A stretch of 64,000 nt of DNA, taken from Asaia bogorensis. Lineage in GTDB: Bacteria > Pseudomonadota > Alphaproteobacteria > CACIAM-22H2. The stretch is from positions 62,001 to 126,000 of the forward strand of contig CAMDLT010000001.1 in the NCBI GenBank assembly GCA_945901855.1. Reading direction: 5' to 3'. Position numbers and translations under genes: made by a program. The notes beneath the pieces are model-generated. The model was given only the letters and a program-made list of their open reading frames with translations, made no database searches and had not been told where the DNA came from. Below, piece after piece: positions 1 to 64,000 of this stretch (position 1 is its first letter; every line of letters begins with the position of its first letter).

Positions 1-182
1 AATCGCGTTTGGCCGACCGAAAAATCGCGTTCGACAAGCTCGTTTGTCCGATCGGCATTGCCGGCATTGCCGACAAACACCCGCATGCGATCGCCATTGC
101 AGCGGCGGCCGATTTGCTGGTCCGCCAGAGTGCCGCCAAAAATGCCGCGGCCTCCGGCGAACCGGCAGCGCTCAGCCGGTAG
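1..182 (+). CDS. xdhC: XdhC family protein, C-terminal end (partial)
   Basis: Only the last 59 codons are present; the gene enters from the left edge. The readable tail contains LVCPIGIAGIADKHPHAIAI, the pattern that closes the C-terminal Rossmann domain of XdhC/CoxI proteins. These help insert the sulfurated molybdenum cofactor into xanthine dehydrogenase-type hydroxylases. The last ~20 residues are Ala/Ser-rich and look like a non-conserved tail. It converges on the RidA gene with only 3 nt between the stops. Which hydroxylase it serves cannot be seen here. The call rests on a short segment. Confidence 0.7.
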   Translation, partial: SRLADRKIAFDKLVCPIGIAGIADKHPHAIAIAAAADLLVRQSAAKNAAASGEPAALSR

Positions 183-185
183 CGC

Positions 186-533
186 TCAAATTGCCGCGAT
201 GACGGCGATTTCGACCAGATACTGAGGGGCTGCGAGTTTCGCTTCGACGGTCGCGCGCGCGGGCGTGTGGCCCGCAACGACCCACGAATCCCATACCGAA
301 TTCATGTCGCCAAAACTGCGCATGTCGGTCAGCCAAATCGTCGCCGACAGCAGCTTCGACTTGTCGGTGGCGGCCTCGGCCAGCAGCGCGTCGATCTGCG
401 CCAGAATCTGCTGGGTCTGTTTCTTCACGTCCGCGACCGGATCGGCCGCGACTTGGCCCGCGACATAGACGGTCGAACCGTGCACGACCGCTTGGGTCAT
501 GCGGGTACCGGGCTTGATGTATTTGATGCTCAT
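186..533 (-). CDS. RidA/YjgF/YER057c family protein
   Basis: This 115-residue protein has the usual RidA length. RidA enzymes hydrolyse reactive enamine/imine intermediates to ketoacids in the cytoplasm. The family's ligand-binding arginine is visible as R93 in PARATVEAKLA and the late glutamate as E109 in YLVEIAVIAA. The N-terminal VYVAGQVAADP matches the usual (V/I)SGQ(I/V) strand. The gene follows the ABC permease by 14 nt on the same strand and is probably co-transcribed with it. Such subgroup members beside transporters are often tied to nitrogen-compound catabolism, but the substrate is unknown. Confidence 0.9.
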   Translation of the reverse strand: MSIKYIKPGTRMTQAVVHGSTVYVAGQVAADPVADVKKQTQQILAQIDALLAEAATDKSKLLSATIWLTDMRSFGDMNSVWDSWVVAGHTPARATVEAKLAAPQYLVEIAVIAAI

Positions 534-547
534 CCGTCGAACCTTTC

Positions 548-1321
548 TTACGTCGTACCTTCTTGGCCGCGGGTTGCCCAGCCGGTGAAGTGCTGCTCAA
601 GGAACACGGTGATGGCGTACATGACAACGCCCATCACCGCAATGACGAGCAGGCCCGCGAACACTAGCGGCACATCGAAGCGCGAGGAAGCCGCAATCAT
701 CAGATAGCCGATCCCTTCGTTCGAGGCGACCGTCTCGGCCACGACCGAGCCCACGAACGCCAGCGTGATCGCGACTTTGAGCGAGGCGAAGAAATACGGC
801 AGCGAGCGCGGAATGCCGACCTTCCACAGAATCTGCATTTTGCGCGCCCCCAGCGAACGCAACACGTCGCGCATTTCGGGCTCGATTGTCGCAAGGCCCG
901 TGGCCACGTTCACCGCGATCGGCAAAAACGCGATCATGAACGCGGTCAGTACGGCCGGGACGGCACCGATGCCGAACCAAATGACGAGCACGGGAACGAC
1001 CGCAACCTTGGGGATCGAGTTGAATCCGATCAGCACGGGATAGAGCCCGGCATAGACCACGCGCGACGCACCGATCAGCAACCCGATCGCAAGACCTACC
1101 ACGACAGCAAGGGCGAAGCCGCCAAGCGTGGTCGCCAGCGTGAAGGCGGCGTTGTGCCAGATCGGGCCCCAGCGCAACACCATCGTGTCGAAAATAATGC
1201 TCGGGCGCGGCAAAATGAAGACCGGCACCTTGAAGGCGTAGCACGCCACCTCCCACAGCAAGAACATGCCGACCACGGTCACGACCGGGGTCACGTAGAC
1301 GATCATTTTGTCTTTGTTCAT
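548..1321 (-). CDS. ABC transporter permease, SsuC/TauC type
   Basis: A 257-residue inner-membrane protein with about six hydrophobic segments. The cytoplasmic EAA loop is recognisable as LRSLGARKMQILWKVGIPRS at about residues 140-165. This places it in the BPD_transp_1 family that imports sulfonates, nitrate, taurine or pyrimidine precursors. No ATPase gene is adjacent in the window. A substrate-binding protein of the matching NMT1/SsuA class lies far away at 63723. The upstream ribosome site is weak. The substrate cannot be assigned. Confidence 0.88.
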   Translation of the reverse strand: MNKDKMIVYVTPVVTVVGMFLLWEVACYAFKVPVFILPRPSIIFDTMVLRWGPIWHNAAFTLATTLGGFALAVVVGLAIGLLIGASRVVYAGLYPVLIGFNSIPKVAVVPVLVIWFGIGAVPAVLTAFMIAFLPIAVNVATGLATIEPEMRDVLRSLGARKMQILWKVGIPRSLPYFFASLKVAITLAFVGSVVAETVASNEGIGYLMIAASSRFDVPLVFAGLLVIAVMGVVMYAITVFLEQHFTGWATRGQEGTT

Positions 1322-1502
1322 TGCGGGAACTCGCTTGGAAGGGGGAAAGCCGTCGTTACGCCAAAACCTTGCAATGCGTATTCCAAAGGATAAACCCTTG
1401 ATTTACATAAAGGTCGCGACGAATCTGCCCAAATATTAGGCGGCCTGTACATCCTTGTGCAAGGTTCTTGCTGGCGCAGCCCTCGCCACGCTAGCAAGGG
1501 GC

Positions 1503-2507
1503 ATGATCGTGGCTGAAATCCTTCCGGGGCTGGCGCTTGCATTTTTTTGCGGCCTGGGCGGGGCCTATGGAATGGCGCGCTGGCGCATTCTGGTCGATCG
1601 GCCCAACGCACGTTCGTCGCACAGCCTGCCCACGCCGCGCGGCGGCGGGGTGGGACTCGTGGCGGGCACGTTGCTGGCGGGCGCGTGGCTTGGCTTGCCG
1701 GTCGCGGCCGCAACCGGAATTGCGGCGGGTGCGGCGATCGCGGCGACGGCAGGTCTTGCCGACGATGCGCGCGCCCAAGGCGCCTATGTCAAATTTGGCG
1801 CGCAGTTTTGTGCGGCTGCCCTTGCGATGGTCGGCGGGGCGGTTTTCGACGTCGTGCATGTCCCCGGAATCGGGCCCGTTTCGCTTGGGGCGCTTGGCGT
1901 CCCGTTGACCTTTTTGTGGTTTGTGGGGCTCACCAACGCCTACAATTTCATGGACGGGCTCGATGCGTTGGCGGCCGGCACTGGCCTTGTGGCGGCCGGG
2001 TTCGCCGGGCTCTTTTTGTCGCTCGCGGGACACGGCGAATTGGCGGCGCTTGCGTTTGTGCTGGCGGCTGCGTGTGCCGGGTTTATGCCATTAAACTTGC
2101 CGCGTGCGCGCATTTTCATGGGCGATGTCGGCTCGCAGTTTTTGGGATTTTGTTTTGCAGGGCTCGGCGTGCTCGCGGCCAATGCCGAAGCGGACGGGCG
2201 TCTGTTCTGGCTCGTGCCGATCTTGCTGATGCATTTTATGTTCGACACGCTGGCAACCGCGCTGCGCCGTGCGGCCAACGGCGAGAACGTGCTCGCGGCC
2301 CACCGCTCGCATCTCTATCAGCGCTTGAACCAGTCGGGCGTGTCGCACGGCCGCGTCGCAGCCTTGCTGGCCGCGATGGCAACGGCCCAGGGCGTTGCGG
2401 CCTTCTGGCTGCCGACCAGCGTGCATGGCGCGCTGCTGGCAGCTTTCGGGGTGCAGCTTGTCTATGCGGCGTTCGTGCTCAGCCGTGCGAAGGCGCAAAT
2501 CCCATAG
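1503..2507 (+). CDS. GT4-type undecaprenyl-phosphate sugar-phosphate transferase (WecA/WbpL/MraY superfamily)
   Basis: A 334-residue polytopic membrane protein. Superfamily motifs are clear: TNAYNFMDGLDALA (substrate and Mg binding), ARIFMGDVGSQFLGF (the GDxGS loop) and AAHRSHLYQRL (the HRxHxYQ motif of the WbpL branch). These enzymes move a sugar-1-phosphate from a UDP-sugar to undecaprenyl phosphate and start O-antigen or exopolysaccharide repeat units. I start at ATG 1503 (MIVAEILPG), preceded by AAGGGG. The reading frame is open to 1455, but that extension does not look conserved. The last 29 nt overlap the convergent amidase gene. No other glycan genes are adjacent. Confidence 0.88.
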   Translation: MIVAEILPGLALAFFCGLGGAYGMARWRILVDRPNARSSHSLPTPRGGGVGLVAGTLLAGAWLGLPVAAATGIAAGAAIAATAGLADDARAQGAYVKFGAQFCAAALAMVGGAVFDVVHVPGIGPVSLGALGVPLTFLWFVGLTNAYNFMDGLDALAAGTGLVAAGFAGLFLSLAGHGELAALAFVLAAACAGFMPLNLPRARIFMGDVGSQFLGFCFAGLGVLAANAEADGRLFWLVPILLMHFMFDTLATALRRAANGENVLAAHRSHLYQRLNQSGVSHGRVAALLAAMATAQGVAAFWLPTSVHGALLAAFGVQLVYAAFVLSRAKAQIP

Positions 2508-3888
2508 GGCGCATGCGTTCGACGTTGCGCGCAAGGGCGAGCACGTCTTCCTCGCGGTGGCGCTTGCCGACGATCTGCAAGCCCACCGGCAATTGGCCGC
2601 GCGTGCGCCCGCTCGGCACCGAAATGGCCGGAACGCCCGCCATCGTGACCAGGAAGGTCGGCGCCACCCAATCGATGTAGTTGGCCAGCTTCTGGCCGCC
2701 GACCGTTTCGGGGTAATTCTGTTCGACCGGGAACGGTGCCACGGGCGTGCACGGGCAGCACACGGCATCGTACGTTTCGAACAAGGTTGCCCAGGCCTGC
2801 ACCAGCTTGGCGCGCGCATGTTCGCCAAGCGCGATGTCCTTGGGGCCCTGCGCCAAGCCTTTGCGGATATTGCCCGAGAGGTTGGGATTGAAGCGATCGA
2901 CCAGATGCAACCGGTCGAGATGCGAATGCACCATCCATTGGCCGCGGAGCTGCAAAAACGCCTCGCGCGCGAACGACAGATCGAAGCCGATTTCTTCGAC
3001 CGCAGCACCCCACGAGCCCAGCTGGTAGGCGGCCGCACGGCAAATTTCGTCGATTTCGGGATCGACGCCGATTTTGGCGATGTCCGAAACATACGCGACG
3101 CGCATGCCCGCGACGGGTCTGTCGACGGCTGCAACAAAGTCGCGGCCCGCTACCGGAAAACTGCGTGCATCGCGCAGACTCTCGCCCGCGATCGCCGACA
3201 GCAGCAGCGCGCAATCGCCAACATCGCGCGCCATCGGGCCCGCGACCGACAGCATGTCGAAAGCGCGCGCCGTTGGATAGACCGGCACCAGCCCCGGCGT
3301 TGGCCGCAATCCGACCACGCCGCAGAACGCGGCAGGCGTACGCAAGCTGCCGCCCAGATCCGAACCGTCGGACAAAGCGATCATGCGCGCGGCGAGCGCT
3401 GCCGCACCGCCGCCGGTCGAGCCCGACGCCGACATGCGCAAATCCCACGGATTGCGCGTGGCGCCGAAAAGTTCGTTGTAGGTATTGGCGCCAGCCGCAA
3501 ATTCGGGCGTATTGGTCTTGCCCACGATCACGGCCCCCGCCGCCTTGATGCGGGCAACCATGATGTGGTCCTCGCTCGGCACGTTTTCCGCCATCGTCTT
3601 GGAGCCGTAGGTCGTCACAATCCCGGCGGTCTGGTGGACATCCTTGATGCCGATGGGCACGCCCGCCAGCACGCCCGGATCTTCGCCGGCCGCGACCTTT
3701 GCATCGATCGCCGCCGCCCAGCCGCGCGCTTTGTCTTCGGTCAACGTGCAGATCGCGTTGACCTTGGGGTTTTCGGCCGCGATGCGCGCCAGGTGCGCTT
3801 CCAGCACGGTCGTTGCCGTCAAAGCCCCCGATTTGACGCGGGCGGCAATTTCGCGGGCGGACAGGCTGACGATCCAGGAATCGGACAT
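2479..3888 (-). CDS. Amidase, amidase-signature family
   Basis: 469 residues, within the usual 450-500 for the amidase signature family (amide and carbamoyl hydrolases, also GatA-like). The Ser-cisSer-Lys triad is readable: K82 in GVPIGIKDVH, S157 in SASGSTGGGAAA and the nucleophile S181 in SDLGGSLRTPAAFCG. GatCAB partners are absent, so a catabolic amidase is more likely than GatA. I start at MSDSWIV (3888); the frame continues 18 codons upstream without conserved sequence. It is divergent from the molybdopterin oxidoreductase (75 nt apart). The true substrate is unknown. Confidence 0.9.
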   Translation of the reverse strand: MSDSWIVSLSAREIAARVKSGALTATTVLEAHLARIAAENPKVNAICTLTEDKARGWAAAIDAKVAAGEDPGVLAGVPIGIKDVHQTAGIVTTYGSKTMAENVPSEDHIMVARIKAAGAVIVGKTNTPEFAAGANTYNELFGATRNPWDLRMSASGSTGGGAAALAARMIALSDGSDLGGSLRTPAAFCGVVGLRPTPGLVPVYPTARAFDMLSVAGPMARDVGDCALLLSAIAGESLRDARSFPVAGRDFVAAVDRPVAGMRVAYVSDIAKIGVDPEIDEICRAAAYQLGSWGAAVEEIGFDLSFAREAFLQLRGQWMVHSHLDRLHLVDRFNPNLSGNIRKGLAQGPKDIALGEHARAKLVQAWATLFETYDAVCCPCTPVAPFPVEQNYPETVGGQKLANYIDWVAPTFLVTMAGVPAISVPSGRTRGQLPVGLQIVGKRHREEDVLALARNVERMRPMGFAPSHG

Positions 3889-3963
3889 TGCGCAAGACCT
3901 CGTTGGTTGACCGGGCTCCACCGCATCTTGCGAGAACCCCACCCGATCCCGTACCTTTACGCC

Positions 3964-6039
3964 ATGCCCGATTCAAGCGCCGTTTTGCCGACTTGGCATT
4001 CTTCGACCTGTCCGCACGATTGCCCCAGCGTCTGCGCACTGGAAGTTGAACTGCTGGCCGAAGGGCGGATCGGCAAAGTGCGCGGTGCCCGCGACAACGA
4101 TTATACGGTCGGCGTCGTCTGCGCCAAGGTCGCGCGCTATGCCGAGCGCCAGCACCACCCCGATCGGTTGGCGACGCCGTTGCGTCGGACCGGCCCGAAG
4201 GGCTCCGACAAAACCGGATTCGCGCCGATTTCGTGGGACGAAGCGCTCGACGAAACGGCGCATCGCCTCCGGCAAGCTGCCGCCAAATATGGCCCCGAAA
4301 CCGTGTGGCCGTATTTTTACGCAGGCACGATGGGCCTTGTGCAGCGCGACGGCATCGAACGCTTGCGCCACGCGATGGGCTATTCGCGCCAGAATTCGAC
4401 CTTTTGCATCACGTTGCCCGATGCCGGCTGGAAAGTCGGTGCGGGCGCCAAGCGCGGCGTGGACGCGCGCGAGATCGCCGACAGCGACTTGATCGTCGTG
4501 TGGGGCGGCAATCCGGTATCGACCCAAGTCAACGTGATGAGCCACATCGCGCGCGCGCGCAAAACGCGCGGTGCCAAGCTGGTCGTGGTCGATGTTTATC
4601 GCACCGGTACGGCCGAACAAGCGGACATGGCCTTGATCGTCAAGCCTGGCACCGATGCGGCGCTCGCCCTTGGTGTCATGCACGTGCTGTTTGCCGAAGG
4701 CTTTGCCGACCGCGCCTATATGCAAAAATATACCAAGGGTGCCGACGAACTCGAAGCGCATGTGGCCGCCAAAACGCCGGAATGGGCCGAAGCGATTTGC
4801 GGCGTGCCGGCCGCAACGATCCGCGAATTTGCGCGGCTGTTCGGGCGCACCAAGCGCAGCTATATGCGCATGGGCTACGGCTTCGCGCGCCATCGCAACG
4901 GCGCGTCTTCGATGCATGCCGCAAGTTCGCTTGCGGCCGTCACGGGCGCCTGGGCGCATCCGGGCGGCGGGGCAATGTACGGCCAGTCGGGGCTCTACAA
5001 ACTCGACAAGACGCTGATCGAGGGGCTCGACCGCGTCGATCCCAGTACGCGCATCCTCGACCAAAGCCGCATCGGCGCGGTGTTGACCGGCGACCGACGC
5101 GATTTGGGCGACGGCCCCCCGGTGACGGCAATGTTCGTGCAGAACACCAACCCGATGAACGTGGCGCCCGATCTTGCGCGCGTGCGCGCAGGGTTCATGC
5201 GCGAGGATCTGTTCGTCTGCGTGCACGAACAGTTTTTGACCGACACCGCCCGCATGGCCGACATCGTGATGCCGGCGACGACGTTTCTCGAGCACGACGA
5301 CCTTTATACCGCGAGCGGCCACACGTATTTGCAGGTCGCTAAAAAAATCGTCGAGTCCTATGCGCAATGCAAACCCAACCATTGGGTGTTGCAGCAACTG
5401 GCCCGGCGTCTGGGCGCCGAGCATCCTGGCTTCGGCATGACCGAGTGGGAAATCATCGATTGGACGCTCAAAGCCTCGGGCCATCCGTCGGCCGACGAAA
5501 TTCATGCCAAGCGCTGGCACGATTGCGCGCCCTCGTTCGAAACCGGCCATTTCCTCGACGGTTTTGCGCATGCCGACGGCAAATGGCATTTCACGGCTAA
5601 TTGGGCCGCCATTGGACCGGCCTGGAAAGACATGCCGGTCCTGCCCGATCAAATGGGCTTCGATGCGCCGACGCACGAAAAACCGTTCCGGTTGGTTGCG
5701 GCACCGGCGCGCAGTTTCTTGAACTCGACCTTCACCGAGACGCCGGGCAGCCAAGCGCGCGAGGGGGCGCCCGCAGCCTTGATCCATCCGGACGATCTTG
5801 CGGATCTGGGGATCGCCGACGGATCCAATGTGCATTTGGGAAATGCGCAAGCAAGCCTTTGCATTGCAGCCAAAGCGTTCGACGGCACAAGGCGCGGTAC
5901 GGTCGTGGTTGAAAGCATTTGGCCCAACGCGGCCTTTGTCGATGGGCTTGGCATCAATGCGCTGACATCGTCCGACCCGGGTTTCCCAGCTGGCGGTGCC
6001 GTGTTCCACGACACCGCCATTTGGGTGCGCCCGGTTTAG
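3964..6039 (+). CDS. Molybdopterin-dependent oxidoreductase, DMSO-reductase family, with N-terminal [4Fe-4S] site
   Basis: 691 residues. The N-terminus has CPHDCPSVC (C16, C20, C24) and a fourth cysteine at C53, which ligate a [4Fe-4S] cluster. The Mo-bisPGD domains follow (SDLIVVWGGNPVSTQ at about residue 180; MFVQNTNPMNVAPD at about 390) and then a C-terminal molydopterin dinucleotide-binding domain. No twin-arginine signal is present, so it should be cytoplasmic. No electron-transfer subunit is next to it. I start at ATG 3964; the frame is open far upstream, but that part is the antisense of the amidase. The stop overlaps the degraded SDR on the other strand. Substrate unknown. Confidence 0.88.
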   Translation: MPDSSAVLPTWHSSTCPHDCPSVCALEVELLAEGRIGKVRGARDNDYTVGVVCAKVARYAERQHHPDRLATPLRRTGPKGSDKTGFAPISWDEALDETAHRLRQAAAKYGPETVWPYFYAGTMGLVQRDGIERLRHAMGYSRQNSTFCITLPDAGWKVGAGAKRGVDAREIADSDLIVVWGGNPVSTQVNVMSHIARARKTRGAKLVVVDVYRTGTAEQADMALIVKPGTDAALALGVMHVLFAEGFADRAYMQKYTKGADELEAHVAAKTPEWAEAICGVPAATIREFARLFGRTKRSYMRMGYGFARHRNGASSMHAASSLAAVTGAWAHPGGGAMYGQSGLYKLDKTLIEGLDRVDPSTRILDQSRIGAVLTGDRRDLGDGPPVTAMFVQNTNPMNVAPDLARVRAGFMREDLFVCVHEQFLTDTARMADIVMPATTFLEHDDLYTASGHTYLQVAKKIVESYAQCKPNHWVLQQLARRLGAEHPGFGMTEWEIIDWTLKASGHPSADEIHAKRWHDCAPSFETGHFLDGFAHADGKWHFTANWAAIGPAWKDMPVLPDQMGFDAPTHEKPFRLVAAPARSFLNSTFTETPGSQAREGAPAALIHPDDLADLGIADGSNVHLGNAQASLCIAAKAFDGTRRGTVVVESIWPNAAFVDGLGINALTSSDPGFPAGGAVFHDTAIWVRPV

Positions 6040-6343
6040 GCCGCAATCAAGCCGCCATCGACGACGATTTCAAGCGCGGATTCCGTCGCCCATTTGCGCG
6101 ACTTGGTCGGCGGGCATGCCAAGCTTGCCGTAGATGGGCGTCGCGATCGCTCCCGAACTGATCGTGTTGATGCGGATGCCGCGCGCGACCAGTTTGGCCG
6201 ACACAGCGCCTTTGCTTGCCGTGTAGACCGCCATCCCGCCCATGCCGACGCCCGCGTTGGCAAATAGAACGCTGTGCGGTCGCAAGTCCAATGCCCGTGG
6301 TGCCGCCGGCAATCAAGGCCGTCAGACCGTCGAGACGTTTCAT
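6036..6343 (-). pseudogene. Degraded short-chain dehydrogenase/reductase (SDR) remnant
   Basis: Pieces of one SDR appear in order but in different frames. MKRLDGLTALIAGGTTGIG (cofactor site) runs from 6343. VLFANAGVG, AVYTASKGAV and ARGIRINTISSGAIATPIYG follow in a second frame, and EIVVDGGLIAA ends at 6036 in a third. About 300 nt remain of a gene that should be about 750 nt. The segments between NAG and YxxxK and before the C-terminal VDGG are missing, so several deletions and frameshifts have occurred. The start codon abuts the TetR relic on the other strand. No intact product is possible. Confidence 0.85.
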
Positions 6344-6771
6344 TGTTCGCGAAGGCCGTGGCGCGGTACCAAGAGATGTATTTTGTGCCGAATCTGCTGA
6401 CACTGACCCAAGCGCCCAATTTGGCGGCGGGGATTGCCGCCTATTTGGCCGCTTCTCTGCGGCTGGTTGCCGGGGCCAAGACCCCCAAGGGTTGCTTGAT
6501 CGCCAAAGTTTTGGTCGAGGTGGCCGAGGCCAACCCGCGTTGGCGCGCGCTGATGGGGGAGATTTCTGCCGGGGGACGGGCAGCTTTGACTGCCGCGTTG
6601 CGGGGATTTGTGCCGCAAAATCGGGCAAAACTGCTTGCCAGTTTATTGGTGATTGCAGTCCCTGGCCTCGCTGTTTTGGCCCGTTCCGGCGCCTCCGCAG
6701 CCGAATTGGCCGCCTCGCTCGACGCGATCGATTCCGCCTGCCGCATGATTGGCATGGAAGATGCTTTATAA
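6344..6771 (+). pseudogene. TetR family regulator remnant lacking its DNA-binding domain
   Basis: The readable part begins LFAKAVARYQEMY, the residues that normally follow the TetR helix-turn-helix, and continues with TPKGCLIAKVLVEVAEANP and a helical C-terminal ligand domain ending ...SACRMIGMEDAL. The ~50-residue HTH that should precede it is absent. Instead, the 5' end runs directly into the antisense SDR start codon at 6341-6343. TetR regulators often lie divergent from the SDR they control, so the two relics look like an old pair joined by deletion of the shared promoter and the regulator's N-terminus. The C-terminal part is an open frame of about 143 codons but could not repress DNA. 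Confidence 0.75.
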
Positions 6772-6790
6772 AAACATGTCGCAAGGTTTC

Positions 6791-6825
6791 GCGCGGCGGT
6801 CCGTAACCGGACACCGCGCTTTCTT
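6791..6825 (+). terminator. Possible intrinsic terminator after the TetR relic (first of two)
   Basis: GCGCGG (6791-6796) pairs with CCGCGC (6814-6819). A second helix, GTCCG with CGGAC, lies inside it across a small internal loop, and TTTCTT follows. It is weaker than the hairpin 30 nt downstream. Confidence 0.45.
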
Positions 6826-6851
6826 GGCGGACAGGTTTCTCCCCAACTTTT

Positions 6852-6880
6852 AGGCCGGTGCCATGTGCACCGGCCTTTTT
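6852..6880 (+). terminator. Intrinsic terminator, plus strand
   Basis: A perfect 10-bp stem, AGGCCGGTGC (6852-6861) with GCACCGGCCT (6867-6876), encloses a 5-nt loop (CATGT). The stem runs into T6876-6880. It lies 80 nt after the TetR relic and before the convergent SDR at 6959, so it is probably the original terminator of the TetR gene, retained although the gene is broken. Confidence 0.85.
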
Positions 6881-6958
6881 CTTGTGCGGATTCCGGAGAA
6901 CGTCGGGACTCGGCGCGTGGCTCGGCCGCGCCTCGGCATTGGCTTTCGGGCCCGTCTC

Positions 6959-7750
6959 TCAGATCTTGTCGGAGGGGAAATCGCGCCGGAAGGTCGCAAG
7001 TCCAATGCCGGCGGCATCAAAGCCGCCATCGACGGCCAGTACTTGGCCCGTCACGTAGCTTGCCCGGCTGCTCGACAGAAAATAGATCGCTTCGGCAAGT
7101 TCCGTTTCCAGCCCGTACCGCGCCAGCGGCACCGAATCGCGATAGTCGGCGCGAATGGCGGGCGTGTGCACGGCTTTGGCCATCGCGGTTTCGACCGGAC
7201 CGGGTGCCACCGCGTTGACGCGAATGCCGAGCGACGCCAGCTCGACTGCAAGCTGTTTGGTGAGGTGCGCAAGGCCCGCCTTGCTCGTGCCGTAGGCGAC
7301 GCGCATGGTCGATGCGCGCAACCCCGAAATCGAGGTGATGTTGACGATCGAACCGCCGCCCACGCGCAGCAGCGGGACCGCCGCCATCGACACGATAAAC
7401 GGCCCGGTCAGATTGACCGCAAGCACACGCATCCAGTCCTCAAGCGGCGTCTCGATCGCGGCCTTGAAGATCGCAATGCCCGCATTGTTGACGAGCGCGT
7501 CCAACCGTCCGAACTTGGCCGACAGAGCGGCCATGGCCGTCGCCACTTGCGCTTGGTCGGAGACGTCGGCAGGCAGCGCTACCACCCGCTCGGGGGCTGC
7601 GAACCGCGCGGCGGCTTCGGCGAGGTTGTCGGCATCGAAATCGAGCAGCGCCAAGCGCCAGCCATCGGCGAAGAAGCGCTCCGCGGTCGCACGACCGATG
7701 CCGCGCGCGGCACCGGTAATCAAAGCCACGCGGTTTTCGGTCTCGGCCAT
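6959..7750 (-). CDS. Short-chain dehydrogenase/reductase, NAD(P)-dependent
   Basis: 263 residues, classical SDR. It has the cofactor motif TGAARGIG (12-19), NNAG (88-91), N113, the catalytic S140 in NITSISG and Y153xxxK157 in YGTSKAG. A C-terminal VTGQVLAVDGGFDAAG completes the fold. The ribitol-side residue D37 after strand 2 (LLDFDAD) suggests NAD(H) preference. I start at MAETENR (7750); the open frame upstream (53 codons) is not SDR-like. It is not a copy of the SDR relic at 6036-6343, whose N-terminus differs. The substrate is unknown. It diverges from the GlcG-like gene. Confidence 0.92.
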   Translation of the reverse strand: MAETENRVALITGAARGIGRATAERFFADGWRLALLDFDADNLAEAAARFAAPERVVALPADVSDQAQVATAMAALSAKFGRLDALVNNAGIAIFKAAIETPLEDWMRVLAVNLTGPFIVSMAAVPLLRVGGGSIVNITSISGLRASTMRVAYGTSKAGLAHLTKQLAVELASLGIRVNAVAPGPVETAMAKAVHTPAIRADYRDSVPLARYGLETELAEAIYFLSSSRASYVTGQVLAVDGGFDAAGIGLATFRRDFPSDKI

Positions 7751-7959
7751 GTGCGTTTCTCCCGTCAGTCGTTTGTGGAGATGCAGTCTGTCAAGAACGG
7801 CGCAACCCTGCCACCAAAACCGGCTGGTGGTGGATGCGTTGGCCTTGCTGCGGGGCCTCAAAACCCGCATTGCGGAAATTTCGAAATACGCGCTTGTACC
7901 GGGCGCCAAAGTGCCGCAAACCTCGAATCCTTCTTGGCGTTCCGCAAAAAGGTGATCCC

Positions 7960-8385
7960 ATGTCAGACGTCGTTCCGTTTTTGAAGCGTTCTTATGCTGG
8001 TGCCGTCAAGATGCTGGCGGCTGCGGTCGCCAAGGCCGAGACGATGGGCGTGCCGCAATGCATCGCGATCGTCGACAACGGCGGCAACATGCTGGCCTTT
8101 GCGCGCATGGATGGCGCCAAGCCCCTGTCGGTCGACTCCGCTACGCGCAAGGCCGTAACGGCCGCCTCGAGCCGCGCCCCAACCGGCGGTATGGCTGAGG
8201 GGCTCGATCTGCGCTTGGCGATCGCAACGCAAGGCAAGCTGATCAACGTCAAAGGCGGGCTGCCAATCGTCGTCGACGGGCATACGATCGGCGGCATTGG
8301 CGTTGGCTCGGGCACGGGCGACCAGGATCTTGAAGTCGCCAAGGCTGGCGTGGCTGCACTGGCTGGCGCCAAGCACGACTTTTAG
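7960..8385 (+). CDS. GlcG/HbpS family protein (heme-binding-like)
   Basis: 141 residues, the usual size of the GlcG/HbpS (DUF336) fold. The family pattern VPQCIAIVDNGGNMLAFARMDGAKPLS and the C-terminal GGLPIVVDGHTIGGIGVGSGTGDQDLEVAKAG are both present. Members are soluble and include a heme-degrading extracellular sensor, but most have no known role and lie in catabolic clusters. No signal peptide is seen. I start at ATG 7960, preceded by AAGGTG; the longer frame upstream lacks family sequence. It converges on the TRAP permease gene. Confidence 0.88.
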   Translation: MSDVVPFLKRSYAGAVKMLAAAVAKAETMGVPQCIAIVDNGGNMLAFARMDGAKPLSVDSATRKAVTAASSRAPTGGMAEGLDLRLAIATQGKLINVKGGLPIVVDGHTIGGIGVGSGTGDQDLEVAKAGVAALAGAKHDF

Positions 8386-8451
8386 GCGCCAAAGCGCCGC
8401 TCGAAATGCACGCGTAAAAAGTGCGGCGCTGCTTTCGGTTGCTTTGAAGGC

Positions 8452-10296
8452 TTACGCCTCTGCGGCGCGGCCGCGCTGCATCAGCAGCACGAACGCGCCC
8501 AAGCCGAGCCCCGCGAGGTCGGTTGCCCAGCTTGGATAGACCAGCGCGCCGGCACCGACGAGCAGCAACGCTCGCTCAAACGTCGTTGCCCGCCGCAGGA
8601 AAAAGCCTTGCAAACCGCCCGCCAGCATCGCGATGCCAAGTGCTGCGGCAACGCAGCCGCGCAAAATGTCGTCCCAGTCGCCGATCATCAGCAGGGCCGG
8701 TTCGTAGACGAACATGAACGGCACGACGAACCCCGCAGCGCCGATTTTGACCGCCGCCCAGCCCGACTCCCATAGATCTGCCTTGGCAAGACTTGCAGCC
8801 GCAAACACGGCCAGGGCCACGGGCGGCGTGATTGCCGACAGGATCGCGAAGTAGAACGCGAACATGTGCGCGGCGGGCTGGACCACGCCGAGTTTCATCA
8901 AGGCCGGCACCAGCAGCGAAACCATGATGATGTAGGCAGGCGTGGTCGGCATGCCCATGCCGAGCACGATGCCCGCCATGGCGGTGACGATCAGCGCCAG
9001 CAGCAGCGTGTTCTGCGCCAGTACCAATACCCACTGCGTGAACTGGATACCGATGCCCGTGAGCGCGATCACGCCGATGACGATGCCAGCGCACGCGCAC
9101 GCCATCGCGACCGCAAGCGCGTTTTTTGCGCCGTCGATGAGCGCATCGAGCACGTGCCACCAGGTAATGCCCGCGCGCGTGTTCTTGCGCATCAGCGCAA
9201 CCGGGAAGCACAGCAAGGTGCCCACGAGCGCTGCAAGCGGCGACGAATAGCCCGCAAACATCATGAACAGAATCGCGAGCACGGGGATGAACAGATGGCC
9301 GCGTTCGCGCATGACATCGCCCATGCGCGGAATTTCCTGGCGCGGCAGGCCTTTGAGGCCCATGCGCCGCGCTTCGAAATGGACCGCGCCGAAACACGCG
9401 ACGTAATAGAGCAGCGACGGGATCAGCGCCCACAGCGTGACCTGGAGATAGCTGGTCTGCAGATACTCGGCCATCACGAAAGCCGCGGCGCCCATGATCG
9501 GCGGCATGATCTGCCCGCCGGTCGAAGCGACCGCTTCCACGCCCGCTGCAAAAGCGGGCCGAAAGCCCGAGCGTTTCATCAGCGGGATCGTGATCGGCCC
9601 GTCGACCATCACATTGGCAACGGCCGAGCCCGAGATCGTGCCAAACAGCGAGGACGAGACGACCGACACCTTGCCGGGCCCGCCCGCCTGGCGGCCGGTG
9701 AGGGCGAGGGCGAAATCCATAAAGAGCTGGCCCGTGCCGGTGCGCTCCATGAACGATCCGAACAGCACGAAGACCAATACGAAGGCCGCCGAGACGCCCA
9801 AGGTCGAACCGAAAATGCCTTCGGTCGTCAGGTATGTCTGGTCGAGCAACGAATCGATCGTGATGTTGGTAAAAAATAGGCAATAGCCCATGAAGAGCAT
9901 CGCCGTGATCGGCAGCGCCCAGCCGATCACGCGCCGCGTGGCTTCGATCGTGAGCGCGATCGCCAGCACGGCCATGATTTTGTCGGTCGTCGTGGGATCG
10001 TCGATATAGGGGATACGGTTGATGAGGTAGCTGTAATTGGCCCACAAATAGCCGATGAAGGCGATGCTGCCCGCAATGCATAGCCAATCGACCGCTCCAG
10101 GTCTGCCGCTTTGCGCGCCGCTGCGCATCGGATAGAGCATGAAGACAAGCACCATCGCGAACATCAGATGGCCGCCGCGGAAAAACAGCGCCTCGGGCGG
10201 AGCGGCAGCGATGACCCACATGTGCCACAGCGACATTGCCGCCCCGATGACGCCGATCAGCAGCACCATCGCGCGTCCGTAGCTCATGTTTTGCAT
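8452..10296 (-). CDS. TRAP transporter fused 4TM/12TM permease (DctQM type)
   Basis: 614 residues, very hydrophobic, with the DctQ-like four-helix part (residues ~1-150) fused to the DctM-like large permease, as is standard for TAXI-type TRAP systems. Recognisable DctM segments include FVLVFVLFGSFMERTGTGQLFMDFALALTG, SGSAVANVMVDGPITIPLMK, EAVASTGGQIMPPIMGAAAF and GMGMPTTPAYIIM. It imports a carboxylate-type solute with Na+ or H+. It starts 37 nt after the binding-protein gene and is the last gene of the IlvD-TAXI-TRAP operon. The solute is unknown. Confidence 0.92.
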   Translation of the reverse strand: MQNMSYGRAMVLLIGVIGAAMSLWHMWVIAAAPPEALFFRGGHLMFAMVLVFMLYPMRSGAQSGRPGAVDWLCIAGSIAFIGYLWANYSYLINRIPYIDDPTTTDKIMAVLAIALTIEATRRVIGWALPITAMLFMGYCLFFTNITIDSLLDQTYLTTEGIFGSTLGVSAAFVLVFVLFGSFMERTGTGQLFMDFALALTGRQAGGPGKVSVVSSSLFGTISGSAVANVMVDGPITIPLMKRSGFRPAFAAGVEAVASTGGQIMPPIMGAAAFVMAEYLQTSYLQVTLWALIPSLLYYVACFGAVHFEARRMGLKGLPRQEIPRMGDVMRERGHLFIPVLAILFMMFAGYSSPLAALVGTLLCFPVALMRKNTRAGITWWHVLDALIDGAKNALAVAMACACAGIVIGVIALTGIGIQFTQWVLVLAQNTLLLALIVTAMAGIVLGMGMPTTPAYIIMVSLLVPALMKLGVVQPAAHMFAFYFAILSAITPPVALAVFAAASLAKADLWESGWAAVKIGAAGFVVPFMFVYEPALLMIGDWDDILRGCVAAALGIAMLAGGLQGFFLRRATTFERALLLVGAGALVYPSWATDLAGLGLGAFVLLMQRGRAAEA

Positions 10297-10333
10297 CGTG
10301 TTGGTGTCCGCCCCGATCCGAGTGCCGCTTCGA

Positions 10334-11284
10334 CTACATGCGTACGCCCGCTTCGCGATAGAAGCGCACGGCGCCGGGATGGAACGGCACGCCGATGTCT
10401 TCGGCCATCATGGCAGGCGTCACGTTTTCCATCGCCTTGTTGACCGCCGAAAGATCGCGCATGTTGGTCGCGATCGCGCGCAGCATCGTATAGACGCGGT
10501 CTTCGGGCAGCTTGCACGACACCATCAGATGGGCGGCGTAGCCGATCTGGGTCGCGGCCTGCGTCTGGCCGGGATAGGTGTTGGCGGGGAGCGTTACGGC
10601 CGTATAGCCCGCATTGATCTTCTTCATCGGTTCCACCGCGTCTTTGAGGTCGATGACGCGGATCTTGCGCGAGGTCGCCAGATCCATGACCGATGAAGCG
10701 GGAATCGTCGTGCCGAGCGTGAAGGCCTGCGCATGGCCGTCTTTCAGCAGCGACACGGCATCGTTGTAGGACGGCAAGAAATTGGTGCGCACGTCCGAAT
10801 AGGTCATCCCGACCGTGCGCAGAATGTGCTGCGTAATGATCTCGGCCGTATTGCCGCGCGTCTGCACCGCGATCGCCTTGCCGCGCAAATCGCGCAGCGT
10901 CTGGATGCCCGAATCCTCGTTGACCACGACCTGGAAATACTGCGGATAGAGCGACGCGAGCTGGCACACGTTGGTCGCTTTGCGCGGGAACGGTTCCGCA
11001 CCGTTCACGCCGTCGACCGAGGAAATCGAATTGCCGAAGCCGATTTCGGCCTTGTCTTCGTCGATGCCGCGAACGTTGGCGATGCCAGCCCCCGGCAGTG
11101 TCTGGATCGACAGGCCCGGTATCGCGTTCTCCCACAAGTTCTTGAGCGCCCCGCCGAGCGGGACCCACACCCCGCCTTGCGGGCCTGTCATCAAGCGGTA
11201 GCTGTTGGCGCTTTGGGCTGACGCATTGGCTGCGGTCAGAACGACGCTGGCAGCGACTGCCAACGGAACGAGGCGGCGGATCAT
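10334..11284 (-). CDS. TAXI family TRAP transporter solute-binding protein
   Basis: 316 residues with a Sec signal peptide (MIRRLVPLAVAASVVLTAANASAQS, cleavage near ASA-Q). The TAXI hallmark is present near the N-terminus (RLMTGPQGGVWVPLGGALKN), followed by the GIDEDKAEIGFGNSISSVDGV segment. It captures the solute in the periplasm and delivers it to the DctQM permease encoded next. I start at 11284 because AGGGAG lies just upstream and the signal peptide begins there; the frame extends 17 codons further. Known TAXI ligands are few (glutamate and other carboxylates), so the ligand is open. Confidence 0.92.
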   Translation of the reverse strand: MIRRLVPLAVAASVVLTAANASAQSANSYRLMTGPQGGVWVPLGGALKNLWENAIPGLSIQTLPGAGIANVRGIDEDKAEIGFGNSISSVDGVNGAEPFPRKATNVCQLASLYPQYFQVVVNEDSGIQTLRDLRGKAIAVQTRGNTAEIITQHILRTVGMTYSDVRTNFLPSYNDAVSLLKDGHAQAFTLGTTIPASSVMDLATSRKIRVIDLKDAVEPMKKINAGYTAVTLPANTYPGQTQAATQIGYAAHLMVSCKLPEDRVYTMLRAIATNMRDLSAVNKAMENVTPAMMAEDIGVPFHPGAVRFYREAGVRM

Positions 11285-11360
11285 GCGTTTGTCTCCCTCT
11301 GTCGTGGACGCCCTCTTGCGGGGCACTGGAAGCATTACAGCACGACCCCAGGTGTCTGCG

Positions 11361-13091
11361 TCAATGAATCTCCGGATCGGCGATCGGGGCGGTGCCGCGC
11401 AGGAAATCGAAATCGCAGCCTTCGTTGGCCTGGGCGACGTGTTTCAAATAGATCGAGCCGAAACCGCGCGGATAGTGCGGGGCTGGCGCCTTCCATGCCG
11501 CCTTGCGCGCCGCCATTTCAGCCGGCGAGATTTCGACGTCGAGCTTGCGTGCCGCCACGTCGAGCGAAACGATATCGCCGTCTTTGACCAGCGCCAGCGG
11601 ACCGCCCAACGCGGATTCGGGCGCGACATGCAGCACGCACGCGCCGTAACTGGTGCCGCTCATGCGCGCGTCGGAAATGCGCAGCATGTCGCGCACGCCC
11701 TGTTCCAGCAGGCGTTTGGGGATCGGCAACTGGCCCCATTCGGGCATGCCGGGCGCACCCAGCGGTCCGGCACTTTGCAAGATCAGCACCGAATCCTTTG
11801 TGGCGCCCAAGGCCGGATCGTCGATGCGCGCGGCCATGTCGTTGTAGTCCTTGAACACGATCGCGGGTCCGCGATGCTTGAGCAGATGCGGCTCGGCGGC
11901 CGGCGGTTTGATGACCGCGCCGTCGGGCGCCAAATTGCCGCGCAGCACGGCAATGCCGCCTTCGGGCGCAGCGGGATTCTTGAGCGTGCGGATCACGTCG
12001 TCGTTGTAAACGTCGCAGCCCGCGATATTTTCGCCCAGCGTCTTGCCGTTCGCGGTGATGCAGTCGCGATGCAGTTTGTCCCCCAACTGGGCGAGCAGCG
12101 CCTGCAGCCCGCCCGCATAGAAAAAATCCTCCATCAGATACTTGCCGCTCGGCCGCAGATTGGCGAGCACCGGCACGCGCTTGGCCAGCGCGTCGAACTT
12201 GTCGAGATCGAGGGCAGCGCCGATGCGCCCGGCCATCGCGATCAGATGGATGATCGAATTGGTCGAACCTGCCAAGGCCGTCACGGTCGTGACCGCATTT
12301 TCGAACGCGGCGGTCGACATGATGTCGCTGGGTTTCAGATCGTCCCACACCATGTCCACGATGCGTCGCCCGCAGGCGGCTGCCATGCGCGGATGGTTCG
12401 AGTCGGCTGCCGGGATCGATGCCGCCCCCGGCAGCGTCATGCCGAGCGCTTCGGCGGCCGCAGCCATCGTCGAGGCCGTGCCCATCGTCATGCAGGTGCC
12501 GAACGAGCGCGCAATGCCGTCCTCGATTTCGACCCAGGCTTTGTCGTCGATCTTGCCCGCGCGTTTGTCCGCCCAATATTTCCATACATCCGAGCCCGAG
12601 CCGAGCGTTTTGCCGTGCCAATTGCCGCGCAGCATGGGGCCGGCCGGCATGAAGATCGCAGGCAAATTCATCGAAGCGGCCCCCATCAGCATGGCAGGCA
12701 CCGTCTTGTCGCACCCGCCCATCAGCACGACCCCGTCGACGGGGTTGGCGCGCAGCAGTTCCTCGACGTCGATCGACAGAAGATTGCGGTAGAGCATCGT
12801 AGTCGGCTTCATGAACGGCTCGCCCAGCGACATGGCGGGCATTTCCAGCGGAAAGCCGCCGGCCTGGAACACGCCGCGCTTCACGTCGTCGACGCGCGAT
12901 TTGAAGTGGTGGTGGCAGGGATTGATGTCGCTGAAGGTATTGATGATGGCGATTACGGGCTTGCCTGCGTAATCCTCGGCCGCAAAACCCATCTGCTTGG
13001 TGCGCGAGCGGTGCCCGAACGAGCGCATGTCCTGCGCCCCGAACCAGCGATGCGAACGCAGATCTTCGGCTTTCTTGCGATTGACGGCCAT
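11361..13091 (-). CDS. IlvD/Edd family dehydratase (sugar-acid dehydratase-like)
   Basis: 576 residues. The family's Fe-S ligands are visible: C59 (INPCHHHF), C127 (MGGCDKTVPA) and C200 (SFGTCMTMGTAS). PAADSNHPRMA and the C-terminal RISDARMSGTSYGACVLHV fit the dihydroxyacid/aldonic acid dehydratases that remove water from 2,3-dihydroxy acids. Resemblance to the arabinonate/aldonate branch and the neighbouring TRAP importer argue for sugar-acid catabolism rather than isoleucine/valine synthesis; that is inference. Start MAVNRKK is preceded by AGGGAG. First gene of the operon with the TAXI protein (76 nt) and permease. Confidence 0.88.
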   Translation of the reverse strand: MAVNRKKAEDLRSHRWFGAQDMRSFGHRSRTKQMGFAAEDYAGKPVIAIINTFSDINPCHHHFKSRVDDVKRGVFQAGGFPLEMPAMSLGEPFMKPTTMLYRNLLSIDVEELLRANPVDGVVLMGGCDKTVPAMLMGAASMNLPAIFMPAGPMLRGNWHGKTLGSGSDVWKYWADKRAGKIDDKAWVEIEDGIARSFGTCMTMGTASTMAAAAEALGMTLPGAASIPAADSNHPRMAAACGRRIVDMVWDDLKPSDIMSTAAFENAVTTVTALAGSTNSIIHLIAMAGRIGAALDLDKFDALAKRVPVLANLRPSGKYLMEDFFYAGGLQALLAQLGDKLHRDCITANGKTLGENIAGCDVYNDDVIRTLKNPAAPEGGIAVLRGNLAPDGAVIKPPAAEPHLLKHRGPAIVFKDYNDMAARIDDPALGATKDSVLILQSAGPLGAPGMPEWGQLPIPKRLLEQGVRDMLRISDARMSGTSYGACVLHVAPESALGGPLALVKDGDIVSLDVAARKLDVEISPAEMAARKAAWKAPAPHYPRGFGSIYLKHVAQANEGCDFDFLRGTAPIADPEIH

Positions 13092-13170
13092 CGTTTTCTC
13101 CCTGAGATTTCTTGGCGGCAGCATGCGACGCCCCCTCCCGCCCCGTCAATCGATCCGGTACAACGAAGCC

Positions 13171-14403
13171 ATGAAAAACTTTCGAATCGACTCCGACCGC
13201 CTGTGGCAAAGCCTGATGGAGATGGCGCGCATCGGCGCCACTCCCAAAGGCGGCGTCTGCCGTTTGGCGCTGACCGATCTGGACCGCCAGGGCCGCGATC
13301 TGTTTGCCCGCTGGGCCAAACAAGCGGGCTGCACGATCGAGATCGACCGCATGGGCAACATGTTCGCGCGCCGCGCTGGAAAGCGCGCCGACCTGCCTGC
13401 GGTTATGACCGGAAGCCATCTCGATACGCAGCCTACCGGCGGACGCTTCGACGGCGTTTACGGCGTGCTCGCCGGGCTCGAGGTGCTGCGCACGCTGGCC
13501 GATGCCGACATCCAGACCGACCGCGCCATTGAAGTGGCCGTCTGGACCAACGAAGAAGGCTCCCGCTACGCGCCGGCCATGATGGGCTCGGGCGTGTATG
13601 CAGGCGTGTTCGCACCCGACGAGATCGACGCCAAAATCGACCAGGACGGCATCAGCTTCCGCGAGGCGCTGGAAAAGATCGGCTATCGCGGTGCGGCACC
13701 GGCAGGCGGCCGCGCGACGGCCGCGTATTTCGAAGCGCATATCGAACAAGGCCCGATCCTCGAGGCCGAACAAAAAACCATCGGCATCGTTACAGGTGCG
13801 CAAGGCCAGCGCTGGTACGAGGTGACGGTCGTCGGCCAGGAAGCGCATGCGGGCCCAACGCCCATGGCGCGGCGCAAAGACGCGCTGGTGGGGGCTGCGC
13901 GTATGATCGATGCGGTCAATCGCATCGGCCACGAATTCCAGCCTTATGCATGCGCCACGGTTGGCTTCATCCAATCCGCGCCCAACAGCCGCAACACGAT
14001 TCCAGGCCGCGTATTCTTCACGATCGATTTTCGCCATCCCGACGATGCGCGCCTGTCGGCGATGGATGCGGCCATGAAAGAGCGCTGCAAGGCGATCGCG
14101 GCCGAGATCGGGCTTGAACTGGAGATCGCGGATTTTTGGTATTTCCCGCCGACCCCGTTCGACAAACGTCTGGTCGATGGCGTGCGCGAGCGAGCCGCTA
14201 TGTTTGGCTATCCCGCGATGGAAATCGTCTCGGGGGCGGGGCACGATGCGGTCTACATGGCGCGCGTGGCGCCAACCGCGATGATCTTCGTCCCCTGCGT
14301 GGACGGCATCAGCCACAACGAAGTCGAGGATGCGAAACCGGCCGATCTGGCGGCAGGGTGCAATGTCTTGCTGCATGCGATCCTCGACGCGGCGAAGGCC
14401 TGA
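13171..14403 (+). CDS. M20 family Zn-dependent hydrolase (N-carbamoyl-L-amino-acid/allantoate amidohydrolase type)
   Basis: 410 residues, the standard length for this subfamily. Metal ligands are readable: H83 and D94 (TGSHLDTQPTGGRFDG), E128/E129 (TNEEGSRYAP), a later His in AHIEQGPILE, and the C-terminal GAGHDAVYMA. Such enzymes hydrolyse carbamoyl amino acids, ureidoglycolate-type compounds or allantoate. I start at MKNFRID (13171); the upstream open frame overlaps the divergent dehydratase. The stop TGA is followed at once by the TTG start of the TPR-glycosyltransferase gene, so the two are probably translated from one mRNA. The exact substrate is unresolved. Confidence 0.92.
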   Translation: MKNFRIDSDRLWQSLMEMARIGATPKGGVCRLALTDLDRQGRDLFARWAKQAGCTIEIDRMGNMFARRAGKRADLPAVMTGSHLDTQPTGGRFDGVYGVLAGLEVLRTLADADIQTDRAIEVAVWTNEEGSRYAPAMMGSGVYAGVFAPDEIDAKIDQDGISFREALEKIGYRGAAPAGGRATAAYFEAHIEQGPILEAEQKTIGIVTGAQGQRWYEVTVVGQEAHAGPTPMARRKDALVGAARMIDAVNRIGHEFQPYACATVGFIQSAPNSRNTIPGRVFFTIDFRHPDDARLSAMDAAMKERCKAIAAEIGLELEIADFWYFPPTPFDKRLVDGVRERAAMFGYPAMEIVSGAGHDAVYMARVAPTAMIFVPCVDGISHNEVEDAKPADLAAGCNVLLHAILDAAKA

Positions 14404-15669
14404 TTGTCGCCCGACGCCTTTCAGCTTCTGCGCGAGGGCGAAGCGAAGCTCAAACGGCGCGATTTTGCCGGCGCTCGCGCGCTGCTGCTGCAAGCGATCG
14501 CGTTGGCGCCTGCCCTTGCACCCGCTTATGCCCAATTGGGTCGCGTCCAGCACGGGCTTGGCGATGCGGCCGGTGCCGAAGCCACTTATCGCCAGGCGTT
14601 GGCGCTGGCACCCGGCAACGCCGACCTCGAGCGTCGCTTGGGCAATGCGCTGCTCGATCTTTCGCGGACGCCGCAGGCCGTCGCGGCGTTTTCGCGCGCT
14701 GTCGCGCTCAATGCGCGCGATTCGGGCGCTTGGTACGGGCTTGGCACTGCCTTGGCGGAGCACGACGACACGGCGGGCGCCACGTCCGCCTTCAAGCAAT
14801 GGGGCGCTCTGCCGCCGCCTGCCGGCCTCGATCCGCATCTGCGTTTTGCCGCGATCGCGGGCCAGATCCGTCTCGACGACGCGTTTTTCGAAAATCTGCC
14901 GCGCGAAGCGGGGGAAGCGCCTGTCGGTAGCTATGCAGCGGGCGACGCGCCGCTCGTGTTTGCTGCCGCGGACGCTGGATATGTCGAACGCTTCGTCGAT
15001 TTGCTGGCCGGTAACCTCGCCGCGCAGGCGCCCGGCATCGGACTGCATCTGCATATCGTCAATCCGACGCCCGCCAGCAACGCCAAGATCGCGCGCGTGC
15101 GCGATCTGACGCAAGGCCATCTCGACTTTGCGGTTACGCAAGAGACTGTCGATCTGGCCCGCTTTGCGCCCGACGGTGCCGATCCGCATTTTGTCGCCAA
15201 AACCTATTTTTCCTGCGCGCGGTTTTTGGCGTTGCCGCATCTGATGCGGCGCTATCGGCGTCCTATTTTGGTTTGCGATATTGACCTCGTCTCGACGCGC
15301 GATCCGCGCGCCTGGCTCGACGAGCTTGCGGCCGTCGATGCGGGGGCGAACGTCAAAATTCGCTACGATTTTGCCAACCGCTTGCTTGCGACCTTGGTCT
15401 ATTTCGGCGACACCGAAGCGGGACGGCTCTATGCCGATCTGGTCGCAGGGTATTGCCGCCATTTCCTCGAAATGCGCCGGGCGACCTGGACCATCGACCA
15501 GGTGGCGCTGCACGCGGCCTGGCTCTATCTGCGTCGCAAAGGCGCTTGGCGGGAGTTCCGCGAATTTGCGCCCGACACGATGAACTGGATGGACGACGAA
15601 TTCACCGCCGAAGAAGCCGCCAAACGCTTCCTATTCGTCTCGCTCTATTCGAGCGTGCCGCGCGCGTGA
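14404..15669 (+). CDS. TPR protein fused to a glycosyltransferase-like domain
   Basis: 421 residues from a TTG start placed directly after the previous stop. Residues ~1-150 hold four or so tetratricopeptide-like repeats (AGARALLLQAIALAPALAPA; EATYRQALALAPGNADLERR; AVAAFSRAVALNARDSGAWY). Residues ~165-420 resemble a nucleotide-sugar transferase: an Ala-rich first strand, then FLALPHLMRRYRRPILVCDI followed by DLVSTRDP, a D-x-D motif near residue 292. A conserved-looking WTIDQVALHAA helix and TMNWMDDEF follow. TPR plus glycosyltransferase fusions are known from protein and flagellin glycosylation; this member's acceptor is unknown. The catalytic role is inferred from the DxD only. Confidence 0.7.
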   Translation: MSPDAFQLLREGEAKLKRRDFAGARALLLQAIALAPALAPAYAQLGRVQHGLGDAAGAEATYRQALALAPGNADLERRLGNALLDLSRTPQAVAAFSRAVALNARDSGAWYGLGTALAEHDDTAGATSAFKQWGALPPPAGLDPHLRFAAIAGQIRLDDAFFENLPREAGEAPVGSYAAGDAPLVFAAADAGYVERFVDLLAGNLAAQAPGIGLHLHIVNPTPASNAKIARVRDLTQGHLDFAVTQETVDLARFAPDGADPHFVAKTYFSCARFLALPHLMRRYRRPILVCDIDLVSTRDPRAWLDELAAVDAGANVKIRYDFANRLLATLVYFGDTEAGRLYADLVAGYCRHFLEMRRATWTIDQVALHAAWLYLRRKGAWREFREFAPDTMNWMDDEFTAEEAAKRFLFVSLYSSVPRA

Positions 15670-15683
15670 GCGCAAAGCGGGCC

Positions 15684-15718
15684 AAAAAAATCCGGCGAAC
15701 GCAGCGGTTGGCGTTCGC
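15684..15718 (-). terminator. Intrinsic terminator of the GntR gene (minus strand)
   Basis: A perfect 8-bp stem (GCGAACGC 15695-15702, GCGTTCGC 15711-15718) has a loop of 8 nt. Read on the minus strand, it is followed by a short spacer and seven T (A15684-15690 on the plus strand). It sits 66 nt past the GntR stop codon, between convergent genes. Confidence 0.8.
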
Positions 15719-15783
15719 TTCGGTATCAACCGATCAAAGCTCGCCCCAGAAGGGCGGCAGGTGTCGAGCGGGTAGCTAGAGAC

Positions 15784-16569
15784 CTAACCGACCGTCTCGG
15801 GTGTCAGATCCATTTTGACGGCGTAGCGCGTGAGATCGGCGCGCGAAACTGAACGACCAAAGACGAGCGGCCGTTCGGCTTTATCGTAAACCACAAAACT
15901 ATGCGCCAGCATTGCCGTGCCGTCCAACACATGCAGCAATTCGATTTCATCAGCCCCAGCCGGGCAGCTTTCGATTTCCATGTCGGCACGAACCATCTTC
16001 GTTTTGCGCGATAGCTTGACGAACATGCCGCCGCGCGCGTCGCTGCGCGTTATCCCCTTGGCCAAATCGGGCGGCACGAACCGCCAATCGATCGAAATCG
16101 GCGCGACTTTGATCGCGCGCAGCCGTTTGATGGCAAGCACAGGCGAAGCTTCGTCGATTCGAAGCGCACCGGCGACATCGGCAGGCGCGTGCACAAGACC
16201 AAACGACAGCACGGAAATGCGCATCGGATCGCCGCTGATCCATTTTTTGGAGAGGTTGCGCCCGAGCGCCAGCTTCTCTTCGATCTTGCGTGCGCGCACG
16301 CGCGTGCCCGCACCGCGCTGGCGCTGCAAATAGCCTGCGTCCGCCAAATCGCCCAGAGCGCCGCGCACGGTCACCCGGCTGACGCCGAACAGATCCGTCA
16401 GCACGGCCTCGGTCGGGAACTGTTCGGACGGGTCGGGCCACGCCATGATCAAAGCAAGCAATCGGCTGCGCACTTGGATATAGAGCGGCAGCGGCGATTT
16501 GCGGTCGAGCGCAAGATCGACCCCAAGCAATTTCTGCGAATCGGCGAGGCGTTTTTTCACGGTTGCCAT
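15784..16569 (-). CDS. GntR family transcriptional regulator, HutC/UTRA type
   Basis: 261 residues. The winged HTH of the GntR family covers about 25-90 (PLYIQVRSRLLALI; FPTEAVLTDLFGVSRVTVRGALGDLADAGYL), followed by a UTRA effector domain at ~105-255 ending in the family-like VFGRSVSRADLTRYAVKMDL. UTRA regulators are usually repressors released by a small metabolite such as a sugar phosphate or histidine-pathway compound. I start at MATVKKR (16569). It lies 36 nt downstream of the ABC1 kinase gene on the same strand and ends at a clear terminator. Its targets are not evident. Confidence 0.92.
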   Translation of the reverse strand: MATVKKRLADSQKLLGVDLALDRKSPLPLYIQVRSRLLALIMAWPDPSEQFPTEAVLTDLFGVSRVTVRGALGDLADAGYLQRQRGAGTRVRARKIEEKLALGRNLSKKWISGDPMRISVLSFGLVHAPADVAGALRIDEASPVLAIKRLRAIKVAPISIDWRFVPPDLAKGITRSDARGGMFVKLSRKTKMVRADMEIESCPAGADEIELLHVLDGTAMLAHSFVVYDKAERPLVFGRSVSRADLTRYAVKMDLTPETVG

Positions 16570-16605
16570 TTTAGAACGCCCGACGCTCGCCGATAAAGTC
16601 AAAAC

Positions 16606-17955
16606 TCAGGCAGCGTCGGGTACGCCCGCCATAGCAAGCGCCGATTTTTGGCGTTTTTCGAGCGCGGCGACGTCGAATCCCTCGATCAATCCGTGGAAAG
16701 CGCGGTGCCAATTGACCTCGGCTTTGAGGTGCAAAAACACCGACCCCAAGCCGACGGCCGCGCGGTCCATCAGCACGAATTCGCGCGGCGGTTGCACGCC
16801 GCCCAACGCGCGTAGCTCGGCATGGACCTTTTCGGCGACATCGCGCCCGTAAGCGCCCGAATTGGTCTCGTCGATCGGACGCGCACGGTCTTCCATCAAC
16901 GGGGCATAGATGAAGCTCGCCCAACGGTTGAGCGCTTCCACTTTGACTTTTGAAAGATCTTTGAAGCCCCAGGTTTCGTACGCATGCACGGCGAGCTCCG
17001 TGTCGCCGGTGCTGAGTGCGCGGTAGAGATCGATCACGCCGCCCACAAAGCTCGGCTTGAAGACGCGCACGCAGCCGAAATCGAGCAGATTTATGCCCCC
17101 GTCCGGCCGCACTGCGTAATTGCCCAGATGCGGATCGCCATGGATGGCCCCAAATCCGTAGAACGGCACGTACCAGGCGCAAAACATGTTGATCGCCACC
17201 TGGTTGCGCAACTCGACCGGCGCGTCCTTGAGCGTCAAAAGCCCGGCCCCATCGAGCCATGTCATCGACAGCAGTCGCGCGGTCGAAAGGGCGGGCACTG
17301 CTTTTGGCACCTGAATGGCCGGTTCGCCCGCCAGCATCTGCGCATAGAGCGCCATATGGCGGGCCTCGCGCGTGTAGTCGAGTTCTTCGCGCAGGCGCGC
17401 GGACAGCTCAGCATGGATTTGGCCCGTGCGGATCGCCGGATCGTAGCGTTCGTAGATGCCAAAGATCAGCCGCAGCTGCTTCAAATCCGCTTCGACTGCC
17501 GAGGCCATATCGGGATATTGCAGCTTGCAGGCGAGGCGCGTGCCGTCGGCTGCCGTCGCACGATGCACTTGGCCCAGCGACGCTGCCGCTGCCGCCTCGC
17601 GTTCGAAGGTCGCAAAGCGGCTTTGCCAGTCAGGGCCAAGTTCGGACGCCATGCGCCGCTTGACGAAGGGCCAGCCCATCGCGGGCGCGTTGGATTGAAG
17701 CTGCGAAAGCTCGGCGACGTATTCGTCGGGCAAAGCGTCGGGTATGGTCGACATCAACTGCGCGACCTTCATCAGCGGTCCTTTGAGACCGCCGAGCGCC
17801 GCGCGCAGCTCGCCCGCATGGCGTTCGCGGTCGAGCTTGATGCCCAGCACGCGCTCGGCCCCCAGTCGCACGGCCAGCCCGCCCACGGCCGTGCCCACGC
17901 GCGCATAGCGCGCCATGCGTCCGCCCAGCCGGTTGGATTCGCCCGGACCCGCCAT
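16606..17955 (-). CDS. ABC1/ADCK (UbiB-like) atypical kinase
   Basis: 449 residues. ABC1-family hallmarks are the N-terminal KGPLMKVAQLMS (family KxGQ, here K63-V-A-Q66), an Ala-rich loop instead of a P-loop (AAAAASLGQVH, 121-131), the ATP-site lysine K144 (ACKLQYP), HGDPHLGNYAV and DFGCVRVF. The glycine of KxGQ is alanine here, which is unusual. No C-terminal membrane pair is seen, so it is nearer the ADCK/ABC1 type than classical UbiB. The family supports ubiquinone synthesis or lipid homeostasis. Its ATG (17955-17953) overlaps the PepF stop as ATGA, indicating translational coupling. Confidence 0.9.
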   Translation of the reverse strand: MAGPGESNRLGGRMARYARVGTAVGGLAVRLGAERVLGIKLDRERHAGELRAALGGLKGPLMKVAQLMSTIPDALPDEYVAELSQLQSNAPAMGWPFVKRRMASELGPDWQSRFATFEREAAAAASLGQVHRATAADGTRLACKLQYPDMASAVEADLKQLRLIFGIYERYDPAIRTGQIHAELSARLREELDYTREARHMALYAQMLAGEPAIQVPKAVPALSTARLLSMTWLDGAGLLTLKDAPVELRNQVAINMFCAWYVPFYGFGAIHGDPHLGNYAVRPDGGINLLDFGCVRVFKPSFVGGVIDLYRALSTGDTELAVHAYETWGFKDLSKVKVEALNRWASFIYAPLMEDRARPIDETNSGAYGRDVAEKVHAELRALGGVQPPREFVLMDRAAVGLGSVFLHLKAEVNWHRAFHGLIEGFDVAALEKRQKSALAMAGVPDAA

Positions 17956-19742
17956 CAGAGCGTTTCGAGTTCGTCGATGAAACCTTCGACCACGCCAAGC
18001 CCTTGGCGCCAGAAGCCGGGGTCGGAGGCATCCAGCCCGAACGGGGCCAGCAATTCCTTGTGCCGCTTGCTGCCGCCCGCGCGCAGCATCGCAAGATACT
18101 TCTCGGCGAATCCCTCGGGCGTTTTGCGGTAGAGCGCGTAGAGCGAATTCACCAGGCAATCGCCGAATGCGTAGGCGTAGACATAGAAGGGCGTGTGCAC
18201 AAAATGCGGGATGTAGGTCCAGTAGTGGCTGTATTCGTCGTCGTACCGGAAGACGGGGCCCAGGCTCTCGCGCTGCACGTCCATCCAGATTTCGCCGATG
18301 CGGTCGGGCATCAGTTCGCCGCCGCGCCGTTCGTCGTGGACGCGCTTCTCGAACGTGCAGAACGCGATCTGGCGCACGACCGTGTTGAGCATGTCTTCGA
18401 CTTTGCCCGCCAGCATCGCCTTGCGGCGCTTGGGGTCGCCGGCTTGCGCCAGCATCTTGCGGAAGGTGAGCATCTCGCCGAAGACCGACGCGGTTTCGGC
18501 GAGCGTGAGGGGCGTGTCGGCCAGCAAATGGCCTTGGCCTGCGGCCAGCAGCTGGTGCACGCCGTGGCCCAGCTCGTGCGCCAGCGTCATCACGTCGCGC
18601 GTCTTGCCCTGGAAGTTGAGGAGCAAGTAAGGATGTGCCGACGGTACGGTCGGATGCGCAAATGCGCCCGGCGCCTTGCCCGCGCGCACGCCCGCATCGA
18701 TCCACGGATTGTCGAAGAAGCGTTTGCCAAGACCGGCGAGCTCGCCCGAGAAATCGCCGTAGGCCTCCAGCACCGTATCGCGCGCCTGCGGCCACCCGAT
18801 AGTGGCGTCGTCGGCCAGCGGCAACGGCGCGTTGCGGTCCCAATAGTCCAGCCGATCGACGCCGAACCATTTGGCCTTGAGCGCGTAATAGCGGTGCGAC
18901 AGGCGCGGATAGGATTGGTGGACGGCCGTCATTAGCGCATCGACGACTTCGTCTTCGACGCGATTGGCCAAATTGCGCGACGAAATCGGCGCCGCGTAAT
19001 GGCGCCACTTGTCCTCGATCTGCTTGTCTTTGGCGAGCGTGTTGGTGATCAGCGCAAACAGGCGCGCATTGTCGCCAAGCGTTTTGCCGATCGCTTTGGC
19101 GGCGGTTTTGCGCACTTTGCCGTCTCGGTCGGACAAAAGATGCAACGCTTCGGCCGAGGTCATGCTCGTGCCGTCCACGTCGAAACGCAGACCCGCCATG
19201 GTTTCGTCGAACAGCCGTGTCCAGGCCGCGCGCCCGGCGACGTATTTTTCGTGCAGCAGCTTTTCCATCTCATCCGGCAATTGATGCGGGCGGAAGCTGC
19301 GGAGGTCGGAAAGCCACGGCGCGTAGCGCTGCAGCGCGGGGTCGGCCAGCTTCTTGGCGAGATCGCGGTCGTCGAGCCGGTTGAGTTCGAGCGTGAAGAA
19401 TAGCGTGTGCGACGCGGCCCCGTTCACGCGTTCTTGGACGCCCTGATAGAATTTCGCGATCGCCGGGTCCGACTGGTCGCCCGCATAGGTCAGGTCCGAA
19501 AAACTCGACAGGCGCGACAGCCGCTCGTCGAGCTTTTCGTAAAGCGCGATCGCTGCCGCCAATTCGGCGCCCGACAACGCGCCAAGCTTGTCGGCGTATT
19601 GCGCCGCAAAAGCCGCCGCATCGGCCAAGGCCGCATCGAGCGCCGCCGCGAGTTCCGGTGAATCCCGGCCTGGAAACAGGTCGGACAGATTCCACACCGG
19701 CAAACTGTCCGATGCGGCAGAATTTTTCGCGGCTGACGCCAT
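17955..19742 (-). CDS. pepF: M3 family oligoendopeptidase (PepF-like)
   Basis: 595 residues, normal for oligoendopeptidase F. The zinc motif is HELGH in LAHELGHGVHQLL, with the third ligand in TLAETASVFGEMLTFRKML about 25 residues later. It is a cytoplasmic metallopeptidase that degrades oligopeptides of roughly 7-17 residues. Start ATG 19742 fits the family N-terminus (SLPVWNLSDLFPG). It is divergent from the acyl-CoA ligase (95 nt), where both promoters must lie, and coupled by ATGA to the ABC1 kinase. This peptidase/ABC1-kinase pairing has no obvious pathway logic. Confidence 0.93.
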   Translation of the reverse strand: MASAAKNSAASDSLPVWNLSDLFPGRDSPELAAALDAALADAAAFAAQYADKLGALSGAELAAAIALYEKLDERLSRLSSFSDLTYAGDQSDPAIAKFYQGVQERVNGAASHTLFFTLELNRLDDRDLAKKLADPALQRYAPWLSDLRSFRPHQLPDEMEKLLHEKYVAGRAAWTRLFDETMAGLRFDVDGTSMTSAEALHLLSDRDGKVRKTAAKAIGKTLGDNARLFALITNTLAKDKQIEDKWRHYAAPISSRNLANRVEDEVVDALMTAVHQSYPRLSHRYYALKAKWFGVDRLDYWDRNAPLPLADDATIGWPQARDTVLEAYGDFSGELAGLGKRFFDNPWIDAGVRAGKAPGAFAHPTVPSAHPYLLLNFQGKTRDVMTLAHELGHGVHQLLAAGQGHLLADTPLTLAETASVFGEMLTFRKMLAQAGDPKRRKAMLAGKVEDMLNTVVRQIAFCTFEKRVHDERRGGELMPDRIGEIWMDVQRESLGPVFRYDDEYSHYWTYIPHFVHTPFYVYAYAFGDCLVNSLYALYRKTPEGFAEKYLAMLRAGGSKRHKELLAPFGLDASDPGFWRQGLGVVEGFIDELETL

Positions 19743-19837
19743 GGCGCAATCCAGTGCTTGGAATTGAAGAGACCAACGATCATATAAGTCGGTTAAGGCA
19801 GCACGCCAAGCGCCGCACTTCGAGGGAGACTTCGCCC

Positions 19838-21577
19838 GTGGTCGATTACGTCAAATGTCCCAATCTGTTGCGACTGTTTTTCGACCAAGCCGAAAAGCTC
19901 GGCGACGCGCCCTTTATGGTCGCCAAAAAGGACGGAACTTGGCAGCCGACGACCTGGCGCCAGGCGGCCGATGCCGTTCGCCTGCTCGCGCGCGGGCTCG
20001 CCTCGCTTGGCATCGCGCGCGGCGACCGGATCGGACTTGTCGCCGAAAACCGCCCCGAATGGCTGATCGCGGACCTCGCGATCATGGCGGCCGGGGCGAT
20101 CACGGTGCCGGCCTATACGACGAACACGGTCGCGGATCATCGCTATATCTTGTCGAATGTCGGCGCAAAAGCCGTAATTGCGTCGAATGCCGCCTTGAGC
20201 GCCAAGGCAATCGAGGCGGCGCGCGATTCCGGCCCATCGTGCAAATTCGTCGTCGCGATGGAGATGCCAAACATCGCCCAGCATCCGGGTATCGACGTGC
20301 ACGCGTGGGACAGCGTGCTCGCGCGCGGCCAGCAAGCGCCCGACAATGTCGATGCCATGGTTGCAAGCCTCCAGCGCACGGACATCGCGTGCGTGATCCA
20401 CACGTCGGGCACGGGCGGTTTGCCGCGCGGCGTGATGCTGGCGCACGGCTCGATCCTGTGCAACGCGATGGGGGCGGACGATTTCGTGCGAATGCTGGGC
20501 AGCGGCGAAAATGTTTTCCTGTGCTTCCTGCCGCTCTCGCACGCTTACGAACATTCGGTGTGCGTGGGCGTTGCCGTGGGAATCGGCGCCACGATCCATT
20601 TTGCCGAGAGTCTCGACAAGCTGTCGGCCAACATGGTCGAGGTGCGGCCGACTTTGATGACGGCGGTGCCGCGGCTATACGAAGCCTTCCACCAGCGCGT
20701 GCTGGGCGGGCTTGCAAAGGCGAGCCCGCTCAAGCAAAAAATGTTCGGCGCGGCACTGGCGCTCGGCACCAAGCGCTATCGCGGGGAAAGTCTGGGCCTG
20801 TTCGAAGCTCTGGCCGATCGCGTTCTCGACAAACTGGTGCGCGACAAGGTGCGCGCGCGTTTCGGCGGCCGGTTGAAGGCATTCGTATCGGGCGGTGCCG
20901 CGCTCAATCCGGAAATCGGCGTGTTTTTCCAAGCCCTGGGCGTGCGCGTGCTGCAAGGCTACGGGCAAACGGAAGCGGGCCCCGTCGTTTCGTGCAACCA
21001 GCCTTTCAAGGAACGCATGGATACGGTCGGCATACCGTTGAAGGGCGTCGAAGTGCGCATCGCCGAGGATGGCGAAATTTTGGTGCGCGGCGAACTGGTC
21101 ATGGCAGGCTACTGGAACGATCCGGTCGGCACCGCCCAAACCGTGCGCGACGGCTGGCTGCATACGGGCGATATCGGCTTTTTCGATGCGCAAGGGCGCC
21201 TTGGAATCACCGACCGCAAGCGCGATTTCATCAAGAACTCGGGCGGCGACATGATCGCCCCTTCGAAAGTCGAAGGCGTCTTGCTGCTCGAGCCGGAAAT
21301 CGCGCAGGCGATGGTGGTGGGCGACGGCAAACCCTATCTTTCGGCCGTGTTGGTCGCGCGCCCCGAGGCGACGGGGCCAGACAATCCGCGCGCGGCGCTC
21401 GACAAGGCCGTCGAGCGCGCCAACGCAAAGCTGGCGCTGCCCGAACGCGTGCGCAAATTTGTGGTGGCGTCGGAACCTTTTACCATTGAAAATGCACAGA
21501 TGACGCCGACCCTCAAGGTGCGTCGCCACGTAGTGCGGGAACTCTATGCCGGCGCGCTGGAGGCGCTCTACAAATGA
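19838..21577 (+). CDS. AMP-dependent long-chain acyl-CoA synthetase/ligase
   Basis: 579 residues of the ANL superfamily, long-chain ACSL/FadD15-like form. The P-loop is IHTSGTGGLPRGVMLAHG (about 188-205; the usual lysine is Arg), the A5 motif is YGQTEAGPVVS, and GWLHTGDIGFFDAQGRLGITDRK contains the adenylate-contacting Asp. The C-terminal lysine segment is unusual (TPTLKVRR). I choose GTG 19838 (VVDYVKCPN), with AGGGAG at 19823-19828; the open frame upstream is antisense of pepF. Its stop overlaps the BON lipoprotein start (ATGA). It activates fatty acids for degradation or membrane use. Confidence 0.9.
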   Translation: MVDYVKCPNLLRLFFDQAEKLGDAPFMVAKKDGTWQPTTWRQAADAVRLLARGLASLGIARGDRIGLVAENRPEWLIADLAIMAAGAITVPAYTTNTVADHRYILSNVGAKAVIASNAALSAKAIEAARDSGPSCKFVVAMEMPNIAQHPGIDVHAWDSVLARGQQAPDNVDAMVASLQRTDIACVIHTSGTGGLPRGVMLAHGSILCNAMGADDFVRMLGSGENVFLCFLPLSHAYEHSVCVGVAVGIGATIHFAESLDKLSANMVEVRPTLMTAVPRLYEAFHQRVLGGLAKASPLKQKMFGAALALGTKRYRGESLGLFEALADRVLDKLVRDKVRARFGGRLKAFVSGGAALNPEIGVFFQALGVRVLQGYGQTEAGPVVSCNQPFKERMDTVGIPLKGVEVRIAEDGEILVRGELVMAGYWNDPVGTAQTVRDGWLHTGDIGFFDAQGRLGITDRKRDFIKNSGGDMIAPSKVEGVLLLEPEIAQAMVVGDGKPYLSAVLVARPEATGPDNPRAALDKAVERANAKLALPERVRKFVVASEPFTIENAQMTPTLKVRRHVVRELYAGALEALYK

Positions 21578-22134
21578 CCAAATTCGCCTTGCTGATTTTG
21601 GCCGCCCTTTCCGTATCGGCGTGCGGAGCGCCCCCGGGCGTTTCGACGATCGCGCGTCTTGCGACCGAGGATCGTACGTCTGCCCAGATCACCGAAGACA
21701 ACCGCATCTTGATCGCCTTCAACCGGGCGGTCGCCGGCGAGTCGGGCGCTTTGTTTCGCGACGTCTCGACCGATGTCTACGTCACGCGCGTGATGCTGAC
21801 CGGTGCGGTACCCCAAGCGCCGGCAAAGGCGCGTGCCGAAGCGCTGGCGCGCGCGGTACCGGGCGTATCGCAGGTCTTCAACGAAATCCAGGTCACCGGC
21901 GAAGGCGGAATTGGCGCCACTGCCAACGATCTGTTGATCGAGCAGAAATTGGGCGTGAAGCTGCTGGCGGCGGACGGCGTCAAGTCCGTGAATTTCCGCT
22001 ACCGCGCGGTCAACGGCACGGTCTATTTGTTCGGTCGCGCGCACAGCCAGACGGAGCTCGACAAGGCGATCGCCGAGTCGCGTTCGACCGACAACGTGCG
22101 CCGCGTCGTGAGCCACGTGCGCTTGCAGCCCTGA
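21574..22134 (+). CDS. Dual BON-domain lipoprotein (DolP/YraP-like)
   Basis: 186 residues. An N-terminal lipoprotein signal with lipobox SVSAC (Cys17) is followed by two BON domains at about 40-110 (LFRDVSTDVYVTRVMLTGAV...VFNEIQV) and 115-186 (LLIEQKLGVKLLAADGVKSV...VRRVVSHVRLQ). This is the architecture of DolP, an outer-membrane-associated lipoprotein that binds anionic phospholipid and supports envelope integrity. The start overlaps the acyl-CoA ligase stop (ATGA). Placement with a lipid-activating enzyme is consistent with an envelope role but does not prove one. Confidence 0.88.
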   Translation: MTKFALLILAALSVSACGAPPGVSTIARLATEDRTSAQITEDNRILIAFNRAVAGESGALFRDVSTDVYVTRVMLTGAVPQAPAKARAEALARAVPGVSQVFNEIQVTGEGGIGATANDLLIEQKLGVKLLAADGVKSVNFRYRAVNGTVYLFGRAHSQTELDKAIAESRSTDNVRRVVSHVRLQP

Positions 22135-22144
22135 GTTTCTCGGC

Positions 22145-22678
22145 ATGGCGGATCTCATCAACATTCGGCTGCATGCCGCGCGTCTGATCTTGCGCGCGCC
22201 CGCCGCGCCGGACGCACCGGATTTGGCGCGTTGGTGCGCGGATTGGGAATTGGCGCGCTGGACCGCCAACATCCCGCACCCTTACGCGCTTGCCGATGCC
22301 GAACGCTTCATCGTTGCTGCGCGTGCAGGGATGGCAGATGCGCGCACGCTGTCGTTTGTCGTCGAACGCGCCGACGCGCCGGGCGTTATCGGCGCGATCG
22401 GCATCAGCCTCGACGGACCGGGCGAGGAGGGCGATATTGGCTGGTGGATCGGCGCTCCGTTCCAAGGGTGCGGCTACGCGAGCGAGGCCGCCGCATGCGC
22501 GGTCGATTTCGCGCGTGCTATGGGCGTTAAGCGCTTGACGGCAGGCACGCATCCCGACAATCTGGCGTCGCAATCCGTTGTGCGCAAACTCGGCATGCGG
22601 CGATCCGGCCGTTTGTTTCGGGCCCAGCCCGCGCGCGGTGCGCCGATCGAAACGCTGGAGTTCGTGCTGACGCTTTAG
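22145..22678 (+). CDS. GNAT family N-acetyltransferase
   Basis: 177 residues, RimJ/RimL-like GNAT (Acetyltransf_3). The start IRLHAARLILRAPAAPDAPDL is typical, and the acetyl-CoA site is EGDIGWWIGAPFQGCGYASE (motif QxxGxA), followed by KRLTAGTHPDNLASQSVVRKLGM. It probably acetylates a protein N-terminus or a small amine; the substrate is not determinable. Third gene of the acyl-CoA ligase operon, 10 nt after the BON gene and 11 nt before the hydrolase. Confidence 0.92.
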   Translation: MADLINIRLHAARLILRAPAAPDAPDLARWCADWELARWTANIPHPYALADAERFIVAARAGMADARTLSFVVERADAPGVIGAIGISLDGPGEEGDIGWWIGAPFQGCGYASEAAACAVDFARAMGVKRLTAGTHPDNLASQSVVRKLGMRRSGRLFRAQPARGAPIETLEFVLTL

Positions 22679-22689
22679 GAGCTTGGACG

Positions 22690-23850
22690 ATGCGCTGGAG
22701 CGCTACGTTTGTTTTGCTGGCCCTGTTGGCCGCAAGCCCGGTTCGGGCGGAGTACGAAGTCGTGCAGGGCTTCGAGGATCTGGCGCCGCGCGGTCCCGAC
22801 AAGGCGCTTGGCATCTTGATCTGGAATCATGGGGTTGCCGGCCAGACCGACCAAAGCGCCGCGCCGCCGCCGCCATACGCGCGCGATCTCCATGCCGCAG
22901 GCTGGGACGTTATCCGCATCAAGCGCAACGCGCTGCACCAGAGCGGCGGCTGGGCGGGGTCGGGACTGCGCCATGTCGCGCGAACGGTTGCCGAGGTCGA
23001 GCGCGTCAAGGCGCAGGGCTACAATCGCGTTATTCTCGCGGGCCAGAGCTACGGCGGCGCCATTGCGCTGGAAGCCGCACGCAAGATCGATGTTTACGCG
23101 ATCGTTCCCTCGGCACCGGGAACGGGCGTGTCGATGCAGGAACTGGGCAGCGCAATGCTGAGCACGCACGGAACCACGCAGCTCTACGCCGCCCTGGGCG
23201 ACGGCAAATTCGAGCGCGCGGCGGCGATTCTGCCCTTTGCCGACGAGTACGCAGCGAGCGCGCCCGACCGTGGCGTGCGCAGCCGCGAGGTCATGGCCAA
23301 GCGCGATACGCCCTATCTGCCGCTCGACGATCTGTCGACCCAGCTGGTGACGCATGGCGCAGCTAGCACGGCGCTGATGACGTTTGCCTATTCGAAATGC
23401 CTTGTGGCGTTTCTCGATCCCCACACGCCGCGCGCGGCCGGCCTTGCGCGATGCGGCGCCGACGGCTTGCCGCCAAGCCCCGACAAACTCGCCGAAACGG
23501 CGACGCTCAAACCCGCCAAAATGCCGACGGGCGAATGGTGGAAGCCCTACGAAGGCGTGTGGGTCGGCGCTTGGGGCGATCCCGTGCTGGTGTCGGTGGC
23601 GCTCGAGCAAACCGCAACGGGCTACGAATTGGTCTATCTCTTTGGCAAACCCAAATCGGCCGAATTGGGGCGCACCTACCGCGTACCGGCCGCGCTCAAC
23701 GGCCGGATCGTCACGGCCGAACTGCCGCACCAGACGGTCACGCTCGATTTCAACCAGGCAACGCGCCAAATTGTGCTGGGTTGGAAAAACAAAGAAGGCC
23801 GCAGCGGCAGCACGCGCTTGCGCAAGATCGACGGCGCGCCGGCCAGCTGA
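22690..23850 (+). CDS. Exported alpha/beta hydrolase-like protein
   Basis: 386 residues with a Sec signal peptide (1-20, cleavage after VRA). Residues 35-260 look like an alpha/beta hydrolase: WNHGVAGQT oxyanion region, then GQSYGG with nucleophile S120. Residues ~285-386 form a second, beta-rich domain (WKPYEGVWVGAWGDPVLVSV) that I do not recognise. It is preceded by a good AGGAG. Last gene of a four-gene operon and convergent with the epimerase (6 nt apart). Periplasmic serine hydrolase is inferred; the acid and base of the triad were not assigned. Confidence 0.75.
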   Translation: MRWSATFVLLALLAASPVRAEYEVVQGFEDLAPRGPDKALGILIWNHGVAGQTDQSAAPPPPYARDLHAAGWDVIRIKRNALHQSGGWAGSGLRHVARTVAEVERVKAQGYNRVILAGQSYGGAIALEAARKIDVYAIVPSAPGTGVSMQELGSAMLSTHGTTQLYAALGDGKFERAAAILPFADEYAASAPDRGVRSREVMAKRDTPYLPLDDLSTQLVTHGAASTALMTFAYSKCLVAFLDPHTPRAAGLARCGADGLPPSPDKLAETATLKPAKMPTGEWWKPYEGVWVGAWGDPVLVSVALEQTATGYELVYLFGKPKSAELGRTYRVPAALNGRIVTAELPHQTVTLDFNQATRQIVLGWKNKEGRSGSTRLRKIDGAPAS

Positions 23851-23856
23851 CCGGGG

Positions 23857-24831
23857 TCAACTATTGGTATAGCGCCGGTACCAGGCCACGAAATTCGGCA
23901 CGCCGACATCGATCGCCGTGCGTGGCTCGAAGCCCAGATCGCGCGTCGAGGCTTCGATATCGGCGAAGCTTTCCGGCACGTCGCCCGCCTGCAGCGGCTG
24001 CAGGTCGAGCACGGCTTTGTGGTTGGTCGCGCGTTCGATGAGCTCGACAAAGCGCAGCAGCGGCTCCGATTTGTGGTTGCCCAGATTGTAGACCCGGTGG
24101 CGCGCAGCGGTGCCGGGCGGCGGCACATGGTCGAGCGCCGCGACCACGCCCGCAACGATGTCGTCGATATAGGTGAAATCGCGCCGCATCTGCCCGTTGT
24201 TGAAAACCGGGATGGGTTCGCCCGCCAGAATTTTTTTTGTGAAAATCCACAGCGCCATGTCGGGTCGGCCCCACGGTCCGTAAACCGTGAAAAACCGCAA
24301 ACCCGTGGCAGGCAAATCATAGAGATGGCTGAAGCAGTGGCCGATCAATTCGTTGGCGGCCTTGGTCGCGGCATAAAGCGAGACCGGCCTGTCGATTTTG
24401 TCGGTGACGTCGAAGGGCAGCTTCGTATTGCCGCCATACACTGACGAGGACGATGCATAGACCAGATGCTTGATCCCGCCGTGGCGGCGGCAGGCTTCGA
24501 CGACATTGAAATACCCGACAATGTTGGTGCGGATATAGACGTCGGGGTTGGTGATCGAATAGCGCACGCCTGCCTGCGCCGCCAGATGCACCACGCGATC
24601 GACGCCGCCCTCGCGAAGGGCCGCGGCAAATGCGCCGTCGGCGGCGATGTCGGCGCGTACCATGCGAAAATTCGCATTCTTCGCAAGCTCGGCTGCGCGC
24701 GCTTCCTTGAGCGCAACGTCGTAATAAGGATCGAAATTGTCGAAGCCCATGACGTGCTCGCCGCGCGCGAGCAACGTTTTTGCAACAGAAAACCCGATGA
24801 ATCCGGCAGCTCCGGTGACAAGCACGCTCAT
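23857..24831 (-). CDS. NAD-dependent epimerase, UDP-glucuronate 4-epimerase type
   Basis: 324 residues, extended SDR. The N-terminal VTGAAGFIGFSVAKTLL binds NAD and FDNFDPYYDVALKEARAAEL is characteristic of UDP-glucuronate 4-epimerases. ASSSSVYGGN with SLYAATKAANEL provides the Ser/Tyr-x3-Lys centre, and RFFTVYGPWGRPDMA is the family's substrate-binding stretch. It converts UDP-glucuronate to UDP-galacturonate for polysaccharide or LPS. No other glycan gene is adjacent, apart from the distant GT4 gene at 1503. Confidence 0.92.
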   Translation of the reverse strand: MSVLVTGAAGFIGFSVAKTLLARGEHVMGFDNFDPYYDVALKEARAAELAKNANFRMVRADIAADGAFAAALREGGVDRVVHLAAQAGVRYSITNPDVYIRTNIVGYFNVVEACRRHGGIKHLVYASSSSVYGGNTKLPFDVTDKIDRPVSLYAATKAANELIGHCFSHLYDLPATGLRFFTVYGPWGRPDMALWIFTKKILAGEPIPVFNNGQMRRDFTYIDDIVAGVVAALDHVPPPGTAARHRVYNLGNHKSEPLLRFVELIERATNHKAVLDLQPLQAGDVPESFADIEASTRDLGFEPRTAIDVGVPNFVAWYRRYTNS

Positions 24832-24890
24832 GGCTTGCGCCTTTTAGCCGCCTTGGGCGGCAAAATCACGCGTCTTTTGCGCCAACCCCC

Positions 24891-24920
24891 TGGACAGTCC
24901 CCAAATTCGGCTGCTAGCTT
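24891..24920 (+). promoter_or_regulatory. Predicted trpL-trpE(G) promoter
   Basis: TGGACA (24891-24896) and TAGCTT (24915-24920) are 18 nt apart. The -10 ends 7 nt before the ATG of trpL, so transcription would begin at or next to the start codon, a leaderless arrangement. The -10 match is only fair. Confidence 0.5.
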
Positions 24921-24927
24921 GAACGCT

Positions 24928-24978
24928 ATGGAAGACAACGCGCTTCGCATCGTTCGTTGGCAGGCTTGGTGGCGCTGA
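24928..24978 (+). CDS. trpL: trp leader peptide TrpL
   Basis: A 16-codon frame, MEDNALRIVRWQAWWR, with three Trp codons in its last six and a TGA stop 102 nt before trpE(G). Short Trp-rich peptides like this precede trpE(G) in rhizobia and Azospirillum and control it by attenuation: ribosome stalling at Trp codons when charged tRNA-Trp is scarce favours read-through. No Shine-Dalgarno sequence is present and the predicted -10 lies 7 nt upstream, consistent with leaderless translation. The last codons form one arm of a hairpin whose loop is the stop codon (24970-24975 with 24979-24984). Confidence 0.88.
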   Translation: MEDNALRIVRWQAWWR

Positions 24979-25037
24979 GCGCCAGCCAATCCCTTTTCCC
25001 TTTCCCGATTCAAGCGATCGACCGATTTTTCTGCTGC

Positions 25038-25068
25038 CCCGCGCGCCAAACGCGGGTGCCGCGATTTT
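25038..25068 (+). promoter_or_regulatory. trp attenuator: mutually exclusive hairpins
   Basis: Antiterminator candidate: CCCGCG (25038-25043) with CGCGGG (25051-25056). Terminator candidate: CGCGG (25051-25055) with CCGCG (25059-25063), loop GTG, followed by ATTTT (25064-25068). They share 25051-25055, so only one can form. GCGCCA at 25043-25048 could also pair with TGGCGC at the end of trpL. The terminator stem is short, and exactly how the ribosome selects between the folds is inferred. Confidence 0.6.
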
Positions 25069-25080
25069 GCCGAGGATGCC

Positions 25081-27267
25081 ATGCGCACCGAATTTGTCTC
25101 CCCGACCGGTCTGGTTCTGAGCCGCGTCAAACGGCCGCTCGACTACGAAACCGCACTCGATGGCTTCGCCGAAAAGCTCGACCGCACGCGCGGCGGACTG
25201 TTTTCGTCGGGCGTCGACTATCCGGGGCGTTACTCGCGCTGGGAATTCGGATTCATCGATCCGCCGATCGAGATCCTTGGCAGCGCACGGCGGCTGAGCT
25301 TTCGCGCGCTCAACGCGCGCGGGCAAGTGCTGCTCGACCTGTTCGATCCGATCCTGGCCGAATTCGCCTGCGTCGCGCGCGATGCGAACACACGGGTGTT
25401 CGAAATCGCCGCAGCAGCAGGGCCGTTCCCCGAGGAACAGCGCAGCCTGCAGCCGTCGCTGTTCTCGCCGCTGCGCCGCATCGTGGCGGAATTTGCGGGC
25501 ATCGCGGATCCGTTTTTGGGGCTCTACGGCGCGTTCGGCTACGATCTTCTGTTCCAATTCGAGCCGATCGCGCTTCGCCACGCGCGCGGACCGGACGCGC
25601 GCGAGTTGCATCTGTTCTTGCCGGACCGCATGTACATCGCCGACCGGCGCAAGGAAACCGCGTTTCGCTACGACTACGAATTCGCGCGCGGCGCAGTCTC
25701 GACGCTGGGGGCGGCGCGAAAGTGTTTCTCGCCGGTCCCCAAACGCCGCTACGCCGACGCGACCCTGGCGCCCGAAATTTCGAGCGACCTTTCGGGCGAG
25801 CAATACGGCGCCATGGTCGAGGCCGCGCGCGAGCGCATGCGCGTGGGCGATATCTTCGAGGTCGTGCTCTCGCGCAGATTCGATGCGGCCTATCCGGGTT
25901 CGCCCTCGGGCCTGTTTTCGAAGCTTAAAAGGGTGAACCCGTCGCCGTTCGAATTCTATCTCCAGCTTGGCCACGATCGGCTGGTCGGAACCAGCCCCGA
26001 GATGTTCGTTCGCGTCGAGGGATCGCGCGTCGAAAGCTGCCCGATTTCCGGAACCGCGCGGCGCGGACGCAACGCGATGGAAGACGCCGAGCGGCTGAAA
26101 GCGCTGATCGATTCGGAGAAGGACGAAGTCGAACTTACCATGTGCACCGACGTCGACCGCAACGACAAGTCGCGCATTTGCGAGCCGGGTTCGGTGAAAC
26201 TTCTGGGCCGCCGCCAGATCGAAACCTACGCGGGGCTGTTCCATACGGTCGACCATGTCGAGGGCAGGCTGCGCGCCGACGTCACGGGCCTCGATGCGTT
26301 CATCAGCCATATGTGGGCGGTCACGCTCACCGGCGCCCCCAAAAAATGGGCGGTGGAAATCGTCGAGGCGATGGAGACGGCACCGCGCGGCTGGTATGGC
26401 GGTGCGGTCGGCGCGTTGCTGCTCAACGGCGATGTCAATACCGGCATCACGATTCGCACCGTGCATCTCGAGGAGGACGCTAAAAAACGCCAGATCGCGC
26501 GGTATCGCGTGGGCGCAACGCTGATCTGGGATTCGACGGGGCCGGAAGAAAACGAAGAAACGTATTTGAAAGCCAATGCGCTGTTTCGCGTGCTGAAGCC
26601 CGAAACGGCTGCCGTTGCGAGCGTCGCATTGCCGGGGCCCGGTGCGGGGCTCAAGGTCGTGCTGGTCGACAACGAAGACAGTTTTGTCCACACGCTCGCC
26701 GACTATTTTCGCCAGACCGGCGCAAGCGTATCGACGTATCGCCATGGCCAAAACGCCGCGCAGATAATGGCGCTGAAGCCCGACTTGGTCGTGCATTCGC
26801 CGGGGCCCGGCACGCCCAAGCAGTTCGGCGTGCCTGCCTTGGTGAAGGCGTTGGCCGCGCACAACGTGGCGCAGTTCGGCGTGTGCTTGGGGCTGCAAGG
26901 CACGGTCGAGGCGTTTGGCGGCAGTCTGTCCGTGCTCGATCAGCCGCGCCACGGCAAGCGCTGGAACATCGTGCACGACGCAAACGGCCTGTTCGCCGAT
27001 CTGCCAAGCCCGTGCGCGGTCGGCGCGTACCATTCGCTCTACGCGGACCCCGCGAGCTTCCCGCATACGAGCCTCGACATCGTGGCCAAAACCGAGGCCG
27101 GCATCGTGATGGCCGTGCGGCACAAGACGCTGCCTATCGCAGCCGTGCAGTTCCATCCCGAATCGATTCTGACCATGGGTTGGGCAGGGCGCGGCGAAAT
27201 CGGGCGTATTCTCATCGAAAACGTGCTCGCAACGCTCGTGTTCAAGCGGCGCACCGAAGCGGCGTGA
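25081..27267 (+). CDS. trpE(G): Fused anthranilate synthase TrpE(G)
   Basis: 728 residues: the chorismate-using TrpE part (about 1-510) fused to the glutamine amidotransferase TrpG (about 520-728). TrpE motifs include SPFEFYLQLG, GTSPEMFVRVEG, CPISGTARRG, the Mg/chorismate region DEVELTMCTDVDRNDKSRIC and TGAPKKWAVEIVEAMETAPRGWYGGAVG. TrpG carries GVCLGLQG (nucleophile Cys ~602) and QFHPESIL (His/Glu, ~691). It makes anthranilate, the first step to tryptophan. This fused form is typical of rhizobia and Azospirillum. The Shine-Dalgarno GAGGA is at 25072-25076. Expression is under the trpL attenuator upstream. Confidence 0.97.
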   Translation: MRTEFVSPTGLVLSRVKRPLDYETALDGFAEKLDRTRGGLFSSGVDYPGRYSRWEFGFIDPPIEILGSARRLSFRALNARGQVLLDLFDPILAEFACVARDANTRVFEIAAAAGPFPEEQRSLQPSLFSPLRRIVAEFAGIADPFLGLYGAFGYDLLFQFEPIALRHARGPDARELHLFLPDRMYIADRRKETAFRYDYEFARGAVSTLGAARKCFSPVPKRRYADATLAPEISSDLSGEQYGAMVEAARERMRVGDIFEVVLSRRFDAAYPGSPSGLFSKLKRVNPSPFEFYLQLGHDRLVGTSPEMFVRVEGSRVESCPISGTARRGRNAMEDAERLKALIDSEKDEVELTMCTDVDRNDKSRICEPGSVKLLGRRQIETYAGLFHTVDHVEGRLRADVTGLDAFISHMWAVTLTGAPKKWAVEIVEAMETAPRGWYGGAVGALLLNGDVNTGITIRTVHLEEDAKKRQIARYRVGATLIWDSTGPEENEETYLKANALFRVLKPETAAVASVALPGPGAGLKVVLVDNEDSFVHTLADYFRQTGASVSTYRHGQNAAQIMALKPDLVVHSPGPGTPKQFGVPALVKALAAHNVAQFGVCLGLQGTVEAFGGSLSVLDQPRHGKRWNIVHDANGLFADLPSPCAVGAYHSLYADPASFPHTSLDIVAKTEAGIVMAVRHKTLPIAAVQFHPESILTMGWAGRGEIGRILIENVLATLVFKRRTEAA

Positions 27268-27292
27268 CGCAAGGAGATTGCCGGTAGCGGTG

Positions 27293-27330
27293 CCTTGCGC
27301 GCAACAACCGGCAACGTTGTGCGCGCAAGG
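27293..27330 (+). terminator. Long hairpin after trpE(G), probable terminator without U-tract
   Basis: The arm at 27293-27308 (CCTTGCGCGCA, extra A, CAAC) pairs with 27316-27330 (GTTGTGCGCGCAAGG). This gives 11 bp, one bulged base and 4 more pairs around a 7-nt loop. It lies 26 nt past the trpE(G) stop. No T-run follows, so it may be a 3'-end stabiliser or a Rho-associated structure. Confidence 0.5.
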
Positions 27331-27402
27331 CGGCAAGGTCCTTGCGTTCTTTGCGGCGGGCCGCGCGCCGATTGAGCGGGACGACGCTTCGCGGTACGGT
27401 TT

Positions 27403-27418
27403 TGTCAAGAATTTGACA
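27403..27418 (+). promoter_or_regulatory. Inverted repeat upstream of the indolepyruvate oxidoreductase
   Basis: TGTCAA (27403-27408) and TTGACA (27413-27418) form a perfect 6-4-6 inverted repeat centred 32 nt before the start codon. It could be an operator, or TTGACA could be a -35 element; no convincing -10 is seen at the right distance. Confidence 0.35.
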
Positions 27419-27442
27419 GATTGCCAGGGACGGACGATCGCC

Positions 27443-30400
27443 ATGAACCCAGTTGCCGCCAAGTTGCTCGAACTCTCGCTCGACGACAAGTATACGGCCC
27501 AACAAGGGCGCGTGTTTTTGACCGGCACGCAAGCGCTGGTACGTTTAACGCTCATGCAGCGCGAGCGCGATGTGGCGGCAGGTCTCAATACCGGCGGCTT
27601 CATCACGGGCTATCGCGGATCGCCCTTGGGCGGTCTCGACCAGGCCCTGTGGAAGGCGCGCCGCCACCTCAAAGACCATCACATCCATTTTACGCCCGGC
27701 ATCAACGAGGACCTCGCCGCCACGGCCGTCTGGGGCACGCAGCAAGTCAACATGTTCCAAGGCGCCAAATACGACGGCGTGTTCGGCATGTGGTACGGCA
27801 AAGGTCCCGGCGTCGATCGCTGCGGCGACGTCTTCAAACACGCCAATGCCGCCGGCACCTCACCGCATGGCGGCGTGCTCGTGCTCGCGGGCGACGACCA
27901 TGCCGCCAAATCCTCGACGCTCCCGCATCAGTCCGAGCACGAGTTCGTTTCGGCGATGATGCCGATCTTGAACCCGTCGGGCGTGCAGGAATTTCTCGAT
28001 CTGGGGCTCTACGGATGGGCGATGAGCCGCTATTCGGGCTGCTGGGTCGCGTTCAAATGCACGGGCGAAACGGTCGACAGTACGGCCTCGGTTTCGGTCG
28101 ATCCGCACCGCATCAAGTTCGCGATGCCGACCGATTTCCAGATGCCCGAGGGCGGGGTGCATATTCGCTGGCCGGACCCGTGGCTCGAACAGGAACACCG
28201 GCTGCAAAAATACAAGGTTTACGCGGCGCTGGCGTTCGCGCGCGCCAACAAGCTCGACAAAATCGTCGTCGACAGTCCCAATCCGCGTTTCGGAATCGTT
28301 ACGACCGGCAAGAGCTATCTCGACGTGCGCCAAGCACTCGAATATCTCGGCATCGACGAGGCGCTGGCGGCGCGCATCGGCCTTCGCGTTTACAAGGTCG
28401 CGATGCCCTGGCCGCTCGAACGCGAGGGCGCGCGCGCATTCGCCGAAGGGCTCGAAGAAGTGCTGGTGGTCGAGGAAAAGCGCGCGCTCATCGAGAACCA
28501 GATCAAAGAGCAGCTCTACAATTGGCGCGCCGACGTGCGCCCGCGCGTGATCGGCAAGTTCGACGAAAAGGGCGATTGGATTTTGCCTTCGTCCTACGAG
28601 CTCAACCCCGCGCAGATCGCCAAGGTAATTGCCAAACGCCTGAAACCTTTTTACTGGTCCGATCGCTTGGCCGAGCGCGTGGCGCAGATCGAGGCCAAGG
28701 AAGCCGCCCCCGAAGGCCACAGTTTCAAGCGTATCCCCTATTTCTGCTCGGGCTGTCCGCACAATACCTCCACCAAGGTCCCCGACGGCAGCCGGGCTGC
28801 AGCGGGCATCGGTTGCCATTTCATGGCCCTTTGGATGGATCGCAACACGACCACCTTCACCCAAATGGGGGCCGAGGGCACGCCGTGGATCGGCCAAGCG
28901 CCGTTCACGACCACCAAGCATATTTTCCAGAATATCGGCGACGGCACCTACTACCATTCGGGCTCGCTCGCGATTCGGGCGGCCGTCGCGGCCAAGGCAA
29001 ATATCACTTACAAGTTGCTGTTCAACGACGCAGTCGCCATGACCGGCGGCCAGCCGCATGACGGCCCCTTGACGGTACCGCAGATCACCAAGCAGCTCGC
29101 GGCCGAAGGGGTCGCGCGCATCGTGATAACGACCGACGATACCGAAAAATACGGTACGGCGTCGTTTGCGCCCGGTGTCGAAATCTACGACCGCGACGAT
29201 CTCGACAAAGTGCAGCGCGAATTGCGCGAGGTGCCGGGCGTTTCGGTGCTGATCCACGACCAGACTTGCGCCGCAGAAAAACGTCGTCGGCGCAAACGCG
29301 GTACCTATCCCGATCCCGCCAAGCGCATCTTCATCAACGAAGCGGTCTGCGAAGGCTGCGGCGACTGTTCCGTCAAGTCGAACTGCCTGTCGGTAACGCC
29401 GCTCGAAACCGAGTTCGGCCGTAAGCGCGCGATCGACCAGTCGAGCTGCAACAAAGACTTCTCCTGTGCCAAGGGTTTTTGCCCGTCTTTTGTGAACGTG
29501 CTGGGCGGGCGCGTGCGCAAGCCCAAGAGCAAGGCCACAACGGGCGCGGCCGATCCGTTTGCACTTTTGCCGGCCCCCGTATTGCCTGGCCTCGACAAAC
29601 CCTATGGAATTTTGGTGACCGGCGTGGGCGGAACGGGCGTCGTGACGGTCGGCGCGTTGATCGGCATGGCCGCGCACCTCGAAGGCAAGGGCGTGTCGGT
29701 GCTCGACATGGCAGGCCTTGCGCAGAAGGGCGGGGCGGTCGTCAGTCACATTCGCATCGCCAAGGCGCCCGACGATCTGCACGCGGTGCGCATCGCGTCG
29801 GGCGAAGCGCAGTTGCTTTTGGGCTGCGATGTGGTGGTGGCGGCGGGTGCCGACACGCTCGATAAAATGCAAATCGGGATCAGCCGCGCCGTGATCAACG
29901 CGCACGAATCGCCGACCGGCGATTTCACGCGCAATCCCGATCTCGCATTTCCAGGCAAGGAAATGCAGGACACGATCGGGCACGCGCTCGGCCAAGGGGC
30001 CGTCGACGTGGTCGATGCGACCGCGCTCGCCACCGCTTTGCTCGGCGATTCGATCGCCACCAACCCGTTCATGCTGGGGTTTGCCTGGCAGAAAGGCTTG
30101 GTGCCGGTCGGGCTCGATGCGATCATGCGCGCGATCGAACTCAACGAAGTCGCGATCGATGCCAACAAACGCGCCTTCCAATGGGGCCGCTTGGCGGCGG
30201 TCGATCCGGCGCGCGTCAAGGACGCGGCGGCGCCCACCATGCCCGCCGAGCGCAAGATCGCCAAAACGCTCGACGAGATCGTCGAGGTGCGAATGACGCA
30301 TCTCGCAGGGTACCAGGACGAAGCCCTGGCCCGGCGCTTCGAGGCACGCGTGCGCGCCGTCGAAGCGGCCGAGTCCGCCAAGACGCCAGGCCGCACGGGA

Positions 30401-30925
30401 TTGGCGATGGCGGTCGCGCGCTACTACGCGAAGCTGCTCGCCTACAAAGACGAGTACGAAGTGGCCCGCCTCTACAGCGACGGAAAATTCCGCGCGGCGT
30501 TGGCGCGCCAGTTCGAAGGCGATTTCAAAATCGAGTTCAACCTTGCCCCGCCAATGATCGCCGAAATCGACGCGAATACGGGCCATGCCAAAAAACGCAC
30601 TTTCGGCCCGTGGATGTTTTCGGTCTTTGGCCTTCTGGCCAAGCTCAAATTTCTGCGCGGGTCAGCATTCGACGTTTTTGGACGCACCCAAGAGCGCCGC
30701 ATGGAACGCCGCTTGATCGCCGATTACGAAACGCTGCTCGACGAAATCGTCGCAGGTCTAACGCCTGCCAACCATGCTGCTGCTGTGGGCCTTGCTTCGA
30801 TTCCGGAAGAAATCCGCGGTTACGGCCACGTGAAGGAGGCGCATCTGGCAAAAGCCAAAGCGCACGAGGCGGCATTGCTCGAACGCTTTCGTAACCCCCT
30901 TGTAGCCGCTCAAGCGGCTGAATAA
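27443..30925 (+). CDS. Indolepyruvate ferredoxin oxidoreductase, fused alpha-beta form
   Basis: 1160 residues. Thiamine-diphosphate and pyruvate-oxidoreductase-like domains occupy ~1-610 (GFITGYRGSPLGGLDQALWK; FCSGCPHNTSTKVPDGSRAAAGIGCHFM). A Cys-rich iron-sulfur segment lies near 635-680 (CEGCGDCSVKSNC). The gamma-type domain follows from ~715 (GILVTGVGGTGVVTVGALIG). The enzyme oxidatively decarboxylates aryl 2-ketoacids such as indolepyruvate to acyl-CoA with ferredoxin, in aromatic amino acid breakdown. The single-chain form of ~1160 residues is normal in proteobacteria. I start at MNPVAAK (27443); the upstream open frame is not conserved. It sits directly after trpE(G) but probably has its own promoter. 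Confidence 0.95.
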   Translation: MNPVAAKLLELSLDDKYTAQQGRVFLTGTQALVRLTLMQRERDVAAGLNTGGFITGYRGSPLGGLDQALWKARRHLKDHHIHFTPGINEDLAATAVWGTQQVNMFQGAKYDGVFGMWYGKGPGVDRCGDVFKHANAAGTSPHGGVLVLAGDDHAAKSSTLPHQSEHEFVSAMMPILNPSGVQEFLDLGLYGWAMSRYSGCWVAFKCTGETVDSTASVSVDPHRIKFAMPTDFQMPEGGVHIRWPDPWLEQEHRLQKYKVYAALAFARANKLDKIVVDSPNPRFGIVTTGKSYLDVRQALEYLGIDEALAARIGLRVYKVAMPWPLEREGARAFAEGLEEVLVVEEKRALIENQIKEQLYNWRADVRPRVIGKFDEKGDWILPSSYELNPAQIAKVIAKRLKPFYWSDRLAERVAQIEAKEAAPEGHSFKRIPYFCSGCPHNTSTKVPDGSRAAAGIGCHFMALWMDRNTTTFTQMGAEGTPWIGQAPFTTTKHIFQNIGDGTYYHSGSLAIRAAVAAKANITYKLLFNDAVAMTGGQPHDGPLTVPQITKQLAAEGVARIVITTDDTEKYGTASFAPGVEIYDRDDLDKVQRELREVPGVSVLIHDQTCAAEKRRRRKRGTYPDPAKRIFINEAVCEGCGDCSVKSNCLSVTPLETEFGRKRAIDQSSCNKDFSCAKGFCPSFVNVLGGRVRKPKSKATTGAADPFALLPAPVLPGLDKPYGILVTGVGGTGVVTVGALIGMAAHLEGKGVSVLDMAGLAQKGGAVVSHIRIAKAPDDLHAVRIASGEAQLLLGCDVVVAAGADTLDKMQIGISRAVINAHESPTGDFTRNPDLAFPGKEMQDTIGHALGQGAVDVVDATALATALLGDSIATNPFMLGFAWQKGLVPVGLDAIMRAIELNEVAIDANKRAFQWGRLAAVDPARVKDAAAPTMPAERKIAKTLDEIVEVRMTHLAGYQDEALARRFEARVRAVEAAESAKTPGRTGLAMAVARYYAKLLAYKDEYEVARLYSDGKFRAALARQFEGDFKIEFNLAPPMIAEIDANTGHAKKRTFGPWMFSVFGLLAKLKFLRGSAFDVFGRTQERRMERRLIADYETLLDEIVAGLTPANHAAAVGLASIPEEIRGYGHVKEAHLAKAKAHEAALLERFRNPLVAAQAAE

Positions 30926-30967
30926 CGTCTCTGTCTCTTCCAATGAGGGAAGATGTTGGGGGAGCAG

Positions 30968-31711
30968 ATGCAAGTTGCTGGCGTCGATGGTTGTGAGGCT
31001 GGTTGGGTTGTTTGGAGCAAGCGCGACAAGCAACACTGCGTCTATACCGTGTCGACCCTGACGGAACTTTCTTTCGACGCCTATGAAATCGTAGCGATAG
31101 ATATGCCGATTGGTCTTTTGGATTGTCCAATGAAAGGCGGACGTACTGCTGAAAAACTTGTTCGCTCAATGCTGCCGCGGAGTCGGAAATCTAGTGTTTT
31201 TTCCGCACCTTCGCGTGCGGTATTGCCTCATCTCAATGACTACCCTCGCGCTTGTGCCGCATCCCGTAAAGCGAGTCCGGAGCAAATTGCCATCTCGCTA
31301 CAATGCTTTCATATCATGCCGAAAATTGATGAAATTGACCGGCTCTTGAAGCGCGAGCCTTCGCTGCGCGACAAAATTCGCGAAACGCACCCGGAATATG
31401 CATTCGCATTGCTAAATGGAGCTGAAGGGCTTCATCTCAGCAAAACCAACCCAGACGGGCGCTCCAACCGCGTCAAACTTCTTGAACGAGCGAAATTCGT
31501 AAAATACAGCGAGATCGAAGAGAAACTTACGACTAGCCGCCCAAAGCGATGCAAGCTCGATGATATTGTTGACGCAGCAGCTTGCTGCTGGGTCGCTGAG
31601 GGCATCGCAAAAAATGAAGCGCATTCGGTGCCGCCGCAGCGCGAAAAGGATAGCAGCGGGACTGAGATGGCGATCTGGGGGCGCGGCCCGCTTCCCCCGC
31701 CCATCCTCTAG
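30968..31711 (+). CDS. DUF429 family protein
   Basis: 247 residues. The N-terminus VAGVDGCEAGWVVW, followed by IVAIDMPIGL and the SSVFSAPSRAVL segment, matches the DUF429 group of predicted nuclease-like proteins with an RNase H-type fold. The C-terminal half has KIDEIDRLLK and ETHPEYAFALLNG. I favour ATG 30968 (MQVAGVDG), close after GGGGGAG; ATG 30953, in frame, is an alternative. Third codon positions are much AT-richer than in every neighbour, which suggests recent acquisition. No partner gene is seen. Function unknown. Confidence 0.8.
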   Translation: MQVAGVDGCEAGWVVWSKRDKQHCVYTVSTLTELSFDAYEIVAIDMPIGLLDCPMKGGRTAEKLVRSMLPRSRKSSVFSAPSRAVLPHLNDYPRACAASRKASPEQIAISLQCFHIMPKIDEIDRLLKREPSLRDKIRETHPEYAFALLNGAEGLHLSKTNPDGRSNRVKLLERAKFVKYSEIEEKLTTSRPKRCKLDDIVDAAACCWVAEGIAKNEAHSVPPQREKDSSGTEMAIWGRGPLPPPIL

Positions 31712-31736
31712 CTTCTCTGCAAACAACGAACCAGAG

Positions 31737-31988
31737 TTAGATCTCCAATGCCGCGCGATAGAGATCGAGCAGTTCGTCCTGTTCCTTGCGGTCGGGCTCT
31801 TCCATTTTGCGCAGCTTGATGACTTGGCGCATGATCTTGGTGTCGAAGCCGTTGCCCTTGGCTTCGGCATAGACTTCGCGGATATCGGTGGCGAGGTCGG
31901 TTTTTTCGGCCTCCAGACGCTCGATCTTTTCGACGAACTGCTTGAGTTTCGCCGCCGCAATGCCGCCCACTTCGCCGCCGTCCGCCAT
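31737..31988 (-). CDS. gapR: GapR (DUF2312) nucleoid-associated protein
   Basis: 83 residues, nearly all helical and highly charged (KLKQFVEKIERLEAEKTDLATD). This matches the alphaproteobacterial DUF2312 family whose Caulobacter member GapR forms a tetrameric clamp on overtwisted DNA and aids replication and topoisomerase action. The length and the final EEPDRKEQDELLDLYRAAL fit. It is transcribed away from the DUF429 gene's 3' end. DUF1244 lies upstream on the same strand (88 nt). Confidence 0.93.
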   Translation of the reverse strand: MADGGEVGGIAAAKLKQFVEKIERLEAEKTDLATDIREVYAEAKGNGFDTKIMRQVIKLRKMEEPDRKEQDELLDLYRAALEI

Positions 31989-32076
31989 GTGCCGTCTCCG
32001 TTTTGCAATATGGCGGCGAAGCTAGCGAAGTGGCGGGCTGCGCACCAGCGCCAATTCCACCGGTCTGTGGATAGCC

Positions 32077-32382
32077 TTAGTGTTTGTGCGATTCGGCGAA
32101 TTTGGCCTTTTGCGCCGCATCTGCCGGGGCTTGATGCTTGGCCTTCCATTCGTCGTAGGGCATGCCATAGACGATTTCGCGCGCTTGGGGGTCGCTGAGC
32201 GCCACGTTTTTGGCCTGCGCTTCGGCCAAATACCATTTGGACAGGCAGTTGCGGCAAAAACCGGCCAAATTCATCAGGTCGATATTCTGTACGTCGCTGC
32301 GTTCTTGCAGATGCTTGACGAGTCTTCGAAACGCAGCCGCTTCCAGTTCGGTCTGGGTTTTGGGGTCGAGATCGGCGGCCAT
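32077..32382 (-). CDS. DUF1244 family protein
   Basis: 101 residues. The DUF1244 core is clear: AAFRRLVKHLQERSDVQNIDLMNLAGFCRNCLSKWY, with a CxxC pair (C43/C46) and the following EIVYGMPYDEWKAKHQ. The family is small, common in proteobacteria and of unknown function; the CxxC hints at metal binding. I start at MAADLDP (32382); the large open frame upstream is antisense overlap with the ligase. It may share a transcript with gapR. Confidence 0.88.
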   Translation of the reverse strand: MAADLDPKTQTELEAAAFRRLVKHLQERSDVQNIDLMNLAGFCRNCLSKWYLAEAQAKNVALSDPQAREIVYGMPYDEWKAKHQAPADAAQKAKFAESHKH

Positions 32383-32432
32383 GGCGCTGCTCCTTGTGTG
32401 ACGCACCCGAATATAGGGCGACCGCGCGCGGC

Positions 32433-33578
32433 TTACAAACCGACTGCGGTTTCGGCAATCAAGCCGTCGACCACCGCGCGCAGCGCGGCTGGCTTGTCGG
32501 CCCCAGCCGCGATCGCCTCGGCATATGCCTTGCGCTGGCGATGCGCCGAGGTACCGCGCGTCAAGATCGTACGCGCGTGCGCGATTTCGGCCGCACAGCC
32601 AAGCCGCGCCGCGTCGGGCGCGACAAGTTCCAACAGCTCCTCGACGAGGCTTGGGAAGTCGAAAACAGCGCCTTTGCCGAAATCGACGAGCCCGGCATCG
32701 AAGCCATAGCGCTGCGCGCGCCAGCGGTTTTCGCGCACCAGCATGTGCGGATAGATGCGCCAGCGCTGGTTCTGGCGCTTCAGGCGCCACAGCATCGACA
32801 GCAGGCACTGGTAAAGCGCCGCGATCGCCACCGCATCGTCCAGATACGGGCACATGTCGGTGATGCGCATTTCGAGCGTGGGGAAGCGCGCCGACAGGCG
32901 CACATCCCACCAAAGCTTGGATGCATCGTCGATGAGGCCTGCCGCGATCAGCCGGTCGAGCTGGCGCCGGTATTCGCCGTAGCTTTCGAAATGGTCGGGC
33001 AGGCCCGTGCGCGGCAACTCGTTGAAGATCGCAACCCGGTAGCTCGCAAGCCCCGTATCCTCCGAGCGCCAAAACGGCGACGAGGTCGAAAGGGCCAGCA
33101 GATGCGGCAGAAAATAGCCGATCTGGTTCATCAGATCGATGCGCAGCTCGTCGTCTTCGATGCCGACATGCACATGCAGGCCGCAAATTACCAGACGCCG
33201 CCCCACGCCCTGCAAATCGCGCTCGAGTGCGCGATAGCGGTCTTTGTCGGTCGCTTCCATGCCGCGCCATTCGGCAAACGGATGCGTGGAGGCCGCGATC
33301 GGCGCCATGCCAAATTCGCCGGTCACCGCGACGATCGCGCGGCGCAACTGCACAAGTTCAGCCCTGGCGTCGGCTGCGGTCTTGCACACGCGCGTCTGCA
33401 CTTCCAGCTGGGCGCGCAAAAACTCGGGGCTCACTTGGCCTGCCTGGCCCTGCGCTGCGAGCTTGGCTTCGGCTTGCGCGACCAGATCGTGCGGCGGATC
33501 GCGCGCGAGATCGCGTGTCTGGCGATCGACCAGCAGATACTCTTCCTCGATGCCGAGCGTGAAATCCGGGTCTTTCAC
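32433..33578 (-). CDS. Carboxylate-amine ligase, YbdK/GCS2 family
   Basis: 381 residues of the glutamate-cysteine ligase type 2 family. The N-terminal FTLGIEEEYLLVD holds the Mg/ATP glutamates, LVICGLHVHVGI is the family's central strand and WWDVRLSARFPTLEMRITDMC is the second catalytic block. Members make gamma-glutamyl amides or weakly gamma-glutamylcysteine; the natural product is often unknown. The start is GTG 33578 and overlaps the stop of the N-formylglutamate amidohydrolase gene as GTGA, so the two are translationally coupled. This coupling implies work on one glutamate-derived metabolite, which is inference. Confidence 0.92.
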   Translation of the reverse strand: MKDPDFTLGIEEEYLLVDRQTRDLARDPPHDLVAQAEAKLAAQGQAGQVSPEFLRAQLEVQTRVCKTAADARAELVQLRRAIVAVTGEFGMAPIAASTHPFAEWRGMEATDKDRYRALERDLQGVGRRLVICGLHVHVGIEDDELRIDLMNQIGYFLPHLLALSTSSPFWRSEDTGLASYRVAIFNELPRTGLPDHFESYGEYRRQLDRLIAAGLIDDASKLWWDVRLSARFPTLEMRITDMCPYLDDAVAIAALYQCLLSMLWRLKRQNQRWRIYPHMLVRENRWRAQRYGFDAGLVDFGKGAVFDFPSLVEELLELVAPDAARLGCAAEIAHARTILTRGTSAHRQRKAYAEAIAAGADKPAALRAVVDGLIAETAVGL

Positions 33579-34372
33579 GGATAGACCTCGATGCGGCGCA
33601 GGTCTTCGGAGTCCAGCAGCGGCGCCAAGGCCCGGCCGAACAGATCGGCCCATTTGGCGATGCCGCCATGGGTGTCGATCAAATCCTGGCGGATTTCGAT
33701 CAGCGCATGCGGATAGCCCGCGCGTTCGCAATGTTCGCGCATCGTAAAACCATGCCCGTCGCGCGCATCGTAGGGCTGGTTGTCGCCGACCACGACGCCG
33801 CCAAGGCCGCGCAAGCTTGCCATCAACGGCACGGGCAAACGCGGGTCCGAACGCCACAATACACCGACATGCCAGGGCCGAACGAAGCCCTCGAAGACCG
33901 GCGTGCAGGAATGCATCGACACCACCACGGGCACCGCACCGCGCTTGCGAATGCAGGCCAGCACGTCGCGCACGACCGTATGATAGGGCGCGTGCAACGC
34001 CTCGATGCGCATCGTGCGGGCCGCCGCGTCGAGATCTTCGTTGCCAGGTACGGGCGTGCTGTCGGAAACGGCCGGGCACAGGCCCGGATCGTCGAGCCGC
34101 CGGTTGCAGTCGACCACCAAGCGCGAATAGTTGCTGTTCACAAGCGCGCAGCCGAAGCGCCGCTGGAGGATCTCGGCTACGCCCAAAGCGCCGATATCCC
34201 ATGCGATATGGCGATCCCACTCGGCGCGCCCGACGCCCAAATCGCCAAGGGCGCGCGGCACCGCGCGGCTTGCATGGTCGCACAGCAGCACGAGGTTCGT
34301 GGGCGTTTGCGCCGAAACAAGGCGCGCAGCCGGCGCCTCGTCGTCGGCCAAAAGGGAAGAAAGATTCGCCAT
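33575..34372 (-). CDS. N-formylglutamate amidohydrolase family protein
   Basis: 265 residues. Family signatures are LLCDHASRAVPRALGDLGV, RHIAWDIGA, NSNYSRLVVDCNR, VVVSMHSCTPVFEG and ALIEIRQDLIDTHGG, which carry the Zn-ligand His/Asp residues. The named activity releases formate from N-formylglutamate (histidine degradation), but no hut genes are nearby, so another N-acylated substrate is likely. I start at MANLSSL (34372); the open frame upstream is antisense to the glycerate kinase. It diverges from that kinase with 53 nt between. Confidence 0.9.
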   Translation of the reverse strand: MANLSSLLADDEAPAARLVSAQTPTNLVLLCDHASRAVPRALGDLGVGRAEWDRHIAWDIGALGVAEILQRRFGCALVNSNYSRLVVDCNRRLDDPGLCPAVSDSTPVPGNEDLDAAARTMRIEALHAPYHTVVRDVLACIRKRGAVPVVVSMHSCTPVFEGFVRPWHVGVLWRSDPRLPVPLMASLRGLGGVVVGDNQPYDARDGHGFTMREHCERAGYPHALIEIRQDLIDTHGGIAKWADLFGRALAPLLDSEDLRRIEVYP

Positions 34373-34425
34373 GGACGCCTTCAGTATAGCGCTGGCGTCG
34401 GGGGGCCTGCTAGGTTGCAGACGCG

Positions 34426-35670
34426 ATGGAAGAACGCCAATTCTTGCTCTCCATGTTTGCGGCGGCGATCGCGGCAGCGCAGCCCGCCAAGCGAATCGCG
34501 GCGTTTCTGCCGCCCCCGCCCAAAGGGCGTCTGATCGTCGTGGGGGCAGGCAAAGCGTCGGCTGCCATGGCACGCGCGCTCGAAGATGTTTGGCCGGGCG
34601 ATCTCGAAGGACTTGTCGTCACGCGCTACGGGCATGGCGTGGCCTGCCGCCGGATCGAAATCGTCGAGGCAGCGCACCCGGTGCCCGACGATGCCGGCAT
34701 GGCGGCGGCAGCGCGCATGCTGGAGTCGGTGCGGGGGCTTGGCGCCGACGATTTGGTGCTTGCCCTGATGTCCGGCGGCGGATCGGCGGTGCTCAGCAAC
34801 CCGGCTCCGCCCGTGACCCTCGCATTGTTTCGCGCACTCACGTCGGCGCTGCTGAAGTCGGGCGCCAACATCGTCGAAATCAATACGGTCCGGAAACATC
34901 TTTCGGCGATTTCGGGCGGCCGCCTGGCGGCGGCGGCAATGCCCGCACGCGTGCTGACGCTCGGCATTTCCGATGTGCCCGGCGATGATCCCTCGACGAT
35001 CGGTTCGGGCCCGACCGTGCCGGACCCGACGACGCTGGCCGATGCGCGGGCCGTGCTCGCCAAATACGCGATCCGGCCTGCGCCCGAAATCGATGCGCGT
35101 TTGCGCGATCCCGCAGCCGAAACGCCGAAGAATTTGTCCAATGCCGACTACAAGATGATTGCGGCTCCCATCCAATCGCTCGATGCGGCTGCAGCCATGG
35201 CACATGCGGCAGGCTATGCGGTGCATTCGCTGGGCCCCGATCTCGAGGGCGAAGCGCGCGACGTGGCCCTGGACCAGGCGAACCTTGTGCGGGCGATCAA
35301 AGCCGGTCGCGGACCGGTCGCAGCGCCCTGCGTGGTGCTGTCGGGGGGCGAGACGACCGTTACGGTACGCGGCAAAGGTCGCGGCGGGCGCAATGCCGAG
35401 TTCGCGCTTGCACTGTGCACCGCACTTGACGGGCTGGCGGGCGTATGGGCGCTGGCGGGCGATACCGACGGCGTCGACGGCACCGAAGACAATGCGGGCG
35501 CTATCGTTGCACCAGACTCGCTCGCACGCGCAGCCGCCAAAGGAATGTCGGCGCGCGATCGGCTTGCCGACAACGATGGCTACGGATTTTTTGCCGCCAT
35601 CGGCGATCTGGTGAACACAGGACCCACGCATACCAACGTCAACGATTTTCGCGCTATAGTGATCGCCTGA
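34426..35670 (+). CDS. Glycerate 2-kinase (GckA/TtuD, MOFRL family)
   Basis: 414 residues. Conserved blocks are LIVVGAGKASAAMARALE, LALMSGGGSAVLSNPA, NTVRKHLSAISGGRLA, LGISDVPGDDPSTIGSGPTVPDPTT and the C-terminal MOFRL segment (RGGRNAEFALALCTALDG...LAGDTDGVDGTEDNAGA). It phosphorylates glycerate to 2-phosphoglycerate; older records call it hydroxypyruvate reductase (TtuD). It is followed after 20 nt by pyruvate kinase, the order of ttuD-ttuE in tartrate operons, so 2-phosphoglycerate feeds pyruvate via enolase. Confidence 0.93.
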   Translation: MEERQFLLSMFAAAIAAAQPAKRIAAFLPPPPKGRLIVVGAGKASAAMARALEDVWPGDLEGLVVTRYGHGVACRRIEIVEAAHPVPDDAGMAAAARMLESVRGLGADDLVLALMSGGGSAVLSNPAPPVTLALFRALTSALLKSGANIVEINTVRKHLSAISGGRLAAAAMPARVLTLGISDVPGDDPSTIGSGPTVPDPTTLADARAVLAKYAIRPAPEIDARLRDPAAETPKNLSNADYKMIAAPIQSLDAAAAMAHAAGYAVHSLGPDLEGEARDVALDQANLVRAIKAGRGPVAAPCVVLSGGETTVTVRGKGRGGRNAEFALALCTALDGLAGVWALAGDTDGVDGTEDNAGAIVAPDSLARAAAKGMSARDRLADNDGYGFFAAIGDLVNTGPTHTNVNDFRAIVIA

Positions 35671-35690
35671 ACAAAAAGAACGAGGCCGAA

Positions 35691-37106
35691 ATGCGCCGCA
35701 TCTGTGCGACCAAGATCGTTGCCACCTTGGGACCCGCGACAAGCGATCCGAATACCATCGAAGCGATTTTCAAGGCCGGGGCCGACGTGTTCCGGCTCAA
35801 TTTCAGCCATGGCGCGCACGAAAGCCATCGCAAGAGCTACGATCTGTTGCGCGCCCTCGAAAAAAAGACCGGGCGGCCGATCGCCATTTTGGCCGATCTG
35901 CAGGGCCCCAAGCTGCGCGTCGGCACGTTCAAGAACGGCAAAGCGATGCTGGTCGCAGGCTCGATCTTCCGTTTCGATATGGACCCCGAACCCGGCGACG
36001 AAACGCGCGCCCCCTTGCGCCACCCGGAAATTTTCGCGGCCTTGCGGCCGGGACAGCATTTGCTGATCGACGACGGGAAATTGCGCGTCGAGGCGCTTGA
36101 GACGGCGGCCGACCATGCGATCTGCAAAGTGATCGTGGGCGGCGCTATTTCCGACCGCAAAGGCGTCAACGTGCCGGGCACGGTGTTGCCGATTTCGGCG
36201 CTGACCGAAAAAGACCGGCGCGACTTGGATTTTGCGCTCGAACTCGGCTGCGATTGGATCGCGCTCTCGTTCGTGCAGCGGCCCGAAGATATGGCAGAAG
36301 CCAAAAAGCTTGTGCAGGGGCGGGCGGGCGTGTGCGCCAAGCTCGAAAAACCCTCGGCGATCGACCGGCTCGAGGAAATCATCGAACTTTCCGACGCCGT
36401 GATGGTCGCGCGCGGCGATTTGGGCGTCGAGATGATGCCCGAAGACGTGCCGCCCCTGCAAAAGCGCATCGTGCGCGCAGCGCGGCGCCTAGGTCGTCCG
36501 GTCATCGTGGCGACGCAGATGCTGGAATCGATGATTCAAACGCCCACGCCCACGCGCGCCGAAGCCTCGGACGTCGCGACCGCCGTCTATGACGGCGCGG
36601 ATGCCGTCATGCTGTCGGCGGAAACGGCGTCAGGACAGTATCCGGTCGAGGCCGTATCGATGATGGAGCGCATCATTTTGCGCGTCGAGCGCGATCCGCT
36701 TTACCGGCCGATCATGGATGCGGACCATTCCGCGCCCGAAGCGACCGCGTCGGATGCGATCACGGCGGCGGCAGCGCAAGTCGCGCGAACGATCAAGGCT
36801 GCAGCGATCGTTACATTTACAACGTCGGGCTCCACCGCTTTGCGCGCGGCGCGCGAACGGCCCGAGGCGCCGATTCTGTGCTTGACGCAAAACGAGCGCA
36901 CCGCGCGCCGCCTGGTGCTGTGCTGGGGCACGCACACGCATGTGTCGGAGGAGTTCGCGTCCTTCACCAAGATGGTCGATAAAGCGTGCGAGGTCGCCAA
37001 GGCCGAAGGCTTTGCCGATCCAGGCGAGACCATCGCGATCACTGCCGGCGTGCCCTTCGGCACGCCGGGTGCGACCAATATTCTGCGGATTGCCTGGGTG
37101 ACGTAA
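35691..37106 (+). CDS. pyk: Pyruvate kinase
   Basis: 471 residues, normal length. It starts RRICATKIVATLGPATSDP, then RLNFSHGAH and ILADLQGPKLRVG. The catalytic lysine block is CAKLEKPSAIDRLEEII, the Mg/phosphate block is MVARGDLGVEM, and ATQMLESMI with PTRAEASDVATAVYDGADAVMLSAETA completes the barrel. Converts PEP and ADP to pyruvate and ATP. I start at ATG 35691, 20 nt after the glycerate kinase stop; the frame further upstream is a shadow. It converges on dps with 7 nt between the stops. Confidence 0.97.
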   Translation: MRRICATKIVATLGPATSDPNTIEAIFKAGADVFRLNFSHGAHESHRKSYDLLRALEKKTGRPIAILADLQGPKLRVGTFKNGKAMLVAGSIFRFDMDPEPGDETRAPLRHPEIFAALRPGQHLLIDDGKLRVEALETAADHAICKVIVGGAISDRKGVNVPGTVLPISALTEKDRRDLDFALELGCDWIALSFVQRPEDMAEAKKLVQGRAGVCAKLEKPSAIDRLEEIIELSDAVMVARGDLGVEMMPEDVPPLQKRIVRAARRLGRPVIVATQMLESMIQTPTPTRAEASDVATAVYDGADAVMLSAETASGQYPVEAVSMMERIILRVERDPLYRPIMDADHSAPEATASDAITAAAAQVARTIKAAAIVTFTTSGSTALRAARERPEAPILCLTQNERTARRLVLCWGTHTHVSEEFASFTKMVDKACEVAKAEGFADPGETIAITAGVPFGTPGATNILRIAWVT

Positions 37107-37113
37107 AGCCGAG

Positions 37114-37581
37114 CTAGGCGAGCTGGGCACGCAGCATCCAGGCGGTCTTGCCGTGCTCGGTCATCCGCTCGACCATCAGATCGCCCGATTCCGCATCGCC
37201 CGCCGCTTCGACGATGTCCTTGGTTTCGCGCGCGAGCTTGGCCAGCGCCTCGTGGCCCAGCAACAGCTCCTCGACCATCTTGGCAGCTTTTGGCGTTCCG
37301 GTCTGCTCGTCGACGACCGACAATTTCTTGAATTGCGCGAAGCTGCCGGGTGCTGCAAAGCCCAGCGCGCGAATGCGCTCGGCGATTTCGTCGATCGCAC
37401 TGCCCAGCGCTTCGTACTGGCTGCCGAACTGCGCGTGCAAGGGCGCGAACAGCGGGCCCTCGACGTTCCAATGGAAGCTTTGCGTTTTCACGTAGAGCAT
37501 GTAGCTCGACGCGAGCACCTTGCCGAGCGCTTCGGCCGCCGTTTTGCGTGCGCCTTCCTTGATGCCAATATCGACTTTCAT
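37114..37581 (-). CDS. dps: Dps-type ferritin-like DNA-protection protein
   Basis: 155 residues. Dps ferroxidase ligands appear at the expected spacing: H37, H49, D64 and E68 (SFHWNVEGPLFAPLH; SAIDEIAERI). The protein forms a dodecamer that oxidises and stores iron using H2O2 and protects DNA. Shine-Dalgarno AAAGGAG precedes the ATG. Upstream is a well-formed promoter with an iron-regulator-like palindrome (see 37615-37643), so iron or peroxide control is likely. Confidence 0.95.
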   Translation of the reverse strand: MKVDIGIKEGARKTAAEALGKVLASSYMLYVKTQSFHWNVEGPLFAPLHAQFGSQYEALGSAIDEIAERIRALGFAAPGSFAQFKKLSVVDEQTGTPKAAKMVEELLLGHEALAKLARETKDIVEAAGDAESGDLMVERMTEHGKTAWMLRAQLA

Positions 37582-37614
37582 GCGCTTTCGCTCCTTTTAA
37601 ACTCGACCGAAAAT

Positions 37615-37643
37615 ACCTTAGAATCATTCTAAAAAATGGTCAA
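37615..37643 (-). promoter_or_regulatory. dps promoter with overlapping Irr/Fur-family-like operator
   Basis: Read on the minus strand: -35 TTGACC (37643-37638), 17-nt spacer, -10 TAAGGT (37620-37615). A perfect 7-1-7 palindrome, TTAGAATCATTCTAA (37618-37632), covers part of the -10 and spacer. It resembles the AT-rich palindromic sites of Fur-superfamily regulators, especially the Irr (ICE) motif of alphaproteobacteria. Bound protein would block RNA polymerase. Confidence 0.7.
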
Positions 37644-37649
37644 GGTCAT

Positions 37650-38414
37650 CTAAACATAAACCAATTCGACGATCCCTAAGCTGTTGAAATCGGCAATGAA
37701 CTTGCCGGGCTTGGTCGCCGCAAACGGGACGATGCAAGAGCCCGTCGTGACGATGGCGCCTGCTTGGAGCGCGGCCCAGGGCGGCGGATTATTGGCAAGA
37801 AAAACGAGGGCTGCAAACGGATCGCCCAGGATCTCGCTGCCCGTTCCAGACGCAACAAGTGCGCCGTCCATCGACAGCGTCAACTTGTGCGCGGCAAGAT
37901 CGAGCTTCCGCCAGTTGCTTGTGCCCGCGCCATAGACAAAGCCGCCGCTGGCCATGCAGTCGGCAAAGCTGCCGTAGGGCGTGGGGTTCGCCTGACGTGT
38001 GTCGAAAATTTCGATCGCGGGGTGCAGACTAGCGACAGCGTTTGCAACCTCGTCGCGCGAATAGGGCGCGTCGCGCTTGGGAAGATCCGCGCCAAGCTTG
38101 AACGCGAATTCGCATTCGAGCTTGGGCGCGACGAATTCCGCAAGTTTCCAGCGCGCGGGGGTTGGCTCGAACCATGGCGCCAGCAGCGCGCCCGACGTGA
38201 CCGCCGGGATGCCCGATTTTTCCTGTTGGGCCGCCAGCATGTTTCCGACTTTCCAGCCGGGCACGGCGCCACCGACCAAGCGCGCCATTGCCGCTTGCAC
38301 GCCGTAGGCATCGGCGGCGCTCGACGGCGCATTGCCGGGCCACGCGACTTTTGCGGCCGATTTGCGCGCAGCAAACAGAGCTGCACCGGCGGCATTTGCA
38401 TCGAACGCAGTCAT
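37650..38414 (-). CDS. 2-oxopent-4-enoate hydratase-like (FAH superfamily) protein
   Basis: 254 residues. The sequence follows the 2-keto-4-pentenoate hydratase/oxalocrotonate decarboxylase family: AYGVQAAMARLVGGAVPGWKVGN, the acidic metal site PKLECEFAFKLG, LHPAIEIFDTR, and LGDPFAALVFLAN with the closing IVTTGSCIVPFAATKPGKFIADFNSLGIVELVYV. These enzymes add water to 2-hydroxy-dienoates in meta-cleavage pathways. No other aromatic-cleavage genes are here. Its ATG (38414) overlaps the ABC exporter stop (ATGA), and it ends the four-gene minus operon. The substrate is uncertain. Confidence 0.88.
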   Translation of the reverse strand: MTAFDANAAGAALFAARKSAAKVAWPGNAPSSAADAYGVQAAMARLVGGAVPGWKVGNMLAAQQEKSGIPAVTSGALLAPWFEPTPARWKLAEFVAPKLECEFAFKLGADLPKRDAPYSRDEVANAVASLHPAIEIFDTRQANPTPYGSFADCMASGGFVYGAGTSNWRKLDLAAHKLTLSMDGALVASGTGSEILGDPFAALVFLANNPPPWAALQAGAIVTTGSCIVPFAATKPGKFIADFNSLGIVELVYV

Positions 38415-40114
38415 ACGGATCCCTCCAGCATGCGCACATGGCCGCCGCGCTTGACGTCGATGCGGCGGGTAAAAAGGGTCGCGACCTGTTTGCGGTGCGA
38501 GACGCAAATCATCGTCTTCTCGGGGAAATCTTCGAGCAGGCGCTGCAGCATGAACATCTCCGTATCTTCGTCGAGCGAGGCCAGCGTCTCGTCGAGGATG
38601 AGGCAAGGCGCGTCCGTCAACAGCGCGCGCGCAAACGCCAGACGCTGCTGCTCGCCGCCCGAAAACGGCTCCCCCTTGTCGCCCACCGTCGCCCGCAGGC
38701 CCGCAGGCTCGGCCGCAATGCGCTTGTCCATGCGCACGCGCTCGAGCGTTTTTTGCCAGACCGTATCGGCCAGGTGGCGGTGGATCGCGACATTGTCCTC
38801 GACATTGCCCGACACGAACGCGGTCGCGGCACGCGCGAAGAAAAACAGGCGCTTGCGGTCGGTAAGACTCATGGTGGTGACGTCTCGCCCGTCGACCGTT
38901 ACGCGACCCGAAGACGGCCGGTGCATGCCCAGCAGCATGAAAATCAGCGTCGTCTTGCCGGCCCCCGAATCGCCGAACAGTCCAATCTTGTCGCCGGGCC
39001 GGATGGTCAGCGAAAACGGATGCAGCAAGATTTCGCCGCGATCGGAAAGGAGGCCGACTTCCTCGAAGCGAATCTCCCCGAACGTCGCCGCCGGACGCTG
39101 CGCCTTTTGCGCCAGCACGTCGTCGAGCCCGTCGGTCGACGCCGAAATGCGCTGAAGGGCGAGGCGCGCATCGTTGATCATCGGCCAGGCTTCGCCGATG
39201 CGGCTGAGATTGGGGAAAATCAGCATCGTGTAGTAGGCGAAAATCAAAAATTTGCCGATCGGCGGCGGTCCGTCTGCTGACATCACGAATAGCAGTACGA
39301 GGCACACGGCCGCCGACATGCCGATCACAAACTCGACCAGCCCGTGGTAAAGCGCATGGCGTCGCCACAAAAGTTTGTTCATGCCCATCAGGCGACGCGC
39401 GCCCGCGATGAGGCGCACGAAATAGATCGAGCCGAGCCCGGTAAATCGAAGATCGAGATTCTTCTGGTAGAGCGAAGCGAGGTAGCCAAGGTAGCTCTGG
39501 TCGAGCCCCATTTTCACGATGTATTTTTTCTTGCGCCAATTGGCGTAGATCGCGATGCCGCAGGCCAGCAGCGCGATCTCGATCAGCAAAATGTAGAACA
39601 GCCATTTTTCGATGAAGAAAATTACGACCAGCATCAGGGCGATCTGCAAGACGGCAACGCCCGCATGGACGAGCGCTTCGCGCAGCAGGCGCTGTACGGC
39701 TTCGAGGTCGCCGGCCGCCGCGGCCAGCACGCCGCCCGCCCCCATCTTCGAGAGTTTGGCGTACGGCCCGCGCAGTAGATTGAGCGCGATCGACCCGCGG
39801 ATCGAGCGGATGATGCGCTCCGACAAAGCCGAGGTGCGGTATTCGGACAGCAAAAAGAAAACGAAGACCAAAACTTCGATCGCCAAAATGAGCCCGACAT
39901 AGAACCACACGCGGTTGCCGTCGCCAACTAGCGAAATTTCGAGCGCATGCAGCCAGCTGTTTTGCCGGGCGCCGTCGATCAAAGCGTTGATCGGCAGCGG
40001 GCGCACGACGACGGCGACCGATTGGACGCATGCGATCGCGAAGATCGCCAGCAGCGCGATGTGCCAGCGCGGATCGTGTTTCTTTAGCAGCGCATCGATT
40101 TCACGGATGAACAT
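38411..40114 (-). CDS. ABC exporter half-transporter (permease-ATPase fusion)
   Basis: 567 residues: six membrane helices in ~1-310 and a nucleotide-binding domain from ~345. Walker A is GDSGAGKTT (~380-388), signature FSGGEQQRLAFARALL, Walker B CLILDETLASLD with catalytic Glu, and H-loop ICVSHRKQ. The Q-loop is odd: where a Gln is expected the sequence reads FFFARAATAFVSGN, with Arg at that place. It should act as a homodimer; the substrate is unknown. I start at MFIREID (40114), overlapping the PanE-like gene by 14 nt. Operon context with keto-acid enzymes suggests export of a metabolite, but this is speculative. Confidence 0.9.
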   Translation of the reverse strand: MFIREIDALLKKHDPRWHIALLAIFAIACVQSVAVVVRPLPINALIDGARQNSWLHALEISLVGDGNRVWFYVGLILAIEVLVFVFFLLSEYRTSALSERIIRSIRGSIALNLLRGPYAKLSKMGAGGVLAAAAGDLEAVQRLLREALVHAGVAVLQIALMLVVIFFIEKWLFYILLIEIALLACGIAIYANWRKKKYIVKMGLDQSYLGYLASLYQKNLDLRFTGLGSIYFVRLIAGARRLMGMNKLLWRRHALYHGLVEFVIGMSAAVCLVLLFVMSADGPPPIGKFLIFAYYTMLIFPNLSRIGEAWPMINDARLALQRISASTDGLDDVLAQKAQRPAATFGEIRFEEVGLLSDRGEILLHPFSLTIRPGDKIGLFGDSGAGKTTLIFMLLGMHRPSSGRVTVDGRDVTTMSLTDRKRLFFFARAATAFVSGNVEDNVAIHRHLADTVWQKTLERVRMDKRIAAEPAGLRATVGDKGEPFSGGEQQRLAFARALLTDAPCLILDETLASLDEDTEMFMLQRLLEDFPEKTMICVSHRKQVATLFTRRIDVKRGGHVRMLEGSV

Positions 40115-41030
40115 GGTTGCGACCCTGCGCGTACGGCGCCAGCACTGCAAGCAGCGCCGCGTGCGCGGGGGCAGCGAGCCCGTGGCCGCGCGCGAGGCGC
40201 ACGACTGTGCCCGAGAGCCACGGAAGCTCCAGTTTGGCGCCGCGCTCCAGATCGTGCAGCATAGAGGCCTTCATGCCGTCGGGCAGCGCGCCGATTTGCG
40301 CCAGCGTTTTGTCGAGCGCGTCGGCGGGCAGATCGATTTTTTCGGCGCGCGCGACGGCGATGGCTTCGGCCACCAGCGTTGCGACCAGTTCGCGCGTTTC
40401 GTCGATGGGCCACAAGGCGCCCTTGGATAGGCGCGTAGCCGCCGTCACCGCCGAAAAGGCCGAGAGAAATACAAATTTCAGCCAGATCGTCTGCGCGATA
40501 TCGGGGCTGTGCACGGCGTCGATGCCGGCTGCTTTGGCCTGTTCCACGAACGCTGCCGCCGTTTTGTTTTCCGGATCGCCAAACGCGCCCAGCGAAATGC
40601 GCGCGAGTGCGCCCGTGTGGCGGATCGTACCGGGGGCGGCGATGGTCGTTGCGATATGCGCAACACCGCCCAGCACGCGCGTGGCGCCGAAGGCGGCGGC
40701 CAGCATCCGGGGCGAATCGATGCCGTTCTGCAGCGTGACGATATGCGTCTCGGGCCCGACCAACGGTTTGATCTGCGCGACCGTGCTTTCCACGTCCCAC
40801 ATCTTAACCGCCAGCAGCACGATGTCGGCAGGGCCGATGGCGGCCGGATCCGCTTCGGCACGGATCTTCTGGCGCAGATTTCCGAGTTGGGATTCGACGA
40901 CCAATCCGTTGGCACGGATCGAGGCAAGATGCGCGCCGCGCGCAATCAGCGCCACGTCCGCGCCCGCCGCTGCCAGCCGCGCACCAAAATAGCCGCCGAC
41001 CCCGCCGGCTCCGACAAATACGATTTTCAC
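40101..41030 (-). CDS. Ketopantoate reductase family protein (PanE/ApbA-like)
   Basis: 309 residues from a GTG start. The N-terminal VGAGGVGGYFGARLAAAG binds NADPH; LLAVKMWDVESTV and TLQNGIDSPRML are typical strands; the catalytic Lys lies in IWLKFVFLSAFSAVTAATR and the substrate pocket in KASMLHDLERGAKLELPWLSG. It reduces a 2-keto acid such as ketopantoate. As many genomes carry several PanE paralogues, the role in pantothenate synthesis is not certain. It overlaps the exporter gene and follows the aminotransferase by 19 nt. Confidence 0.92.
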   Translation of the reverse strand: MKIVFVGAGGVGGYFGARLAAAGADVALIARGAHLASIRANGLVVESQLGNLRQKIRAEADPAAIGPADIVLLAVKMWDVESTVAQIKPLVGPETHIVTLQNGIDSPRMLAAAFGATRVLGGVAHIATTIAAPGTIRHTGALARISLGAFGDPENKTAAAFVEQAKAAGIDAVHSPDIAQTIWLKFVFLSAFSAVTAATRLSKGALWPIDETRELVATLVAEAIAVARAEKIDLPADALDKTLAQIGALPDGMKASMLHDLERGAKLELPWLSGTVVRLARGHGLAAPAHAALLAVLAPYAQGRNHVHP

Positions 41031-41049
41031 GCTTGCGTTCCTTGCATCG

Positions 41050-42306
<1,257 letters not shown>

Positions 42307-42413
42307 TTAACCCCACCGCAGGCCGTGTGCAATCGCCTTGACCTTCCCCAAGGGGGAAGCGGCAGAAGAATTGTCCGCGCACAATCCGGGCGCGCCAAAG
42401 CGGGAGAAAAACG

Positions 42414-42761
42414 ATGCGCCGAATTGCCACCGCCATCTTTTTGGCGGCAACGCTGGTCGGGGGGGCTGCTCTTGCCCAGCATGCGGGCCATGGAAACGCG
42501 ACGGGCGGGAATGCGTCCACACGCGCCTATCGCGCCGCGAACGACAAAATGCACAAGGAAATGGATATCCGATACAGCGGCGATGCCGACAAGGATTTTG
42601 TCGCGGGCATGATCGCGCACCATGACGGCGCTGTCGCGATGGCCAAGATCGTGCTGCAATACGGCAAGGATGCGGAGATCAAGGCGCTCGCGACCAACAT
42701 CATTCGCGAGCAGGAAAAAGAAATTGCGCAAATGCGGGCGTGGCAGGCGCGCAATCGGTAA
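42414..42761 (+). CDS. Exported DUF305 protein (CopM-like, metal-binding)
   Basis: 115 residues with a Sec signal peptide (1-21, cleavage ALA-Q). The mature start QHAGHGN is His-rich and the DUF305 core is present: [26 protein letters not shown], with H69-H70, then [15 protein letters not shown]. The family includes periplasmic copper-binding CopM, so a metal-chaperone role is plausible. It is divergent from aatA. The next gene starts 40 nt downstream. Confidence 0.92.
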
Positions 42762-42801
42762 ACTGGGCGCATCGCCTCGATTCGCAGACAGGGTCCGTCG
42801 C

Positions 42802-43782
42802 ATGCGCGCTGCCGTTTATTCTTCGTTCGGGCCTGCTTTTGAAGTTTTGTCGATCGCCATTCTGCCCGACCCGGTGCCGGGGCCGGGCGAGGTTCGCGTC
42901 AAGCTGATGGCGTCGGGCGTCAACCCGTCCGACGTCAAATCGCGCGCGCTCGCCACGCGCAATGCCGTTTACTCGCGCGTCATTCCGCATTCCGACGGGG
43001 CGGGCATCGTCGATGCGGTGGGTGAAAATGTCGATCCGGGACGCGTGGGCGCGCGCGTCTGGGTGTTCAACGCGCAATGGCAGCGCGCCGACGGCACGGC
43101 CGCCGAGTATGTCTGCGTACCGGCCGAACTGGCGCCGGCGTTGCCGTCGAACGCGGATTTCGACACGGGCGCTTGTCTTGGCATACCGGCGCTCACCGCA
43201 TGGCGCGCGGTTACGATGAATGGCGGCGTGCGCGAGCGCCGTGTGCTCGTCACCGGCGGTGCTGGGGCCGTGGGCCATGCCGCCATTCAGATCGCCAAAT
43301 ACGAAGGGGCAACCGTCTACGCGACCGTCTCTTCGCCCGAAAAAGCTGCGATCGCGCGTGCGGCTGGGGCCGACGCCACGATCGACTACAAGACGGAAGA
43401 CGTGGCCGCGCGTATCCGCGAGATCACCAAAGGCGAGGGCGTCGACCGTGTTATCGACATGGATGTTGCGGCCAACGGTGCCGTCGTCGCCGCGTCGCTG
43501 AAGTCGGGCGGAACGGCCGTTGTTTACGGCTCGGGCAAGCCCGATTTCCAGCTGCCTTTCATGCCCTTGATCGCGAAGAATCTGACCTATGCGTTTCTCA
43601 TCATGTACGAACTGACGCCCGCCCAACGCCGCGACGGCTGCGCTTACGTCAATTCGCGTATCGCGATGGGCCATCTCAAAATGCCGATCGCCGCGCGCTT
43701 TCCCTTGGCCGACATCGCCAAAGCGCACGAGGCGGTCGAAAGCGGCAAAACGATTGGGAACGTGGTTGTCGCGTTGATTTGA
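42802..43782 (+). CDS. NADPH:quinone reductase, zinc-independent MDR family
   Basis: 326 residues. The MDR N-domain (MRAAVYSSFGPAFEVL...GEVRVKLMASGVNPSDVKSR) is followed by the Rossmann motif VLVTGGAGAVGHAAIQIAKYEGA (~150) and the quinone reductase-like YGSGKPDFQLPF. Zinc-ligand cysteines are absent. It reduces quinones or enones with NADPH, protecting against electrophiles. I start at ATG 42802; the upstream frame is a shadow of the DUF305 gene. It may be cotranscribed with that gene. Confidence 0.92.
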   Translation: MRAAVYSSFGPAFEVLSIAILPDPVPGPGEVRVKLMASGVNPSDVKSRALATRNAVYSRVIPHSDGAGIVDAVGENVDPGRVGARVWVFNAQWQRADGTAAEYVCVPAELAPALPSNADFDTGACLGIPALTAWRAVTMNGGVRERRVLVTGGAGAVGHAAIQIAKYEGATVYATVSSPEKAAIARAAGADATIDYKTEDVAARIREITKGEGVDRVIDMDVAANGAVVAASLKSGGTAVVYGSGKPDFQLPFMPLIAKNLTYAFLIMYELTPAQRRDGCAYVNSRIAMGHLKMPIAARFPLADIAKAHEAVESGKTIGNVVVALI

Positions 43783-43850
43783 CGGTCCGCCGCCAATATC
43801 TCGAAACAAAGCCATGCAAAAAGAGGCCATGTGCGTGCCGTTCGCGCACG

Positions 43851-43878
43851 TTGACTGAGCGGGCCCAGTCGCTAGAGT
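43851..43878 (+). promoter_or_regulatory. Predicted uvrB promoter
   Basis: TTGACT (43851-43856), 16-nt spacer, TAGAGT (43873-43878). The -10 ends 10 nt before the uvrB ATG at 43889, leaving almost no 5' leader. No exact alphaproteobacterial LexA site (GTTC-N7-GTTC) is present. Confidence 0.45.
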
Positions 43879-43888
43879 CGTTCCAGCC

Positions 43889-46095
<2,207 letters not shown>

Positions 46096-46099
<4 letters not shown>

Positions 46100-47295
46100 A
46101 TTCTTTCTGGTTGCCGCTCTCGCTCACCTTGGTCGTGCAGATTTTGGTGAGCGGGGCGAGCTTGAGCGCTGCCGTGCTGGCTCCCCTGGCGGCCCCGGAT
46201 TTAGGCGTTTCGGCGGCGCGCGTCGGCTACTACGTCGCTGGCGTCTATGCCGTGGCGGCAACCGCTGGCGTTGCAAGCGGCGCGTTCATCCAGCGCTTCG
46301 GCGCGCTCGGCACCATGCAGGTCACGCTGGCGTTTGGCGCGCTCGGCCAAGCGTTGATCGCTTTTGGCACGCCCTGGAGCGTGGCGCTGGCCGCCGTCGC
46401 CTGCGGCATCAGCTTGGGGCCGACCACGCCGGCAACCTCGGCGATTTTGGTCGGCACGTCGCGCCCTGCCAATCGCAATCTTGTTTTCTCGCTCAAACAG
46501 ACCGGCGTACCGGCCGGATTCACGCTTGCGGCCCTCGCTTTTCCGGCCCTCGCTTTGTCGTTCGGCTGGCGCGGCGCGGCCGGCGTCGCGGCCGTCGTTT
46601 TGATCGCAATGTCGGTCGCGCTGATTCCGTTTCGCGCGGAGTTCAATACGGGCCGCATCGCGTCGCCTCGTTTTTCGGCGCGCGCCCAATTGCTCGATCC
46701 GGTGCGGCGTGTCTGGACGACGCCCGAAATGCGGCGCTTGGCGCTGACGTCGCTGACATATTCGGGCTTGCAGGGCTCGCTTGCAGGCTATCTCGTGGTT
46801 TTCCTGACGCACGACACGTCGCTCGATCTGATCGCGGCGGCGGGCATTTTGGCGGCCGCACAAGCAACTGGCGTGGTCGGACGCATCCTGTGGGGGGTCG
46901 TTGCCGATCGCAGCGGACGGCCCGACCGCGTGCTGGCTTTGCTGGGACTGGCCATGGCGCTGTTTGGCGGTTTCGTAGGGTTGGCGGCGCCTTATCTTTC
47001 GTTTCCCGTACTGGCAGTCGCGTGCGTGCTTTTCGGCGGCACGGCGATGGCATGGAACGGCGTCTATCTTGCCGAGGTTGCGCGCATCGCCCCGCCCGAG
47101 CGCGTGGGCGAAGCGACGGGGGCGGTCGGCATGTTCACGTTCGGCGGCGTCGCGATCGTGCCGGGCCTGTTTGCGACGATCGTGCTGTTTTTCGACAGCT
47201 ACGCGGTCGGCTATGTGCTGGCGGCTGCGTTTCCGGCCGCGTCGGGCATTGCGCTGTTGCGTGCGGCGCGTCCAAAGGGCATATCGACGCCATGA
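46096..47295 (+). CDS. MFS transporter
   Basis: 399 residues with about 12 membrane segments. The MFS loop between TM2 and TM3 ([20 protein letters not shown]) and the mid-molecule repeat [18 protein letters not shown] are recognisable. It overlaps uvrB by ATGA at its start and folM by ATGA at its end, so translation of the three is coupled. The substrate is unknown; the neighbouring pterin genes make a pterin or folate precursor possible, but that is only context. Confidence 0.92.
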
Positions 47296-48065
47296 ATTTG
47301 CCGCCGAACATGCCGCGCACGGCTTTGGTTACGGGTGCTGCCAAGCGGATCGGGCGTGCGATCGCGCTCGATCTGGCACGATACGGCCTCAAGGTCGGCG
47401 TGCATTGCGGCAACTCCGTCGACGAAGCGCGCGCGGTCGTCTCCGAAATCCAAGGCAGCGGTGGCGAGGCCGTCGTCCTGCAGGCCGACCTTGCGCGCGA
47501 GGGGGACGTGCAGCGTTTGGCCGCCGAAGCGCATGCGGTCCTTGGCCCGCTCGGCGTGCTCGTCAACAACGCATCGACTTTCGAGCGCGACGAAATTGGC
47601 GATACGACGCGCGCGAGTTGGGACATGCATCTGGAAGCCAACTTGCGCGCGCCCTTCGTGCTTATCCAGGAAATGGCGCGCCATTTGCCGCTCGACGGCG
47701 CCGGTGTCGTTATCAATCTGCTGGACCAGCGCGTATGGAATCTGACGCCGCATTTTGTCAGCTATACGCTGTCGAAGGCCGGACTATGGACGCTCACGCA
47801 AACGCTCGCCTTGGCGCTGGCGCCGCGTATCCGCGTCAACGCGATTGGGCCGGGCCCGACGCTTGCCAGCGTGCGCCAGGATCCGGCCCAGTTCGAGCGT
47901 CAGGTTGCCAGCGTGCCGTTGCGCGCGGCGCCGTCGCTCGACGAAGTGTGCGCGGCCGTCCGCTTGCTTGTATCGGCGCGCTCGGTCACGGGCCAGATGC
48001 TGGCGCTCGATGGCGGGCAGCATCTCAATTGGGGTGCGCCCGGCACGCACCAGCCCGACGAATGA
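47292..48065 (+). CDS. folM: Pteridine reductase-like SDR (FolM/PTR1 type)
   Basis: 257 residues. The N-terminus TALVTGAAKRIGRAIALDLA carries the Arg-containing TGxxxRxG motif that marks PTR1/FolM among SDRs. NNASTFERDEIGD, LDQRVWNLTPHFVSYTLSKA (Tyr-x3-Lys) and the C-terminal TGQMLALDGGQHL also fit. FolM reduces dihydromonapterin (and weakly dihydrofolate) with NADPH. Overlap (ATGA) with folB downstream supports a pterin role. The start at 47292 overlaps the MFS stop. Confidence 0.88.
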   Translation: MNLPPNMPRTALVTGAAKRIGRAIALDLARYGLKVGVHCGNSVDEARAVVSEIQGSGGEAVVLQADLAREGDVQRLAAEAHAVLGPLGVLVNNASTFERDEIGDTTRASWDMHLEANLRAPFVLIQEMARHLPLDGAGVVINLLDQRVWNLTPHFVSYTLSKAGLWTLTQTLALALAPRIRVNAIGPGPTLASVRQDPAQFERQVASVPLRAAPSLDEVCAAVRLLVSARSVTGQMLALDGGQHLNWGAPGTHQPDE

Positions 48066-48427
48066 GCGAGTTGCCGACGCGCATCGTCTTGATCCGCGAT
48101 TTGGTGTTGCAGGTCGCGATCGGCGTCTTCGAGCGCGAACGAACTGCCACGCAGCGCGTGCGCTTCAATATCGAACTCGGCGTGCCCGACGTCTCGCCGC
48201 AACACGACTCGATCCAGGAGGTGGTGCGGTACGACACGGTCATCGCCGCAATCCGCACGCTGGTCGCGGCAGGCCATGTAAATCTGGTCGAAACCTTGGC
48301 GGAGCGCGTAGCTGCACAATGCCTTGCGCAGCAGGGCGTGCTATGGACAAAAGTGCGGGTCGAGAAGCTCGATATCGCGCCGGATGCGGCTGCCGTCGGC
48401 GTCGAAATTTTTCGAAAAAATGCTTGA
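48062..48427 (+). CDS. folB: Dihydroneopterin aldolase (FolB)
   Basis: 121 residues. The family pattern is clear: LIRDLVLQVAIGVFERERTATQRVRFNIEL, VVRYDTVIAAIRTLVAAGHVNLVETLAERVA (active-site Tyr/Glu) and VRVEKLDIAPDAAAVGVEIFR (catalytic Lys). It cleaves dihydroneopterin to hydroxymethyl-dihydropterin in folate synthesis and may also epimerise to monapterin, the substrate made for FolM. ATGA overlap with folM. It ends at the AT-rich gap before uvrC. Confidence 0.93.
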   Translation: MSELPTRIVLIRDLVLQVAIGVFERERTATQRVRFNIELGVPDVSPQHDSIQEVVRYDTVIAAIRTLVAAGHVNLVETLAERVAAQCLAQQGVLWTKVRVEKLDIAPDAAAVGVEIFRKNA

Positions 48428-48814
48428 CTGACCGATACCAAGCACATGTACGGACAGTCGAACTTGTCCACATTGGCACTGAATTCAATAAAAATGGCGG
48501 TATTCTGCCGTTTCTGACGATTATGTGAAGTAATTGAGGCTCGGATTGTGAGCCATATTGAGGAATATCAGAGACTTGCAAGAGCGATCAAAATTTAGGC
48601 AAAGGGTCTTGGAATGCTAGTTTTGCTGGATTCGTGGGGGTTCGAATGCCGTTTTGCACAAGTTTATCCACAGACTTGGTGGATAGAAGAATCCAGGAAA
48701 ACCGCGTTTGCTCGAACGAGCGGCAGGCCCGTGACGCAAGTGTCACAATCGTGATTCCGGTGGGTGATCCGCGACTTGCCCCGGCTCTGCGAAGGCGGTA
48801 GGCCAAGGGCCCGC
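48428..48814. other. AT-rich intergenic region with a DnaA box-like inverted repeat
   Basis: This is the only gap over 300 nt. It is markedly AT-richer than the flanks. It holds a perfect DnaA-box consensus TTATCCACA (48664-48672), embedded in an inverted repeat TATCCAC-N7-GTGGATA (48665-48685), and a near match TTGTCCACA (48464-48472). GTGAC-N6-GTCAC lies at about 48731-48746. Short frames here (for example 48588-48806 minus) show no conserved protein. The uvrC promoter must lie here. No convincing RNA gene is seen. Confidence 0.6.
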
Positions 48815-50722
48815 ATGGCAGACCCGAGCAGCGAAGATGCCCTGGAATTCGAGCCCCCGCCCGTCGCCGCCGAAGGGGCGGCGGTGTTGCGCGCGGCCTT
48901 GCCCACGCTGCCGCTGACGCCTGGCGTCTACCGCATGCTCGCGGCGAACGGCGACGCGCTGTATGTCGGCAAGGCGCGCGCCTTGCGCAAACGCGTGTCG
49001 CAGTATCTGCAGTTCGAGCGCATGCCCAACCGATTGGTGCGCATGGTGTCGGAAACGCGACGCCTGGAAATCGTCACCACGCACACCGAAGCCGAAGCGC
49101 TGCTGCTCGAAAGCAATCTCATCAAGCGCCTGATGCCGCGCTACAATGTTTTGCTGCGCGACGACAAATCCTTTCCCTATATCGCGCTGTACCAGGAGCA
49201 CGAATTCGCGCAGGTTGCCAAGCATCGCGGCAGCCGCGATCGCAAAGGCCGCTATTTCGGGCCCTTTGCGGCGGCAACCGCGGTAAACGTGACGCTGACG
49301 GCAATGCAGCGCGCGTTTTTGCTGCGCTCTTGCACCGACGCGATCTTCTCGCAGCGCACGCGGCCCTGTTTGCTCTACCAGATCAAGCGCTGCTCGGCGC
49401 CGTGCGTGGGCCGCATCGCCAAGGACGACTACGCCAAGCTCGTCGACGAGGCCATCGATTTTCTCGAAGGCCGCTCGCGCGACGCCCAAGGCGTGCTTGT
49501 GGCGAAGATGCAGAAATCCGCCGACGAAATGGATTATGAAACGGCCGCGATGTACCGCGACCGCATCCGCGCGCTCACGGCCGTGCAGGCGCGCCAGGAC
49601 ATCAATTTCGAATATCTCGGCGATTGCGACGTTGTGGCGCTGCATGCCGAAGGCGGCCAGTGCTGCATCCAGGTTTTCTTTTTTCGCGGCGGGCGCAACT
49701 ATGGCAACCGCGCCTATTTCCCGCGCCACGACAAGCAACTCGATACGAGCGAGGTGCTGGGCTCGTTCCTGGGGCTTTTCTACGCCGACAAGCCGCCCCC
49801 GCCCAGCATCCTGCTCTCGCAAGAAGTGGCCGAGCAGGCGCTGATCGAAGAAGCGTTGTGCACGCGTACGGACCATCGCGTGCGTCTGGCCGTGCCCGAG
49901 CGCGGCGACAAGCGCAAACCGGTCGAGCACGCGCTCGCCAATGCGCGCGAAGCGTTGGCGCGTCGCCAGGCCGAAAGCGGCGCGCAGGCCAAGCTGCTCG
50001 ACGGCGTTGCCGCCGCCTTCGGGCTCGACTCGCCGCCCCAGCGCATCGAGATTTACGACAACAGCCATATCCAAGGCACGAACGCCATCGGCGCCATGGT
50101 TGTCGCAGGCCCCGAAGGCTTTGCGAAGGCCCAGTACCGCAAATTCAATATTCGCGGGCCCGGCAAATCCGATACGGGGGCGGGCGGAGACGACTACGCG
50201 ATGATGCGCGAAGTGTTCGAGCGTCGCTTCGGGCGTGCGCTTCGCGAAGATCCCAACCGCGAGCGCGGATCGTGGCCCGATCTGGTGCTGATCGACGGCG
50301 GGCTCGGCCAGCTGCACGCGGTTGAAAAGGTGCTCGAGGAACTGGGCATCGACGATCTGACCTATGTGGCGATCGCCAAAGGGCCTGATCGCGATGCCGG
50401 ACGCGAGCGGTTTTTCATGCCGGGCCGCGCGCCGTTCCAGCTCGAGCAGCGCGACCCCGTCCTCTACTATTTGCAGCGTCTGCGTGACGAGGCGCACCGC
50501 TTTGCGATCGGTGGGCACCGTGCGCGGCGCTCCAAGGGCATCGCAAGTTCGCCTTTGGACGAGGTCCAGGGCGTGGGACCGCGGCGCAAAAAGGCGCTTT
50601 TGCTGCATTTTGGCTCGTCGGCGGCGGTCAAAGCGGCCGGATTGGCCGACCTTGAGGCCGTGGCCGGGGTGGGCAAGTCGGCGGCCAAAAAAATCTATGA
50701 CCACTTCCACGGCGGCGGGTAA
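48815..50722 (+). CDS. uvrC: Excinuclease ABC subunit C
   Basis: 635 residues. GIY-YIG nuclease domain at ~30-115 ([30 protein letters not shown]), the Cys-rich [15 protein letters not shown], a UVR domain ([25 protein letters not shown]), the RNase H-like second nuclease ([31 protein letters not shown]) and C-terminal tandem HhH ([34 protein letters not shown]). It makes both incisions around damage. I start at MADPSSED (48815); ATG 48764 would add 17 residues. pgsA follows after 42 nt. Confidence 0.97.
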
Positions 50723-50764
50723 AATAGCACCGTTGGATTCTGCCCTTCGAGCGACCCGAGGACT

Positions 50765-51376
50765 ATGATTTTTTCGTTGCCCATGTGGCTCACACTGAGT
50801 CGCATCTTCGCCATCCCGATCATCGTCGCGCTGTTCTGGCTCGACGGCGACGAATGGCGCTATGTCGCCTGCGGCATCTACGCGATCGCCGCGGCGACCG
50901 ACTGGCTCGACGGATACCTTGCGCGCGCGTGGTCGCAGCAATCCAAGCTTGGCCGTATCTTCGATCCGATCGCCGACAAGCTGCTGGTCGCAGCGACGAT
51001 TTTGCTGCTCGTCGCGTTCGGTCGTGTCGCAGGGGTCACGGTTCTGGCGGCGCTGGTGATTTTGCTGCGCGAGGTTCTTGTCTCGGGCTTGCGCGAGTTT
51101 TTGGCCGAAATTCGCGTCGGCTTGCCGGTGTCCAAACTCGCCAAATGGAAGACCGGAATTCAAATGACGGCGCTCGGCATTCTGATCGTCGGCGATGCAG
51201 GCCCGACCGCGTTCCTGCCGGTCATGCCGATTGGCGAGGTCGGGTTGTGGATTGCGGCAGCGCTCACGCTCTATACGGGGTACGACTACCTCGCGACCGG
51301 CTTGAAGCATGTCGACGAGGACGACGCACCCGTCCAGCCGCCCGCCCCGACGCCGCCCGCGCGACAGTCGGCCTGA
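50765..51376 (+). CDS. pgsA: CDP-diacylglycerol-glycerol-3-phosphate 3-phosphatidyltransferase
   Basis: 203 residues with about five to six membrane helices. The CDP-alcohol phosphotransferase motif DWLDGYLARAWSQQSKLGRI, continuing FDPIADK, matches D-x2-DG-x2-AR-x8-G-x3-D-x3-D exactly and provides the metal-binding aspartates. It makes phosphatidylglycerophosphate, the first committed step to phosphatidylglycerol and cardiolipin. uvrC-pgsA followed by moa genes is a recurring alphaproteobacterial order. A Pro-rich tail (PVQPPAPTPPARQSA) is not conserved. Confidence 0.96.
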   Translation: MIFSLPMWLTLSRIFAIPIIVALFWLDGDEWRYVACGIYAIAAATDWLDGYLARAWSQQSKLGRIFDPIADKLLVAATILLLVAFGRVAGVTVLAALVILLREVLVSGLREFLAEIRVGLPVSKLAKWKTGIQMTALGILIVGDAGPTAFLPVMPIGEVGLWIAAALTLYTGYDYLATGLKHVDEDDAPVQPPAPTPPARQSA

Positions 51377-51381
51377 AAGCG

Positions 51382-51870
51382 ATGCGTATCGTCGGACTAG
51401 CGGGCTGGAGCGGCAGCGGCAAAACCTCGCTCGTGATACGCTTGGTGCCCGAACTTGTGCGGCGCGGCTTGAGCGTTTCGACGATCAAGCACGCGCATCA
51501 CGCATTCGACGTCGATAAGCCCGGCAAGGATAGCCACGCGCATCGCCAGGCCGGTGCCCAAGAAGTGCTGGTCTCGTCCGCCAATCGCTTCGCGCTGATG
51601 CGCGAACTGCGCGGCGCGCCCGAGCCCACGTTCGAAGAACTCGTCGCGCGCATGGCGCGCGTCGATATTCTGCTGGTCGAAGGATTCAAGCGCCACGCGC
51701 ACGACAAAATCGAAGTCCATCGTCCAACCGTGGGCAAACCGCTGCTGGCCGGCGACGATCCACGAATAATAGCCGTCGCCAGCGACGCGGCGCTGACCGG
51801 TCTCGGCGTGCCGCTGCTCGATCTCGACGATACGGCCGCGATCGCCGATTTTATCGTTGGGTACGGCTGA
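51382..51870 (+). CDS. mobB: Molybdopterin-guanine dinucleotide biosynthesis protein MobB
   Basis: 162 residues. GTP-binding P-loop GWSGSGKTSLVIRL at the N-terminus, TIKHAHHAFDVDKPGKDSHAHRQAGA and VDILLVEGFKRHAHDKIEVHR are all diagnostic of MobB. It binds GTP and MobA and helps attach GMP to molybdopterin. This is the form of cofactor needed by DMSO-reductase-family enzymes such as the one at 3964. Starts 6 nt after pgsA; its stop overlaps the moeA start (TGATG). Confidence 0.95.
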   Translation: MRIVGLAGWSGSGKTSLVIRLVPELVRRGLSVSTIKHAHHAFDVDKPGKDSHAHRQAGAQEVLVSSANRFALMRELRGAPEPTFEELVARMARVDILLVEGFKRHAHDKIEVHRPTVGKPLLAGDDPRIIAVASDAALTGLGVPLLDLDDTAAIADFIVGYG

Positions 51871-53126
51871 TGGCGCAGCTTTCCGATGATTGTTTTGCGT
51901 TCGGCGGCGAATTGATGCGAGCGGGCGAAGCGTCGGCCATTTTGGCCGCGCGTGCGAAAACACTGACCTCGGCCGAGCGTATCGCGTTGCGCGGGGCGGC
52001 AGGTCGCATTTTGGCGGCGGACATCGTGGCGCTGCGCAACGTGCCGCCGCACGACAATGCGGCCGTCGATGGCTATGCGGTTTCGCATGCCGACCTGAAC
52101 GCGACCGACGATACGCGCCTTCCCTTGCGCGGTCGCAGTGCGGCCGGCCATCCGATGCTGGAACCGTTCGCAAGCGGCACGGCCGCGCGGGTCTTCACGG
52201 GTGCGGCGATGCCCGCGGGGGCCGATACCGTCTTCATGCAGGAGGACGCGACGCTCGACGGCGATCATGTTGTGCTGCCGCCAGGGTTGAAGTTCGGCGC
52301 CAACCGGCGCAAGGCTGGCGAAGATATTGCCGCAGGGTCTCTTGTTTTGCGGGCCGGACAGCGTCTGCGCGCCCAGGATATCGGACTCATCGCATCGCTG
52401 GGATTTTCGGAGATCGCGGCAAACGCGAAGCTGCGCGTTGCTGTGTTTTCGACTGGCGACGAATTGCGCGAACCGGGCACAAACGCCCCCGCAGGCAGCG
52501 TGTACGATGCCAATCGCCATGTGTTGCTCGCTTTGCTCGACGGGCTCGGGTTCCAGGCCAACGATCTTGGCATTTTGAAGGACTCGCCGGATGCACTGCG
52601 CGCGGCGCTGGGCGATGCCGCCGCGACAAACGATGCGATCGTAACCTCGGGCGGCATGTCGACGGGCGAGGAAGACCATGTGCGTGCGGCCGTGACGGCG
52701 CTCGGACAGATTCATTTTTGGCGCCTCGCCATTCGGCCGGGCCGACCGCTTGCCTTTGGCACGGTTTCGGGCAAGGCGTTTTTGGGATTGCCCGGCAATC
52801 CGGTCGCCATGATGGTGACGTTCCTGCGTTTTGCGCGACCCGTTTTGCTTCGCCTTGCGGGCGCTTCGAACGTCGAACCCCAACTCCACCGTGTGCGCCT
52901 GGCCGAGCCGGTCCGCAAAAAACTTGGACGGCGCGAATGGCTGCGCGTGCGCTTGATGGCAGGTGCCGACGGCGTGCCTGTCGCGCATAAGTTTCCGCGC
53001 GACGGGGCCGGCATTCTAAGCTCGCTGGTGTGGTCGGACGGGCTGATCGAGATTGCCGAAGAAACGACCGCGCTTGCTGCGGGCGATCTAGTGGACTACC
53101 TGCCGTTTACGGAGGTCGTGCGATGA
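51870..53126 (+). CDS. moeA: Molybdopterin molybdenumtransferase MoeA
   Basis: 418 residues, full length. NVPPHDNAAVDGYAVSHADL, RVFTGAAMPAGADTVFMQED, VAVFSTGDELREPGT...SVYDANRHVL, SGGMSTGEEDHV, and FLGLPGNPVAMMVTFLRF are the standard MoeA blocks. It inserts molybdate into adenylylated molybdopterin. TGATG overlap with mobB and ATGA overlap with moaD indicate strict coupling in the order mobB-moeA-moaD-moaE. Confidence 0.96.
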   Translation: MAQLSDDCFAFGGELMRAGEASAILAARAKTLTSAERIALRGAAGRILAADIVALRNVPPHDNAAVDGYAVSHADLNATDDTRLPLRGRSAAGHPMLEPFASGTAARVFTGAAMPAGADTVFMQEDATLDGDHVVLPPGLKFGANRRKAGEDIAAGSLVLRAGQRLRAQDIGLIASLGFSEIAANAKLRVAVFSTGDELREPGTNAPAGSVYDANRHVLLALLDGLGFQANDLGILKDSPDALRAALGDAAATNDAIVTSGGMSTGEEDHVRAAVTALGQIHFWRLAIRPGRPLAFGTVSGKAFLGLPGNPVAMMVTFLRFARPVLLRLAGASNVEPQLHRVRLAEPVRKKLGRREWLRVRLMAGADGVPVAHKFPRDGAGILSSLVWSDGLIEIAEETTALAAGDLVDYLPFTEVVR

Positions 53127-53374
53127 AGATTCTGTGGTTCGCGTGGCTGCGTACGCGCGTGGGGCATGCGCAAGAAAACGTCGCCAAGCCGACCGAGGTT
53201 TCCAACGTTGCCGAGTTGCTCGACTGGCTCGCCACGCGCTCGGACGGCCACGCACAAGCGCTGGCGGCGCGCGACGTGGTGCGCGTTGCCGTCAACCAGA
53301 CCTATGTGAAGCTCGACCATCCGGTCGCCGATGGCGATGAAGTCGCGTTGTTTCCGCCCGTGACGGGAGGCTAG
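53123..53374 (+). CDS. moaD: Molybdopterin synthase small subunit MoaD
   Basis: 83 residues, ubiquitin-like. It ends in the essential Gly-Gly (EVALFPPVTGG), which is thiocarboxylated and donates sulfur to molybdopterin within MoaE. NQTYVKLDHPVADGDEVALFPP is the typical last strand region. I start at ATG 53123, overlapping the moeA stop (ATGA). moaE follows after 2 nt. Confidence 0.95.
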   Translation: MKILWFAWLRTRVGHAQENVAKPTEVSNVAELLDWLATRSDGHAQALAARDVVRVAVNQTYVKLDHPVADGDEVALFPPVTGG

Positions 53375-53376
53375 GC

Positions 53377-53835
53377 ATGGTAGTGCGCGTCCAACGCGAG
53401 GCTTTCGATGCGGGAGCCGAACTTGCAGCATTGACAGCTGGGCGTACCGATATCGGCGCACTGACGAGTTTTGTGGGGCTCGTGCGCGACATGGCGGGCG
53501 ATGCGCGCATCGGCGCCATGACGCTCGAGCACTATCCGGGCATGACCGAAAAGCAGCTCGAAGAAGTCGAGCGCGAAGCGAATGCGCGCTGGCCTCTGAC
53601 GGCCTCGTTGATCGTGCACCGCTTCGGGCGCATGGAACCGGGCGAGCCGATCGTTTTGTGCGCAGCAGCCAGCGCGCACCGCGATGCGTCGTTCGACGCG
53701 TGCCGCTTTCTCATCGATTGGCTGAAGACGAAGGCGCCCTTCTGGAAACTTGAAGAAACCGGCGCCGGAGCCCAGTGGGTCGCCGCCAAAACAAGCGACG
53801 ACCACGCCGCACGACGTTGGGAGACGGGAAAATGA
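53377..53835 (+). CDS. moaE: Molybdopterin synthase catalytic subunit MoaE
   Basis: 152 residues. Diagnostic segments are GALTSFVGLVRD, MTLEHYPGMTEKQLEEV, LIVHRFGRMEPGEPIVLCAAASAHRDASFDACRFLIDWLK and the active-site lysine in TKAPFWKLEET. With MoaD it converts precursor Z (cPMP) to molybdopterin. Its stop overlaps the start of a small membrane protein gene by ATGA. Confidence 0.96.
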   Translation: MVVRVQREAFDAGAELAALTAGRTDIGALTSFVGLVRDMAGDARIGAMTLEHYPGMTEKQLEEVEREANARWPLTASLIVHRFGRMEPGEPIVLCAAASAHRDASFDACRFLIDWLKTKAPFWKLEETGAGAQWVAAKTSDDHAARRWETGK

Positions 53836-54296
53836 GAGTCGAACCGCTGAATGCCTATCGCGTCGCGCTATGGTTTTTGTGCGGCGCTCTGGCCGTGCTC
53901 GTTTTTCACCAGGGCGCCATTCAGATGCTGTTCAAGTCGGGCATTATCCCCAACGGTCCTTATCAAATGCGACCGATTCCGCCGTTCGGCGTGCCCGCCG
54001 TCATGAACCAAGCTTTCTGGGGCGGCATGTGGGGGATCGTCTTCGGTCTGCTGCAGCCTTTCTTCGGCAAGCGGCTCCATCCGTTGACGATCGGGTTTTT
54101 GTTCGGCCTTTTGGGGCCGACGATGGTCGGTTGGTTCGTACTTTCGCCGCTGCGCGGCGGGCCGCTCGCGGCGGGCTTCGTACTCGACAACATGGCGCGC
54201 GGCGTTTTCATCAACGGCATGTTCGGGGTGGGCGTTGCCGCCCTGCTCATGCTTGCCCATCGTTACGGTCCGAGGACGAGCGGAGTGCAAATCTGA
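53832..54296 (+). CDS. Unknown four-helix membrane protein coupled to moaE
   Basis: 154 residues with about four membrane segments: ALWFLCGALAVLVFHQGAIQ, AFWGGMWGIVFGLLQPFF, LTIGFLFGLLGPTMVGWFVL and FINGMFGVGVAALLMLAHRY, rich in Gly and Phe. I do not recognise a named family beyond an uncharacterised membrane protein. The ATG overlaps the moaE stop, so its translation is tied to molybdopterin synthase, yet it carries no Cys or His cluster suggesting cofactor or molybdate handling. Its 3' end overlaps a possible convergent small gene by 50 nt. Confidence 0.8.
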   Translation: MRVEPLNAYRVALWFLCGALAVLVFHQGAIQMLFKSGIIPNGPYQMRPIPPFGVPAVMNQAFWGGMWGIVFGLLQPFFGKRLHPLTIGFLFGLLGPTMVGWFVLSPLRGGPLAAGFVLDNMARGVFINGMFGVGVAALLMLAHRYGPRTSGVQI

Positions 54297-54516
54297 GGTC
54301 GTCGGGCGCGATGCTTGGATTTTCCGCCAGGACAGCCTCGAACGCCAAGCGCGCGATGGCGGCGGCGCGTTCGCGTTTGGCGTAGCTCTGGGAGTCCGCG
54401 CCGAACAGGCGCAGCAGCGGATCGATCAAACGGGTTCCGCGCGCGGGTTCCGCAATTTCGGCCGAGAAACGCGCGCAGGCGGCGGCGTAGATTTTTTGCA
54501 ACGCCGCCGCCTGCAT
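54247..54516 (-). CDS. Possible small hypothetical protein after ilvE
   Basis: A possible 89-residue product (MQAAALQKIYAAACARFSAE...) starting 7 nt after the aminotransferase stop, with GAGG six nt before the ATG. The predicted protein is Ala-rich and helical; no family is recognised. Points for: spacing, ribosome site and plausible amino acid composition. Points against: the first 14 codons form one side of a perfect 14-bp hairpin (54475-54514), and the 3' end overlaps the convergent membrane protein by 50 nt. Confidence 0.4.
   Translation of the reverse strand: MQAAALQKIYAAACARFSAEIAEPARGTRLIDPLLRLFGADSQSYAKRERAAAIARLAFEAVLAENPSIAPDDLRFALRSSSDRNDGQA
54475..54514. repeat. Perfect 14-bp hairpin just after ilvE
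   Basis: GCAGGCGGCGGCGT (54475-54488) pairs fully with ACGCCGCCGCCTGC (54501-54514) around a 12-nt loop (AGATTTTTTGCA). It lies 10 nt past the aminotransferase stop on the minus strand. It has no T-run after either arm, so it is not a classical terminator; it could block read-through, protect the mRNA end or hide the start of the small frame there. Confidence 0.7.
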
Positions 54517-54523
54517 GCTTGCC

Positions 54524-55411
54524 TCAGGCGATCGGGAAATCGACTTCGCCGCGCGTCGCACGGCCGAAATCTTCCAGCAATACCTTCGTGATCGCACCCG
54601 GCTTGAAGTTGTATTTGTCGATCGAGCCGACCGGCGTGATTTCGGCGGCCGTGCCCGTGAGGAAGGCCTCTTGCGCCTTGGCAAGCTCGTCGGGCCAAAT
54701 CGCGCGCTCGACCACCTGAATTTGGCGCGCCTTGGCCATCGCGATCACCGAACGGCGCGTAATTCCGTCGAGGAAGCAATCGGGTTTGGGCGTGTGCAGC
54801 ACGCCGTCGATGGCCAGGAAAATGTTGGCGCCCGTCGCTTCGGCGATTTGGCCGCGCCAATCGAGCATTAGCGCGTCGGCGTAACCGTCTTTTTCGGCCG
54901 CGTGTTTGGACATCGTGCAGATCATGTAAAGGCCCGCAGCCTTCGACGATGTCGGGGCTGTGTTTGGCGCCGGGCGTGCCCATTTGGCCCAGCACATGCG
55001 GATGCCGTTTTCTTTGTCGGCGAAATAGCTGCCCCATGCCCACGACGCGATCGCGACGTTGATTTTGGATTGCTGCGCCGACACGCCCATCATTTCCGAC
55101 CCGCGCCATGCGATCGGGCGGACATAGCAGTCGGGCTGGCCGTTGGCGGCAACGACTTCGTTCGTCGCAGCGTCGATCTGTTCGACCGTGTACGGAATCT
55201 CGAAGCCCAGGATGCGCGCCGAATCGAGCAGGCGCTGCGAATGTTCGCGCAGTTTAAAAACCTTGCCGCCATAGGCGCGCTCGCCCTCGAATACGGCCGA
55301 GGCATAGTGCAAGCCGTGCGACAGGACATGCAGCTTGGCATCGCGCCACGGCACTAGCGCGCCGTTCCACCACACAAAGCCGTCGCGATCGTCGAAGGGG
55401 ACCAGAGCCAT
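54524..55411 (-). CDS. ilvE: Branched-chain amino acid aminotransferase (class IV)
   Basis: 295 residues. Class IV fold motifs are HGLHYASAVFEGERAYGGKVFKLREHSQRLLDSA, CYVRPIAWRG, the PLP lysine in SKAAGLYMICTMSKHAAEKDGY, LDWRGQIAEATGANIF and GITRRSVIAMA with the closing FLTGTAAEITPV. It interconverts Val/Leu/Ile and their keto acids. I start at MALVPFDDRDG (55411); the upstream open frame is not conserved. Divergent from the MarR gene, as in the petP/petR regions of other alphaproteobacteria. Confidence 0.93.
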   Translation of the reverse strand: MALVPFDDRDGFVWWNGALVPWRDAKLHVLSHGLHYASAVFEGERAYGGKVFKLREHSQRLLDSARILGFEIPYTVEQIDAATNEVVAANGQPDCYVRPIAWRGSEMMGVSAQQSKINVAIASWAWGSYFADKENGIRMCWAKWARPAPNTAPTSSKAAGLYMICTMSKHAAEKDGYADALMLDWRGQIAEATGANIFLAIDGVLHTPKPDCFLDGITRRSVIAMAKARQIQVVERAIWPDELAKAQEAFLTGTAAEITPVGSIDKYNFKPGAITKVLLEDFGRATRGEVDFPIA

Positions 55412-55512
55412 GGCCGTTTTCCTCGCTAAAGGTCTTTCGTTTCGCCGGAAGAGTGTCCGACGCAAGTTTCCGCCCGTTTTGGGCTTGCGCAAAGAAACAC
55501 TCTTGCGGCATA

Positions 55513-55533
55513 TATGTCAACAACACTGACGTA
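55513..55533. promoter_or_regulatory. Inverted repeat in the ilvE-marR divergent promoter region
   Basis: TATGTCA (55513-55519), 7-nt spacer, TGACGTA (55527-55533); six of seven positions are symmetric. It ends 22 nt before the MarR-family start codon and is a natural candidate for autoregulation by that MarR protein. On the minus strand TTGACA (55520-55515) could be the ilvE -35 element. Confidence 0.45.
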
Positions 55534-55554
55534 TTTAGGCCATGAAAAAACAAC

Positions 55555-56076
55555 ATGTCTGATTTGCGAACTGGCCAGCAGCATCTTTATTTGCGTGACG
55601 AAGATCTGCGCCTCGGTATCGAGCTGTTGTTTTATGCCTATCGCGATTTCACGGCCGAACCGGATCGGATGCTCGAGGAAATCGGCTTCGGGCGCGCCCA
55701 CCATCGCGCGATTTATTTTGTCGGCCGGTATCCGGGCATCGTCGTGGGCGAGCTGCTGACGATCTTGCGCATTACCAAACAAAGCCTGTCGCGCGTGCTC
55801 GGCGAATTGGTGCGCAAGGGCTATATTCTACAAAAGCCGGGTGCAGTCGATCGTCGCCAGCGGCGGCTTGAGCTGACCGAACACGGATTGGCGCTTGAGC
55901 GCAAACTCTCCGAAAACCAGCGCCGCCGCTTTGCGGCCGCCTATCGCAGCGCGGGTCCGGCGGCGGTCGAGGGTTTCCGGCGCGTCATGCTGGGGCTGAT
56001 CGACGAGCGCGACCGGCGCAAAGTGGCGCTGGAACCGGCCAAAAACCCGCCCCTATCCGCGCTCAAGCGCGGATAG
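55555..56076 (+). CDS. MarR family transcriptional regulator (PetP-like)
   Basis: 173 residues. Winged HTH at about 50-110: FVGRYPGIVVGELLTILRITKQSLSRVLGELVRKGYI with the wing DRRQRRLELTEHG. Helical arms on both sides would form the dimer. Position between a branched-chain aminotransferase and an OmpR-type regulator matches PetP of Rhodobacter and relatives. I start at ATG 55555; the closer ATG at 55542 hits a stop at once. The stop codon lies inside a 17-bp palindrome. Regulated genes are unknown. Confidence 0.88.
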   Translation: MSDLRTGQQHLYLRDEDLRLGIELLFYAYRDFTAEPDRMLEEIGFGRAHHRAIYFVGRYPGIVVGELLTILRITKQSLSRVLGELVRKGYILQKPGAVDRRQRRLELTEHGLALERKLSENQRRRFAAAYRSAGPAAVEGFRRVMLGLIDERDRRKVALEPAKNPPLSALKRG

Positions 56077-56082
56077 GGGCGG
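56047..56082. terminator. 17-bp palindrome over the marR stop codon
   Basis: The arm 56047-56063 pairs perfectly with 56066-56082, leaving only CA between them (in practice a 4-nt loop). The TAG of the MarR gene (56074-56076) lies in the right arm. AAAAA at 56041-56045 gives a T-run only for minus-strand transcription, so for the plus-strand mRNA it is an unusual U-less terminator or a block separating marR from the response regulator. Confidence 0.6.
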
Positions 56083-56137
56083 CTGCAGGCGAAATGGTCT
56101 GTTGGCTTCGCGCCCGCGCGACCCTAAATTCAATCCC

Positions 56138-56821
56138 ATGGTCGAAGGGGCCCATCTTCTTGTCGTCGACGACGATACGCGCACGCGCGAATTGCTGCGA
56201 CGATATTTGGTCGAGCACGGCTATCGTGTGGCGACGGCGGCAGACGCTGCCGAAGCCGAAGCCCAGCTCGACGCGCTCGCATTCGATCTGGTGGTCCTCG
56301 ACGTGATGCTGCCGGGCGAAGACGGCATGTCATTCACCAAACGCTTGCGCGCGGCCAAGCGCGACATGCCGATCGTGCTACTGACCGCGCGCGGCGATAC
56401 CGCCGACCGCATCTCCGGTCTGGCCTCGGGGGCGGACGACTATCTGCCTAAGCCCTTCGAACCCGAAGAGCTGGTGCTGCGGATCCGCGCCATTTTGCGG
56501 CGCGCGCCGCCGCCCGTCGAAGCGCCTGGCGCGGTCGCATTCGGGGCGTTCCTTTTCGATTTGGAGCGCGAAGCGCTGACGCGCGGCGCCGAGCAAATCA
56601 AGCTTACTTCCGCCGAAATCTCGTTGCTCAAGGTGCTGGCCAGCTCCGCCAACGCGCCCGTCAGCCGCGAAGAGCTGCTGCGCCGTTCGCGCTTGTCCGG
56701 CAATGTGCGCACGGTGGATGTCACGGTCACGCGCCTGCGCCCCAAAATCGAAGACGATCCGCGCAATCCGCGCTACCTGCAGACCGTGCGCGGCGCAGGC
56801 TACTTGTTGCGAACGGACTGA
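56138..56821 (+). CDS. OmpR/PhoB family response regulator (PetR-like)
   Basis: 227 residues. Receiver domain 1-120 with acidic pocket D11-D13, phospho-acceptor D55 (VVLDVMLPGEDG), the Thr/Ala switch (LLTARGD) and Lys in LPKPFEPEELVLR. The winged-helix output domain follows (residues ~130-225: LTSAEISLLKVLASSANAPVSREELLRRS...VDVTVTRLRPKIEDDPRNPRYLQTVRGAGYLL). I start at MVEGAHLL (56138); TTG 56102 is possible in frame. The kinase follows after 5 nt. Stimulus unknown. Confidence 0.94.
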   Translation: MVEGAHLLVVDDDTRTRELLRRYLVEHGYRVATAADAAEAEAQLDALAFDLVVLDVMLPGEDGMSFTKRLRAAKRDMPIVLLTARGDTADRISGLASGADDYLPKPFEPEELVLRIRAILRRAPPPVEAPGAVAFGAFLFDLEREALTRGAEQIKLTSAEISLLKVLASSANAPVSREELLRRSRLSGNVRTVDVTVTRLRPKIEDDPRNPRYLQTVRGAGYLLRTD

Positions 56822-56826
56822 CGCGC

Positions 56827-58152
56827 ATGGGCGGTATCGACCAAAGCATCCGACGCTATCTGCCGCGCACGCTCTACGCGCGAGCGCTTTTGATCATCGT
56901 GGCGCCGATGGTGCTGGTCCAACTCGTGGCCGGACTCGTCTTCTACGAACGCGTTTGGGACACGGTGTCGCGACGGCTGTCGAACGCATTGGCGGGCGAG
57001 GTTGCGTCGGTTGTGCAGACGATGGGCCGGTTTTCGAGCGATGCCGATCTGGCGTGGCTGTTCGAGACGATGCATCTGGCGCACGGCTCCACCTATCGGT
57101 TCGAGGGGGGCGCCATCCTTGCGCGCACCGGCCCCGACCGGCCCGACACGCTGCTCGAGCGCTATCTTGTCTCGGGCCTTGAGGAGCGCGTGCGCCGACC
57201 ATTTCTGCTCGATGCGTGGGGCGATCCGGCGGATCTCAAGCTTGCGGTCCAATTGCCTGGCGGCGTTCTGCACCTGACCGCTTCGCGCCAGCGCGTGTTC
57301 ACCACCAATGTCTATGTCTTCCTGCTTTTCATGATCGGCACGTCGCTGATCTTGATCGCGATCGCGTCGACCTTCATGCGCAACCAGGTACGCCCGATCT
57401 GGATGCTTGCCAAAGCCGCCGACGATTTCGGCAAAGGGCGCATCGATACCGAGTTTCGCCCGCACGGAGCCAGCGAAGTACGCCAGGCGGCGGCGGCCTT
57501 TCTGACGATGCGCGAGCGCATCGCGCGCTACATGGCCCAGCGCACGGAAATGCTTGCCGGCATCAGCCACGATTTGCGCACGCCGCTCACGCGCATGAAG
57601 CTCGAACTTGCGATGCTTGGCGACCATCCCTCGGCTGCGGGCCTCAAGACCGACGTTGCCGACCTGGCACGTATGGTCGAATCCTACCTCGCCTTCGTGC
57701 GCGGCGAGGGAGAGGAGAAGATCGAGCCCACCGACCTCGCCCAGCTTCTGACCGACCTCATCGCGGCTACCCAGCGCGGCGGCCATTCGGTGGCGCTGGC
57801 GAACGAGGGCGATCTGCTGTTGCCGGTGCGCCCGCACGCGATCAAGCGATGCTTGGAAAATCTGATCGCCAACGCGGTACGCCACTCGGCCCAGGTGCGC
57901 GTGACCGCCGTGCGGCACGCAAGCGACGTCGAGGTCACGATCGACGACGATGGCCCCGGCATCCCGCCCGAATCGCGCGAGGACGTGTTCAAACCGTTTT
58001 TCCGTCTCGACCAAGCGCGCAATGCCGCAACCGGCGGCGTGGGCTTGGGTCTCACCATCGCGCGCGACGTGGTGCGCGGCCATGGCGGCGACGTTCGAAT
58101 CGACGAATCGCCCATGGGCGGCGCCCGCGTCCGCATCCGTTTGCCGGTTTAG
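56827..58152 (+). CDS. EnvZ-like sensor histidine kinase
   Basis: 441 residues: TM1 ~19-41, a periplasmic sensor of ~115 residues, TM2 ~160-182, HAMP (RPIWMLAKAADDFGKGRIDTEF), HisKA with H~248 (MLAGISHDLRTPLTRMKLELAM), and HATPase with N-box NLIANAVRHSA, G1 DDDGPGIPPESR and G2 GGVGLGLTIARDV. It should phosphorylate the adjacent response regulator. It is the EnvZ subclass by its HisKA sequence (SHDLRTPLTR). The signal is not known; the periplasmic part shows no familiar domain. Confidence 0.94.
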   Translation: MGGIDQSIRRYLPRTLYARALLIIVAPMVLVQLVAGLVFYERVWDTVSRRLSNALAGEVASVVQTMGRFSSDADLAWLFETMHLAHGSTYRFEGGAILARTGPDRPDTLLERYLVSGLEERVRRPFLLDAWGDPADLKLAVQLPGGVLHLTASRQRVFTTNVYVFLLFMIGTSLILIAIASTFMRNQVRPIWMLAKAADDFGKGRIDTEFRPHGASEVRQAAAAFLTMRERIARYMAQRTEMLAGISHDLRTPLTRMKLELAMLGDHPSAAGLKTDVADLARMVESYLAFVRGEGEEKIEPTDLAQLLTDLIAATQRGGHSVALANEGDLLLPVRPHAIKRCLENLIANAVRHSAQVRVTAVRHASDVEVTIDDDGPGIPPESREDVFKPFFRLDQARNAATGGVGLGLTIARDVVRGHGGDVRIDESPMGGARVRIRLPV

Positions 58153-58370
58153 CCCGTTAACGGTCTCGCAAGGTTTTAGCGCTAGCGTTATTTGCGTGTT
58201 TGAAAGTGCCGCTTGGCGATCGCCGGGTGGTGCGGCTTCAAACGCCCCGCCGCCGCGGTCTTGAAGCAGGGCTGCTTCGGGATTGCGGCGGCCCAAATTT
58301 TTCCTCCTTGCGGGGGGCTGGCAATGAGGGCTATGTCCAGCCTTCCTCGAGCCAAAGATTTTTCATTTCC

Positions 58371-59954
58371 ATGCCGCCGACCCCGCCCAGCGGTGCCGCC
58401 ACGCGCCGCACCTTTGCCATCATCTCGCATCCGGACGCGGGCAAAACCACGCTGACCGAAAAGCTGCTGCTGTTCGGGGGGGCAATTCGTCTGGCGGGCC
58501 AGGTCAAGGCGCGGGGCGAACGGCGGCGTGCGCGTTCGGACTGGATGGCGATCGAGCAGGCGCGCGGCATTTCCGTGACCAGCTCGGTGATGACGTTCGA
58601 CTATGCCGGCGCCACGTTCAATCTTCTCGACACGCCCGGCCACGAAGATTTCAGCGAGGACACCTACCGTACGCTGACGGCGGTCGATTCGGCCGTCATG
58701 GTCATCGACGCTGCCAAGGGCATCGAAACGCAAACGCGCAAACTGTTCGAAGTCTGCCGCCTGCGCGACATTCCGATCGTCGTGTTCGTCAACAAGGCCG
58801 ACCGCGAGGGCCGCGATCCGTTCGACTTGCTCGACGAAATCGAGAAAACGCTGCAACTCGACGTTTGCCCGCTGGTGTGGCCCGTCGGCATGGGCTCGGA
58901 TTTCCACGGCTGTTTCGATCTGCGCGACAACTCGTTCATGACCGGCAAGCAGGGCTCCAACTACGAGCGCATCGTCAAAACGTCGGGCCCCGACGACCCG
59001 CAGCTCGACGAACTTGTCGCGGCCCGCCCGTTGCGCGAGTTTCGCGAGCAGGCAGCGCTGGCGCTCTCGGCCTACCCGACCTTCGATCTCGAAGCCTACA
59101 GGCACGGAAACTTGACGCCGGTGTTCTTTGGCAGCGCGCTCAAAGACTACGCGGTCGACGCGCTCATCCACGGGCTTGCCGATTTCGCGCCCAGTCCGCG
59201 AACGCAACCGGCCGAGCCGCGCGCGATCGATCCGGAAGAGCCGCGCGTGACGGGCTTCGTGTTCAAGGTCCAGGCCAACATGGACCCCAACCATCGCGAC
59301 CGCATCGCGTTCTTGCGCGTCTGTTCCGGGCGCTTCAAGCGCGGCATGCGGCTTACGCAAATCCGCACTGGCAAGTCGATCGCCATCCATAGTCCGATCT
59401 TTTTCTTCGCCCAGGAGCGCGAACTCGCGGAAGAAGCGCTGCCCGGCGACATAATCGGCATTCCAAATCATGGTACGTTGCGCGTCGGCGATACGCTGAG
59501 CGAGGGCGAAACGCTGCGCTTTACGGGCATTCCCAATTTCGCGCCGGAAATCTTGCGCCGCGTGCGGCTCGACGATCCGATCAAGGCCAAGCAATTGCGC
59601 CGCGCCCTTGAAGATCTGGCCGAGGAGGGCGTCACCCAAGTCTTCCGTCCGATGCTCGGTTCGCAATGGATCGTGGGCGTGGTTGGGCCTTTGCAGGTCG
59701 AGGTGTTGGCGAGCCGCATCGGCGCCGAATACGATGTCAAGGCGGGGTTCGAGCCCGCCCCGTTCGAATCGGCGCGCTGGGTGTCGAGCGACGATGCCGC
59801 GCAACTCAAGAAATTCACCGACGGCAATCGCGGCAGCCTCGCCGAGGATCGCGACGGTGCGCCCGTATTCCTCGCTCGCAATGCCTGGGAGTTGGCGCGC
59901 ATCCAGCAGGATTGGCCGACCCTGGCGTTTCGTACAACGCGTGAACGCGGATGA
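58371..59954 (+). CDS. prfC: Peptide chain release factor 3
   Basis: 527 residues, full length. GTPase motifs: G1 SHPDAGKTTLTE, switch ARSDWMAIEQARGISVTSSVM, G3 DTPGHEDF, G4 [29 protein letters not shown] is specific to RF3 over EF-G. It recycles RF1/RF2 from the ribosome after termination. I start at MPPTPPSG (58371) by alignment of the N-terminus; the frame runs to 58200 with unrelated sequence. The 218-nt gap upstream contains no gene that I can support. Confidence 0.96.
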   Translation: MPPTPPSGAATRRTFAIISHPDAGKTTLTEKLLLFGGAIRLAGQVKARGERRRARSDWMAIEQARGISVTSSVMTFDYAGATFNLLDTPGHEDFSEDTYRTLTAVDSAVMVIDAAKGIETQTRKLFEVCRLRDIPIVVFVNKADREGRDPFDLLDEIEKTLQLDVCPLVWPVGMGSDFHGCFDLRDNSFMTGKQGSNYERIVKTSGPDDPQLDELVAARPLREFREQAALALSAYPTFDLEAYRHGNLTPVFFGSALKDYAVDALIHGLADFAPSPRTQPAEPRAIDPEEPRVTGFVFKVQANMDPNHRDRIAFLRVCSGRFKRGMRLTQIRTGKSIAIHSPIFFFAQERELAEEALPGDIIGIPNHGTLRVGDTLSEGETLRFTGIPNFAPEILRRVRLDDPIKAKQLRRALEDLAEEGVTQVFRPMLGSQWIVGVVGPLQVEVLASRIGAEYDVKAGFEPAPFESARWVSSDDAAQLKKFTDGNRGSLAEDRDGAPVFLARNAWELARIQQDWPTLAFRTTRERG

Positions 59955-59986
59955 TTTTGCTGCGCTTTCTGCGCTAGACCGCTGCC

Positions 59987-60799
59987 GTGGCGAAAGCGAA
60001 CGACAATTTTTTGTGCCGGGCGACGTTGACGGTCGGCGCCGGCAAAGAACGGCTCGCGACGCGCAATTTTGTCGCGGTCGACGAGGCGGCAGACTGGGCG
60101 CTGCTGACGGCCCAGCGCCTCAAGCTCGCCTTGGGCGCGCAGGCTTACGAAAAAATCGACGATGCGCTGGTGATCGATATCGGAGGCCACGTTGCGGGCG
60201 ATCCGATATCGGCGAGGCGCGTCGTGTTTGCGGGTTCGCTTGCGGCGGCGACGGTCGAACTCGCCGAGCGCGTGCGCGCGTTCGAGCGCGACGAGCTGCC
60301 GCAATTTCGCAAGGAGGTCGCGGCTCGCATTGCCGCTTCTCGGCGACGCAAATATTGGATTGCGACGGGCGGTGCGGGCACGCTTGCCGCGGCCGTGCTC
60401 GCGGTGCTGCTGTTCCCGCCGATCTTGGATCCCGAGCGCGCAGCCGAGGCGATTTTGTCCGCGCCCCCGCCTGCGCTTGCCGGACGCTGGGCGCTGGGCA
60501 ATCCGGCGGCCAACTGCCAGACCAACTATGTCGAGTTTAGCGCACGGCGCTACGAAGCAGTGGTCGGGGCTAGTCGCCAAAATTTTGCCGCTGCGTACTC
60601 CCAACCGACGCCTGATACGATGCGCGTCGAATACGCCCAGGGCGGCATTCGCCTAATCCAAACTTTTCGGTTGCCGGGCGAAAACGGTCGGATGGTTATC
60701 GCAAATGTGGAATCAAGCGATCCCGAAATCGCCGCCGCAGCCAGCCGCGCCATCGGAACGGCCCTGACAAAATGTCCGGCCATCGCCTCGTCGCAATAG
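59987..60799 (+). CDS. Unknown protein with one central membrane helix
   Basis: 270 residues from a GTG start, 32 nt after prfC. The N-terminal ~120 residues look soluble and mixed alpha/beta ([29 protein letters not shown]), ending in a basic stretch ASRRRKYWI. One membrane helix follows (~126-142: [20 protein letters not shown]), then a C-terminal domain with [18 protein letters not shown] and a second Cys near the end (TKCPA). Basic residues before the helix predict a cytoplasmic N-terminus and a periplasmic C-terminus where a disulfide could form. No family recognised. Confidence 0.75.
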
Positions 60800-60978
60800 A
60801 TCGCGTCGTCGCTAAGATACTAAAAATAGTCTATTTTTTATGTTTTTGCGAAATGCAGATCAGGGGGCTACGCCGCACTGCGATCGCGCGGGCCAGATCC
60901 CCGAATCGCGCTTGTTGCTTATTTTTTGCTAAGCGGTTATTGACATGTGCGTCTAACGTTATCTCAGGAGCGATCAAT

Positions 60979-61188
60979 ATGCCCGTCGGTACGGTTAAGT
61001 GGTTCAATGGCACCAAAGGTTACGGCTTCATCCAGCCGGAATCCGGGGGCGCCGATGTGTTCGTCCATATCTCGGCGGTCGAACGCGCCGGGCTTCGCGG
61101 CCTGAACGAAGGCCAGAAGGTGTCGTACGAAGAAAAGCCCGATCCCAAGAAGGGCAAGACTTCGGCTGACAATCTGAAAGTCATCTAA
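60979..61188 (+). CDS. cspA: Cold-shock domain protein (CspA family)
   Basis: 69 residues, one cold-shock domain. RNP1 is KGYGFIQPE and RNP2 is DVFVHISAV, which bind single-stranded RNA or DNA. Shine-Dalgarno AGGAG is at 60966-60970, 8 nt before ATG. The 179-nt region upstream is AT-rich and includes a palindrome AAAAATAG-T-CTATTTTT (60822-60838). A long structured leader is common for cold-inducible csp genes but is not proven here. A strong terminator follows. Confidence 0.95.
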
Positions 61189-61203
61189 GCCAATTCACGG
61201 CTT

Positions 61204-61225
61204 CGCAAGCCCTCGCAGGCTTGCG
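61204..61225 (+). repeat. Hairpin between cspA stop and its terminator
   Basis: CGCAAGCC (61204-61211) and GGCTTGCG (61218-61225) form a perfect 8-bp stem with a 6-nt loop, 15 nt past the cspA stop. It may act with the terminator that follows. Confidence 0.55.
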
Positions 61226-61233
61226 GCAACGAC

Positions 61234-61265
61234 GCGCCCCGCCTTTCAAGGTTGGGGCGCTTCTT
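61234..61265 (+). terminator. Intrinsic terminator of cspA
   Basis: GCGCCCC (61234-61240) with GGGGCGC (61254-61260), plus an inner CCTT/AAGG helix, is followed by TTCTT (61261-61265). It lies 46 nt after the cspA stop and before the convergent epimerase. Confidence 0.8.
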
Positions 61266-61324
61266 GCGGTTTGGTGTTCGATTACGCTGCGATAATGTTT
61301 TCGTTTGGTTTGCTGAAAAGCGAG

Positions 61325-62212
61325 CTATGCGCGAACGTAAGCAAGAGCCAACAAAAGTTGGCCAGTCATCGTCTCGCCTGGCATCAGATTTTTAGTTCCA
61401 GTCTCGCGCTGCCCAGCAGCTGCGAGATTGAAGCCGTTTGCGACGTGCGAAACGGGTTCCAAACACAGATAGTTGATGCTTGGCGGCCGATGGACAACCA
61501 TATGTCCGATGGGCTCGTTGGCGTGCAGATCTATGCGCAGGCCAGTGCCGGTTTCGAGCGAAGTATGCCCCTGCCAGCCACCTAGATAGCGCGTGCCGCC
61601 TTGCGCATCGAGCGCAAGCCCATGTGGCGGTCCCGGTGCCACCTCGCCGGTAGCGACATTGGCATCGTTCTGCAGCCATTCACTCGCTGCGCTTAACGCG
61701 ATTGTCGGATCGCCGTTGATCAGGAAATAGGGGTGCCAGCCGATCCCGGCGGGCGCACGGCGCGAATCGGTATTTTCGACGGCAATCTCGATGCCGAGCC
61801 GCGTATCCTCAACCCAAAATCTTTGCGTTGCATGGAATGCCCAAGGCCAGTGCGCATCGGGCACGTGCGTGTAGCTAATTGCGAGCGTCTCGGCGCTTTG
61901 TGCTTGCACGTGCCACGTTCGCAGATGTGCATGGCCATGCAACGTGTGCGGGATTGCGTCGGGATGCGGGACGAGTTCGTAATCGAGCCCGTCATGGCGC
62001 AGCCGCGCATTCTGGATACGGTTCGAATAGGGCACCAGCGGATAGGCCCCGCCTTTGGGCCAGCGCGGCGGCAGGGTCGGATCTCTGCCGATGGGCACGA
62101 GCGCATCGTGCCAGACGCCGTCGGCGTTGAGTTGCAGGCGCGACAAGCGACCGCCCAACTCGGGCATTGCTTCGACACGCAGCGCGGAATTGCCAAATTC
62201 TATAAGTTCCAT
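61325..62212 (-). CDS. Aldose 1-epimerase family protein
   Basis: 295 residues of the galactose mutarotase-like fold. PLVPYSNRIQNARL, the catalytic His region TLHGHAHLRTW, GIGWHPYFLINGD and the Glu-bearing YLCLEPVSHVANGFNLA are all in place. It interconverts alpha and beta anomers of an aldose or sugar phosphate. I start at MELIEFGN (62212), 10 nt after the FAD-oxidase stop, so the two are one operon; the pairing suggests a sugar or sugar-acid substrate for the oxidase, by inference. Confidence 0.92.
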   Translation of the reverse strand: MELIEFGNSALRVEAMPELGGRLSRLQLNADGVWHDALVPIGRDPTLPPRWPKGGAYPLVPYSNRIQNARLRHDGLDYELVPHPDAIPHTLHGHAHLRTWHVQAQSAETLAISYTHVPDAHWPWAFHATQRFWVEDTRLGIEIAVENTDSRRAPAGIGWHPYFLINGDPTIALSAASEWLQNDANVATGEVAPGPPHGLALDAQGGTRYLGGWQGHTSLETGTGLRIDLHANEPIGHMVVHRPPSINYLCLEPVSHVANGFNLAAAGQRETGTKNLMPGETMTGQLLLALAYVRA

Positions 62213-62222
62213 CGCTTGCACT

Positions 62223-63635
62223 TTAAACTCTGGCGGATGGGTCCGCACGCATATCCGCATGCCAGCCCGAGGTACCAAGACTCGTCTTCAGTGCGGCCGA
62301 TTCGCCCGTCGTCAAATCGATTTTGCCCGGATTGAGCAACCCGTGCGGGTCCATGCGCCGCGCGAACGCAAAATCCGCATCGGTGAGCGTTTTGATGCCG
62401 ACATTGCGAATCGACGTGGTGTGTGAGTTTGCCACTTGTCCGCCTGCGGCTTGTACTTGCGCGACGATTGCGGCCATTTGCGCCTCGTTCTCGTAGACGA
62501 ACAACGGCGATCCGACCGCGACCAAGCGCCCCTGCGCTTTCTGGAACTCGAGCCGGAACGGCAGCCGCCCCGCAAACTGCGGATGCAGTCCGCCAATCTG
62601 GGCACACAAATCAGGGGCGGCGAACATCGTTTGCACGCTGGTGAATTTTGGATTGCTCTTCTGGACTTGCAGCAGACTATGGCCGTAGCAGAATTTGTAG
62701 AGCGGCTCGCCGTAAGGTCCGTTGCCCTCAAATGCCGAATGGGCAAGCCTGCCGCGAAACGCGCCGACCAGTTCGACGAGCTCGTCCAAATGTTGAGCCG
62801 CGACCATCGTATTCAGCATCGTGTGCCCGGCCGGTACCAATCCCGCCAAACCCGCCATCAATGTCGGAATCGGCCATTCTTGCAGCGACAAAGCTTTCAA
62901 CAGCAGCCCATCTTCGTGGCCGAGCCGCACGGCGCAGGCCAGTGCGGATGCAAAATCAGGAAAGCAAAAGATCGCTTCGTGCCAGTCCCAAGCGGGTGCC
63001 AAGGGCATTTCGATTTCGACGATCAGCCCGTTGGTGCCGTAGGCATGGTGGGCGAGCAGCACGTCGTGCCCGCGAAGCTCGACATAGCGCGGGTTTTCTT
63101 CGACGCTCAAAAGCCCGATCGACGCGATATTGCCGCGATCGCGCAGCAATCCCCATCGGATGCTGCCGATGCCGCCCGATCCGCCGGCGACAAAACCGGC
63201 TAACGTCGAATCGTGGCGCGTCGAAGGATGGATGCGCAACTCGACGCCATCTTTGCGCAGATCGTTGTCGAGCGCTGCCATGTTCGTACCCGATAGGGCG
63301 CGCATGCGGGTGCGGTCGCTGCCGACAATGCCCGCATAATTGCGAAAATCGACCAGCACGCCGCCTGCCAGCGGCACGCTTTGGCCGTAATTGGCCGTGC
63401 CGCCGCCGCGCGCGATGAGCGGCACGCGGTGCCGGACGGCAGCTTTTATGATCGTGACGATTTCGGCGCGATCGCGCGGAGCGACGGCGCCGTCGGCCAC
63501 GCGCCCGCGCAAGGATTTGCGCAGCAACGGGCTGACCGTCGACCAATCGCGGCTCATCGCCTTCAAGGTCTGCGGATCGTCGACGAAGGCGAGGCCGTCG
63601 AGGTCGGCGCGAAAAGCGGCCAGATCGGGTTTCAT
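62223..63635 (-). CDS. FAD-binding oxidoreductase, PCMH/vanillyl-alcohol oxidase type
   Basis: 470 residues. The FAD domain shows HRVPLIARGGGTANYGQSVP and GGVLVDFRNYAGIV, then STLAGFVAGGSGGIGSIRWG (the PCMH pyrophosphate loop). The C-terminus MDPHGLLNPGKIDL is the standard end of GlcD/VAO proteins. It oxidises a hydroxy acid, alcohol or similar substrate. No Fe-S partner (GlcF) is adjacent. I start at MKPDLAAF (63635); the open frame upstream overlaps the divergent ABC gene. Confidence 0.92.
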   Translation of the reverse strand: MKPDLAAFRADLDGLAFVDDPQTLKAMSRDWSTVSPLLRKSLRGRVADGAVAPRDRAEIVTIIKAAVRHRVPLIARGGGTANYGQSVPLAGGVLVDFRNYAGIVGSDRTRMRALSGTNMAALDNDLRKDGVELRIHPSTRHDSTLAGFVAGGSGGIGSIRWGLLRDRGNIASIGLLSVEENPRYVELRGHDVLLAHHAYGTNGLIVEIEMPLAPAWDWHEAIFCFPDFASALACAVRLGHEDGLLLKALSLQEWPIPTLMAGLAGLVPAGHTMLNTMVAAQHLDELVELVGAFRGRLAHSAFEGNGPYGEPLYKFCYGHSLLQVQKSNPKFTSVQTMFAAPDLCAQIGGLHPQFAGRLPFRLEFQKAQGRLVAVGSPLFVYENEAQMAAIVAQVQAAGGQVANSHTTSIRNVGIKTLTDADFAFARRMDPHGLLNPGKIDLTTGESAALKTSLGTSGWHADMRADPSARV

Positions 63636-63722
63636 CGTCCCCGGCCATGCAACATCGACGCCATCAGTGGCACAAAGTTTGCTGAAAGAGACAATGTTGG
63701 CCCCTTTCCAAGGAGTGCTTCG

Positions 63723-64000
63723 ATGATCGCCCGCTACGCAAAAATTTTGGCAGCGCTGGCCGTGTTGGCGGCGCCTGCGACCGTGCAAGCCCAAGAAAAG
63801 ATGACCTTCTTGAGCAGCTGGCGTGCCCAGGCCGAACATGGCGGCTACTACCAAGCCGTCGCGACGGGGCTCTACAAAGCATGCGGCTTGGATGTGTCGA
63901 TCAGGATGGGCGGCCCCGGTACGGACGCCAAAGCGCTGCTTGCGGGCGGGGCAGTCGACGGCATCATGGGCTCCTTTACGGACGATCCGTTCCGTTTGAA
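63723..64000 (+). CDS. ABC transporter substrate-binding protein, NMT1/SsuA type (partial)
   Basis: The first 92 codons are present; the gene runs off the right edge. A Sec signal peptide (about 1-23, ending TVQAQ) precedes MTFLSSWRAQAEHGGYYQAVATGLYKACGLDVSIRMGG, the usual start of NMT1/SsuA-like periplasmic binding proteins for sulfonates, nitrate or pyrimidine-type ligands. It continues with DAKALLAGGAVDGIMGSF. Divergent from the FAD oxidase (87 nt). It is the protein class that would pair with a permease like the one at 548-1321. Confidence 0.9.
   Translation, partial: MIARYAKILAALAVLAAPATVQAQEKMTFLSSWRAQAEHGGYYQAVATGLYKACGLDVSIRMGGPGTDAKALLAGGAVDGIMGSFTDDPFRL

Follow-up and report, generated by a model that had tools for sequence, protein, structure and literature searches.

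The trpL leader and its gene context

Within the window, by which we mean the whole 64,000-nt stretch of DNA that was analysed, a short reading frame, trpL, sits between trpE(G), encoding a fused anthranilate synthase, and a divergent minus-strand gene (23857-24831) that resembles sugar-nucleotide epimerases and dehydratases, with a match below curated cut-offs. The features of this region are collected in Table 1. The host is an alphaproteobacterium related to Tagaea, the closest named trpE(G) matches, at 77-87% identity, being MAGs labelled Telmatospirillum, Rhodospirillaceae, Rhodospirillales and Azospirillum, together with Tagaea sp. CACIAM 22H2. Matches to trpE(G) over most of the query also occur at 43-48% identity in Sporolactobacillus, a Streptomyces and a Bacillota MAG (L046-L052, L056). 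Starting 11 nt past trpE(G) is a 1215-codon frame (27278-30925, the true start possibly lying further in), which, judging by its sequence, is similar to indolepyruvate ferredoxin oxidoreductase and which could share a transcript with trpE(G).

Table 1. Features of the trpL-trpE(G) region (positions are those of the window)
Feature	Position	Strand	Remarks
-35-like box TGGACA	24891..24896	+	TGGACT likewise 18 nt ahead of the -10 box in L003-L005
Extended -10-like box TGCTAGCTT	24912..24920	+	TAGCTT at 24915-24920 ends 7 nt before the trpL ATG
Predicted transcription start, on or beside the trpL ATG	24927..24928	+	Placed by -10 spacing only
trpL leader ORF	24928..24978	+	MEDNALRIVRWQAWWR, then stop; 16 codons
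Trp/stop hairpin TTGGTGGCGC-TGA-GCGCCA(g)CCAA	24966..24989	+	5' arm includes Trp codons 14 and 15; the loop is formed by the stop codon
Pyrimidine tract TCCCTTTTCCCTTTCCC	24990..25006	+	Contains TTTT (24994-24997), 5-8 nt beyond the hairpin
Predicted attenuated RNA, about 70-76 nt	24928..25003	+	Start placed by promoter spacing, end by the U-runs after the hairpin
Downstream hairpin 1, CCCGCG/CGCGGG	25038..25056	+	CCCGCG 25038-25043, CGCGGG 25051-25056; sequence not conserved
Downstream hairpin 2, CGCGG/CCGCG with ATTTT (terminator-like)	25051..25068	+	CGCGG 25051-25055, CCGCG 25059-25063
trpE(G)	25081..27267	+	Fused anthranilate synthase, 728 aa; NF010081 E 3e-269, TIGR01815 E 1.5e-248

A first-pass annotation, made from the sequence without database searches, had described trpL as a peptide of 16 codons with three Trp codons, and its coordinates are correct: the Trp codons lie at 24958, 24967 and 24970, and 102 nt separate the end of the frame from the trpE(G) start at 25081. 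The 64 kb contain, on both strands, three ATG ORFs of 5-20 codons with at least three Trp codons, trpL being the only one with three Trp among its last six residues, and TGGTGGCGCTRAGCGCC is found exactly once in each of 10 of the 11 genomes of the Tagaea-like genus, the missing one being 74% complete. Nine of these occurrences lie upstream of trpE(G) on the same contig, and in the tenth (G001) a trpE(G)-like start follows on its own contig. Because trpL is the sole such frame in the window and recurs across the genus in this way, we do not regard it as a chance ORF. What the locus holds is a conserved short upstream frame with adjacent Trp codons directly ahead of a Trp biosynthesis gene, as expected of a ribosome-dependent trp leader attenuator in the broad sense.

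The peptide itself is conserved beyond its Trp codons. Nine of the 10 genus leaders read R-I-(V/N)-R-W followed by QAWWR or SRWWR, the remaining one (L006) being RVSFWQAWWR. One-base codon differences among the 10 leaders are 52 synonymous and 0 nonsynonymous at codons 7-10 (RIVR) and 13 synonymous and 30 nonsynonymous at codons 2-6, counts that come from pairs of related, and hence not independent, sequences and that leave out codons with more than one base difference (as in L005, RINR, and L006, RVSF). Since the one-base differences counted at codons 7-10 are all synonymous, the residues ahead of the Trp codons, which lie outside the hairpin described below, appear to be selected as amino acids.

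The counts that follow rest on three sets of genomes. The family set comprises 22 genomes with a trpE(G) match, from which 15 leaders were counted; L013 and L111 (the leader of L011's genome) match the layout on visual inspection but, having been read afterwards, stand outside the 15, L020-L022 (VWLWRSx and stop) are another leader type, L012 has no recognisable Trp-stop leader and L025 is cut inside the gene. In the class, 42 of 386 genomes matched, three matches that were truncated or close to a contig end being left out of the 33 upstream stretches, from which 12 other-family leaders were picked by hand; L066 (WWRA and stop), although trpL-like, was left out of scoring, L057-L059, L061, L062, L064 and L090 were assigned to the single-Trp or FLWRSR group discussed below, and 13 stretches had no convincing leader (L060, L065, L067-L070, L074, L076, L081, L086-L089). 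For two other orders, with relatives chosen by TrpE(G) similarity, upstream DNA was read in 14 of 15 and 8 of 9 matched genomes.

Promoter-like boxes and predicted transcription start

The promoter-like sequence TGGACA-N18-TAGCTT is present where it had been placed, with its 18-nt spacer, and as TAGCTT ends 7 nt before the trpL ATG, a ribosome site would not fit in between. TAGC is invariant across a 10-row genus alignment, and a TAGCGT or TAGCTT box occurs in all 10 genus leaders. In six of them (L001, the leader in the window, and L003-L007) the box ends 6-7 nt before the ATG, such that a start 7-8 nt past it would land on the AUG; in L008, L009, L010 and L111 it lies 28-33 nt before the ATG, with GGGGAG 12-13 nt before the ATG. 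The genus holds leaderless-looking and leadered forms of one switch, and so offers a natural comparison of how the mode of initiation affects attenuation. TGnTA, a motif that is reported to precede leaderless mRNAs of B. japonicum (PMC4842269), is found in 18 of 21 leaders, from Tagaea-like and other groups, whose -10 box lies 6-9 nt ahead of the start, although these 21 were selected for their -10 spacing and back the motif, not the spacing. A sigma-70 promoter scan of 24700-25300 returned no site at threshold, the -35-like box falling below that of the consensus scanner.

Comparison among leaders speaks for the trpL attenuator and for the leaderless start that had been proposed, and transcription of trpL probably begins on its ATG, with the ribosome initiating directly at the RNA 5' end. 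The closest known parallel is trpL of Sinorhizobium meliloti, likewise a short Trp-codon ORF ahead of a fused trpE(G), lacking a ribosome site and starting at its AUG (a predicted start in the window). This attenuator (Bae and Crawford 1990 and Melior 2019, as cited in PMC7298713) is reported to yield an RNA, rnTrpL, that starts at the trpL AUG and is translated (PMC7298713; PMC10117765), translation being seen by Ribo-seq (PMC10117765), while the RNA acts in trans and its peptide in resistance (PMC7298713). By sequence evidence, the window would extend leaderless trp attenuators to the Tagaea-like lineage.

The Trp/stop hairpin and the pyrimidine tract

The stop codon of trpL forms the loop of a TGGCGC/GCGCCA hairpin, as had been noted, with arms at 24970-24975 and 24979-24984; beyond a bulged G the stem extends through TTGG (24966-24969) and CCAA (24986-24989), making 10 bp overall. 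The pyrimidine tract that follows has a second U-run 12-14 nt past the hairpin. Among six genus representatives, in columns anchored on the stop codon and with gaps scored as differences, mean identity is 0.92 in the hairpin, 0.56 in the tract and 0.41 in the next 45 nt, the yardstick in the same comparison being 0.63 at trpE third positions. The other genera of the family (L013 included) carry a like hairpin of different sequence, GGTGAC/GTCACC formed from TGG TGG TGA, followed by TCCTTTTCCATTTCC or similar. A covariation count on a MAFFT alignment was dropped, since from one genus to another the hairpin moves by two columns relative to the reading frame; what we describe is recurrence.

The most pyrimidine-rich 24 nt of the leader start +3 to +17 after the stop in all 15 family leaders. 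Shuffling a leader often yields the pyrimidine content of its own tract (7 to 852 of 1000 shuffles; 140 of 1000 for the window), so it is the fixed place of the tract, and not its content, that constitutes the signal. The energy of the hairpin was compared with 500 shuffles in which the coding arm was held fixed and the next 24 nt shuffled. It is ordinary in L001 and L003-L006 (126-192 shuffles as good, 126 in the window) and in L015, L017 and L018 (93, 387 and 158), and rare in L007-L010, L014, L016 and L019 (6-25); the hairpins of L020-L022 are weak (138, 320 and 376). An RNA hairpin overlapping the Trp codons is present in the window and kept in the genus; in the window its energy alone is not unusual. 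Folding of 24928-25080 as a whole, which had been suggested as a check, gave nothing better than shuffles (z -0.23), and an Rfam covariance search found no match at the gathering score over the window, nor at E<=5 over 24850-25110.

Downstream hairpins and terminator scores

The first-pass annotation had placed the attenuation switch in two mutually exclusive hairpins further downstream. These exist, and are alternatives to each other in that CGCGG is common to both, but they are weak and unconserved (0.41 against 0.63 at trpE third positions): the terminator-like hairpin 2 has a score d of -16.2 and a dG of -6.1, with 9 of 40 shuffles as good. Moreover, since they lie at least 60 nt downstream, stalling at the Trp codons could hardly choose between them directly. 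Being weak and unconserved, the pair was rejected as the switch.

Terminator scores, computed with a d'Aubenton-Carafa type formula applied alike to the 15 family and 12 other-family leaders, separate the two sets. In 10 of the 12 other-family multi-Trp leaders a downstream terminator lies 28-75 nt past the stop with d of 6.5 to 45.4, 0-1 of 40 shuffles being as good, while in the family downstream d exceeds zero in 1 of 15 only (L018, d 0.8; 6 of 40 shuffles as good). It is -16 to -32 in L001 and L003-L005, no candidate is found in L006 and L007, and in L014 a candidate of d -6.9 has 0 of 40 shuffles as good. Scored together with the tract, the Trp/stop hairpin reaches +6.1 in L007 and +0.6 in L008; in the other 13 of the 15 family loci, which include the window at -7.1, it is below zero or absent as a candidate. 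Neither candidate in the window is a textbook terminator.

A proposed one-hairpin attenuator

The interpretation that we favour, with a little less than even confidence, is that the leader is a leaderless, ribosome-dependent trp attenuator of trpE(G) compressed to one hairpin, releasing an RNA of about 70-76 nt. The ribosome would initiate at the 5' end of the leaderless trpL RNA. The predicted polarity is that, with ample Trp-tRNA, it would reach the trpL stop and leave, allowing the hairpin to fold behind RNA polymerase, and transcription would end in the pyrimidine tract, freeing an RNA of that length with the whole trpL frame. With scarce Trp-tRNA, a ribosome held on Trp14 or Trp15, or reaching in from Trp11, would keep the 5' arm unpaired, and the polymerase would read on into trpE(G). 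One hairpin would in this way do the work of segments 1 to 4 of the classical attenuator, which points to a possible minimal design with a single structure for both stalling and termination. The released RNA of about 140 nt proposed by the first-pass annotation rests on the weak downstream hairpins, whereas the conserved element predicts the shorter species.

We count for this reading the hairpin identity of 0.92, the like hairpin of different sequence in other family genera, the fixed place of the tract in 15/15 leaders, the scarcity of downstream terminators in the family, the weak pairing of the freed 3' arm, the box spacing that fits a leaderless start in 6 of 10 genus leaders and the start and translation reported for S. 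meliloti rnTrpL; in addition, 7 of 9 genus leaders (the exceptions being L004 and L005) have a Trp/stop hairpin that scores above any downstream candidate. Against it we count the hairpin-plus-tract scores, below zero or missing in 13 of the 15 family loci, the ordinary hairpin energy of several leaders including the window's, a tract identity (0.56) that falls below that of trpE third positions (0.63), a tract pyrimidine content that shuffles often equal, and the freed-arm pairing in L003-L005, as a classical relay would need. With the hairpin a sub-threshold terminator in those 13 loci, a degenerate classical relay and a Rho-dependent mode are the main rivals. Because the downstream candidate wins in all six loci of other family genera, at scores below zero except in L018, and loses in 7 of 9 within the genus, a single hairpin is better backed in the genus than across the family. 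Its weak point is the timing of ribosome release, which must be fast because a ribosome sitting on the stop codon also blocks the hairpin; by our estimate, based on general footprint sizes, the following polymerase would then stand roughly at 25005-25010, the end of the tract.

Elements of such a layout are familiar from well-studied systems. In the E. coli trp attenuator, as in the window, the first hairpin encloses the Trp codons together with the stop codon; E. coli differs by its 2:3 and 3:4 segments with a strong U-tract, by its ribosome site and by its control through TrpR. In pyrBI-type attenuators translation directly blocks a single terminator hairpin, and these share with the window one hairpin overlapping the leader frame and, on the one-hairpin reading, the lack of an antiterminator; pyrBI, however, senses UTP through polymerase pausing, not charged tRNA as proposed here. 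A further likeness is offered by the Bradyrhizobium-type trpL L085 (MSIAVRPARFWWRTS), which has adjacent Trp codons, no downstream terminator above zero (d -20.2) and a stop-codon hairpin followed by ATTTTCCTTTCCC, although peptide and hairpin sequences differ from those of the window. The B. japonicum trpL peptide, as published in PMC7298713, is MSTAVAPARLWWRTS.

Alternative mechanisms

An unlikely but serious contender is a relay of the classical kind described for S. meliloti and E. coli, in which the freed 3' arm (24979-24989) would pair downstream and disrupt a terminator around 25033-25068. A downstream hairpin with a short U-run is indeed found in the window, L004 and L005, the downstream candidate outscores the Trp/stop hairpin in 8 of the 15 family leaders, and pairing partners for the freed arm occur at +53 in the window (-11.6 kcal/mol) and at +67 to +72 in L003-L005 (-12 to -15 kcal/mol; 22, 11 and 51 of 300 shuffles as good). 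The window pairing, however, is equalled by 94 of 300 shuffles, the downstream scores are poor or missing in L001 and L003-L007, as given above, and this stretch falls short of trpE third positions in conservation. No consistent downstream partner of the freed arm was found across the family leaders, where pairing energies of -7.6 to -14.8 kcal/mol occur at varying places (11 to 279 of 300 shuffles as good); the terminator is much stronger in 10 of the 12 other-family leaders, and the pairing likewise in 10 of the 12, the latter reaching -17.0 to -23.0 kcal/mol at +29 to +56 (1 to 78 of 300 shuffles). The contrast with S. meliloti is drawn through these sampled leaders, of which 10 of 12 have a separate terminator that the window's family lacks. 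As a strong intrinsic 3:4 terminator was not found between the leader frame and the gene, we do not file the leader as a classical four-segment attenuator.

A variant that we consider doubtful would keep the single-hairpin attenuator on a leaderless RNA but add the nascent peptide (RIVRW here; HPPKFIAFLW before the stop elsewhere), whose residues ahead of the Trp codons would be selected for slowing the ribosome or its release, one Trp codon before the stop then sufficing. It draws on leaders of other orders. In one of them, 13 of 14 leaders have a single Trp codon, placed immediately ahead of the stop (HPPKFIAFLW and its variants), the remaining one being FLWRRG, and the 8 upstream stretches of a second comprise 2 with HPPKFVSFLW, 3 with FLWRSR (L023 among them) and 3 without such a leader. 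The HPPKF(I/V)(A/S)FLW type is found in L057, L059, L062, L064, L090, L092, L095-L101 and L103-L105, more loosely in L059, L090, L099 and L105. Across 15 single-Trp leaders, with L090 (from a third order) in and L061 and L099 out, pairwise comparison gives 257 synonymous and 83 nonsynonymous one-base codon differences, where a synonymous fraction of 0.20 would be expected, the pairs again not being independent. Since a conserved peptide here carries a single regulatory codon, these sequences suggest that the nascent chain takes part in single-Trp leaders, in a role like that of an arrest peptide, and they make it testable whether a trp attenuator can rest on nascent-peptide arrest. The literature matches listed in our search held no description of a single-Trp trp leader, which may nonetheless already be in print.

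Rho-dependent attenuation strikes us as improbable. The C-rich, almost G-free tract would here be a rut site, exposed on ribosome release, from which Rho would halt the polymerase before trpE(G). A G-poor, C/U-rich tract at a fixed place in 15/15 family leaders, TCC recurring every 6-8 nt in several loci and the absence, by score, of a good intrinsic terminator would all fit. A ribosome stalled at Trp14/15, on the other hand, should not cover 24990-25006, so that the dependence on Trp would go unexplained; the hairpin would have no role; and the tract's pyrimidine content in the window is one that leader shuffles equal in the proportion given above.

That there is no premature termination at all, with hairpin and trpL governing the translation or stability of trpE(G) mRNA, is very improbable. 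In its favour, the terminator candidates in the window are all below zero, and one subclade (L009, L010, L034, L111) shows complementarity between the trpL 5' UTR and the ribosome-site region of trpE(G). Against it, neither the window nor L008 shows such pairing, about 90 nt separate the hairpin from the trpE(G) start, and the S. meliloti trpL leader is reported to act by transcription attenuation (PMC7298713). In that subclade the 5' UTR segment GGGAGTTCC is complementary over 9 nt to GGAACTCCC, 161 nt downstream, the duplex having an energy of -20.4 kcal/mol for L009 and L111.

The putative released RNA and the FLWRSR leaders

It had also been suggested that the released trpL RNA could act in trans. 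At the trpD locus, 2.9% of 582 control stretches did as well as or better than the best of 13 stretches, which after 13 looks gives no support; a putative trans role is, on this one locus, neither supported nor excluded.

The FLWRSR leaders L023, L058 and L091 are another compressed layout. They carry a GCCGG/CCGGC hairpin with the stop codon in its loop and, directly after it and within 23 nt past the stop, a small hairpin with TTTC, scoring d 11.0, 1.1 and -3.7, respectively.
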